A stretch of DNA of 38,822 nt. It comes from a virus. The stretch spans positions 1 through 38,822 of IMG/VR virus record IMGVR_UViG_3300030002_000046; one strand, given 5' to 3'. The notes beneath the pieces were generated by a model. It was not told the DNA's origin. It made no database searches and saw nothing but the letters and a program-made list of their open reading frames with translations. How positions within the stretch are numbered: the first letter of the stretch is position 1; the number at the start of each line of letters is the position of its first letter. Positions 1-38,822 of the stretch are shown here, piece after piece. The position numbers and the translations under genes are program-made.

Positions 1-68
1 GTCTTGGTTGCCCAGCCTCCGTCCGAGAGGGCTCCGTCTGCCAGCTTCTTGACTGCCTCGACATTCAT
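1..68 (-). CDS. partial CDS, N-terminus of unknown protein (runs off left edge)
   Basis: A reading frame starts with ATG at 68 and stays open to the window edge, giving about 22 residues that begin MNVEAVKKLADG. The start overlaps the stop of the upstream primase gene as ATGA, the coupling used repeatedly in this phage. GGAAGC lies just before the ATG and could be a weak ribosome binding site. Too little is present to assign a function. It would be the next gene of the minus-strand replication operon. Confidence 0.6.
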   Translation of the reverse strand, partial: MNVEAVKKLADGALSDGGWATK

Positions 69-1075
69 GCTTCCAGTCCTAGTCCCGAGCGAACAGTCGC
101 CCTTACTTCGGCAGGGTCGAGTCCCAAGCTGAGGCCCCACCGTTCAAGGTGCGCGCGGACCGTCTGCGCGGGCACCCCCACACTCAGGCAGCGACGGCCC
201 TCGATGAACGCACAGCGGTTGAGCGCGACGTTGCGCGACCCCTCCGGTGCATTCGTCATCCGTAGACCCATAGCCGCCAACTCCTGTTCCTGCCACCGTT
301 CCAGTTGATCCCCGGTGACGTACTCGGACATGGCCGCAACCGCCTGTTGTGCCATTGAAGATGACGCTCCGCCGTCTCCACCGGGGTCACCAGCATATTC
401 CCGGGGAGGCTTGTCGGAGCCCAAACGCGCCAGCCCGAACGAACTCTTCGGGCGACCGCGCATCCCGGGTCCGAGACCGAACTCCACGCTGCGCGCGAAC
501 ACGCCCAGAGGCACCCAGTTGCGCTCCTTGCCATCCGGCCAGACCACGTACCCGCCGAACGTCTTCACGTCCAGCCCGGACACCTTGCGGCCCAGCTTCT
601 GGATCTCGTGGTTGACCACACCCTGCGCCGTACGCCCGCGCCAGCCCTCCGCCCAGTCCGGTGCGTAGTACACATGCCAGCCGCGCCGCGTCTTCGCCGT
701 ACGGATGATGTTCTCGAACGGGACGGCTCCTGCGAGGATCAGGGCCAGCAGGTTCCGCCACCCCACCTCCGAGTCCACGTCCAGCACCCAGAGCCAGTCC
801 GGTAGCACTGCTGCCGGACGACCTCCTCCCGCCTTCACAACGGGCTCCGCGTCCTGCCACTCGTTCCAGCCCACTGCATCACTCAGACCGTGCGGGAAGC
901 CCGGCCACGGGTGCTTGCCGACCGACCCGCACCCTCCACGCCAGCCAGACCTCGCACCGCCGTCGCGGGAGACCTGCATCCCGGTACCTTGCGGGCACTC
1001 GCACTCCCCGAGAGGGTTCAAGCCCCACACGCCGAACCACGTCAGGCGTTCTTCCAGTTCTTCACTTGCTTGCAT
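65..1075 (-). CDS. bifunctional DNA primase/polymerase (prim-pol) domain protein
   Basis: Predicted archaeo-eukaryotic type primase-polymerase that would prime phage DNA synthesis. Near the N-terminus a Cys-rich GECECPQG segment is followed by GKHPW (about residues 53-57), typical of the prim-pol N-terminal family. The metal-binding DVD lies at about 99-101 in VLDVDSE, and a GYVVWPDG segment follows. The C-terminal 120 residues look helical and contain NVALNRCAFIEG, as in the helical module of related phage primases. I chose ATG 1075 because GGAAG lies five bases upstream; ATGs at 1087 and 1123 are in frame, but 1123 sits only nine bases beyond a strong hairpin. No helicase domain is fused; the SNF2-type helicase in the same operon is separate. 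Confidence 0.8.
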   Translation of the reverse strand: MQASEELEERLTWFGVWGLNPLGECECPQGTGMQVSRDGGARSGWRGGCGSVGKHPWPGFPHGLSDAVGWNEWQDAEPVVKAGGGRPAAVLPDWLWVLDVDSEVGWRNLLALILAGAVPFENIIRTAKTRRGWHVYYAPDWAEGWRGRTAQGVVNHEIQKLGRKVSGLDVKTFGGYVVWPDGKERNWVPLGVFARSVEFGLGPGMRGRPKSSFGLARLGSDKPPREYAGDPGGDGGASSSMAQQAVAAMSEYVTGDQLERWQEQELAAMGLRMTNAPEGSRNVALNRCAFIEGRRCLSVGVPAQTVRAHLERWGLSLGLDPAEVRATVRSGLGLEA

Positions 1076-1131
1076 CTTTGCTTCCATCCCGTTATGCTTG
1101 CCGTGCTTCCGCCTGAGGCCCATGCCTCAAC

Positions 1132-1169
1132 AGAAACGCTCCGGGTTCACCGTTCCCCGGAGCGTTTCT
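1132..1169. terminator. strong hairpin, probable (bidirectional) terminator
   Basis: A perfect 14-bp stem (1132-1145 with 1156-1169) encloses a 10-base loop. T-rich sequence follows in the plus direction (TTTCTTGTTT) and a weaker run in the minus direction. It lies between the 88-aa gene (stop at 1189) and the primase gene, so in the minus-strand operon it would reduce read-through into the primase. Confidence 0.6.
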
Positions 1170-1188
1170 TGTTTCCCTAGCTGATTGT

Positions 1189-1455
1189 CTACCCGCCGCC
1201 ACTCGCGTAGCGGATCTTGTCACGGACTGACCGCACGTCCTCCACCGAATACTGCAGCGGGCCGGTCACTGCGTTCCATGTCACCACGTTGTAGGCGATC
1301 CGCTGGGCGAACAGCCGGGCATCAGGGTGATACTCCTCGCTCTTCATCACGGCCAGTGAATCGTTAAGGATCAACTGAAGCATCCCGACCGCCGCGCGTT
1401 CCGTGATCTCCTGCTCGGGCTGCAGCGGGATGAACCGCTCTGCCTTGCGGGCCAT
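1189..1455 (-). CDS. hypothetical protein, 88 aa
   Basis: Not recognised. It begins MARKAERFIPLQPEQ and is mostly helical by composition, with a mix of charged and hydrophobic residues and no Cys cluster, signal peptide or membrane segment. Its ATG shares one base with the stop of the preceding gene (TGATG), so the two are probably translationally coupled. Its position among replication genes suggests an accessory early function, but nothing in the sequence shows one. The hairpin at 1132-1169 follows directly, so it is probably the last gene of a transcription segment. Confidence 0.6.
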   Translation of the reverse strand: MARKAERFIPLQPEQEITERAAVGMLQLILNDSLAVMKSEEYHPDARLFAQRIAYNVVTWNAVTGPLQYSVEDVRSVRDKIRYASGGG

Positions 1456-1775
1456 CAGGACTTCGGAACGAAGCAGGCGAACACGCCGACCTCGAAGTCA
1501 TCCTTGTGCGGGGCGTTCTTCGCGCCGGACACCCGGGCCTCGAACTCGCCCTTGGCGTAGAACTCCTTCAGTTGCTTGTAGCGCCCGCCCGAGAGCAGGG
1601 CCGCAGCGTTCGAGAGGCGCGAGCGCTTCTTCTGGTCGCCGCTGCCGATCAGGAACCACTTCCCCGGGTTGGCTGCCAGCTTCTCGGCAATGTCCAGTAC
1701 CGGAGCGTTGAGAGGGTTCGTGCCGCGTCCCTTGGGGACCACGTTCGCGGAGGCCTCTACGATGTCTGTACTCAT
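1455..1775 (-). CDS. hypothetical protein, 106 aa
   Basis: Not recognised. The start ATG at 1775 overlaps the stop of the upstream HNH gene as ATGA, with AAGGAG nine bases upstream; the open frame extends further upstream but those residues read as out-of-frame HNH sequence. The product contains KGRGTNPLNAPV and a basic stretch GDQKKRSRLSNAAALLSGGRY, which could contact nucleic acid. There are no transmembrane segments. The C-terminus DFEVGVFACFVP is hydrophobic and may be a beta strand. Any link to replication is inferred only from location. Confidence 0.65.
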   Translation of the reverse strand: MSTDIVEASANVVPKGRGTNPLNAPVLDIAEKLAANPGKWFLIGSGDQKKRSRLSNAAALLSGGRYKQLKEFYAKGEFEARVSGAKNAPHKDDFEVGVFACFVPKS

Positions 1776-2194
1776 GCTGTTACTGCTCCTTCGGTGATTG
1801 CGGCCAGCATCCAGTCTGACCAAACGGTGATTTGGTGGTAGCCGTAGCCACCGTGCTGCAGCCGGTCCGCAACGTTCTCGGATCGGGTTCCCCACGTGAG
1901 GTTCCTCACGCGGTTATCCAGAGACGCACCGTTGAGATGCCGAGCCTCCAGCCCCGCAGGGCAGGGTCCGACAAACGCCTCCAGCACAAGGTGGTGAACC
2001 TTCGCCGTACGCTTCCGGCCTTGATTCTGCAGGTAGACCCTCGCGTACTTGCCGCGCTCCAGTGACTGCCGCAGCACCTTTCCAGCGCGTGCGGTAGGCC
2101 CTTTCGCATGCTCGACCACACGGGGGATGCTGCGCACTACTCCAGCGTCCGATACCTCATAGCCTTGCCAGCCCGGGATTGCCTTCCACTTCAT
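1772..2194 (-). CDS. HNH endonuclease with NUMOD4 motif (homing type)
   Basis: The N-terminus WKAIPGWQGYEVSDAGVVRS is the NUMOD4 signature of free-standing phage homing endonucleases. An HNH core follows: VHHLVLEAFVGP, LEARHLNGASLDNRVRNLTWGT and SENVADR, with His and Asn positions consistent with metal coordination. A near-perfect Shine-Dalgarno, AAGGAGGTGA, lies upstream of ATG 2194, stronger than at most genes here. The 87 bases upstream (2195-2281) carry that site and no other gene. The C-terminal 25 residues look unrelated to the HNH core. A selfish homing role is known for the family; a packaging role is less likely because no terminase genes are nearby. Confidence 0.85.
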   Translation of the reverse strand: MKWKAIPGWQGYEVSDAGVVRSIPRVVEHAKGPTARAGKVLRQSLERGKYARVYLQNQGRKRTAKVHHLVLEAFVGPCPAGLEARHLNGASLDNRVRNLTWGTRSENVADRLQHGGYGYHQITVWSDWMLAAITEGAVTA

Positions 2195-2281
2195 CTTGGT
2201 TCACCTCCTTCTGCCTGTGTGTGCATCAGTGTAACTCACATTGCGTATGTTTTCCGTTGTCACGTGTCGGGTATCTTCTGC

Positions 2282-2503
2282 TTAGGCCCCGGCCACCATC
2301 GACACGTCGATGTCCTCGACCTGCTCGACCACCCGGAGGGTGTCGAACTCCTGCCAGTCCCGAGGATGGGCACGGATGTAGTCCAGCCCCGCCTCCCGGG
2401 CGCCATCCCGGGTCGGGTGGTTGGCCGCGAGCATGACCACGGTGTGGTCGAGACTCTCCACGAACGACATGTAGCGCTGCTTCGCGCTCCGGCTCCGTCT
2501 CAT
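2282..2503 (-). CDS. hypothetical protein, 73 aa
   Basis: Not recognised. A small basic-N-terminal protein beginning MRRSRSAKQRYMSFVE with a C-terminal acidic strand VEQVEDIDVSMV. Its ATG overlaps the stop of the nicotinamidase-like gene as ATGA, so the two are probably co-translated. The central ANHPTRDGAREAGLDYIRAH segment is helical and may form a compact fold. A partnership with the hydrolase is inferred from coupling only. Confidence 0.65.
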   Translation of the reverse strand: MRRSRSAKQRYMSFVESLDHTVVMLAANHPTRDGAREAGLDYIRAHPRDWQEFDTLRVVEQVEDIDVSMVAGA

Positions 2504-3093
2504 GCCCCGACCACCAGCTTCACTTCGGAGTCCAGCAGTTCGTCACGGATGCCGTCCAGTTCGCTTTCAGGGCGGACCGCTGCCGTGTAGTAGGTCAGCA
2601 CGCGCGTCGTGAAGCCACGACCTACCGCGTCCAGCGCGGTCTCCTTCACGCAGTAGTCGAACGCGAGCCCGACGATGTCAACCGCGTCCACGCCGTAGGC
2701 CCGCAGCCAGAACTCCAGCGGCACCTCATTGCTGTTGACCCCGTCGAATCCCGAGTAGTCGGCGGAGTACATGCCCTTGTGGAAATACTCGATGGTCTTG
2801 TTCTTCTGCCAGCCGGACGCCTCCTTCTGGGCAGAGTGGATGTCCTTGTGCAACCGGGCGCCCAGCGTTCCGGCCACGCAGTGCACGGGCCACGAATCTT
2901 TGTAGTCCGGCACCTGCGCGAAATGTGAGCCCGGGTTGATGTGCCAGTCCTTGGTGACCGCGATCACCTTGTAGTCCGGCCCGGCGATCAGGTTGCTCAC
3001 CCGTGTGGCTACCTCGTTCCCGCCCACGACGGGCAGGTTGCCGCCCTCACAGAAGTCCACCTGCAGGTCCACGACGATCAGTGCTTTGCTCAT
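2500..3093 (-). CDS. nicotinamidase / isochorismatase-family cysteine hydrolase
   Basis: A 197-aa member of the isochorismatase-like superfamily with a complete nicotinamidase-type active site. The catalytic triad is visible as Asp9 in VVDLQVDF, Lys106 in FHKGMY and Cys148 in AFDYCVKET. Asp49, His51 and His57 in KDWHINPGSH fit the nicotinamidase metal site. Nicotinamidases convert nicotinamide to nicotinic acid in NAD salvage. Length is usual for the family. ATG 3093 follows AAGGAGG at ideal spacing, so the five in-frame codons upstream are unlikely to be translated. The gene lies directly after the helicase gene and overlaps the 73-aa gene. Substrate cannot be fixed from sequence alone; related amidohydrolases share the triad. 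Confidence 0.88.
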   Translation of the reverse strand: MSKALIVVDLQVDFCEGGNLPVVGGNEVATRVSNLIAGPDYKVIAVTKDWHINPGSHFAQVPDYKDSWPVHCVAGTLGARLHKDIHSAQKEASGWQKNKTIEYFHKGMYSADYSGFDGVNSNEVPLEFWLRAYGVDAVDIVGLAFDYCVKETALDAVGRGFTTRVLTYYTAAVRPESELDGIRDELLDSEVKLVVGA

Positions 3094-3108
3094 TGCTTCC
3101 TCCTTCAA

Positions 3109-4998
3109 TCAGCCGAACAGCAGTTCAGCGAGACGATCCTTGTCCTTGACGATCTGCTCCAGCGCGACCGCGTTGTCCTGCAGCCGTTCCATCTGGCCAA
3201 GCTCCACGGTCCCCGGCGTGATCAGGTCGATGATCGTCACGGCCTCGTGGCGTTCCGACCCGATGCGGTGTACGCGGTCCTGCGCCTGCAAGTGCTGGAT
3301 GCTGCTCCACGGCCTCTGGACGGCCACCATGGTGTGCGCGCGGGTCAGGGTGATACCCGTACCCCCGGCGCCCACGGTGAAGGCGAAGAACGGGATCTTG
3401 CCCGCTTGGAACAGGGCCATCGCCTTGGTCCGTTCGGCCTCCGACACGTCCCCGGCGATGATGCCCATCTGCCCGTAGGTCAGAACGTCGGAGGTGATCA
3501 GCTTGTCCCGCACGAGGTAGAGCAGCTTCCGGGACACGAACTGGAGCACGGTGCCCGGCTCCACGTCTCCGGCCTTGATCATGTCAACCACTGCATCGGC
3601 CTTGTTCGAGGGGTAGATCAGGTTCATCTCGATGTGCTCGTGCTCCTCGCCCTCCTCGTCCACGGTCACCGTGATGTCCCCGAGTTCACCCGTTGCCGAC
3701 GCAAGGCCGGTCAACCGCGATGCCTGCACCAGCATGTTCTGCGCGGTGAGCAGGCCCTTCTCGGTCATCGTCTTCAGCTTGTCGCGCATCTCCACGTAGG
3801 CCTTCTTCTGCGGGGCGCTCATCTCGATCTCACGGACGAGGGTGCCACCACGCAGCAGGGGTGGCAGGTCGAGCACCTGCTTCTTCAGCACCCGGCGGGT
3901 CAGCGCATCGTAGGCGGCGCGGAACTCCTCCTCGTGCTCGGTCTTCAGTGCGCCGACCTCCCAGAAGCCCATGGAGTTGTAGCCGGTCTCGGCGTAGTAG
4001 GCGGTCCACGAGGACTTCGGGGGCCAGTCCTTGCCGGACACCAGCCGGAGCAGCCCCCACGTGTTCTCGATCACTGCGCGAGATCCCGGAGTGCCAGTCA
4101 GCCCCCAGCGGTGATCAGTCGCGTCAGCGATGGCCCACGCGCTGCGGGTCTGCTTGGCCTTCGGGTTCATCAGGCGGTGTGCCTCATCGAACACGACTGC
4201 ACACCACGGGATCGCGTTGAACTCCTTCGGGTGCGCCTCACACTTGTCCAGCGTGACCATGCCGCTACCCTCACGGACTCCGCCGTGCTGCGGGCAGCGG
4301 GACAACGCGATGTCTCCGTAGCCGGTCATCTTGGAGTGCATCCGCAACTGCTCGTGGTTGGTGATCACGACTATCCCCACGGCTGTGCCTGCCTCCACCT
4401 CCTCGGCCACGCCTGCCAGCAGCTTGCGCCGCTGGACTGCGGTCCCCCGGAGCACGACCGCGCGCCACTGGGCGCCGTTCGGTAGCGGGAGGTCTTTGGC
4501 CACCCGGGTGATCTCGGAGTTCCATCCGCCCTTCACCGACACCAGCGTGCTCACCAGAGCGGGGCGGGTATCGCCGTGCGTCCACAGGTGCCACAGACCA
4601 CGAAGGGTGGTGGCGGTCTTTCCGGAGCCGGTCTCGCCTGTGTCCAGACGACCGCCCTCCGCGCCCGGCATCGACAGCCAGCAAGCGCCTTGTACTTGGT
4701 GGCCGAACCACCCGGGTACGGGCTCATCCGACAGCAGCTTCTTGCTCGCCCCGGTCAGGATGTCCCACGCTTCTTGCTGTCCGACGACCCAGTCAACGAC
4801 CTCTTGGGTCTCAGGCTGGACGGTCTCACCCAACTGACCGGCAGCCCAGCCCAGTGCGAGCGCGGACGGGTAGATCAGCGGGTAGGTCCAGCGGGCCAGA
4901 TCCTTGCTCCACCGCGCGCCCGGCAGGTCCTTCATCACTTCACGCGCGGCGTAGCCGGTCTGGACGGTCAGGCGGTTCTCGAATATGTTCACTCTCAC
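3109..4998 (-). CDS. SNF2-family DNA helicase/translocase
   Basis: A 629-aa superfamily 2 ATPase. An N-terminal segment (VNIFENRLTVQTGY, then GARWSKDLARWTYPL) resembles the HARP-like annealing region seen before SNF2 domains. Walker A GETGSGKT is near residue 124, DEAH near 270, motif III GLTGTPG near 305, and the arginine-finger motif QAQDRVHRIGS near 573. A Cys/His insertion, SRCPQHGG then DKCEAH, lies between motifs I and II and may bind zinc. GTG 4998 is preferred because a -10-like TATTCT ends exactly six bases upstream and no ribosome binding site is visible; GTG 4992 and ATG 5022 are alternatives. It probably acts in phage DNA replication or recombination with the neighbouring resolvase and nuclease. 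Confidence 0.88.
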   Translation of the reverse strand: MRVNIFENRLTVQTGYAAREVMKDLPGARWSKDLARWTYPLIYPSALALGWAAGQLGETVQPETQEVVDWVVGQQEAWDILTGASKKLLSDEPVPGWFGHQVQGACWLSMPGAEGGRLDTGETGSGKTATTLRGLWHLWTHGDTRPALVSTLVSVKGGWNSEITRVAKDLPLPNGAQWRAVVLRGTAVQRRKLLAGVAEEVEAGTAVGIVVITNHEQLRMHSKMTGYGDIALSRCPQHGGVREGSGMVTLDKCEAHPKEFNAIPWCAVVFDEAHRLMNPKAKQTRSAWAIADATDHRWGLTGTPGSRAVIENTWGLLRLVSGKDWPPKSSWTAYYAETGYNSMGFWEVGALKTEHEEEFRAAYDALTRRVLKKQVLDLPPLLRGGTLVREIEMSAPQKKAYVEMRDKLKTMTEKGLLTAQNMLVQASRLTGLASATGELGDITVTVDEEGEEHEHIEMNLIYPSNKADAVVDMIKAGDVEPGTVLQFVSRKLLYLVRDKLITSDVLTYGQMGIIAGDVSEAERTKAMALFQAGKIPFFAFTVGAGGTGITLTRAHTMVAVQRPWSSIQHLQAQDRVHRIGSERHEAVTIIDLITPGTVELGQMERLQDNAVALEQIVKDKDRLAELLFG

Positions 4999-5004
4999 GT
5001 AGAG

Positions 5005-5034
5005 AGAATAACACACATACAACTACACACACAA
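5005..5034 (-). promoter_or_regulatory. putative promoter of the helicase gene (leaderless)
   Basis: On the minus strand TTGTGT (5034-5029) is followed after 18 bases by TATTCT (5010-5005) and, six bases later, by GTG 4998. The -35 match is only partial. The six-base gap matches the arrangement at 6945 and 7011, which suggests a leaderless start. Confidence 0.4.
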
Positions 5035-5035
5035 G

Positions 5036-5449
5036 CTAGGCGAACAGATAGAGGTGGGCCAGCGCATCCTTCGCGTGGCCCTTCCCGCCCCTGCCGATCT
5101 TCGGGAACTGCTTCACCACGAGCGGGCGGATCTGCTTCATGTCGGCGGGGGACTGCGTCACGAACCGGACACCCGCCACCTTCGCCGCCCACCGGGCCAC
5201 GCCGATGATCTCCAACGACGCGGGCACGAAAGTGATCGGCCCACCTCGGGGGATGAACCGCTCGATCACGAGCACCTTCCGCGCGTTCAGACCGGGGGTG
5301 TTGCACCACTTCACGATCAGGTCACAGGTGTCTTGCTGCTCGATCTCCCACCAGTGGAGAGGCTCGATCACTCCGGGCTCCGGGTTCAGCCCAAGCACGA
5401 TCCCCGATAGCACGCCGGGGTCAACGGCCAGAACTTCAAGAACCGCCAT
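5036..5449 (-). CDS. RuvC-like Holliday junction resolvase
   Basis: A 137-aa RNase H-fold nuclease. Asp10 in LAVDPGVLSG is the first catalytic acidic residue, Glu63 in VLVIERFIP the second, and Asp128 in GHAKDALAHL the C-terminal one, giving the D-E-D arrangement of RuvC-like resolvases. Such enzymes cut four-way junctions and branched phage DNA before packaging. ATG 5449 lies inside the end of the upstream HNH gene (14-base overlap) with GGGAG upstream; the longer open frame reads HNH sequence out of frame. The gene ends just before the putative helicase promoter. Confidence 0.82.
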   Translation of the reverse strand: MAVLEVLAVDPGVLSGIVLGLNPEPGVIEPLHWWEIEQQDTCDLIVKWCNTPGLNARKVLVIERFIPRGGPITFVPASLEIIGVARWAAKVAGVRFVTQSPADMKQIRPLVVKQFPKIGRGGKGHAKDALAHLYLFA

Positions 5450-6002
5450 TGATGAACTCCCTCGCGGTTGACACGGAGTACCCATGGATCTTTCGGTAGT
5501 CCCGGACGGTCAATCCGGTGGCTTTCGCCGCCTGATCCAGAGTCTTTGACTGTGCGGCACCCCACGTTCGTGAACAGGTCAGGCACTTTCTTCCCGGTCC
5601 AGCCGTGAGGTTCCCCTCAACCAGCGGGTGCCCAGCCGGGCAATGCGTCCTGCGCGACTGACCATTACGAGAGCAGTTACTTGCCCGGGTAGTCACTTCT
5701 AGATGCCCCGGGTAGGCGCACGCCCGGTTCTGACATCCGAACTCAGGGTTGTCATGGTCCAGCACCAGCCCGGCAGGGATCTCTCCCCGCAGGGCCAGCC
5801 ACACCACACGGTGCACACGCACGATCATGGTTTTCCCAGCAGTCAATGCTTTCGGCAGTGCAGCGGTCCCGTACCCGTAGCTGTCCTTGGCCCCCTCCCA
5901 CTCCCAGCACACTTCTCCCGGGTACCCGGACAGCCGGGGGATGATCCGGGTCTCCCACCCGGCAGCAAGTGCTGTGAGGATCAGCGGGTCACGAGATGAC
6001 AT
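5436..6002 (-). CDS. HNH endonuclease with zinc-binding C-terminal half
   Basis: A 188-aa HNH protein. The core reads VCWEWEGAKDSYGYG, VHRVVWLALRGEIPAG, LVLDHDNPEFGCQNRACAY and PGHLEVTT, with DH and HLE typical of the family. A Cys-rich CPAGHPL ... KCLTCS segment follows and probably binds zinc. The last 45 residues (DQAAKATGLTVRDYRKIHGY) look like a small helix-turn-helix DNA-binding module. The ATG at 6002 has AGGAGG just upstream and overlaps the nuclease gene by 14 bases; its own end overlaps the resolvase start by 14 bases. The same core occurs in the plus-strand HNH gene at 20933, so the two are probably paralogues. Confidence 0.85.
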   Translation of the reverse strand: MSSRDPLILTALAAGWETRIIPRLSGYPGEVCWEWEGAKDSYGYGTAALPKALTAGKTMIVRVHRVVWLALRGEIPAGLVLDHDNPEFGCQNRACAYPGHLEVTTRASNCSRNGQSRRTHCPAGHPLVEGNLTAGPGRKCLTCSRTWGAAQSKTLDQAAKATGLTVRDYRKIHGYSVSTAREFINGGS

Positions 6003-6945
6003 GGTCCTCCTGAGCTTCTGCTTCGTAGCGGGCGAAGGGATCGCCAATGGTGAACTGATCCTCGATCATGTCCTCGCCCGCCTGAATGCCCGTGTGCTGC
6101 CAGAGACCACAGATGCCCTTGACCGGGCACGGGGTGCACCGCCAACTCGCGTGGAACGGGGTGACCATCTCGTGGTCCTCGCCCGCGTCCAGAGCAGCGG
6201 TAGCCTCGACCACCCGCCCAGCCATCGCCTCCACGCGCGTCATGTGCGCCTGCAGGTTGTAACTGTTGAGCATGATGTCGTAGTTCCAGTAGAACGGCGG
6301 GGTCGCCCGAGCCGAACGCTGGACCTTCCTGAGCATGCTGTAGCGGATGCCGTCGATGTCCAGACCCGGGAACTCCTGTGCCAGCAGCACCCGGTAGATG
6401 CGCGGCTGGGGGGACTGATCCATCTTGGAGTTGGTGGCGTCTTCGAGGTTGGCCGTGGTCTTCCAGTCCCTGATCCGGAACCGACCGGTGTCCTTGTGCT
6501 GCAGCAACTGGTCAAGCTTGCCGTACAGCCAGATGTCAACCGACTGCCCCGCCGGGGTCAGCACGTGGAGCAGGTTCTTCATCTGCTTCTCGACGGCCAC
6601 CACCTCGAACTCCTGCTCGTCACCCTCGGTGGCGAACCATTCGAGGAACCCCTCCAGCATCACCAGCCCGAGCTTGGTCTCCTTGTCGAGATCGGAGGTG
6701 TCCCACTGCCCACCACCGGCTGCATCCAACAGCGCGTACTCGTGCGAGGACAGCGCGTGCCACACCTCGATCAGGTCGGCACCCTTTCCCCAGAACTCCA
6801 AGGCGGTGTGGATGCGACCACCGAACCCGAGCGCGCCCGTGCGCTTCTCAACGATGGGCTTCAGGCGCCGGTAGTCCTTCAGGTACCACTGGCGCGGGCA
6901 TTCCGCGAACATCTGCAGGCTGGAGTATGAGGTCACTAGAGGCAT
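5989..6945 (-). CDS. PD-(D/E)XK nuclease with Cys cluster (Cas4/AddB-like exonuclease)
   Basis: A 318-aa nuclease of the RecB/Cas4 superfamily. SYSSLQMFAECPRQWYLKDY at the N-terminus is the characteristic family opening. The catalytic core is visible in AVEKQM, YGKLDQLL and FRIRDWKTTA (acidic residue, then D-x-K). CTPCPVKGIC near the C-terminus, with the N-terminal Cys of CPRQW, provides the four cysteines that hold an iron-sulfur cluster in Cas4 and AddB. Such enzymes resect DNA ends in recombination-linked replication. ATG 6945 has no ribosome binding site, but an extended -10 ends six bases upstream, so it is probably leaderless. It is the first gene of the left minus-strand operon. Confidence 0.85.
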   Translation of the reverse strand: MPLVTSYSSLQMFAECPRQWYLKDYRRLKPIVEKRTGALGFGGRIHTALEFWGKGADLIEVWHALSSHEYALLDAAGGGQWDTSDLDKETKLGLVMLEGFLEWFATEGDEQEFEVVAVEKQMKNLLHVLTPAGQSVDIWLYGKLDQLLQHKDTGRFRIRDWKTTANLEDATNSKMDQSPQPRIYRVLLAQEFPGLDIDGIRYSMLRKVQRSARATPPFYWNYDIMLNSYNLQAHMTRVEAMAGRVVEATAALDAGEDHEMVTPFHASWRCTPCPVKGICGLWQHTGIQAGEDMIEDQFTIGDPFARYEAEAQEDHVIS

Positions 6946-6951
6946 GAAGAC

Positions 6952-6960
6952 ACTCTACCA
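6952..6960 (-). promoter_or_regulatory. putative extended -10 promoter for the left operon
   Basis: On the minus strand TGGTAGAGT (6960-6952) matches the extended -10 form TGnTAnnnT. The hexamer ends six bases before ATG 6945, so transcription would begin at or next to the start codon. No good -35 box is seen at the expected distance. Confidence 0.5.
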
Positions 6961-6974
6961 GACACCTTGGAATA

Positions 6975-7004
6975 TTGACAGATAGAGACATAGACACATA
7001 GAAT
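6975..7004 (+). promoter_or_regulatory. strong sigma70-type promoter, leaderless start for the plus-strand operon
   Basis: A perfect TTGACA (6975-6980) is separated by 18 bases from TAGAAT (6999-7004). ATG 7011 follows six bases after the -10, the expected transcription start. ACACATAGA (6994-7002) overlaps the -10 and recurs at two other promoters in the window. Confidence 0.75.
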
Positions 7005-7010
7005 GTGCAC

Positions 7011-7922
7011 ATGACACAAGACAGACCCCCGACAGACACCATCTCCGACCTCATCCGTGAGGCGGCGGTGGCAGCGATCATGCCCCGGTTCACTCCGGCC
7101 AACCGACTCACCCCGGGCGCCCTCGCCTCGACCAACAAGTCCGACGGCAGCCCGGTCACCATTGCGGACCACGAGGCTGAGGCGATCATCACCAAGGCAC
7201 TGAACGTGCTGGACCCCGGAGTGACTGTGATCGGTGAGGAGTGCGATGCCGTCAACGGCATGTCGATCCACGGCGTGCAGCAGATGGCCGAGAAACTCAA
7301 CACCTACTGGACCATCGACCCCCTCGATGGCACGCGCTCGTTCCTGCGTGGCAGCCCGGACTTCGCCGTCATGGTCTCCGAGACCGTTGGCCACATCCTG
7401 CGGCGCTCGTGGATCTACCTGCCCGTCACCCGGGACATGTTCGTCGCCCACCTGAACTACCCCTTCGGTGGGGTCGCGCAGTGGAACGGGAACTACATGC
7501 TCCCGGGCCTCGCCCCGCACCGTGCAGTACGCGGTGTCTCCTACACCCCACCCGGTTCCCCCAACCACAGCGGGTTCCTCTGCGGTCGGGGCTCCGGATC
7601 AGTCGGGGTGGACTACACCCACCTCGCGCGGGGGTTGGTTGACTTCGTCGCCCACCGCGAACCCAAGCCGTGGGACCACTTCCCCGGCAGCCTGCTCACC
7701 CGGGTGCTGGGAGGGGTCTCCCGCTACAACACCGGGGAGGCGTACAAGCCGACCGTGCACCCCAGCGGCAAACTGCTCTCGGCCACGGACAACGACTGCT
7801 GGGCCTACGCGGCACAGCACCTCTACACCCCGACGGCGGCGTACGGGCTCTCTGCTCTCCCACCGTGCGGATGCCGAATCGGCACCGGGGTGTCCCTCCC
7901 GGATTGCAAGCTCCATGGCTAA
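7011..7922 (+). CDS. inositol monophosphatase / FIG-superfamily phosphatase
   Basis: A 303-aa protein carrying the metal-site motifs of the Li-sensitive phosphatase superfamily (IMPase, FBPase, CysQ). These are KSDGSPVTIADHEAE, then GEE near residue 74, DPLDGT at about 103-108, and the C-terminal KPWDHFPGSLLTRVLGG matching the family WD..aG..ll.eaGG motif. Members remove phosphate from inositol phosphates, fructose bisphosphate or 3'-phosphoadenosine nucleotides; the substrate here is unknown. ATG 7011 is preferred over GTG 7005 because it sits at the predicted transcription start. It is the first gene of the plus-strand operon and overlaps the next gene. This family is uncommon in phages, so a role in host nucleotide or signalling metabolism is possible but unproven. 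Confidence 0.85.
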   Translation: MTQDRPPTDTISDLIREAAVAAIMPRFTPANRLTPGALASTNKSDGSPVTIADHEAEAIITKALNVLDPGVTVIGEECDAVNGMSIHGVQQMAEKLNTYWTIDPLDGTRSFLRGSPDFAVMVSETVGHILRRSWIYLPVTRDMFVAHLNYPFGGVAQWNGNYMLPGLAPHRAVRGVSYTPPGSPNHSGFLCGRGSGSVGVDYTHLARGLVDFVAHREPKPWDHFPGSLLTRVLGGVSRYNTGEAYKPTVHPSGKLLSATDNDCWAYAAQHLYTPTAAYGLSALPPCGCRIGTGVSLPDCKLHG

Positions 7923-8163
7923 GCGCCAGCGGCTGTGCCCGAAGACCCTGCGGCACTTCAACGACGGGATCAGGAAGCTGATCAAGGAGGCGTTCGAGCA
8001 GGGCTGGACCGGAATGCTGACTGCTTCCAACCACGTCCAGATGCGTGCTCCGGACGGGAAGACGGTCATCACGATGTCACCCGGCAAGGAGCCTCGATCC
8101 ATTGCCAACGCCCGCGCTGACTTCGAGCGATGGCGGCGCGGCATGCTTGAAGTTGAGTTGTGA
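7915..8163 (+). CDS. small HicA-like protein, 82 aa
   Basis: Starts at ATG 7915, eight bases inside the end of the phosphatase gene. The layout GWTGMLTASNHVQMRAPDGKT followed by PRSIANARADFERW resembles the HicA double-stranded-RNA-binding fold found as small phage proteins, with a conserved His in the central strand. Family HicA proteins are mRNA interferases paired with HicB, but no HicB is adjacent here, and some phage members may be regulatory. The N-terminus is basic (MAKRQRLCPK). The functional call is weak; the reading frame itself is well supported by overlap and codon use. Confidence 0.55.
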   Translation: MAKRQRLCPKTLRHFNDGIRKLIKEAFEQGWTGMLTASNHVQMRAPDGKTVITMSPGKEPRSIANARADFERWRRGMLEVEL

Positions 8164-8193
8164 ACATGCTAGTGTTTCTCCATTCTACGTTGA

Positions 8194-9066
8194 ATGCTAG
8201 AACGGAAGCAGGCACCAGTGGTTCAGTCTTTGTCCATGCTCGTTCACGGGCCAAGCAAGGCAGGCAAGTCCCTGCTCGCGGCGTCCACCCCCACCCCGAG
8301 GTTGTACCTTGACGTGGAGATGGCAGCCCGATTCCTCCCCTTGAAGGCAGTCGAGTGGGACGCGAAGAGCGCCCCTCCAGTGCCCGACGGAACGTGGGAT
8401 ACCGTGGTCGTGCCCATCCGGGAGTGGATGGATGCGGTCAACGCGGTGAAGTGGTTGCTGTCCGGCAAGCACCCGTTCGTCAGCGTCTCCCTCGACTCGG
8501 TCTCCGAGTTGCAGCAGCGCTACCTCGAACACATTGCGGGCCGGGCATCGGTGCAGGTACAGCAGTGGGGCTCGGCGCTCCGCGAAGTAGCGGGGCTCAT
8601 CCGGGACCTGCGTGACCTGACCGGTCACCCGACCAACCCGCTGCAGGCAGTAGTGGTCACGGCCATGACCAAGGTCAAGCAGGACGGGCGCTACTACCCG
8701 TTCCTGCAGGGGCAGTTGCAGGACTCGATCCCGTACCTGCTCGACATCACGGCGTTCCTCGACAACGAGCCCGGTCCGGGCGGCATCGAGCAGCGCAAGC
8801 TCTACACCCGCAAGACCCCGAAGTACCTCGCGGGCGAGCGGGTGGGCGGTCGGATTCCCCCGATCCTCATCCTGCCGGACGTGTCCGGCGCAACGCAGGA
8901 GGAAGTCAGCGCCAAGAACATCACGTTCTCCGCACTGATTCAGGCGGTCTACTCCACGCACACGGCCATCTCGGCACCGGCAGCGGTTGACACAACCCCG
9001 TCCGACTTCGGGAGCCACGGACCGATGCTGGACCCGGACGACATGCCTGCTGCAGCCAGCAAGTAA
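8194..9066 (+). CDS. Sak4-like RecA-type ATPase (AAA_24)
   Basis: A 290-aa P-loop ATPase with Walker A GPSKAGKS at residues 19-26 and a hydrophobic strand ending in Asp (FVSVSLDSVSEL) that fits Walker B. Sak4-type proteins are phage single-strand annealing or RecA-like factors, commonly encoded next to a DUF669-type protein and a polymerase as here. ATG 8194 has no ribosome binding site; GTG 8218 is an in-frame alternative with GGAAGCAGG five bases upstream. The C-terminal 40 residues are Pro/Ala-rich and end with an acidic segment DPDDMPAAAS, possibly a flexible protein-interaction tail. Confidence 0.8.
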   Translation: MLERKQAPVVQSLSMLVHGPSKAGKSLLAASTPTPRLYLDVEMAARFLPLKAVEWDAKSAPPVPDGTWDTVVVPIREWMDAVNAVKWLLSGKHPFVSVSLDSVSELQQRYLEHIAGRASVQVQQWGSALREVAGLIRDLRDLTGHPTNPLQAVVVTAMTKVKQDGRYYPFLQGQLQDSIPYLLDITAFLDNEPGPGGIEQRKLYTRKTPKYLAGERVGGRIPPILILPDVSGATQEEVSAKNITFSALIQAVYSTHTAISAPAAVDTTPSDFGSHGPMLDPDDMPAAASK

Positions 9067-9100
9067 ACGACAACATCAGACAACGAACAGGACAACGAAC

Positions 9101-9670
9101 ATGGGCTTCAATCTCGCGGACGACTACGACGCACTTGGCGAAGAGCTTCTCCCCAAGGTCATCGACCCGGGCACCTACACGGTGGAGATCACCAAGGCAA
9201 CAGCCGCGCAGACCGGCACCGGCAAGCAGGCCATCAAGCTCGTGTTGAAGGTCATCGAAGGACCCGAGGTCGGCACCACGATCCCGGACCAGATGACGTG
9301 GTCTCCGGAGTCCCCGGTTGCTGCGCGGATCTTCTCGCAGTCGCTGGCCATCTGCGGCGCCGAGCCGGGATGGATCAAGAACAGCCGCCCCTCCATGGAG
9401 GAGATCGCAGCCCGCATGGTCGGCTCGGTCGTGTCGATCAGGACCACGATCCGGCAGTTCAACGGGCAGGATCAGGCCAACGTCAACTACAGCCGGACGA
9501 TCTCGACCATGGCACAGGCCCCGGCTGAGGCTCCTCCGACCCTCGGTGTGGCACTCGGAGCCACGGCTCCGGTGCAGGCTCAGGCCCCGGCACAGCCGCT
9601 GAACACGGCACCTGCGGACCCGGCTGCCGCGCAGCAGGCGTTCGCTTGGCCGGGCACCCCGGCTAGCTGA
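9101..9670 (+). CDS. DUF669-like ssDNA-binding/recombination accessory protein
   Basis: A 189-aa protein. Residues 1-130 form a compact, beta-rich domain beginning GFNLADDYDALGEELLPKV and containing VDPGTYTVEI-like strands; the last 60 residues are low-complexity Ala/Pro/Gln. This is the pattern of phage DUF669 proteins, which sit beside Sak4/AAA_24 ATPases and are thought to bind single-stranded DNA or load the recombinase. ATG 9101 is chosen because the domain starts there; the open frame upstream is out-of-frame Sak4 sequence. The ribosome binding site is weak (AGGA about ten bases away). A hairpin follows the stop at 9681-9710. Confidence 0.7.
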   Translation: MGFNLADDYDALGEELLPKVIDPGTYTVEITKATAAQTGTGKQAIKLVLKVIEGPEVGTTIPDQMTWSPESPVAARIFSQSLAICGAEPGWIKNSRPSMEEIAARMVGSVVSIRTTIRQFNGQDQANVNYSRTISTMAQAPAEAPPTLGVALGATAPVQAQAPAQPLNTAPADPAAAQQAFAWPGTPAS

Positions 9671-9680
9671 TCCAGCAAAC

Positions 9681-9710
9681 GAGGGGCGGGTCGGAAACGA
9701 CCCGCCTCTC
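9681..9710 (+). terminator. stem-loop with GAAA loop, probable terminator or attenuator
   Basis: A 13-bp stem with one G-U pair (9681-9693 with 9698-9710) closed by a GAAA tetraloop lies ten bases after the DUF669-like gene. The following sequence TCCATCTTCA is only mildly T-rich, so partial termination or mRNA stabilisation is as likely as full termination. Confidence 0.55.
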
Positions 9711-9737
9711 TCCATCTTCAAGCCGGAAGCACACGAG

Positions 9738-9875
9738 ATGATCATCCCTTTCCCGAGGCAGCAGCGGTGCGAAGCCTCGACAGTCCTGTCCATGGACCAC
9801 ACCTGCCACTGTGAGCGCATGCCGCACGCGGTGAGCGAGTACCACGCCTGCGCGTCGTGCGGGAGGCTGTGGTGA
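9738..9875 (+). CDS. small Cys-rich (zinc-ribbon-like) protein, 45 aa
   Basis: A short gene starting at ATG 9738 with GGAAG upstream and ending at TGA 9873-9875. The stop overlaps the GTG of the DNA polymerase gene as GTGA, the coupling typical of real neighbours here. The protein has HTCHCERM and, 15 residues on, HACASCGRLW, giving C-x-C and C-x-x-C pairs plus nearby histidines that could bind one zinc. It ends in a Trp. It is probably translated together with the polymerase and could be a replication accessory or nucleic-acid-binding factor, but this is inference. Confidence 0.65.
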   Translation: MIIPFPRQQRCEASTVLSMDHTCHCERMPHAVSEYHACASCGRLW

Positions 9876-11707
9876 CCCAAGACGTTGTGGCACCCATCGT
9901 GCCCAAGAACCCTCTTGCCGAACTCGACATCCGCGTAGTCGAGTCTCCCGCCGACGTTGCTGCGTTCTGGACGTGGCTAACCAAGCCGGGGCGCACCTAT
10001 GTCGCCGCTGACACCGAGACCACTGGCACCAACCCGTTCGAGATCGGCTTCAGGGTTCGGCTGATCCAGTTCGGTGACACCATGTCTGGCTGGGCCATCC
10101 CGTTCAACGACTGGCGCGGTCTCGTCTCAGGAGCGTTCGAGTGGCTGGCGCGCAATGGCGTGCGGTCGGTATGGCACAACCTAGCGTTCGACAACCAAGC
10201 GCTGCGGTGTGAGGGCATCACCCTCCAGATGCCGTGGCAGGAGGACACCTTCATCTGGGCCGGGCTGATCAATCAGGCCGGGGACTCACGCGCACTGAAG
10301 ACCCTCTCCGCCCAACGGTTCGGTCGCTGGGCAGAGTTTGGGCAGGCACTGCTCCACCGCGCGATGAAGAATGCGGACTGGACGTGGGCGACGGTGCCCG
10401 GCGACTTCGGTCCCTACGTCAAGTACGGCGTGGTTGACACGATCCTGACCGCCCGGCTCTGGGAACTGTGGGAGACCGAGCGGCTGAAGTACCAGTGGCA
10501 CCACTCGCTGGAGATCGCGACCATCGACTCGACCAACCGGATGTCCCGCAACGGCCTCGGGGTCAACACGATCTACGCCCGCGACAAGGCTGCCGAACTG
10601 CAGTTGGAACTCAACGCGGTCATGGTCACGCTGGAGGAGCACGGGATCACCTCCCTCTCCCAGAACGCGAAGATCGGGCAGGTACTGGAGGAGGCAGGAG
10701 TCCTCCCCGAGTTTATCCAGAAGACGGATAGCGGGCAGATCTCGGTCACCAAGGAAGTGCTGGGCAAGCTCGACCACCCAGTGGCTGAAGCCATCCTGCT
10801 CGGTCGGCACATCGCCAAGACCAAGGGCTACCTCGATGGCATGATCTCGTTCGCGGGTGGGGTCATGGGCACCCACGAACTGATCCACCCCGAGATCCGT
10901 TCAGTGGAAGCCAAGACCGGGCGCATGTCCATCGCCAATCCGGCCCTGCAGCAGCTACCCGCCGGGGACCCGACGGTGCGGACGGCCATCGTCCCGCGCC
11001 ACCCTGACCACGTCCTGATCGGCGCCGACTTCGGCCAGATCGAACTGCGCATGTTCGCGGCGATCACCCGGGACGAAGCGCTGCTCGCAGTGCTGAACGC
11101 CGCCGACGTGGCCAAGGACGCCGGGGACCCTGCCGGTGACTTCTTCGTCATGCTGGGTCGCGATCTCTACGACCCCGACTTCCTGAAGTCAGACCCACGC
11201 CGCCAGTACCTGAAGGCCACCTGCTACGCGAAGCTCTACTCCGCCGGGATCGAGACCATCGCGCGCACGGCCAAGGTGCCCATCGCAACCATCGGCGCCG
11301 TCGTACGGGCACTGGAGGAGCGCTACCCGGCCTTCCGCACACTGGGCGATGAACTGATCACCCAACTGCCCGGACCGATCTGGGAGGTCCACACACCCAC
11401 CGGCAGGCGCTTCGCGGTGAGCGAGCAGGGAGAGCGCCGCAAGCTGATGAACTACCTCGTGCAGGGGCACTCCGCCGAGATCCTGAAGATGGCCCTCCAG
11501 AACGTGGTGGAGGCTGGGTACGCGGACTACCTGATGCTCCCGGTGCACGATGAGATCATCATGTCCGTGCCCGCCGACATCGCGAAGCAGGCGACCGACG
11601 ATCTGGTGGAGTGCATGAACGCGGTCATCGACCCGAGCATCTACGGTGTGGCTGTCAAGGCCAGCCCTGCTCCCCCGGCTGCCAACTGGGGCCTGCTTAC
11701 GCATTGA
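9872..11707 (+). CDS. polA: DNA polymerase I (family A) with 3'-5' exonuclease domain
   Basis: A 611-aa phage replicative polymerase. The DnaQ-like exonuclease begins with ADTETTG near residue 45; the expected downstream Asp is in VVDTILTARLW. Polymerase motif A is DFGQIELRMFA near 386, motif B is the variant RRQYLKATCYAKLYSAG with YSAG in place of the common YGAG, and motif C is PVHDEI near 557. There is no 5' nuclease domain, as in most actinophage enzymes. GTG 9872 is preferred because GGGAGG lies five bases upstream and it overlaps the 45-aa gene stop; GTG 9857 is in frame. The stop codon lies inside the -35 box of the next promoter. Confidence 0.93.
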   Translation: MTQDVVAPIVPKNPLAELDIRVVESPADVAAFWTWLTKPGRTYVAADTETTGTNPFEIGFRVRLIQFGDTMSGWAIPFNDWRGLVSGAFEWLARNGVRSVWHNLAFDNQALRCEGITLQMPWQEDTFIWAGLINQAGDSRALKTLSAQRFGRWAEFGQALLHRAMKNADWTWATVPGDFGPYVKYGVVDTILTARLWELWETERLKYQWHHSLEIATIDSTNRMSRNGLGVNTIYARDKAAELQLELNAVMVTLEEHGITSLSQNAKIGQVLEEAGVLPEFIQKTDSGQISVTKEVLGKLDHPVAEAILLGRHIAKTKGYLDGMISFAGGVMGTHELIHPEIRSVEAKTGRMSIANPALQQLPAGDPTVRTAIVPRHPDHVLIGADFGQIELRMFAAITRDEALLAVLNAADVAKDAGDPAGDFFVMLGRDLYDPDFLKSDPRRQYLKATCYAKLYSAGIETIARTAKVPIATIGAVVRALEERYPAFRTLGDELITQLPGPIWEVHTPTGRRFAVSEQGERRKLMNYLVQGHSAEILKMALQNVVEAGYADYLMLPVHDEIIMSVPADIAKQATDDLVECMNAVIDPSIYGVAVKASPAPPAANWGLLTH

Positions 11708-11732
11708 CACACATAGACACGTAAGCTATGAT
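11704..11732 (+). promoter_or_regulatory. strong sigma70-type promoter
   Basis: TTGACA (11704-11709) and TATGAT (11727-11732) are 17 bases apart, close to the full consensus. The -35 overlaps the polymerase stop codon. ACACATAGA is present at 11709-11717. A leader of about 38 bases with AAAGGGG precedes ATG 11777. Confidence 0.8.
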
Positions 11733-11776
11733 GAGGACATAACGACAGACAACTCACCCGAAAGGGGTTGGTTCCT

Positions 11777-12607
11777 ATGTGGATCTTCACGGATCAGGGT
11801 TACATCTCGATGGTCGTGGACAAGCGCGACAGCACCATGCTGCAGGTCCGAGCACGTGTGCCCGAGGACATCACCCGCAACTTCCCCGGAGCCGTGGTCT
11901 ACACCATCGACGGAGCCGACTACCGTTACCGCTCCCGCATCAAGCGTTCCGAGGTGGCAATCGCCCTCGCGGAGCAGGTGATGAACATGGACTACATCGG
12001 CCACTTCAAGGACGTGGCGCTGCGCAAGAGCACTCCGAGCGCTGGCCGTCACGATGCCTACTACGCGGTCTGGACTGCGATGGGCAAGCTGCAGGACTAC
12101 GCGCCCTACTCCAAGCTCTCCCGTATGGAAGCGGCCAAGCGCCCGGCCTACTCGTACAAGGACAACCACGACTACCACGGCGGCTACTACAGCCCGAACA
12201 ACATCTACAGCGGTGGCCGCAACGGGGTCCCGTTCTCGGGCGGAACGTCCGGGACGCTGGACAACTGGCGGCTGCGGGACGAGGCCGACGACTTCTGGAC
12301 CGGCAAGGACATCGAGCCCGATGTCCCGGATCTCGACCCGGAGGTGGAGGAAGCCATCGAAGAGGCCGAGCGCCTCTACGGCAAGGACGCCCTTGACCGG
12401 ATGGGCGAGGACGAGTTCGAGGAGATGATCGAAGGGCTGGTCAAGGACAACCGTCGCGAGCAGCGCGAGAAGAACCGGGCCTTCAAGGCGGTCGAGCACC
12501 GCAGGGCGTACGGCGGTCCGGTCGAACTCCCCCTCAACGAGGAGCGGCCCCGGCAGAGCCGGAGCCGTCGTCGTCGGAACCGCCGCAGGGGCGGCAAGCG
12601 CCGCTAG
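11777..12607 (+). CDS. hypothetical protein with actinophage MWxFT N-terminal domain and Arg-rich tail
   Basis: A 276-aa protein. The first 120 residues (MWIFTDQGYISMVV, then RARVPEDITRNFPGAVVYTI and YRSRIKRSEVAIAL) match a domain I know from many actinophage genomes, whose function is unknown. A Gly/Tyr/Asn-rich linker follows, then an acidic coiled segment (DPEVEEAIEEAERL), and a strongly basic C-terminus with RSRRRRNRRRGGKRR, likely to bind nucleic acid. It has its own near-consensus promoter, with ATG 11777 preceded by AAAGGGG; TTG 11768 is a poorer start. It ends at a CTAG shared with the convergent minus-strand gene. Confidence 0.75.
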   Translation: MWIFTDQGYISMVVDKRDSTMLQVRARVPEDITRNFPGAVVYTIDGADYRYRSRIKRSEVAIALAEQVMNMDYIGHFKDVALRKSTPSAGRHDAYYAVWTAMGKLQDYAPYSKLSRMEAAKRPAYSYKDNHDYHGGYYSPNNIYSGGRNGVPFSGGTSGTLDNWRLRDEADDFWTGKDIEPDVPDLDPEVEEAIEEAERLYGKDALDRMGEDEFEEMIEGLVKDNRREQREKNRAFKAVEHRRAYGGPVELPLNEERPRQSRSRRRRNRRRGGKRR

Positions 12608-13347
12608 AAGCTGGTGAGCCGCGCGATTGCGCAGGGTGCCGTGTCAACCGCAGCTTCGCGGAGGGCGCGGTACTCGACCTTGTTGCCCAAGACCTCGTTG
12701 CCCTGCAACTTCTCGACCGGGCTGAGGTACACCGTGATCGACCCGGTGAGGAAGAGGTCGCCCTCCGACTGCCCACTGGGCAGCAGGATGACAGGCTCAT
12801 CCCAGACGGTGAACAGTTCGTCGTCCTTGGCGCGGTAGCGGATCAGGTGCGAGTCGAGCAGCACCGCGATGTCCTCCGGGCGAACGAAGGCGATGGGGTA
12901 CTTTCCCTCCTGCGGGATGAGGCGGTCCTCCCACATCTGGTGGAGACCGACGAAGCGCTCGGGAAGGGTCTGGGTCCCGTTCCCGTACTGCAGGCCAGCA
13001 GAAAAGAACCCGACCTCAGCATCGGCGTACGGCGGGTGGATGAGAGACAGCAGGACAGCCCGCTCAGTGGCCTCCTTCAACTGCGCTGCCAGCCACTCGG
13101 GGTCGTCGTCCTGCATGCACTTCACGGGGCGCTCGAATGCTGCCTCCAAGGAGAACGGCAGGAACCGGTAGGTGGCGCCATCACCGAGACCGGCGACCAC
13201 GTTCAGTGTCACCGTGCCGCCCGTACCTTCAACCGGCGGGCTGCAGACTTCCCCGCCTGCGATGAACAGGCCGCAGTCCCGGCTGTCGCCCTCGGACGGC
13301 CAGTGGCTGCCATTCTCGATGACGGTGGCTACGTCGAAGAGCCTCAT
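12604..13347 (-). CDS. hypothetical virion-associated protein, 247 aa
   Basis: Not recognised. It is the last gene in the window of the tail-gene block, after the minor tail proteins, so a structural or adsorption role is plausible from position. The protein is beta-rich, with no transmembrane or signal sequence. Notable segments are YRFLPFSLEAAFERPVK and FVRPEDIAVLLDSHLI, and a C-terminal GDLFLTGSITVYLSPVEKLQ. A start at ATG 13347 has AAAGGAA upstream. The 69-base gap upstream (13348-13416) holds only this site. The stop shares CTAG with the convergent plus-strand gene, and no terminator hairpin lies between them. Confidence 0.65.
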   Translation of the reverse strand: MRLFDVATVIENGSHWPSEGDSRDCGLFIAGGEVCSPPVEGTGGTVTLNVVAGLGDGATYRFLPFSLEAAFERPVKCMQDDDPEWLAAQLKEATERAVLLSLIHPPYADAEVGFFSAGLQYGNGTQTLPERFVGLHQMWEDRLIPQEGKYPIAFVRPEDIAVLLDSHLIRYRAKDDELFTVWDEPVILLPSGQSEGDLFLTGSITVYLSPVEKLQGNEVLGNKVEYRALREAAVDTAPCAIARLTSF

Positions 13348-13416
13348 TGATGGTTCCTTTCCTCGCTCAGAAGTCTAACGGCCAGCGTGGGATGTTCCCC
13401 GGGTTCGTGGTCAGGT

Positions 13417-14343
13417 TCAGTTGGGTGAGAACATCGGGTAGGCCTCGAAGTTCGTGAAGAAGATCGGAGGCCCAGAGACAGTGTTGGTGAAGCGCACGTA
13501 GGGGCGCATGAATGCCTCAGTGCGGAACTGGTTGCGGAACCAGTAGTTCACGGTACGGAGACCCGGCATCTCTGGGAAATCCTGATCCACTCCGTCAATG
13601 ATCCGGTGCCACTCGTTGACATCCCTGTCTGTGCTGAAGTAGTCACCCTCCTCGCGGCGAATGAACTTGCCTGACAGGCTGTAGAGATCCACCCCGACAG
13701 CCGCCTGCCACCCCACATGATCCGGGTCTGCGATGTCGAAGGAGATCCGCACCTGATCGTCGCCAGTGTCGTTCTTGATCGGGACCCCGGCCTGCCCGGA
13801 GCCACACCCGTAGAGGGTGAAGCTCCCGGCGGTGTCTCCCATCCACAAAGCCATGGACTGCAGCACGTTCGATGAGTTCTGGCACTCGTAGTCCCACTCG
13901 TGCCGGGACAGTTCGCAGCGGATCTCGGTGTTCGGGTCGTCTGCCTCGAAGTACCACCCAACCTTCGCCTTCATGTCTGATTGAGTCATAGTCATCGAAC
14001 CGTCATCGTGCAGCAGTGTCGGCCACCGGTTGATGAGCCCGTTGGTCAGTTGCCGGAGTTTCCCCACGTCTTCGACGGAGATCAGCGTGGCGAGGGTTCC
14101 CGTCAGGATGTCAGTGATGACGTAACTGGAGTCCTGCACGCGCACAGAGACCATCTGGTCTTCAGCGAGTGCTGGTCCGAGGATCAGGGAAACGTAGGCG
14201 GTGACCAGCTTCGGTCCGAGGTCTACCCGGGCGTGGAAGTCGTCAATCCGCTCCACCATCTTCCCGGTCAGGAAGCGTGGCTTGGACCGGACCTGCTTGC
14301 CAAGGTCAGCCAGTGTCTTGGCAAACGCACGGAGGTCATTCAC
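13417..14343 (-). CDS. minor tail protein, 308 aa
   Basis: Starts with GTG 14343, overlapping the stop of the upstream hub-like gene as GTGA, with GAGGAG upstream; the longer open frame to the right is an out-of-frame reading of that gene. The product has an N-terminal helical segment (NDLRAFAKTLADLGKQVRSK) and then beta-rich sequence with repeated short strands (SFTLYGCGSGQAGV, VRISFDIADPDHVGW) resembling a carbohydrate-binding or lectin-like jelly roll. No enzymatic motif is visible. Position after the tape measure and hub genes supports a tail-tip role, perhaps host binding. Confidence 0.65.
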   Translation of the reverse strand: MNDLRAFAKTLADLGKQVRSKPRFLTGKMVERIDDFHARVDLGPKLVTAYVSLILGPALAEDQMVSVRVQDSSYVITDILTGTLATLISVEDVGKLRQLTNGLINRWPTLLHDDGSMTMTQSDMKAKVGWYFEADDPNTEIRCELSRHEWDYECQNSSNVLQSMALWMGDTAGSFTLYGCGSGQAGVPIKNDTGDDQVRISFDIADPDHVGWQAAVGVDLYSLSGKFIRREEGDYFSTDRDVNEWHRIIDGVDQDFPEMPGLRTVNYWFRNQFRTEAFMRPYVRFTNTVSGPPIFFTNFEAYPMFSPN

Positions 14344-15476
14344 GCATAGCTCCTCGAATAGAACCGAACCGACATCGGGTCCGGACTGCCCCCCGGAGGA
14401 GATAGCGGGATGGTGAAACCGGCAAGACGGTACAGTCCTGCAGCCCCGGATCGAGAGAACGCCACGTTGAACTGATCGCCGTGGAGCATGTCCGGGCGCT
14501 GGCGCATCGACATTGACACCTCTTCGGTGGGGAGGCGGGTAAGTGCGAGCATGGAGTCCGCGAGGTTCTGGGCCGCTTCGGTGGAGGCGAGCTTGTCGGA
14601 CTCGATGGTCTTGGTCCGGCGCCCCATGGGACCGCCCACCCAAGACGGAGAGCCCTCATCGTCGTCCTCAGCCATCGCCCAGACGGGTGGGTCGATCTCC
14701 GCATTGGTGCACACGGCGTAGATCACGTTGCGGATGTCGGAGGTCTTGCGTGCGACGGAGAGGCTGATCACCGAGCAGTTCACTCCCTCGTGGAGTTCTT
14801 CCCTCGTCTGATCCGCCCCCGGGACTGTGTCAACCACGATGATCCCGTCGGGGTCGGAGACCACCACCCAGCCAGCAAGGGCCGCAGTCTCGTTCCAGTC
14901 GTCCGACGGGGTCTGCTCACCGAACTCGAACCCCACCGGCATCACCACTGTGGTGTCCCCGATCTGCGTGGGGGCGTCGCAGACGTAGGTGAACAGCCGG
15001 TCCAGTGCCGTACTCACGAGGGCGCCGCCCACGTCAATGGCCGTCACCCCGTAGTCGCCGTGTCGGGCGATGGCCAGCGGGTCCCGGCCTACGAGGTCCG
15101 TCGTGATCTTGTCGGCATCCTCGTTCGTGTTCGGGTCCTCCGGGGTGTACTTGCCCAGCGGGATCTCCACCCAGACATTGTCAACGAGCAGTCCCCACCA
15201 CACACGCAGGAAGTACCCCGACCGGGAGTCGAGCCGGTCCCCGCTGTCAACCGGAACGAGGTCTGGGTCGGACACGGATAGGCGCAACTCATAGGTGTCG
15301 GCAGCGTCGAAGGCCACGCTGACACTGCCGCCTGTGAAAGCGATGTCCTCCACGTGGGCGTCGTCCTCAGTGACCAACTCCACCCTGTGACGGATCGTCC
15401 GAACGGGCTGGTTGACAGCGTACTTCCACTCAGCGGTCTCGATGATGTCCCGCCACGGGAGGTCGTACCAACTCAT
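14340..15476 (-). CDS. minor tail protein, baseplate hub-like (DUF5047-type)
   Basis: A 378-aa protein in the slot where actinophages encode the hub-like minor tail protein after the distal tail protein. The sequence fits: beta-rich N-terminus RHRVELVTEDDAHVEDIAF, then YELRLSVSDPDLVPV, a short-chain LGKYTPEDPNT and the domain-swap like VGRDPLAIARHGDY. Its ATG overlaps the previous stop as ATGA, and its TGA overlaps the next GTG. Hubs of this kind cap the tail tube and hold the tape measure end. The assignment rests on gene order and general sequence style rather than a unique motif. Confidence 0.65.
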   Translation of the reverse strand: MSWYDLPWRDIIETAEWKYAVNQPVRTIRHRVELVTEDDAHVEDIAFTGGSVSVAFDAADTYELRLSVSDPDLVPVDSGDRLDSRSGYFLRVWWGLLVDNVWVEIPLGKYTPEDPNTNEDADKITTDLVGRDPLAIARHGDYGVTAIDVGGALVSTALDRLFTYVCDAPTQIGDTTVVMPVGFEFGEQTPSDDWNETAALAGWVVVSDPDGIIVVDTVPGADQTREELHEGVNCSVISLSVARKTSDIRNVIYAVCTNAEIDPPVWAMAEDDDEGSPSWVGGPMGRRTKTIESDKLASTEAAQNLADSMLALTRLPTEEVSMSMRQRPDMLHGDQFNVAFSRSGAAGLYRLAGFTIPLSPPGGSPDPMSVRFYSRSYA

Positions 15477-17341
15477 ACTTCAACCCACCCGAACTTCAGC
15501 ATCCTGTGCGCGAGCAGGCTCCGCGTGACTCGATCCACGGAGAGGATCGTGGCCTGTGTCATCCGGGTGGGCGTCGTCCCGGTCAGGACCATTTCGCCCG
15601 TAGAGGGCCCGTCAAGCTCAGGGGGCCACCGGAGTATCCAATACTCCCTCGTCGTCAGCCACGCGGCCACCTGTGCCCTGTCAACCTCGTTCTTGCACAA
15701 CAGGGTTGTGGAACCTTCCTGCCCGCGAACCGCACCACGGTCGGACATGGCCTTCTCGGCACCGATGCCGTACCAGATCGAGATGCCCTGACTCAGGCTC
15801 TGGTCTCCACGGTCGTAGAGGTTGACCTTCACGTACTCGACCCCGTCGATCAGGTAGCAGTTCTTGTCCGTGGTGGTGATCGGAGCGGAGGACACCCATG
15901 CCGAGTAGACCGTGATGCCCTCAATCGTGTCGGTGATCCGCACCCGGTAGACGGTTGGCAACCCGTAGACGGCCTGCGGAACGAGCAAGGTCTGCGTGGC
16001 CGCAGGAAGGGGAACCGTGACGACAGCCTCACCGGCCAGCGTCTGGACCTCCAAGGTCTTCGCAGTCGCGATGATCCCGGTCACGGTCAGGAGCACGGGG
16101 GCATCCGGTTGATCCACCCCGGTCACAGCAGTGGGGGCTACCGGAGGAGTCCACGAAATGGTGAAGAGGTTGTCGTCAAAGGTCTCCGGGGACCACAGTC
16201 CGCCGTACTGCTGCACCTTCACGGAGGCGCGGTAGGTACCACCGTTGGCCCAGTCGGAGCGGGCTGGGACGATGAGTGACACGTCGTCGTCCGGGATCAC
16301 TCCCGAGTCCCACACAAGGGTTCCACCAGCCGTGTAGATCCGCATGCGGTAGGCGGTGATCCCACTCGTGTGCGCTGTGGTGGTCCACTCCACGAAGGGG
16401 GACAGGTCGTTAAGTGCGGAGGTGGTCGTGATCGAATCCACCGACGGAGCGAGCACGGAGATGAACCGGAAGGGCGTAGACCAGTCTGACCAGTCGCTGA
16501 CCTCGAAGGTCGAGACCTCCCACTCGTAGGTGGTGTCTGCGTCGAAGACTCCGGCGCCGATGTCAACCGACTGCTTCGACTGATCCATCGGGGTCTCGAT
16601 GTTGGTCAGCGTCCCGGCGGAGGTGATGTAGGACCAGTCCAGAGCGCCGATCTCCCGGATGCGCAGCTTGGCCGCTTCCTGCTCCCCCCCTGCGGAGGAC
16701 ATGTGACTCCACGACAGTGTCAGGCCCATGGTCTGCGTGATGAAGGCCCCCGACGTAGGGGAGGCCAGCTTGGCCCGGTTGGGCTTGCCCGGGGGCACGA
16801 TCTCGAACGAGTTGTACCACTGCCCAGAATCTCCCTTGGCGAGCCGCACGTAGGCAGCAGGGCCGTTCGGGTCCCCGGGAATCCACCAGAGGTTGTGGCG
16901 GACCTTACCGCCCTTCTGCATGGTGATCACGTCGGTGCCGACCTTGTTCAGCAGCGGGGCGAGAACCCCTTGGCTGTACTTGCCACGACCGAACACGAGG
17001 GCTCCGCCCCCGGGAGGGTCAACCCGGACACCGGGCTGGGATGTGACCTTGCCCACCTTGGAGGCGTAGGCGAACGTGATCAGGAAGACGGTCTCTCCCC
17101 GGATCTGCAGGGGTTCGGTCAGGTCAACGTCACGGACCTTCTTGGACCAGACGCCGTACTTGCTGTGGTGCTTCCAGCCGTTGGAGGAGATGACCCGGTT
17201 GGTGTTCTTCTTCGCCTTGGAGTCGTGGCCGATGGCAATGGCGAGGTCGCCCACCTGTGTGCCGACCGGCCACGCCATGGCAACGGATTGTCCGGTAGAG
17301 GAGTTGACTCCCTGCGTGTAGCCGCGAAGCTGGACTCCCAC
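15473..17341 (-). CDS. minor tail protein with fibronectin type III-like repeats
   Basis: A 622-aa protein directly after the tape measure gene. GTG 17341 has GGAAGG seven bases upstream; the open frame further upstream overlaps the tape measure end. Residues 1-190 form one beta-rich domain. Residues 195-500 contain at least two fibronectin III-like modules, each opening with a proline-led strand and a WS or W-x-T signature (LTLSWSHMSSAG, YEWEVSTFEVSDWSDWS, FVEWTTTAHTSGI, FTISWTPPVAPTA). Such modules decorate tails and may bind host surface glycans. The C-terminus (ISIWYGIGAEKAM) resembles distal tail regions. Confidence 0.72.
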   Translation of the reverse strand: MGVQLRGYTQGVNSSTGQSVAMAWPVGTQVGDLAIAIGHDSKAKKNTNRVISSNGWKHHSKYGVWSKKVRDVDLTEPLQIRGETVFLITFAYASKVGKVTSQPGVRVDPPGGGALVFGRGKYSQGVLAPLLNKVGTDVITMQKGGKVRHNLWWIPGDPNGPAAYVRLAKGDSGQWYNSFEIVPPGKPNRAKLASPTSGAFITQTMGLTLSWSHMSSAGGEQEAAKLRIREIGALDWSYITSAGTLTNIETPMDQSKQSVDIGAGVFDADTTYEWEVSTFEVSDWSDWSTPFRFISVLAPSVDSITTTSALNDLSPFVEWTTTAHTSGITAYRMRIYTAGGTLVWDSGVIPDDDVSLIVPARSDWANGGTYRASVKVQQYGGLWSPETFDDNLFTISWTPPVAPTAVTGVDQPDAPVLLTVTGIIATAKTLEVQTLAGEAVVTVPLPAATQTLLVPQAVYGLPTVYRVRITDTIEGITVYSAWVSSAPITTTDKNCYLIDGVEYVKVNLYDRGDQSLSQGISIWYGIGAEKAMSDRGAVRGQEGSTTLLCKNEVDRAQVAAWLTTREYWILRWPPELDGPSTGEMVLTGTTPTRMTQATILSVDRVTRSLLAHRMLKFGWVEV

Positions 17342-17342
17342 G

Positions 17343-20300
17343 TCAGTACCTTCCAGTCTCTTGCACGAGAACACCGATCAGGGCATTGGCTGCCTTGTCC
17401 ACCCCGGTGAGCTTGAACGACAGCCCGGACAGCGCCTCCTTGATGGCGGCAGCCGTGTCAACCGTATCGGTGGGACCCCCCGTTGTGGCGGAGGGAGCAG
17501 GGCCAGAGGCGATTACGGACTGGGCAGCGGCGGAGAGCTTGGTCGTGCTGGCTGCCGGGGCGGAGTCGATCATCTTCTGCGTGATCGCGAAGGTGTCCGT
17601 AGGCATCTGGGCAGCAGCGGTCATCTTGGAGACCACGTCGCTGATCGCACTCACGGCAACGTTGGCGGTATCCGAGATCCCGTTGGCCATGCCGTTCACG
17701 ATCTGGTTGCCGATGTTGGCGAAGACCTTGGACGGGGACTTGATCCCGAGGAAGTTCTTCGCTGCGTCGATGGCTCCGGTCACGACACCCTTGATGGCCC
17801 CAACGACGGAGTCTGCCATGCCACTGATGCCCTTGATCAGGCCGTCGATCATGTCCTGCCCGAGCTTCAGCATGTCGCCACCCCACGTGCCGAGCTTGGT
17901 CATCACCTCAGCCGGGAGACCGGCGAACCACGCGATGGCATCCCCGATGGCCTTGCCTGTGCTGGAGGCCATGTCGGTAACGAAGGTGACGATCCCGCCC
18001 GTGAATCCGGCGACGACCTTCCACACCCCGGCGAAGAAGGAGCCGATCAGGCTGACCACGTTCAGGAACCCGCCGATGACGGCAGCCACCACGGTGAGGA
18101 TGACCCCGACGATGCTGGCGATGACGTTGATCACGGTGGAGATGATCGGGATCACGATCTGCAGGGCAGGGACCAAGATCCCGACGACCAACTGCACCAG
18201 TTGGCCGATGACCTGAATGATCGGCACGAGAAGCTGAACCACGACGCCGATCATGGTCATCAGCGGAGGCAGGATCGCTTGGATGATCATCATAATCGGG
18301 GGGATCAGGGTGGCGATCAGGGACGTGATGAGGGAGATGATCGGCTGGAGCACAGGGATCAGGGAGATGATCGTCGCGATGATCGGGTCGAGAGCCGGGA
18401 GTAGCTGGAGGACCGCTGCCATAAGCGTCTCGAAGGCTGGGGCGAGAGCGCTGACAAGCTGGGAGATCAGTGAGGCAATCGGTGGCATGAGCGAATCGAA
18501 AGCAGACACGATGGGCGGGAGGATGCTTCCGATCAGCTTCATCGCAACCCCGACGAAGGGCATGACCGCACTCACCAGAGAAGCGAACATCCCAACAAGC
18601 GGAGTGACCACGGGAATAAGTGTCGAGATGACTGATACCAGCGGAGGAAGGACCGCAGAGACCAAATCCATGAACAGCGGGATGATCGGCATCACGGCAG
18701 CCACGATGTCACCGAACATCGACACCAGAGGAGGCAGCAGCGTGGAGACCATGTCCGTGATCAGCGGGATGATCGGGACGATTGCGTCCACGATCTGCGT
18801 GAAGACGGCAGCCAGTGGGGGCAGCAGGGAGAGGGCGAGGCTGGTGATGATCGGGATCAGTGGGGTGATGACCCCCACGAGAGCCGTGAACAGGCCCATC
18901 AGCGGGGGCAGCACCGAGGAAACCATGTCCGCGATCACAGCAGCGATGGGCACGAAGGCCTGTGCGAGGGTCCCGAGAGGGGCTACGAGGGCTTGCAGCA
19001 GGGTGCCGATAGGAACGAGCAGGGCGTTGACTATCGACCCCAGAGGGCCGATCAGGCTAGAGATGATGGCTACCAGCGGAGGCAGTACAGCCGACACGAT
19101 CCCGATCAGTGGCTGGACGATGGCGAGGATCGGAGGGATCATGGCCTGAATCAGCCCGACAATCGGGGCGATCAGCGGGGTCAGCATCGAGATCGCGTCA
19201 GCCAGCCCAGCACCCAGCAGGTCGATGACCGGAAGTAGGGCCTGACCGAGGGCGGTCACGATGGGAGAGAGGGCCCCGAGGGCTGCGCCGAGCACCGGGC
19301 CGAGGACGGCCATCATCGAACCGGCCACCTGCATGACAGTTCCGAGGGCAGCGGTGATCGGGCCCATGGCCGGGGCGAGCCCGGCAAGACCAGTGGTGAG
19401 CCCGTTCATCATGGTGTCGAGCCCGGAGGTGAAGGCTGGGCTCGCGATGATCCCGGACACGATCTCCAGCGCGGAGCCGAAGGCCTTGGCCGCGTCCGGG
19501 AGCAGGTACATCAGGGCGGGCACAAGGGCAACAAGGTTGTCCCCGACGATCTTCATGGAGGGCGCGATGGCGTCCATGGCCACGCGGGCAGCGGCGAAGA
19601 CCACTCCGAGGGTGTTCTGCCCGGAGACGCTGTTGATAGCGTCAGAGACCTTCTTCAGGCCGTCAGCAAGGGACCCCAGAGACGCCCCACCCGCAGACTC
19701 CGCAGCCGTGGCGATGCCCTTCAGGATTCCACCCAGCCCGGAAGCCACACGCCACAGATCCTGCATCTGGGTGATTGCGTTGTCGATCCAGTTGAAGATC
19801 TCCCCGGACTTGGTCGCCTTGTCGAGCCACGTCGTGAACTGGGTACCGAGCTTGGTCATCCACTTCACAAGGGCCGGGAGGTAGGTGGAGCCGACGGCTC
19901 CGAGCTTGGCCAGCGAGGTGACCCACACCTTGATCCCGGGGGTACCGAGGTTGATGGCCTGCTTCGTGTTGGCGAAGATTGCGGAGAGGGAGTTCAGGAC
20001 TGGCTTCGACCCGACCACCTTGGCGAAGGCACCGACCCACTTGCCCATTGCGGTTGACACGCCACCGAGCCCACCTCGAAGGGCCGGGATCAGCTTCTGC
20101 GACATCTCCCGGATTGGCTTGTTGGCCTGATCCCAGAACTTGCCGGAGATGTTCTTGCGGAGGTCACCGAACTTCGGGCCGAGATCCTTCAGTTCGGTCT
20201 TGATGTCCTTCATCGACATCATCAGGACGGCGCCGCCTGCGGCCATCCCGGCAAAGATGCCCGGCATCGCGAGGGCAGCCGGAAGCATCTGCACGAGCCC

Positions 20301-20897
20301 GGACGCCAGCGTGGAGACGTTGGAGGTCAGGGAGAGGATGCCAGAGGCGGCAGACAGGGCTCCAGCGGCCATGATGGCCAGCTTCGGGGCCAGCTTGTCG
20401 AGATCGAGCAGCCTGTTCTTGACACCCTTCAGCACGTCCCCCACGACCCGGGCGCCAGACAGGCGCATCAGGGCAGCGGATACGGCGGCGAGGGACTTCT
20501 TCTCGATGTCCAGCACGATCTTGGACCTGCGGTTGCGAGCGGCGAGGGCCAGCTTGGCTTCAGCCTTGCCCGTGTCCGCATCAGCGTTGATGGTCGCAGT
20601 GCGCTTCTTCGCAAGATCCTTCAGGTTCTTGTTGGCCTTGCCGGTATCAGCATCAGCGTTGATGGTGATGTTCTTGTCAACGCCCTTCACGGCGTTGTTC
20701 ACTGCCCCGGAGAGGGAGGACTCTACGTTCTTCCCGACATCCTTGCCGATCTTGTCACCGATCTGCTTCCCGGCCTTTTCACCGAGCTTGTTGAAGTCGA
20801 TGTTGCCGAAGGACTTCTCAACCGAGGAGGAGATCTTGTCACCGAGATCCTTGCTCAGAACCTCTACACGGACGTACGCCGTACCCACCACAGCCAT
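17343..20897 (-). CDS. tape measure protein
   Basis: The longest complete gene here, 1184 aa. It sets tail length and passes through the tail tube at DNA ejection. At roughly 0.15 nm per residue it predicts a tail near 180 nm. The N-terminus has two copies of an INADADTGKA module, followed by a helical region (LIPALRGGLGGVSTAMGKWV). The centre is a very hydrophobic block with Pro-Pro repeats, including four consecutive 29-residue units, and several likely membrane-spanning segments. The C-terminal part has GDAIAWFAGLPAEVMTKLG and KNFLGIKSPSKVFANIG, common in tape measures. AGGGG precedes ATG 20897 by about ten bases. Confidence 0.95.
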   Translation of the reverse strand: MAVVGTAYVRVEVLSKDLGDKISSSVEKSFGNIDFNKLGEKAGKQIGDKIGKDVGKNVESSLSGAVNNAVKGVDKNITINADADTGKANKNLKDLAKKRTATINADADTGKAEAKLALAARNRRSKIVLDIEKKSLAAVSAALMRLSGARVVGDVLKGVKNRLLDLDKLAPKLAIMAAGALSAASGILSLTSNVSTLASGLVQMLPAALAMPGIFAGMAAGGAVLMMSMKDIKTELKDLGPKFGDLRKNISGKFWDQANKPIREMSQKLIPALRGGLGGVSTAMGKWVGAFAKVVGSKPVLNSLSAIFANTKQAINLGTPGIKVWVTSLAKLGAVGSTYLPALVKWMTKLGTQFTTWLDKATKSGEIFNWIDNAITQMQDLWRVASGLGGILKGIATAAESAGGASLGSLADGLKKVSDAINSVSGQNTLGVVFAAARVAMDAIAPSMKIVGDNLVALVPALMYLLPDAAKAFGSALEIVSGIIASPAFTSGLDTMMNGLTTGLAGLAPAMGPITAALGTVMQVAGSMMAVLGPVLGAALGALSPIVTALGQALLPVIDLLGAGLADAISMLTPLIAPIVGLIQAMIPPILAIVQPLIGIVSAVLPPLVAIISSLIGPLGSIVNALLVPIGTLLQALVAPLGTLAQAFVPIAAVIADMVSSVLPPLMGLFTALVGVITPLIPIITSLALSLLPPLAAVFTQIVDAIVPIIPLITDMVSTLLPPLVSMFGDIVAAVMPIIPLFMDLVSAVLPPLVSVISTLIPVVTPLVGMFASLVSAVMPFVGVAMKLIGSILPPIVSAFDSLMPPIASLISQLVSALAPAFETLMAAVLQLLPALDPIIATIISLIPVLQPIISLITSLIATLIPPIMMIIQAILPPLMTMIGVVVQLLVPIIQVIGQLVQLVVGILVPALQIVIPIISTVINVIASIVGVILTVVAAVIGGFLNVVSLIGSFFAGVWKVVAGFTGGIVTFVTDMASSTGKAIGDAIAWFAGLPAEVMTKLGTWGGDMLKLGQDMIDGLIKGISGMADSVVGAIKGVVTGAIDAAKNFLGIKSPSKVFANIGNQIVNGMANGISDTANVAVSAISDVVSKMTAAAQMPTDTFAITQKMIDSAPAASTTKLSAAAQSVIASGPAPSATTGGPTDTVDTAAAIKEALSGLSFKLTGVDKAANALIGVLVQETGRY
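18560..18910 (-). repeat. four tandem 29-residue (87-bp) repeats in the tape measure
   Basis: Successive units start PPLMGLF, PPLAAVF, PPLVSMF and PPLVSVI, each exactly 29 residues. All have Pro at position 16; the first three also have a hydrophobic-hydrophobic-Pro triplet at 17-19, which the fourth loses. Degenerate copies continue on both sides to roughly 18080 and 19280. The DNA copies are diverged, so the duplication is old. Confidence 0.7.
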
Positions 20898-20932
20898 TAC
20901 TTTTCACCCCTAAAAGTAGTAGCGTATTGGGT

Positions 20933-21379
20933 ATGACTCAGCACGGACTGACTAGAGAAGCTCTCTTCATCCTGAAGGTTGACCGCACTGACGACGGGTG
21001 CTGGGAGTGGACTGGGAAAGTTGCCGACAACGGCTACGGGCACTTCATATTCAAGGAGCACGGAAAGGCCAAGACCGTTCTGGCTCACCGCTTCTCCTAC
21101 GAACTCTTCGCTGGTCCGATCCCTGAAGGCTTCTTCCTCGATCACCTGTGCCTGAAGAAGCATTGCGTCCGGCCCAGCCACCTCGAACCCGTGACTCCCG
21201 GGGAGAACAACCGCAGGCACTACATCAAGCAGGAAGTGTGTGCTCAGGGGCACCCGCTCACCGGGGACAACGTCTACGTCCCGCCGAAGCACCCGGGACA
21301 GCGGAAGTGCCGGATCTGCCTCAAACGCATCTCGAAGCAAAACTACCTGCGTAGGCATCCGGCACCTCCTTCTGTCTAG
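20933..21379 (+). CDS. HNH homing endonuclease inserted in the tail operon on the opposite strand
   Basis: A 148-aa HNH protein. The core reads CWEWTGKVADNGYGHF, AHRFSYELFAGPIPEG, FLDHLCLKKHCVRPSHLE, PVTPGENN, with DH and HLEPVT motifs; a C-terminal CAQGHPL ... RKCRIC segment probably binds zinc. It lies between the chaperone and tape measure genes but runs against them, so it is probably expressed separately. ATG 20933 is preferred over TTG 20927; no ribosome binding site is visible, so expression is uncertain. Its stop shares CTAG with the end of the chaperone frame. The same core and zinc segment occur in the HNH gene at 5436-6002. Confidence 0.88.
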   Translation: MTQHGLTREALFILKVDRTDDGCWEWTGKVADNGYGHFIFKEHGKAKTVLAHRFSYELFAGPIPEGFFLDHLCLKKHCVRPSHLEPVTPGENNRRHYIKQEVCAQGHPLTGDNVYVPPKHPGQRKCRICLKRISKQNYLRRHPAPPSV

Positions 21380-21648
21380 TGCCTCAGGTGAGGCGGTGTT
21401 ACATCGTCCACTTCTTCGGGCTTCTGCCGCTTGGCCAGTCTGGCGAACTCCATTGCCATCCCGTCGCGCTGCTTCCGCTCGTCAACTCCTTGCGTCGCGT
21501 ACTCCTCTAGCCACCATTCGATGTAGTTGAAGGCTCGGTCGGCTCGGAGCGCGAGTACATCAAGACCCCGGGCGAGGGAACTTCCGTCGAGCCGACGCCA
21601 GATGAGGGGCTGCCGGACGTACTGACAGAGTTCCCGCCAGTAGGGCGG
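21376..21648 (-). CDS. tail assembly chaperone downstream (-1) frame, gpT-like
   Basis: This frame has no start codon of its own and is -1 relative to the upstream chaperone gene. It opens at 21648 after a TGA at 21651-21649 and stops with TAG at 21376. It encodes about 90 residues including YWRELCQYVRQPLIWRR and ADRAFNYIEWWLEEYATQ, typical of the second tail chaperone of actinophages. The most likely slip is on CCT (21644-21642) to CCC, joining ..SDDRP to YWREL. There is no perfect slippery heptamer at the site, so the exact point is uncertain. The fused protein would assist tape measure folding and tail tube assembly. Confidence 0.72.
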   Translation of the reverse strand, partial: PPYWRELCQYVRQPLIWRRLDGSSLARGLDVLALRADRAFNYIEWWLEEYATQGVDERKQRDGMAMEFARLAKRQKPEEVDDVTPPHLRH

Positions 21649-21989
21649 TCATCCGAGTACACCTCCGCGAGCCAGCCAGCGATGTCGGAGATCTTGGACA
21701 TCGGGACCACGATCTTCGGGTCACGAATCGCGGCCTCGAAGCGCGCGTAACTCTCTTCCAGCAGGGCGCCACGGAAGAAGCCAAGGAGAGCCTCGATGGT
21801 GGCCGACTGGCTGCCATTGCTCTTGGTGCCTGCGGACGCGAGGTCCAGCAGGAGACCGGCGGGGACTTCGGGGCGGCACTGGAAGATCTGGCCAGCGAGC
21901 TTGAACTCGATGACCTCTTCCGTATCTGCAGTGGGGGCGTCCGTACCCGGAAGGTCGAACTCCATGAACCTCTTCATCAGCATCTCCAT
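21507..21989 (-). CDS. tail assembly chaperone, gpG-like (0 frame)
   Basis: The first tail chaperone gene, just before the tape measure in transcription order. The product begins with an acidic beta segment (EEVIEFKLAGQIFQCRPEVPAG), then a helical core (ALLEESYARFEAAIRDPKIVVPM) and a low-complexity Ser/Pro C-terminus as in other gpG proteins. Several ATGs compete: 21989, 21983, 21977 and 21965. GGAG sits six bases before 21977 and AAGAGG three before 21965, so 21977 may be the true start. A TGTCAACC site overlaps the leader directly upstream. Ribosomes shifting -1 near 21643 make the longer fusion ending at 21376. Confidence 0.78.
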   Translation of the reverse strand: MEMLMKRFMEFDLPGTDAPTADTEEVIEFKLAGQIFQCRPEVPAGLLLDLASAGTKSNGSQSATIEALLGFFRGALLEESYARFEAAIRDPKIVVPMSKISDIAGWLAEVYSDDRPTGGNSVSTSGSPSSGVGSTEVPSPGVLMYSRSEPTEPSTTSNGG

Positions 21990-22035
21990 CTGTGGTTGAC
22001 ACGCACTATCGCGCCTTGCGAGATCAGCCTAATGG
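21990..22035 (-). promoter_or_regulatory. intergenic leader of the chaperone gene with a TGTCAACC site
   Basis: This short gap holds the only clearly intergenic copy of the repeated octamer (21994-22001), 5-12 bases upstream of ATG 21989. I see no convincing -10/-35 pair. A protein bound here could affect expression of the chaperone and tape measure genes. Confidence 0.4.
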
Positions 22036-22461
22036 CTATCCTCCGCGTCCCCACATGTTCATGGCCGAGACAAGTCCGCCGTTCAGGAAGTCGTAGGCCT
22101 TGGTTCCCGGGTGCTGCACGGACTTGAACCCGACGACCTTGCCGACCTTCGGCCAGAAGAACACCAGCGTGCCGTTGCCCTTGGCCTTGATCTCGTGGGG
22201 CTTGGTGCCCTGATCCATGAAGATCGTGTAGGAGATCGTCCACGATCCGGCCTCGAACCAGATGCCCTTCCCGGAGGGGTTACCACCACGCTTGACGGTC
22301 AGGCTCTTGCCCAGTGCCCCAGTCCTCTTCGGCGCGCGCACCTTCTGGCGGAAGGTGGTCTCGCGTGCGAGCCGGTTGACACTCTGGCCGAGGGCACCGT
22401 CCCACGAGCGGAAGGCGTTCAGGGCGGGCATGTCCATGACCACGGTCACGTTCCCGGCCAC
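22036..22461 (-). CDS. HK97 gp10-like tail completion protein
   Basis: A 141-aa protein matching the HK97 gp10-like family by layout. It has a helical N-terminal half (DGALGQSVNRLARETTFRQ) and a basic segment KVRAPKRTGALGKSL. Beta strands follow (WTISYTIFMDQGTKPHEI, then LVFFWPKVGKVVGF) before a terminal HPGT motif. These proteins act at the head-tail joining or tail completion step. GTG 22461 follows the stop of the previous gene by two bases; the longer frame upstream is out-of-frame sequence of that gene. ATG 22437 is an alternative. Confidence 0.75.
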   Translation of the reverse strand: MAGNVTVVMDMPALNAFRSWDGALGQSVNRLARETTFRQKVRAPKRTGALGKSLTVKRGGNPSGKGIWFEAGSWTISYTIFMDQGTKPHEIKAKGNGTLVFFWPKVGKVVGFKSVQHPGTKAYDFLNGGLVSAMNMWGRGG

Positions 22462-22463
22462 GG

Positions 22464-22907
22464 TTAGATCCCCGGAATGGAAATGTCGAGTTCGACGGTC
22501 TGTAGGCCACCCGACGGCGCCTGTACGGCGATGGTCACGGACATGAACCCGGACATGGCTCCGACGATGTCCCGGAAGAGTTCCGCGTCCGTGGAGGCGA
22601 TCAGTGCTGCAGCACCCATCAGTTCGGACCCCGGGATCGGGTTCTTCGGGTTCTTCGAGACTGCCGGGGTACATCGTGTGATGATGACAGAAAATCCAGC
22701 CATCCACTGTGAGGTCATGCACGTCTGGATCTGCCCGGTCTCCGGGTACAGGGTCCAGCCGTTGAACATCACGGCGACCTGCTCGCAGTCAGGCGGGATC
22801 GGGGTCATGTAGATGATCTGCCGTGCGGGGAGAGCGATGTCGCTCTGCAGCGCCTGCTGGCGAACAGAGTCCATCAGGTCTTCGGCCAACTCGTAGAGGG
22901 TTCCCAT
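22464..22907 (-). CDS. head-tail connector complex protein, tail terminator-like
   Basis: A 147-aa protein. ALPARQIIYMTP, DCEQVAVMFNGWTLYPETG and FSVIITRCTPAV form the pattern seen in actinophage connector or terminator proteins, which plug the tail end and attach it to the head. ATG 22907 overlaps the preceding stop (TGATG). The longer open frame to 23018 is out-of-frame upstream sequence. It lies between the connector and the gp10-like gene, as expected. Confidence 0.65.
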   Translation of the reverse strand: MGTLYELAEDLMDSVRQQALQSDIALPARQIIYMTPIPPDCEQVAVMFNGWTLYPETGQIQTCMTSQWMAGFSVIITRCTPAVSKNPKNPIPGSELMGAAALIASTDAELFRDIVGAMSGFMSVTIAVQAPSGGLQTVELDISIPGI

Positions 22908-23683
22908 CAGATGATGCTCGCAGGGCGCGGAGCGAGGGAGAGGTTGACACCGGGAGGGGAGTCCGGACCGAACAGCCCGGCGGCACGGTTTCCGGACAGC
23001 TTCAGGGAGGCCAGCCACTGGTCAACGACCGGGACCCCGAGGCGCCCCTTCTCGTAGAAGTTCTGCGGGTCGAGCAGCGTGTAGCTCATGCCCTCGCGGG
23101 TGAGGGAGATGACGCGCTCCGGGAGGGAGCACTCCGAGGTGTCACCGCAGGGTCCGGCGAGGAACAACTCGCGAGCCAGCGTGAGCAGCGCGTTCTTGGC
23201 GGCAGGGGAAACAGTTGACCCGTAGAGGTACTGGACCCGCAGAAGGGTGTCATTGGGGACGTAGCTGCGGTACCGGGGGTAGAACCCCATCCGGCACTCC
23301 CAGTCGCGGTAGGTGGTGTTCCGGGTCTGGGAGAAGTGCACGGCCCCGGAGAAGAGCAGGTGGGCGTTCTCCTGCCCATCCAGAACAGAGGTCTCGGTAG
23401 CGGTGACCCGGAGGATCTCGATCAGCTTGCGCACCGGCTGCTGTGTGAGCTTCAGGCGCTTGGCGGTCGGCCATGCGTGGAACTCGTCCACCGCGATGCC
23501 GGGGCCGTGTACGCGGGAGCCGGTCATGGCCTGCAGGATCGCCGTCGCCCCAGCCACAGCGTCCCGCGCACTGATCAACTGCGGTTCGGCCAGCGTGTCC
23601 TCGTCTGGCTCAGGGCAGCACTCCGGACCAAGCGCTACGCGAGCGAGTGAGGTCCAGTCGTCCTCAGAGATCCAGCCGGTCAT
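22907..23683 (-). CDS. head-to-tail connector protein
   Basis: A 258-aa protein. The order of motifs fits phage head-tail connectors of actinobacteria: YRDWECRMGFYPRYRSYVP, NDTLLRVQYLYGSTVSP, then a Cys pair (AGPCGDTSECSLPERVISLTREG) and DPQNFYEKGRLGVPVVDQWL. ATG 23683 has GGAAGG seven bases upstream, with a hairpin (23707-23741) just beyond, so this gene probably begins the lower-expressed connector/tail segment. Function in joining head and tail is inferred from family resemblance and position. Confidence 0.72.
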   Translation of the reverse strand: MTGWISEDDWTSLARVALGPECCPEPDEDTLAEPQLISARDAVAGATAILQAMTGSRVHGPGIAVDEFHAWPTAKRLKLTQQPVRKLIEILRVTATETSVLDGQENAHLLFSGAVHFSQTRNTTYRDWECRMGFYPRYRSYVPNDTLLRVQYLYGSTVSPAAKNALLTLARELFLAGPCGDTSECSLPERVISLTREGMSYTLLDPQNFYEKGRLGVPVVDQWLASLKLSGNRAAGLFGPDSPPGVNLSLAPRPASII

Positions 23684-23706
23684 TGAGTTGCCTTCCAAAC
23701 GCAGAA

Positions 23707-23741
23707 CAGCCCGTCGCCCCAATCCTAAGGGCGACGGGCTG
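23707..23741 (-). terminator. strong hairpin after the capsid and tail-tube genes
   Basis: A perfect 13-bp stem (23707-23719 with 23729-23741) and 9-base loop lies between the probable major tail protein gene and the connector gene. On the minus strand it is followed by TTCTGCGTTT. It could terminate part of the transcription and keep the two abundant proteins separate from the connectors. Confidence 0.7.
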
Positions 23742-23751
23742 CTCTCAGCCG

Positions 23752-24501
23752 TTACGGCGTGGTGTCATTCGCGAAGCAGCCGTTCAAGCCCACAGGGGCG
23801 TAATCGGAGCGTGCGTACGCGAACGGACGGTCGGTGATCGTCGGGAACTTCCACTGGAAGTTGGCCCCATCAACCACCGGGGTGATGCCGGTCGTGTCGA
23901 GCACCGGGCCAGCACCGAAGCCCGAGTTGCCGGAACCACGTCCGGCGAACACCGTGGCCAAGTTCCCGTTCTCGATGACCCGGTCCCCGTCAAGGGAGAA
24001 GGTCGAGTAGGGGAACAGGTAGTGCCAGTACGGGCAGACGTTGGCGGACTTGCCGCCGATGACTGCCTGCGTCCAGATCTCGATTGCGATGCCGGAACCC
24101 TGCGCTGCAGACCCCAGAGCGGGGGCTGCGTAGCCGACCACGGCGGTGTCGGTGACCTCCATGCCATCCGGCTTGCAGGCCGTGGTGGACGTGAGGACAT
24201 CACCGCCGATGAGCATCTGCGTCAGGATCGGGTCCGGATCGCAGAGTTCAAGGCCGAACTCGACGTACTGCAGCGTGTCAGGCGCCTTGTAGTACACGCA
24301 CACTTCGCCAGCCGCGTTGGTGATCGAGATCTCATCAGCCTGCGCGTAGTTCGGAGTGAACGTGAACGAGATGAACCCCGAGGTGAGGTACATGTCGCAC
24401 CCGTTGGTGGAGCCATCCACCGGGGCGCCGTCAGCGCCGAGGCGCGTGGCCCGGAGCACGAGGCCCCGGACTGACGCCGCATTGTCCTGCCGGTAGGTCA
24501 T
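23752..24501 (-). CDS. probable major tail (tube) protein
   Basis: A 249-aa protein. The pattern VRGLVLRATRLGADGAPVDG, TSGFISFTFTPNY, ITNAAGEVCVYYKAPD, VEFGLELCDPDPILTQMLIGG and IAIEIWTQ closely follows the major tail protein of many actinophages, including the Cys-x-Asp-Pro-Asp segment. It would form the tail tube. ATG 24501 has AAAGGA about ten bases upstream. The gene sits directly after the major capsid gene and before the connectors, which is unusual; tail tube genes normally follow the connectors. A head decoration protein is the main alternative, but no other tail tube candidate exists in the usual slot. Confidence 0.65.
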   Translation of the reverse strand: MTYRQDNAASVRGLVLRATRLGADGAPVDGSTNGCDMYLTSGFISFTFTPNYAQADEISITNAAGEVCVYYKAPDTLQYVEFGLELCDPDPILTQMLIGGDVLTSTTACKPDGMEVTDTAVVGYAAPALGSAAQGSGIAIEIWTQAVIGGKSANVCPYWHYLFPYSTFSLDGDRVIENGNLATVFAGRGSGNSGFGAGPVLDTTGITPVVDGANFQWKFPTITDRPFAYARSDYAPVGLNGCFANDTTP

Positions 24502-24553
24502 GTCAACTGGTCCTTTCTGTGACCACTATCCGAGTGAGGTAGTTGGCCTCAGA

Positions 24554-26287
24554 TCAGTTGGTGACCACGGTGTTGGCGATGGCCGGGGAGTACATGCCGA
24601 GCGGCTCGACCGGGCTGGTGACCCAGAGAGCCGCGCCGCCGATCTTGGCGATGCCCTCGAAGGACTCCGAGAACTGCATGTAGTCGTTGGCCCGGACGAG
24701 GGTGGAGTCGCGAACGACACCGAGGTCGAGCGAACCGCCGTCAAGGAACAGGAACGCGCCCTCAGCGAAGAGAGCCCACTGCATCGAGTCCGGGAACGCG
24801 GGGAGCGCACCGGCAGCGATGTCACCGAAGAAGCCGCCGCCGTTGACACTCGGCGCTGCGGAGTCCGGGGTGAAGGTGATGTTGATGTTCCACTGGTCGA
24901 AGAAGTTCTGGACATCAGCGTCAGTGATCGCGAGGTCGGTGGCGCGGTTGGGCGACGCCGGGGGCTGCAGGATCATGTCGATCTTCAGCATGTCCACGAT
25001 CCACTCCGGCAGGATTGCGCGGAGCGGGGTGTTCTTGGTGAGGCGGTGACGGTCGCGGTACCAGATGCCAGCGCGGGCGACGGTGATGAGCAGGTCGCGA
25101 ACCGCGCCGTACTTCACACCCTGACCAGCGATTGCCGTGGAGAGCCCCTTCAGCTTGAACAGCAGGGTGGACTCGGCCACGCGAGCGTGCTGCACCAGCG
25201 CCAGAGCGGTGTTGACAGCGACGTTCTCCGGGAAGACCCGCGAGGACTGGACGCCGAACTTCAGCGCCATGGTCACGGCCTCGGTCTCGGCAGTGGCTTC
25301 GACGGGGCAGTCAACCGACGCCACGACCTTCCACGTTGCGTCGTCCTCCGGGTCGTAGGCTGCATCCTTGGCGGTGTCCCAGAAGCCGGTGGCCACTGCG
25401 ATGTCGTTCAGGGTCGGGCTCACGAAGTAGCGGATGCCACCACGATCTGCTTGGAAGCCAGCCAGCGAGTCGCGGACCGGGCGGTCGGTGACACCGAGGC
25501 TGAACAGGTCGTACCGGGTCGTGAGCGGGGCGCAGAAGCCGCCGGAGGCGGTGATGGCCTGCTCACTGATGACGGCCTCGATCTTCTGACGGTTGATGAA
25601 GGGGTCGTTGGCCTTCAGCATCCGGTCGTCGGAGACCGGCGAAGCGATGGACGCCACGACGACCTTCTCGCCGTCGCCACCACGGAGGCGGGACAGGGAG
25701 TCGATGCGCTTCGCGAAGGACTTCGAGAAGTCTTCGAGGTTGGCGAACGGGCTTCCGGCGCTGTAGCCCGGAAGGTCGGCACCAGCAGTGATGGTGTTGA
25801 CCACCGGCTCGGTCACGACGGGTGCACGGTCCTCGGGGACCTTGACGGCGGAACTGGTCACAGGGGTTTCCTCCTCCTCGTTTTCGGGGATCTTGGGGGT
25901 TTCGGCATCGGCGGGCGCCTCAACCATGTTGTCTTCGGTTGCCTCGACCGCAGGAGCTTCCGGCTCCGTCGCGATCTCGACAGTGGGTTCTGCCTCGGTG
26001 TCAACCGCTGCGGTCACTGGCTCGGCGCTGGCTGCCATCATGTCGGCGGCTGCCGGAGCGGCAGCATCCTCGATGGGAGACTCGGCGTCGCCAGCAGGCT
26101 TGCGGCGGTCGATTTCGGTGCGGACCTGATCAAGGGCATCGGCAAGGTCAGCGAGTGCGGCCTCATCGTTGCTCGTGTCGGCGGTGTCGAACGCGGTCAT
26201 AATGCCGGACTCCAGAGTGGCAAGTTCGTCATCGGACAGGTCCGCCAGCCGAGCCAGATCGGCACTGAACGCTGCGAGTGCGTCCAC
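24554..26287 (-). CDS. major capsid protein (HK97-like fold) with N-terminal scaffold-like region
   Basis: A 577-aa protein. Residues 1-170 are acidic and low-complexity (ALADLADALDQVRTEIDRR, then long Ala/Glu/Pro stretches), as in delta-domain scaffolds that are cut off by the maturation protease. The rest is a typical actinophage capsid: DLFSLGVTDRPVRDSLAGF, DRGGIRYFVSPTLNDI, GFWDTAKDAAYDPEDD, and a C-terminal LDLGVVRDSTLVRANDY. GTG 26287 is chosen because AAGGAGG lies five bases upstream; ATG 26323 has no such site. No separate scaffold gene is visible nearby, which supports the fused scaffold. The stop is followed by a 52-base gap before the tail tube gene. Confidence 0.9.
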   Translation of the reverse strand: MDALAAFSADLARLADLSDDELATLESGIMTAFDTADTSNDEAALADLADALDQVRTEIDRRKPAGDAESPIEDAAAPAAADMMAASAEPVTAAVDTEAEPTVEIATEPEAPAVEATEDNMVEAPADAETPKIPENEEEETPVTSSAVKVPEDRAPVVTEPVVNTITAGADLPGYSAGSPFANLEDFSKSFAKRIDSLSRLRGGDGEKVVVASIASPVSDDRMLKANDPFINRQKIEAVISEQAITASGGFCAPLTTRYDLFSLGVTDRPVRDSLAGFQADRGGIRYFVSPTLNDIAVATGFWDTAKDAAYDPEDDATWKVVASVDCPVEATAETEAVTMALKFGVQSSRVFPENVAVNTALALVQHARVAESTLLFKLKGLSTAIAGQGVKYGAVRDLLITVARAGIWYRDRHRLTKNTPLRAILPEWIVDMLKIDMILQPPASPNRATDLAITDADVQNFFDQWNINITFTPDSAAPSVNGGGFFGDIAAGALPAFPDSMQWALFAEGAFLFLDGGSLDLGVVRDSTLVRANDYMQFSESFEGIAKIGGAALWVTSPVEPLGMYSPAIANTVVTN

Positions 26288-26437
26288 GTGTTCCTCCTTG
26301 GGTTTGCTGGGTAGCTGAAACATCCCGGAGGTACTGCGTTGGCGGGCGTAATCACCGCTCTGTCAGGCACTCGTGTGCAGCCTACACAAATCCAGACCGC
26401 GCGAAGGAAAACTGTGGCAGAGAATCAGAGAAGCAGC

Positions 26438-26466
26438 TTGACACACGAGGAAGGCTTAGATAGAGT
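26438..26466 (+). promoter_or_regulatory. strong sigma70-type promoter of an inserted plus-strand gene
   Basis: TTGACA (26438-26443) and TAGAGT (26461-26466) are 17 bases apart. TGTCAAC, a variant of the repeated octamer, lies at 26473-26479, on the predicted transcription start. The -35 runs opposite to the surrounding capsid operon. Confidence 0.75.
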
Positions 26467-26505
26467 TACAGATGTCAACAAGGACACAACGAAGGGATTG
26501 CACCC

Positions 26506-26727
26506 ATGGCCAAGTTCACCGAAATCGCTCTCGAAGAGGGCATGCCCGCCTCCCGCGCTCTCCGGCGCCGCGCCCGTACCTACCTTGGTGAGGCCGCAAA
26601 CCTCGCCGTCGGCAAGTCCGGCCTGACCGAGAAGGAGAAGGCCAAGGGCCTGAAGCAGGCCGCGAAGTTCGCCGCCGCAGCCGCTGCGGACTTCACCGCA
26701 GCGCTGGAGGCTCTCGCCTCCGAGTGA
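26506..26727 (+). CDS. small Ala/Lys-rich protein, 73 aa, in a self-contained cassette
   Basis: A protein starting MAKFTEIALEEGMPASRA with RRRARTYLGEA and then an Ala-rich helix KQAAKFAAAAAADFTAALEAL. It is basic in the N-terminal half and probably fully helical. It has its own near-consensus promoter, a GAAGGGA site eight bases before ATG 26506, and a strong hairpin terminator after the stop. It lies on the plus strand between two minus-strand capsid genes, the arrangement of phage moron genes. Function unknown; expression in a prophage or early in infection, or DNA binding, are possible. No conserved catalytic motif is visible. Confidence 0.75.
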   Translation: MAKFTEIALEEGMPASRALRRRARTYLGEAANLAVGKSGLTEKEKAKGLKQAAKFAAAAAADFTAALEALASE

Positions 26728-26737
26728 CGGCAAGCAG

Positions 26738-26770
26738 AAGGCCCGGTGGGATCTCTCCCCACCGGGCCTT
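26738..26770. terminator. strong hairpin terminator, near-symmetrical
   Basis: A 13-bp stem (26738-26750 with 26758-26770) with a 7-base loop follows the 73-aa gene. T-rich sequence (CTTCGCTGTTTCT) follows on the plus strand. It also sits after the stop of the minus-strand gene at 26779, so minus-strand transcripts could end here, and the major capsid gene may need its own promoter, which I could not find. Confidence 0.75.
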
Positions 26771-26778
26771 CGCTGTTT

Positions 26779-27855
26779 CTACAGTCCTGCGTTCATGTCC
26801 ACCTGCGGGGAGACGGAGACATCCGAGATTGGAAGCCACTGGGACGTTCCGTCATCTCCTACCACGTTCACCATCAGGCTGGAGACCGCGCGCACTGTGT
26901 AGTGCTTCGTCGGGTCCGCGTTCCGGTGAACAGCCTCACCCCGTATCGGATTGAAGAACGGCTCAGTGGGGTGGCTGCGGCCCCCGACAGAGAGCGGAGT
27001 GAGGGTCTGACGCTCCAAGAGGTGCGCCGTGCCGTACTGGTTGTACCTCTCGAACCCTACAAGTTTGCTGAGCGCCTCATCCTTCGTTCCGATGAAGGTC
27101 GTTCCGGGGGAGTTGGGTCCCGTGATCTTCCACGTGTCAACCGCTGCCGGTGCCGAGTCAGGCACGCGCGTGGGATCAATCGCATCGGACGGGGCAGCCA
27201 CTTCCCAGCCGGAGGCCGTGTAGTCCTGACGCTTCAGGGTGTGCGCCGCCTTGTACCGGTCGTAGTTCGCGAGGCTCTTCTGTGCCTCCTGCTCGGTACC
27301 GATGAACGTAGACCCGACTGAGTTCGGACCCTCCACACTCCACGCAGTCACGGTGCCACCATCCGGCTTGGACTGATTGAGGGCTTGCTCCAGCCCGGGG
27401 TCCGCCTTCGCTGCGGGGGCAGGAACTTCTCCGGGAGCGAACTTCCGGTCCTTCCCGTCCCAGTAGTTCTCCAGCAGGGAGCCAGCCTTGTCCGGGTTGG
27501 AGTCGTGAGCGAGATTGCCGTCGTTGGCCCACACGGTGCCGTCAGGCATCACCTGACGCACGGTGTAGGTCTTCCCGTCAGCGTCGAACGTGTCTCCCAC
27601 CTTGACGGTGGGGACCTTCGCACCAGCGAAGTCGTCCTTGATCGGGCTCGGCATGTCGAGATGGGCCTTGGACTTCGGAATCGACTTGGCCCGCTTGGAG
27701 ATGTCGGCAGAGGGGATGACCTCGGTCTTGCCCGTGTTGTTGTTCCGGACAGTCATCCCGTCCGGAGTCAGGTCCATGACCTTCCCCCGGTACCGGTTAC
27801 CCGACCCGTCGGAGTGGTCGAAGATGTCAACCGTTGAGTTCTTCTCGATGAACAT
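26779..27855 (-). CDS. capsid-associated protein with tandem repeats; likely frameshift extension of the protease
   Basis: A 358-aa protein if translation starts at ATG 27855. A small beta barrel-like N-terminus (FDHSDGSGNRYRGKVMDL, TVRNNNTGKTEVI) is followed by DTFDADGKTYTVRQVMPDG. Two tandem ~40-residue modules come next: GPNSVGSTFIGTEQEAQKSL and GPNSPGTTFIGTKDEALSKL, each ending in RYxxxxTLKRQ-like sequence. The frame is open upstream to the slippery site at 27921-27915, and residues before the ATG read EWLHPRGIGG, a motif also in the zeta-kinase and protease proteins. Translation as a -1 extension of the protease is therefore likely, perhaps besides independent initiation. Role unknown; capsid decoration or an internal head protein is possible. 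Confidence 0.7.
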   Translation of the reverse strand: MFIEKNSTVDIFDHSDGSGNRYRGKVMDLTPDGMTVRNNNTGKTEVIPSADISKRAKSIPKSKAHLDMPSPIKDDFAGAKVPTVKVGDTFDADGKTYTVRQVMPDGTVWANDGNLAHDSNPDKAGSLLENYWDGKDRKFAPGEVPAPAAKADPGLEQALNQSKPDGGTVTAWSVEGPNSVGSTFIGTEQEAQKSLANYDRYKAAHTLKRQDYTASGWEVAAPSDAIDPTRVPDSAPAAVDTWKITGPNSPGTTFIGTKDEALSKLVGFERYNQYGTAHLLERQTLTPLSVGGRSHPTEPFFNPIRGEAVHRNADPTKHYTVRAVSSLMVNVVGDDGTSQWLPISDVSVSPQVDMNAGL

Positions 27856-27908
27856 GCCACCGATTCCCCGAGGGTGCAGCCATTCCTTCCAGTTGAGGAT
27901 GCCTGCGG

Positions 27909-30900
27909 TCAGGCTTTTGGGCCAGCCCCACCTGCCTGCACCGAGGCCAGCGCCGGAGCGGGGGTGGATGCAGGAGCAGTTTCGGTGGCCTTGGCGAGAT
28001 CTTCGAGGGTCAGGTCGATCATCTTGCCGTCGCTGTCCATCGCAGTGACCGGCGGGATCGCACCCTTCTCGACCGACTTGATCACCAGAGCCTTGGAGCC
28101 GAGGTAGATCGTGTCGAGAATGCCGATGGAGAGCGGGCCGCTGGCCGTGTCGAACATGCTCCCGGTGGAGGGAACAGTCTTCACCTTGGTGGCTTCAGGG
28201 GCAGCACCGGGGGCCGGAGCAGCAGCGATCTCGGGGACGATGGCCGGGGCAGCAGCGGCAAGAGCCGTTCCGTGAACCCGAGCGCGAAGCTCAGCGCGCT
28301 TCTTCTCCTTGATCGCAGCGCGAGCAGCCTCGATCTTCGTGTTGATCTGGGTCACCGGAGTGGCCTCCTCGGTGTCAACCGGGGCGAGAGGCTCGTAGTC
28401 CTCGTCACCCACCGGGATCGCGTTGCCGACGGCAACCTCTTCCCCGTCAGCGGTCAGGGACTTCTTCTTCGGCTTGCAGCCAGCTTCGAGAGAATCGTCC
28501 ATTTCGAGTGCACCGGCAGCCACCAGAGCGGCCTCCATGACCTGCACGCGGTGGGCGAGAGCGGCGTCGGCGGTGGCAGCGAGCTTGGCCTCAGCCAGCG
28601 GGCGGGCACCGGCAGCCACCAGAGCGGTGATCATGCCGGACGCGACCCGGGCGCGCATGATCGGGAAGCCGGGGACGTTGACCTGACACACGGCCACCAG
28701 TTCCAGCGAGCCGTTGATCGGGCGCCAGTCGCCGGACGGGGCCGAGGCGCGCAGGGCGCGAAGCTGCTCGGGAGAGGCGTCGGGGCGGACCGCACCAGCG
28801 GCCCAGATCCCGTAGCGGTCCTCACCGACGTGGATGTCAGCGATGGCCGAGGCGGTGTCGTCGTAGTGCTTGACGGCCTGACCGGCGTCGGCGCTCAGCG
28901 GGGCGTGGCCACCGGCCAGTGTCAACTGTCCGACCGGGATGTGCGCGCCACTGGCGGTGACCAGATCGCCCGTGTGGAAGTAGGCGTACTTGCTGCGCGA
29001 GCGCGGCGCGCGGACGTTGCCCGGCATGCCGATGTGCGCGATGTCGAAGGTCGCGATGTGGCCGCTGACCCTGCCGTCGTCACCAACCCGGATCGGGGTG
29101 GGACCCTCCAGCTTCGGGTCCTCGAACCACTCGTTCGGCGGGGCGACCGGGAACCCACCAGCAAGGAGGGTGTCGAGCATAGTGACCTCGGTGTCCTGCA
29201 CCTCGGTGTAGATGCCGTCCTTCATGGGGGATGCCTTCCTGTCTGCCTCGTTGACCCACAGCCTACTGTCGATAGCTGCCAGCAAGCTCACCTCGATGGC
29301 CGGGAAACCTGCCGAGGCGTTCAGCTTCGAGCCCGTCCAGAGGCCCGTATTCCGCTTGTGCATGAGGTTGCAGTAGCCCTTGGACCTCAGGCCCATGTAC
29401 TTCGTCAGTTGGCGCACGCAGCGCTTCCAGTCGCCCGGGAGGCCCCACTTGATCTTCAAGCCACCCTTGCCACCCGTGCTCCAGTACCGGCGGAGCTTCT
29501 CTGCCCGAGGATCGGGGGAGACGCCGGGGAGCGGGGAGAGCGTCGCAGACGCGGCGGTGAGGGGCGCTGCGGAGGCCACCGTCTTCTGGTGTGCACGCAG
29601 GAGCTTCAGTTCGGCCAGAGCCCGCCTGTTCGCAATCTGTGCGGTCAGGTAGGCGTCCTTCGTCTTCTTGGCGTTGGCCACGTTCTCCGGGGTGGCGTCC
29701 GCTTTGGCCGCAGCAGCAGCAGCCGCCATCGCCTTGGACGCTGCAGTCACCTCACGGGTGGTTGACACGGCCTTGTTCTGGGCGGTGTTCACCTCGTTCT
29801 GGGCTGTGGCCTGACGCTGCTGCTTGGCTTGTGCGGCAGACTGAGCCGCTGACTGCGACGCGCTCTTGCCCTTGCTCTTGCCCTTGCCCTTTGCGGCTTT
29901 GGCCTTCTTCTTGGACGCGAACTCGTGCGGGTGCGTGATACTGCGCTGTTCGTCGGCAGTGGCCTTGCCGGTGACCTTCCGGCCATGCAGCTTCTGCCAC
30001 TTCCGAATCGCAGCCTCAGTCTTCGGGCCATTGATGCCATCGGCGCCGTTCCCGTTCTTGCCGTCGTTCTTGCCGAGGTACCCGGCCTTGATCAGGCTCT
30101 TCTGCACCGCGACGAACTTTCCGCCGTTACTGGAGCCCTTCTCGCCCCGAGGGTGCTTCTCCTCGTCCCAGCCTGAAGTGCTGCTGTGGGTACCGTGGCT
30201 GCCGTCCCGGTTACCGGCCTTCACATCGGCAGCGGAGTTGCCCTGCCAGTTCTTGTTGCTGCGGCTCGCGGTGGCGGCGGTGAGAGCATCGTCGCCCCCG
30301 TCCTCGCCTTCCACCTCGATCTCGTCGTAGTCGTCGCCGTACTCGTAGCCGTCGTCCTCGATGGACGCAGTCACCGGGCCGTCTTCCTCTGGGCCGGTGG
30401 GGTTCGCGGCGTAGAACTCGTCCACCTGACGCAGTACGTCACCGAGCTTGGTCTCGTCCAGTTCCACCAGCAGTGGCGGAGTGACTCCCTGCAGGTCAGC
30501 CAGCAGGGTGTTGTCCTCCTTCCACTCCTCCTTGCCGGTGTAGACCTCCAGAGTTGGTCCCGGGGCTAGGCGAATCACGTTCAGCACGGCCCCGTGGTCT
30601 AGGTCATCCACCACTGCGAAGTTCTTCCACTGGGCGCTTGCCCCAGTGGGATCTGGCTCGATTGCTGCAGCGGCCATTGGTGCAGCCTGTGCATCGTTGC
30701 TCGGGGGCAGCCACGCGAGGGGTTCGCAGAACCGCAGTGCCAAGCTAGCGCCATCGCTGCACTGGGCGTCGTAGAGTGCAGACGCGATCTCGTGGGTGAT
30801 GTCAACCGTGGCCCGGGGAGTCTCATCCGGGATGATCCACGACTTGGTCTCCGGGTCGAAGAGTTCGTAGCCGCCTTCAACCTCACGGAGCAGTTCGTGG

Positions 30901-31109
30901 AGGATGTCCTCGTTCTCATCATCGGGGACACCGAGGTAGTTTCCGGGCTCGATGTCGCTTGGCATCAGGTTAGCCAGCACCGCTTCGGCCCATTCGCTGC
31001 CGTTCTGAGCAAGTGCCAGAAGCTCCCAGCCGTCTACATGCTCAACCCCGGAAGCCTGAAGGCCCCCGGGGAGGGTGTAGCGACGGTCTTGCCCAGCGAA
31101 AACGATCAC
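27909..31109 (-). CDS. capsid maturation protease with long N-terminal fusion
   Basis: A 1066-aa protein. The protease domain covers about residues 680-815: GHIATFDIAHIGMPGNVR, GQLTLAGGHAPL, HYDDTASAIADIHVGEDRYG, ALRASAPSGDWRPINGSLEL and VNVPGFPI, the conserved sequence of actinophage head proteases. Upstream are an acidic region, an HPRG motif, a peptidoglycan-binding-like segment at about 330-385 (AVQKSLIKAGYLG, GINGPKTEAAIRKWQ), Lys/Ala/Gln-rich coiled sequence, and a module with KLRRYWSTGGKGG, IKWGLPGDW and MGLRSKGYCNLMHKR found in other actinophage head proteins. GTG 31109 is eight bases after the 77-aa gene stop. It ends at the slippery heptamer C_CCA_AAA. Confidence 0.85.
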   Translation of the reverse strand: MIVFAGQDRRYTLPGGLQASGVEHVDGWELLALAQNGSEWAEAVLANLMPSDIEPGNYLGVPDDENEDILHELLREVEGGYELFDPETKSWIIPDETPRATVDITHEIASALYDAQCSDGASLALRFCEPLAWLPPSNDAQAAPMAAAAIEPDPTGASAQWKNFAVVDDLDHGAVLNVIRLAPGPTLEVYTGKEEWKEDNTLLADLQGVTPPLLVELDETKLGDVLRQVDEFYAANPTGPEEDGPVTASIEDDGYEYGDDYDEIEVEGEDGGDDALTAATASRSNKNWQGNSAADVKAGNRDGSHGTHSSTSGWDEEKHPRGEKGSSNGGKFVAVQKSLIKAGYLGKNDGKNGNGADGINGPKTEAAIRKWQKLHGRKVTGKATADEQRSITHPHEFASKKKAKAAKGKGKSKGKSASQSAAQSAAQAKQQRQATAQNEVNTAQNKAVSTTREVTAASKAMAAAAAAAKADATPENVANAKKTKDAYLTAQIANRRALAELKLLRAHQKTVASAAPLTAASATLSPLPGVSPDPRAEKLRRYWSTGGKGGLKIKWGLPGDWKRCVRQLTKYMGLRSKGYCNLMHKRNTGLWTGSKLNASAGFPAIEVSLLAAIDSRLWVNEADRKASPMKDGIYTEVQDTEVTMLDTLLAGGFPVAPPNEWFEDPKLEGPTPIRVGDDGRVSGHIATFDIAHIGMPGNVRAPRSRSKYAYFHTGDLVTASGAHIPVGQLTLAGGHAPLSADAGQAVKHYDDTASAIADIHVGEDRYGIWAAGAVRPDASPEQLRALRASAPSGDWRPINGSLELVAVCQVNVPGFPIMRARVASGMITALVAAGARPLAEAKLAATADAALAHRVQVMEAALVAAGALEMDDSLEAGCKPKKKSLTADGEEVAVGNAIPVGDEDYEPLAPVDTEEATPVTQINTKIEAARAAIKEKKRAELRARVHGTALAAAAPAIVPEIAAAPAPGAAPEATKVKTVPSTGSMFDTASGPLSIGILDTIYLGSKALVIKSVEKGAIPPVTAMDSDGKMIDLTLEDLAKATETAPASTPAPALASVQAGGAGPKA
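27915..27921 (-). other. predicted programmed -1 frameshift site, C_CCA_AAA
   Basis: The last codons of the protease frame are GGC CCA AAA GCC TGA. C_CCA_AAA is a textbook X_XXY_YYZ slippery heptamer, three bases before the stop. After a -1 slip, translation continues as AGC CTG ACC GCA and stays open to 26779. A small perfect hairpin, GCCTG-ACCG-CAGGC, starts immediately after the heptamer. Confidence 0.65.
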
Positions 31110-31116
31110 ATGGTCA

Positions 31117-31350
31117 TTATTCCTTGAACTGTGCCACTTTGCGCAGTTCGGTGGTTTCGTCGTAAGTCAGTCCGTAGACGTTGTCGGTGAATGACTCGGG
31201 GTCCCAGTACGGGTCCTCGCCGTAGACCTGCAAGGGCTGGACGGTGAAGGTGGTCTCGCTGACCAGCTTCTTCAACGCCTCGAACGCCGCAGGGGTCTTG
31301 TTGTCTTGGTACTCCTCGACAACCTTCCTCACTTCACGGGGTGTCGCCAT
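31117..31350 (-). CDS. hypothetical small protein, 77 aa, with own promoter
   Basis: Not recognised. A protein starting MATPREVRKVVEEYQDNK with GDPYWDPES-like central sequence (EDPYWDPESFTDNVYG) and a charged helical end. GAAGAAG precedes ATG 31350; the ATG at 31365 would lie too close to the predicted transcription start. It lies between the zeta-kinase gene and the protease gene, and a near-consensus promoter precedes it, so it may be expressed independently of the structural operon. No toxin, antitoxin or membrane motif is visible. Because it follows a zeta-like kinase gene, a neutralising partner is conceivable, but the sequence does not resemble epsilon antitoxin. Confidence 0.65.
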   Translation of the reverse strand: MATPREVRKVVEEYQDNKTPAAFEALKKLVSETTFTVQPLQVYGEDPYWDPESFTDNVYGLTYDETTELRKVAQFKE

Positions 31351-31381
31351 GTCTCTTCTTCCCATCTCTCAGCACGTAGCT

Positions 31382-31411
31382 AGTATACATCTATGTGTGT
31401 CTGATTGTCTA
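31382..31411 (-). promoter_or_regulatory. near-consensus promoter inside the structural operon
   Basis: On the minus strand TAGACA (31411-31406) and TATACT (31387-31382) are 18 bases apart. ACACATAGA lies at 31398-31390, just upstream of the -10. Predicted transcription start is about 31375, upstream of the 77-aa gene; transcripts could continue into the protease and capsid genes. Confidence 0.65.
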
Positions 31412-33286
31412 TACCGCTACGGGAGCAACAGGGACAACGGGGGCAGTGACAGGATCTCCCGGGTACATCCCGGGGATGATCGAAGGATCTTCGTCTAGGA
31501 CGATCTTCACCCGATTCCCCTCCTTGGTCTTCGTGAACTTGGGGACCCGGCCCGGCCCGGAACCGGAGCCAATCAGCTTCGGGGTGGTGTCGTAGGCGGT
31601 GTTGTCCACGACGTACCAGCGATTGAAGTGCCCCTCGGACTGCATCTTGTTGAAGTTCGCACGGTTGAGGGTGACATCCCCACCGATGTCGGACTCCGCG
31701 AGGATTCCCTCCGGCACGTAGCGACCGCCTTGGTCCATGACCAAGTCTTCCTTGTCCATCACCCCGGTGCGCAGCCGGTTGACACCACCGAGGTGGCGCT
31801 GGTTCTGGGACGTGGCCGACATGGCCAGCGGCACCTCCACGAACACGGCATCAAGGTCATACCCGTAGGCCTTCAGGTCAGCGGAAGTACCTTCGGCGCC
31901 GGTCACTCCTGTGCGCTTCTTCGGGTGACCGCCCATGGTGATGTCCGCGATCATGTTGTAGCCGCTCTTCATCACCTTTCCGGTGAAGTCGTGAGCGATG
32001 GCAGAGGACAACTCGTGCATCGGCCCGGCCTCCTCCATCGGAGACAGGCCCTTGATCTCGGGGTAGACGCCGTCGCGGACCATGAGCCCCTTGACCACGT
32101 CCGGGTTGGACACCGCCCACTTGTCCATGTCGAGCCCGTAGGCCGCAACCATGGAAGACTTTCCCGCTCCCGGGAGCCCGCCCATCATCAGTCCGTGGTG
32201 CTCCTTGGGGACCCCACGACGATCAAGATCAGCCAGCATCTCGGCCACAGTGGCGTCGATGTACGCCTGCGTCGCAGGGGTCCACCGCCGCTGCCCGGGA
32301 TGCTCTGGATCGTCCTCCATCAGTGCCTGATCCGAGTTCAGTCCCGGACCACCATCCGCTACGGAGATACCGGCTTCCCGCAGAGTCTGGGACACGAACT
32401 CCTGATGCCGGGTGAACTCCGGCGCCTGACCCTCCCGGATCTTGGTGAACATGTCCTCAACCGTCGGGGACTGCGAGAAGTCGATCTTCTCGAACTTCAG
32501 GTTCTCCCGGATCACGTCGCCGCGTGTGTTCAGTGAGGCGGAATCGTCCACCGTCGCGTTGAACTCCTGCGTCCTGCGGACCCACGCCTGCGCCTCGCTG
32601 GAAGTATGCCACTCTGCCGCAGCCGCTGACATCGGCTGCTCGTTCGGCGTACGCACGCGGGTGAGTGCGGAGTGACCGGACGAGGACTCAGGAACGTCTA
32701 GGTGTGCAATAGCCTCCCCAGCAACAGAGATCTTGTCGTGGATGTCGTTGGTCGCGATGATCGAGGGGAACCCATTGGCCGGGTCCGGAGGAATCGACTT
32801 GCCGTTTTCATCCCGGTAGGAGACACGAGCGCCGTCGGGGGCGAGGATGCGGATCTGTGCCCGGCGCTTGGGAGCGTCCGGGGAATCCAGCGGATCGTCC
32901 GGGTTGGCGAAGATGTTGACGAACGAGAACTTCTCGATGAAGCGCCCGTCCTTACCACGAGGGTGTGCCCACTCCACGAAGCGCGTCGCGGCCACGATGG
33001 ACGGGTGCTGCAGCGTGCCGTCCCGGCGAGCCAGCGCGATGATCTCGCGGAGGTGCTCACCACGAACTGGTCGCCCGTTGATCGCAGCGGTGATCACCTT
33101 CAGGGACGCTTGCACCGAATCCGGAAGGCACCACGATTCCGGGAGAATCTCGGACATCCCCAGCGAGTGCGCCTTCTTCGTGACGTACCACCGGGAATGC
33201 GGATACAGATCCCCGAACTCGACAGCTTCCGGGAGATCCGCAGCCGAGATGATGGGAGGGATCATGTCGATGCGCAACCGATTCAC
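31409..33286 (-). CDS. zeta toxin-like kinase in a head-gene protein
   Basis: A 625-aa protein. A zeta/AAA-type P-loop GGLPGAGKSS lies near residue 369, followed by VSNPDVVK (nucleotide or substrate site), MHELSSAIAHDF and YNMIADITMGG, matching zeta kinase motifs. Zeta toxins phosphorylate UDP-N-acetylglucosamine and related substrates, blocking wall synthesis. The N-terminus carries a short module repeated at the end of the upstream protein, then WAHPRGKDGRFIE near residue 109. The C-terminal tail is Pro/Val-rich. GTG 33286 overlaps the preceding stop as GTGA. Multi-domain phage proteins of this kind, encoded with head genes, can be carried in the virion and injected; that is inference here. 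Confidence 0.78.
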   Translation of the reverse strand: MNRLRIDMIPPIISAADLPEAVEFGDLYPHSRWYVTKKAHSLGMSEILPESWCLPDSVQASLKVITAAINGRPVRGEHLREIIALARRDGTLQHPSIVAATRFVEWAHPRGKDGRFIEKFSFVNIFANPDDPLDSPDAPKRRAQIRILAPDGARVSYRDENGKSIPPDPANGFPSIIATNDIHDKISVAGEAIAHLDVPESSSGHSALTRVRTPNEQPMSAAAAEWHTSSEAQAWVRRTQEFNATVDDSASLNTRGDVIRENLKFEKIDFSQSPTVEDMFTKIREGQAPEFTRHQEFVSQTLREAGISVADGGPGLNSDQALMEDDPEHPGQRRWTPATQAYIDATVAEMLADLDRRGVPKEHHGLMMGGLPGAGKSSMVAAYGLDMDKWAVSNPDVVKGLMVRDGVYPEIKGLSPMEEAGPMHELSSAIAHDFTGKVMKSGYNMIADITMGGHPKKRTGVTGAEGTSADLKAYGYDLDAVFVEVPLAMSATSQNQRHLGGVNRLRTGVMDKEDLVMDQGGRYVPEGILAESDIGGDVTLNRANFNKMQSEGHFNRWYVVDNTAYDTTPKLIGSGSGPGRVPKFTKTKEGNRVKIVLDEDPSIIPGMYPGDPVTAPVVPVAPVAV

Positions 33287-34053
33287 CAGCCTTCGGGAAT
33301 CATGTCAACCGCACCCAAAGACTTGGCCATCCGGGAGACATACCAGCGCGTCTCCGGGTGTGCACTGGCCACCTTGACTGCCGCCGGAATGTCGGAGGCT
33401 GAAGCGATGATCGGGATGTGCGCTCCGCTGGCCACAGCGGGGTTGTCCCCGAGGCTCTGGGCGGGCATCACGTCGGCGGGGAGAATCAGTTCCCCATCCA
33501 CCTCCAGCGGTAGATCGGAGATGTTCAGGGAGGTGTTCGCCGCGTCGGCCTTGTCCCACACGGGGAGGGCGTCCGGACCCACGGTGACGATCTCGCAGTC
33601 GTCCAGAGCACCAGAGGAGGAACTCAGAAGCTGCCAGTCGCCCATGTACCGGACGTACGTCCCCAGCCCTGTCTCCAGCAGGAGGGTCGAGACCGTGTTG
33701 TCCGGGTTCACGACGGCGGAGAGTTCGTCTGCCACCATGCCACCTCCGTGCAGGATCTGGGCCTTCAGCACCTCCAGCGGGTGCGGTACCCGTGCTGCTG
33801 AGAGCACGACTCCATCGTAGGGGTCCAGAGGCCGCAGGATGACGGTACCGGGCCGCTCACCTGCAAGTGGTCCAGTGATGTAGGTCCCCTCGTCAGAGAG
33901 CGATAGGACGGCCACAGCGTGCTGGTCATCCGTACCCTGACCCCACTCGATGCTGGAGCCTGTGCCGCCGGTCTGAGGAGCCATCTGGAGTGCAGTCTTC
34001 GCATAGGCCCGGAAGCCCGGACCCTCAATGACCACTGGTGAAGGGAACTGCAT
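33283..34053 (-). CDS. hypothetical protein, 256 aa, sharing a C-terminal module with the next gene
   Basis: Not recognised. Starts at ATG 34053, with AAGGAG seven bases upstream; ATG 34059 is only one base from that site. The product is beta-rich in its first 150 residues. Its last 40 residues (IPIIASASDIPAAVKVA, then RWYVSRMAKSLGAVDMIPEGW) are closely similar to the first 45 of the next protein. Position between the giant repeat protein and the zeta-kinase gene suggests a head-associated or injected role, not shown directly. No transmembrane segment or enzymatic motif is visible. Confidence 0.65.
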   Translation of the reverse strand: MQFPSPVVIEGPGFRAYAKTALQMAPQTGGTGSSIEWGQGTDDQHAVAVLSLSDEGTYITGPLAGERPGTVILRPLDPYDGVVLSAARVPHPLEVLKAQILHGGGMVADELSAVVNPDNTVSTLLLETGLGTYVRYMGDWQLLSSSSGALDDCEIVTVGPDALPVWDKADAANTSLNISDLPLEVDGELILPADVMPAQSLGDNPAVASGAHIPIIASASDIPAAVKVASAHPETRWYVSRMAKSLGAVDMIPEGW

Positions 34054-34067
34054 TGTCATGCTCCTTG

Positions 34068-37000
34068 TCAGACGGCCACGAGTTCGGGTACGGGCGCGGT
34101 AATCAGTTGGGTCGGGAGGTCGAGGATCGGAACGAGGTCGGACGGCGGCTTCCACTTCGGCATGTCAACCGGCTTCAACTGCGTGAACTCGCTGTAGGGC
34201 TTGATGACCTCGTCCAGCGGGCGACCGTTGAGGTGGGTGATGCCCTCCTTGGCCAGACGCGCGATGGCCTGCGTCTTCTGGTTCTCGCTGTAGACCCCGA
34301 TGAACGCGATCCCCTCAGAGCCCATCCCGCTGCCGACGTAGAAGTCAGAGGAGTGGTTCTTGGCCTGACCGATGGTCACGTCGTGGATCATGCTCGATCC
34401 GCTGTGCCCGACCCCGAACAGGTCGGAGTGGCCGTAGGAGGGCTGGAACGGGAGGATGCGCCCGAGCACCGCAGCAGGCTGGTGCACGACCATCATCTGC
34501 CCGCCGCCCATGCCCATCTTGTTGTTCTGCGTGAACTTGCCGCTCGGGTTGTTGTAGGTCATCTGGCCACCGGACATGTACGAGCCGCCACTGGTGTTGT
34601 GGTGGTTGTCCTGACTGACCGAGATCCCACTGCCGCCCAGACCAGCCACGTTCCGGATGTTGGTGGCGGGAGAGCCGAACTTGACCACGGACATGATCCG
34701 GTCAGCGTCCCCGCTGCTCGCACCGCGCTGGACCACGTCCCAGTTGTTCTTCGCGAGGATCGCCTCCCGTACCCGGTCGGACCAGTAGTAGGCCGGAGCG
34801 CCGTTGTTCGGGTCGAGGCGCACCGACACGTCCTGCCAGCCCACATCGTCAATCCCGATGGGCTCCCCGATCTTCTTGAAGATCGTCGCCTCGGACATCC
34901 CGCCCAGCGTCTCCAGATCGCCGGGGCTGACCTTGACCAGACCCCGCAGCATCGGGAGCACGGAGGCCTTGATGCTGGCCTGCGTGGTCGGGATGTAGTC
35001 CATCCCGAGTGCCGCCAGTGCGTTGCCGTAGGCCTTCTCCGACTCCCCGCCCTCGGGGATCGAGATGACGACCATTCCGGAGGAGGAGTAGTTGTCGGTG
35101 GTGTCGAGGTTGGAGACCTCAATGACCGTGCCGTCAGCCAGCTTGGCCCGCACCGAGTTGTTGTAGAGGGAGCTTCCGTAGACGCTGATCCCCTTGCCGC
35201 TCGTCACCTTGTTCCCGGGCTCCACCAGCAGGACGCGGTTGGACGCCTTGCCCCCGTTGTCCTCGAAGCTGGAGAACAACTGGTCACCGGACTCGACCTT
35301 GGCCCAGCCCATGGACGCTGCCGCAGCGGAGATCTTGACCTTGCCCTGACCACTGGCAGGCTGTATCGGAGCCGGGACGTTCGGGTCCCACTCGTAGGTG
35401 TAGACGGTGAACGGGGAACCGCCGGAGTTCATGTCGGTGAACTCCTGCTCGATGAACTTCGAACCCGGGTTTTCGAGGTCACGGAAGACGATCAGGGACT
35501 TTCCGTCGGTCCACGGGCCAACGTCCACGATCTCGTGCGTGGCCTTGTCGGTCGCGGCCTTGTTCGGAATCCACTTGCTCTTGCTGCTGCTGTAGCGGAA
35601 CGAGACCTTCTGGCCCTGCTTCAGGTCTCCCATCGTGACCTGCGCCTTGGCCCAGTCACCCATGACGGTGTTGGGCTGCTGGCCCATGCTGAGCATCGAC
35701 ACGAGCTTCTTGCGCTGCTCCTTGCTCAGCGTCATGGTCACCCGCGCGTACTTCTTGCCGGAAGGCGCCGTGGCGTTGGTGGCCAAGGTGTAGCCCTTCA
35801 GGATGCCCGGGTGGGCATTCATAATCCCGTTGATGACCGCCGACTTGGCAGCGAACAGGTCAGCGAAGATCTCCTTGACCGGCTTCTTGTTGATCGCCAC
35901 GTCGTGCTCGGGGATGTCAACCGACTTCACCGGGCCGAGCACGGAGACCGAGCCCATGTAGTTGAAGCTCAGCGCCGAGATCTGCCGCGAGGACTTCACG
36001 CCCTTGTCGGTCAGGACAGTGACCTTGGTCTTGTCCTTGGAGATCGAGACGATCACGCCGGACATCGGCCCCTTGCCGGTGACCTGCATGCCGATCTTCG
36101 GGACCTCACCACCCTTCAGGAACTCCCCGGGCCACGAGGCCTTGTCATCAGTCAGGGGCTTGACTACGGGAGCCACAGAAGGCACTCCAGAGCCAGCCTT
36201 GACCCATGCCTCGTTGACCATGACCTGCTTGGTCCCACTGGGAATCACAGCCCACTTCGAGCCATCCCACTGCTCAGACACGGTGAGCTTGGTCATCCCC
36301 GTGCCCGGAGACCAGTTCGCACTCTCGACCTTGAACCACGTCCCGTTATCCGGGACGTAGGTCACGACGCCGTTGACGAAGTCGCTCAGGCTGTTGGCCG
36401 GACCCATCTCCGAGGCCTTGTGGCCGTCGGGCTCGGGGACCACCACAGGGGCCGGAGCTTCGGAGACCGTGGACAGGTCCACCTCATGGAAGCCGTGGGC
36501 CTCGTCAATCTCGTGGACCTCGTAGGCACTCTCGCTGAACTGCCACTGCATGTTCGGGGAGGTGACCTCCACCGTGCCGTCAGCGTGCAGGTAGTAGATC
36601 GACCCGGAGGCAGTGTTCGCCTTGTAGTAGAAGAGCTTCGTGCCCGGGGCGACCGGCTTGGCCTTGGTCGCCTCGTACAGGGCATCCAGTGTGTCGTGGT
36701 CGGTGATGCTCTCGATGCCAACGCCGTTGGCCATCTTGGCGTAGACCCCACTGCCCTGCTGGATCGTCACGGTGTGCAGCGTCGGTACGGGGGAGACCGT
36801 CCCGGCCTGACCCTCAGGCCAGACGTGGGTGTACGGAGACTCGTTCAGCCACTGCATCCCGTCGGCAGCGTCCCACTGGACGACCTGCATCCCGTTCTTG
36901 TCGTAGTAGAGGAACCCGTCCTTGCCGCTGTTCTTGGCGATGTAGAAGCCGTCGTTGGTCTGGTAGACCTCGTCACCGGCCACCGGGACGTAGCCGTTGA

Positions 37001-38816
37001 AGGACTTCTTGTCCTCCCACTGGACATCGACGTAGTCCCCGATGTCGAGCATGTCCTTCAGGTACGAGGGACTGAGACCGCTGCTCAGGTCCAGCGTGCC
37101 GTCCTGATCCAGCGTGTAGAAGTCCTCGTTGATGGAGGGCTGCACGTAGTAGATCGGGTTGCCCGTGCTGGACCACTTGCTCTTGGCGCTCTTGTAGATC
37201 TTGGCCCCAGCCGGAGGAACGTACCCGTTGAGTTCCGGCTTCGGCTCGGTCATCAACTGGTTGTTGTCGATGCCGAACACGTCCGTGCCCGCGAAGAGTT
37301 CGCTGCTGGAGAACCCGGCGCTCGGGAAGGAGGTGTTGCCGTAGTTGGTGCCGTCGCCACCGATCATGGTCCACGGGCCGTTGGCACCCTTGGTCGAGTA
37401 GACGAAGTATTCCTCAGCGCTGCCACCGATCTGGGTCTTGTAGACCACGGCCCCAGCGGGGATCTCGAACTTGCCTGCGATCCACGTGGAGCCCGTATCT
37501 CCTGTGGGCGCCTTGGAGTCGTAGTCCGGGCCGGTGTAGAGCACCGTGCCCGTGCCGAGGTTTCCCATCCCCTTCAGCAGGTTGTCCACACTCTCCTTCG
37601 CGAGAGAGATCGTGGACTGACCGCCGTAGTAGGTGGCTTCCCCGTCCTTGCCGTGCTGCACGGCGTAGCCGACAGCCCCGTTGGAAGACTCCCACTTCAC
37701 GATCCTGTCGATGGACTGGATCTGGACCGGCAGGCCCGAGAGGGCGTCGATGACCTCGGGGATGGCCGTCGGAGTGGTTGACACAGGAGGAGCGGCAAGC
37801 TCCTGCGGGTGCCACGGGTCGAAGATCAGCTTGGTACCGGCAATATCGCCAGCCTTCAGCTTGGTAGCCGCCGTCCCGTTCCCGTTGACGTAGAAGAAGT
37901 CTCCGCCCACGGTCTTGGAGAGGGCAAGCTCCTTGGTGCCGTTGTCGAGGGTGACCTCGTACAGGGAGTATTTCTGTGGCGGGGTGTAGGTCTCGTTGCC
38001 TTGGTACTTCCAGTCGTCGTGGTAGCCGACGAACACCGAACCCGGCTCCTTGGCCGCGATGACGGGCTTCATCTGGTCCATCTGCACTACTCCACCGACC
38101 CAGCCCGAGGGGGCACCAGTGAGCCACTCACCCGCATCTTCGTCGTAGAAGGTGGGGTTGTTGTGGGCGTCGTTCCTCCAGAACCTCCCGGTGGCGTCGT
38201 CCCAGTAGATCGTGGTCGGGGTCGTGAGGTACTTGTCCGGGATGACGGAGATTGCCTTGACCGGGTCGGGAACGGAGTTCGTCGTGACCACGGGCTTGCC
38301 CGTGGCGATGCTCATCAGAATGGGAGTGATGGAGCCGTCCGGGTCGGTGAGGGAGGTCGGCTTGAACAGGCTCGCGGAGTTCGGCTGCTTGGCCGGGGCG
38401 TAGAGCAGCGGAACACCCGTGGCCTTGGTCAGGTTGTAGTCGATGAGGTTATCGCCCTGCACGTCCAGCAGCAGGTGCAGCCCACCCTCGGGGTCGAACT
38501 GGGCGCCCGCGATCTTCGAGGGCACACCAGCCACGGTGAGCGTGCCGCCGTGGCTTCCCATCGAGTTCTTCAGGAACTCCTGCAGGGCGATGTTGTCGAT
38601 CTCCAACTCGTTCACCAGCGGGGACTCGACATCGAACTCGCTGAAGTTCTTGCCTGAGGTCATCACCCATGCGGAGTCACCGTTGAGCATGTTGGTGACC
38701 TTGACCTCGTTGCTGGTCTGGGACGTGACGATGTAGGGCTCGTCCGTGTTCGGGGACCAGTAGATGTCCCCCGGCTGCAGCACCGAGAAGTGGCTGAGAG
38801 CACCGCCGTGGAACAC
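34068..38816 (-). CDS. giant modular repeat protein, probably truncated at right edge
   Basis: At least 1582 aa; the frame is open through the window edge, so the GTG at 38816 may not be the start. The protein is mostly beta-rich, Gly/Tyr/Trp-rich, with recurring short modules of the form P-x-G-x-x-x-Y followed by YYV..DG (examples: IPAGAVVYKTQIGG, VPPAGAKIYKSAK, VPVAGDEVYQTNDG, VAPGTKLFYYKANT). A more soluble helical region follows around residues 960-1040 (KEIFADLFAAKSAVINGIMNAH). The Gly/Asn/Met-rich C-terminal third has DPNNGAPAYYWSDRVREAI and GSEGIAFIGVYSEN. It heads the block of head-linked proteins and may be a multi-domain virion or injected protein; no enzyme domain could be named with confidence. 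Confidence 0.7.
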   Translation of the reverse strand: MFHGGALSHFSVLQPGDIYWSPNTDEPYIVTSQTSNEVKVTNMLNGDSAWVMTSGKNFSEFDVESPLVNELEIDNIALQEFLKNSMGSHGGTLTVAGVPSKIAGAQFDPEGGLHLLLDVQGDNLIDYNLTKATGVPLLYAPAKQPNSASLFKPTSLTDPDGSITPILMSIATGKPVVTTNSVPDPVKAISVIPDKYLTTPTTIYWDDATGRFWRNDAHNNPTFYDEDAGEWLTGAPSGWVGGVVQMDQMKPVIAAKEPGSVFVGYHDDWKYQGNETYTPPQKYSLYEVTLDNGTKELALSKTVGGDFFYVNGNGTAATKLKAGDIAGTKLIFDPWHPQELAAPPVSTTPTAIPEVIDALSGLPVQIQSIDRIVKWESSNGAVGYAVQHGKDGEATYYGGQSTISLAKESVDNLLKGMGNLGTGTVLYTGPDYDSKAPTGDTGSTWIAGKFEIPAGAVVYKTQIGGSAEEYFVYSTKGANGPWTMIGGDGTNYGNTSFPSAGFSSSELFAGTDVFGIDNNQLMTEPKPELNGYVPPAGAKIYKSAKSKWSSTGNPIYYVQPSINEDFYTLDQDGTLDLSSGLSPSYLKDMLDIGDYVDVQWEDKKSFNGYVPVAGDEVYQTNDGFYIAKNSGKDGFLYYDKNGMQVVQWDAADGMQWLNESPYTHVWPEGQAGTVSPVPTLHTVTIQQGSGVYAKMANGVGIESITDHDTLDALYEATKAKPVAPGTKLFYYKANTASGSIYYLHADGTVEVTSPNMQWQFSESAYEVHEIDEAHGFHEVDLSTVSEAPAPVVVPEPDGHKASEMGPANSLSDFVNGVVTYVPDNGTWFKVESANWSPGTGMTKLTVSEQWDGSKWAVIPSGTKQVMVNEAWVKAGSGVPSVAPVVKPLTDDKASWPGEFLKGGEVPKIGMQVTGKGPMSGVIVSISKDKTKVTVLTDKGVKSSRQISALSFNYMGSVSVLGPVKSVDIPEHDVAINKKPVKEIFADLFAAKSAVINGIMNAHPGILKGYTLATNATAPSGKKYARVTMTLSKEQRKKLVSMLSMGQQPNTVMGDWAKAQVTMGDLKQGQKVSFRYSSSKSKWIPNKAATDKATHEIVDVGPWTDGKSLIVFRDLENPGSKFIEQEFTDMNSGGSPFTVYTYEWDPNVPAPIQPASGQGKVKISAAAASMGWAKVESGDQLFSSFEDNGGKASNRVLLVEPGNKVTSGKGISVYGSSLYNNSVRAKLADGTVIEVSNLDTTDNYSSSGMVVISIPEGGESEKAYGNALAALGMDYIPTTQASIKASVLPMLRGLVKVSPGDLETLGGMSEATIFKKIGEPIGIDDVGWQDVSVRLDPNNGAPAYYWSDRVREAILAKNNWDVVQRGASSGDADRIMSVVKFGSPATNIRNVAGLGGSGISVSQDNHHNTSGGSYMSGGQMTYNNPSGKFTQNNKMGMGGGQMMVVHQPAAVLGRILPFQPSYGHSDLFGVGHSGSSMIHDVTIGQAKNHSSDFYVGSGMGSEGIAFIGVYSENQKTQAIARLAKEGITHLNGRPLDEVIKPYSEFTQLKPVDMPKWKPPSDLVPILDLPTQLITAPVPELVAV

Positions 38817-38822
38817 CTTCAG

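Follow-up and report, generated by a model that had tools for sequence, protein, structure and literature searches.

Recoding in Phage Genes

The phage genes in which recoding has been described in a review include those for tail chaperones, for the major proteins of the capsid and of the tail, and for Ig-like additions (PMC5009743). MuF-like gene pairs have also been flagged by PRFect in SEA-PHAGES data (PMC10885494). We found no report of a frameshift at a head protease in the open-access literature that was searched, and nothing relevant there on the phages Sixama, Forza or GodonK; since the search was limited to open-access papers, this absence is only weak evidence. The earlier note on this DNA, which had proposed such a frameshift without database searches, likewise knew of no established case.

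The locus considered here lies in a stretch of viral DNA of 38,822 nt (positions 1–38,822 of the IMG/VR virus record IMGVR_UViG_3300030002_000046), which is referred to below as the window. Our reading is that the end of its head maturation protease gene is a programmed −1 frameshift site that adds a C-terminal module to a fraction of the protease. We consider this likely, with a probability of roughly 0.86. The slippery heptamer, the open −1 frame without a start codon, the homology of this frame to known coding sequence and the conservation of the arrangement, including in cultured phages, are shown; the slippage in vivo is inferred, without any fusion peptide or reporter data.

The Protease Gene and Its Proposed Slip Site

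The protease gene occupies positions 27909–31109 on the minus strand, and its 0-frame product (P0001) has 1066 residues. Residues 650–880 match PHROG families of head maturation proteases and portal-annotated head proteins with E values down to 1e-60, the best curated head maturation protease families for the core being phrog_859 (E 1e-60) and phrog_18402 (E 2e-53); the same core is matched by 790 phage records. The gene is directly upstream of the major capsid protein gene (24554–26323, minus strand; phrog_777 major head protein, E 3e-70), which is the next gene of known family. On the basis of these family matches and its place before the capsid gene, P0001 is identified as the head maturation protease of an actinophage, its catalytic activity being inferred. 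Two side observations concern this protein. A peptidoglycan-binding domain (Pfam PF01471, E 1e-9) sits inside the protease at residues 333–385 (29955–30113), and in Rofo, Fosterous, Galadriel, Ashertheman and Kithara the genes that match the protease core are labelled “RNA ligase”, which could reflect multi-domain proteins or misannotation.

Read directly, P0001 ends ...GGAGPKA*, with the codons GGC CCA AAA GCC TGA. The heptamer C_CCA_AAA (27915–27921, minus strand) is in the phase required for tandem −1 slippage and lies four codons from the end of the gene; the TGA stop (27909–27911, minus strand) lies three codons beyond the CCA of this heptamer. From stop to stop (about 28194 to 26782), the −1 frame comprises 471 open codons, 376 of them beyond the 0-frame stop, and its earliest ATG, GTG or TTG is at 27855. 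Thus, two criteria of programmed −1 frameshifting, an X_XXY_YYZ heptamer near the end of the first reading frame and a start-less −1 coding frame, are met. It is worth adding that C_CC.A_AA.A belongs to the V_VV.A_AA.R class of heptamers, which is efficient in E. coli (PMC4066793).

As for stimulators, an SD-like AGGTGG (27928–27933, minus strand) lies 6 nt upstream of the heptamer, and it is identical at an equal distance in Forza and reads GGGTGG in Sixama; that it stimulates slippage is a possibility that we infer rather than show. The RNA downstream of the window's heptamer is ordinary, and comparison with local windows revealed no unusual structure in it. A GCCTG-ACCG-CAGGC hairpin directly after the heptamer was considered as a stimulator and rejected for being too close.

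In the proposed mechanism, most ribosomes would read GGC CCA AAA GCC and terminate at TGA, giving the 1066-residue protease. Some would move back by one base on C_CCA_AAA and continue with CCC AAA AGC CTG..., and the product of these would be a fusion of about 1443 residues consisting of the protease, an HPRG and SH3/Tudor-like module and a repeat region.

The Start-less Extension

The −1-frame extension (P0006; 26779–27921, minus strand) has 380 residues in translation when counted from the slip, that is, 378 residues after the slipped P-K. Its first part, PKSLTAGILNWKEWLHPRGIGG (27856–27921, minus strand), has no ATG, GTG or TTG and is homologous from residue 1 to a module of the zeta-kinase protein P0002, which is encoded at 31409–33286 on the minus strand, matches Pfam Zeta_toxin above cut-off, and carries the paralogous HPRG module at its residues 103–199. 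Thus, EWLHPRGIGGMFIEK of the extension (27885–27841) aligns with EWAHPRGKDGRFIEK of P0002. Over the 100-residue module, P0006 and P0002 are 35–41% identical, and the conserved positions of the alignment run back to the first residue of the slipped frame. When P0006 residues 1–100 are aligned with the zeta kinase of the window and its counterparts in six related contigs (L014, L015, L017, L096, L097 and L098), P1, A6, W14, the HPRG motif, G22 and F24 are invariant. Starting translation at ATG 27855 would drop residues 1–22. Because the conserved positions of the module reach back to residue 1, at the slip codon, the start-less stretch of the window is very likely coding.

The HPRG and SH3/Tudor-like module takes up approximately residues 1–88 of P0006 (27658–27921, minus strand), as judged by the alignment, AlphaFold2 (AF2) modelling and structure matches. 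With the module alignment as input, AF2 predicts a helix (residues 4–15), the HPRG loop and a small beta barrel, with a pLDDT of 75–94 over residues 11–80. The PDB matches of this predicted module are Tudor/SH3-like, and only the best of them has an E value below 0.001. Further downstream, two related segments were placed by eye and with a low-confidence model at about 27354–27217 and 27138–27007 on the minus strand; the single-sequence AF2 model of P0006 was poor and served only for these rough repeat borders. Direct searches of viral contigs and phages with P0006 found no relatives. As a separate observation, another sequence (L100, 5140–12057) has a giant open frame whose several predicted enzyme-like domains, one of them kinase-like, are separated by recurring EWLHPRGRGGEWI-type motifs. 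In that frame the HPRG motif looks like a tag of module borders, a suggestion that we offer as no more than possible.

The observations of the earlier note on the window itself thus held: the C_CCA_AAA heptamer at the protease end is in shift phase (27921–27915), the −1 frame remains open for more than 1.1 kb (to 26779), the segment before ATG 27855 does resemble the zeta-kinase protein, with homology back to the slip site, and about 378 residues would be appended.

Conservation in Cultured Phages

The same heptamer is found 13 nt before the stop of the protease gene in four Gordonia phages: the gene ends ...GCT AAC CCA AAA GAC CGC TAA in Forza, Boopy and Mareelih, and ...GGT TCC CCA AAA GAC CAC TAA in Sixama. 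In BlueNGold, where the extension was compared and the slip region was not read, an identical 128-residue extension continues from the protease gene. The −1 frame of Forza opens exactly at the heptamer and includes PKRPLTAGIRKVKSAAGAERYDQPIG... and KVKSAAGAERYDQPIG...; it runs 123 codons past the stop, and that of Sixama 105, with the first start codons only at +272 and +170 nt, respectively. The two proteases are 85% identical, and the start-less parts of the two extensions are 74% identical, with differences at 10, 8 and 26 first, second and third codon positions, a dN of 0.195 and a dS of 0.969. The start-less extension of these phages is under purifying selection, with a dN/dS of about 0.2. 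In the deposited annotations the extension is not joined to the protease; either only its tail is covered, or ORFs of another frame are laid over it.

The DNA flanking the slip site matches the window in both Forza and Sixama, and for the window and Forza it can be aligned as GGCAGGTGGnGCTnnCCCAAAAG..CTnACCGCAGG. In these two, the 0 frame reads AGGA(G/N)PK and the −1 frame PK..LTAG, and the cargo behind PK..LTAG differs, being the HPRG module in the window and a short RY.QPIG-type module in Forza. A protein of the RY.QPIG type is encoded in GMA2 by a separate gene with its own start.

Beyond the Forza group and Sixama, 21 species of named phages with this protease were surveyed, and neither the heptamer nor the −1 extension was present in them, barring the ambiguous Clown; both are missing from GodonK and Phendrix. 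In Gordonia phage Clown (L132, near 3544), the gene ends GGG AAA ATG A, with G_GGA_AAA at −7 and the overlapping ATG of the next gene, and the −1 frame has 184 codons. The protease and a QPRDxxGxF C-module are within one ORF in Cece, Big4 and Pumpernickel, and an ATG splits the C-module from the protease in DSL-LC01. The in-frame fusions indicate that a protease–module fusion, as the frameshift would make, is a natural product in relatives. A kinase gene (gp57) is placed after the capsid gene in Phrappuccino and Settecandela.

Metagenomic Relatives

A different heptamer, G_GGA_AAC, is found at protease ends in two pairs of metagenomic contigs, each pair representing two assemblies. In L017/L018 the gene ends CTG GGA AAC GTC TGA, and the heptamer is at the same −10 position as in the window. 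The −1 frame continues without a stop for 870 codons and enters a protein in which an HPRD motif and a zeta-kinase-like domain were recognized by eye. A 60-nt structure 5–9 nt past the heptamer of L017 has a folding energy of −50.9 kcal/mol, which ranks it among the lowest 0.1% of windows in the 3 kb to each side. This −1 frame is not start-less, because a GTG lies 20 nt after the stop. In L096/L112 the heptamer is at −19 and no start codon follows for 233 nt; over 69 codons the protein encoded in this stretch of L096 is 65% identical to its counterpart in L098 (dN 0.29, dS 0.57). The downstream RNA structure of L096 is moderate, and a strong hairpin is present only in L017.

No heptamer is present at the protease end of the close relatives L097 and L098; L098 has an overlapping TGATG start, and L097, like L019, a GTG start in another frame. 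In the other relatives the C-module is in frame with the protease, carried by a separate, independently started gene (as in the downstream ORF of L087), or absent. The protease frameshift is therefore not universal within the family. In genome contigs, the head-protease core had no match, and the zeta module had just weak matches, to its kinase part, in MAG contigs of Clostridiales.

Comparison with relatives was also the means by which the earlier note thought its proposal could be refuted, by a missing heptamer or a stop in the −1 frame before 27855, together with an absence of spanning peptides. A heptamer has been retained at the corresponding position by several relatives, as C_CCA_AAA in Forza, Boopy, Mareelih and Sixama and as G_GGA_AAC in L017/L018 and L096/L112, and their −1 frames pass through conserved coding sequence without a stop; these frames are start-less in Forza, Sixama and L096, and not in L017. 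The proposal of a frameshift onto a fraction of the protease is supported, the word “fraction” remaining an inference.

Could the Heptamers Be Due to Chance?

In-frame heptamers of the form X_XXY_YYZ with Y = A or T are rare in such DNA, with five in the 11,046 codons of the window (about 0.0004 per codon) and 2–5 per 10,000 codons across the GC-rich genes compared. Their constituent codons are rare as well: of the 481 Lys codons of the window, 16 are AAA, and L114 and L096 seldom use GGA. When synonymous codons were resampled with the protein held fixed, a heptamer appeared in the last 15 codons of the protease gene with a probability of 3.4% in the window, 3.0% in L017 and 3.3% in L096. These probabilities should not simply be multiplied, because the lineages are related. 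Among 227 GC-rich ORF ends at which the −1 frame runs on, seven heptamers were in shift phase and none in either of the two control phases. One of the seven (GGGAAAA in L016) proved to be an artefact of an out-of-frame ORF lying over a long coding frame, which leaves six. A protease tree that predates the discovery of the Gordonia cases requires two or more changes of the trait, and a single origin is not excluded.

A Possible Second −1 Site in the Head Region

The window encodes another head-region protein, P0003 (33283–34059, minus strand), upstream of the zeta kinase. Its homologues in L096, L097 and L098 end with a C_CCT_TTC heptamer, at −34, −40 and −34, respectively, and the HPRG/zeta-kinase protein follows in the −1 frame; a survey of junctions placed this second site at 5827–5863 in both L096 and L098 and at 5836–5878 in L097. 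C_CC.U_UU.C is also of an efficient class in E. coli, H_HH.U_UU.Y (PMC4066793). After the stop of the P0003-like gene, the conserved N-terminus lacks a start codon in L097 and L098 (GTA versus GTG in L096). For the P0003-like gene, resampling of synonymous codons gave chance probabilities of 1.0% in L096, 1.5% in L097 and 1.9% in L098. In L014 and L015 the P0003-like part and the HPRG module form a single ORF. The second site is not used in the window, where a GTGA overlap (33283–33286) joins the genes for P0003 and the zeta kinase. An RWYV-type domain is found at the end of P0003 and again at the start of P0002, and this repeat has the look of a duplication upon the splitting of a fused gene, although we can put it no higher than a possibility.

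A bolder reading can be built on the two sites, namely that a clade of large actinophages repeatedly uses programmed −1 frameshifting in the head-assembly operon, both at the protease gene and at the P0003-like gene that precedes the zeta kinase, so that a set fraction of head proteins receives exchangeable modules. In this reading, a shift cassette, AGGTGG-N6-CCCAAAAG-N(2-5)-CTnACCGCAGG, has been kept between the window and the Gordonia phages while the module behind it was swapped. We lean towards this view, though by a narrow margin.

Alternative Explanations

Several points count against a frameshift in the window: the RNA is ordinary, a heptamer would arise by chance with a probability of 3.4% when the window is taken alone, and L097, L098, GodonK and Phendrix have none at the protease end. 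The rival that survives best, which we nevertheless consider unlikely, holds that there is no frameshift and that P0006 is a separate protein made from a non-standard start, such as the CTG at 27912, which overlaps the stop as CTGA and would allow translational coupling. In its favour, CTGA is present in the window, L017 and L096, and coupling through overlapping starts and stops occurs at other junctions, for example the TGATG of L098. It is weakened by Forza and Sixama, however, because they read CTAA there (codon CTA) and offer no ATG, GTG or TTG for 272 and 170 nt. Moreover, the closest SD-like sequence, AGGTG, is 16 nt from the CTG, and the rare in-phase heptamers are left unexplained.

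An indel from assembly or sequencing, with the real protease and P0006 forming one in-frame gene, is a weaker rival and very unlikely. The window is a single metagenomic contig, the search found no second assembly of this phage, and related phages do carry the protease and the module in one ORF. Against this, the homopolymer run at the site is only 3 C and 4 A, and the arrangement is also found in the isolate genomes of Forza, Boopy, Mareelih and Sixama and in the paired assemblies L017/L018 and L096/L112. Slightly less probable still is decay, in which P0006 would start at ATG 27855, which is present with a weak SD, and the HPRG stretch upstream would be an untranslated relic; in favour of this, the module is clearly paralogous to that of the zeta kinase. 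That stretch, however, retains P, A, W and HPRG, which are invariant in the alignment, the late start would delete the predicted helix and the HPRG motif, and the equivalent position in Forza and Sixama has a dN/dS of about 0.2.

What the Fusion Might Do

Returning to the frameshift, its most likely use, as we infer it, would be to bring modules, tethered to the protease and limited in number, into the prohead, where they would serve as a scaffold anchor or as cargo that enters together with the protease; the choice between anchor and cargo is undecided. The slippage in vivo, its rate, its stimulation by AGGTGG and the use of the fusion are all inferences at this point. If they are true, the ratio of bare to module-bearing protease would be set by ribosome slippage, which would give direct control over the number of tethered domains that enter the prohead. 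There is also a more practical consequence: in sequenced, culturable Gordonia phages, a conserved extension reaching 105–123 codons past the stop has been missed by the present annotations.

Comparison with Known Systems

The mechanism, −1 frameshifting, is well known; its use at a head protease is new to us, with the reservation that no fusion peptide has been shown. The G/GT tail chaperones of the lambda type are alike in that a single start yields both a short and a long product, in a set ratio, through a −1 shift close to where the first gene ends (PMC5009743). They differ in that their genes precede the tape measure gene, whereas the protease gene is next to the capsid gene; the slip site lies immediately before the major capsid gene, not in the interval from the major tail protein gene to the tape measure gene. 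A separate candidate G/T pair is present in the window at 21989–21376, its first ORF terminating at 21507 and its −1 frame continuing to 21376; the pair is similar in L112, and it has no X_XXY_YYZ heptamer of the A/T type.

The frameshifted major capsid proteins of T7/T3 (gene 10), Lactobacillus phage A2 and the Listeria phages A118, A500 and PSA also place a C-terminal domain on a minority of a head protein (PMC5009743). In those phages the recoded gene is that of the capsid protein, whereas here it is that of the maturation protease, and the added part is an HPRG/SH3-like module; the recoded gene of the window is not the major capsid gene, which was identified separately (26323–24554, phrog_777). 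The transposases of the IS3 and IS1 families share the use of X_XXY_YYZ heptamers, including G_GG.A_AA.C, and of structural stimulators (PMC4066793), but their genes and function are unrelated to those of the window. The MuF-fused or polyvalent effector proteins resemble the proposed product: in them, head proteins are fused to zeta-toxin-like kinases or other modules, which are thought to be packaged and injected (PMC5512222). Theirs is an in-frame fusion, whereas the module of the window would be attached by recoding.
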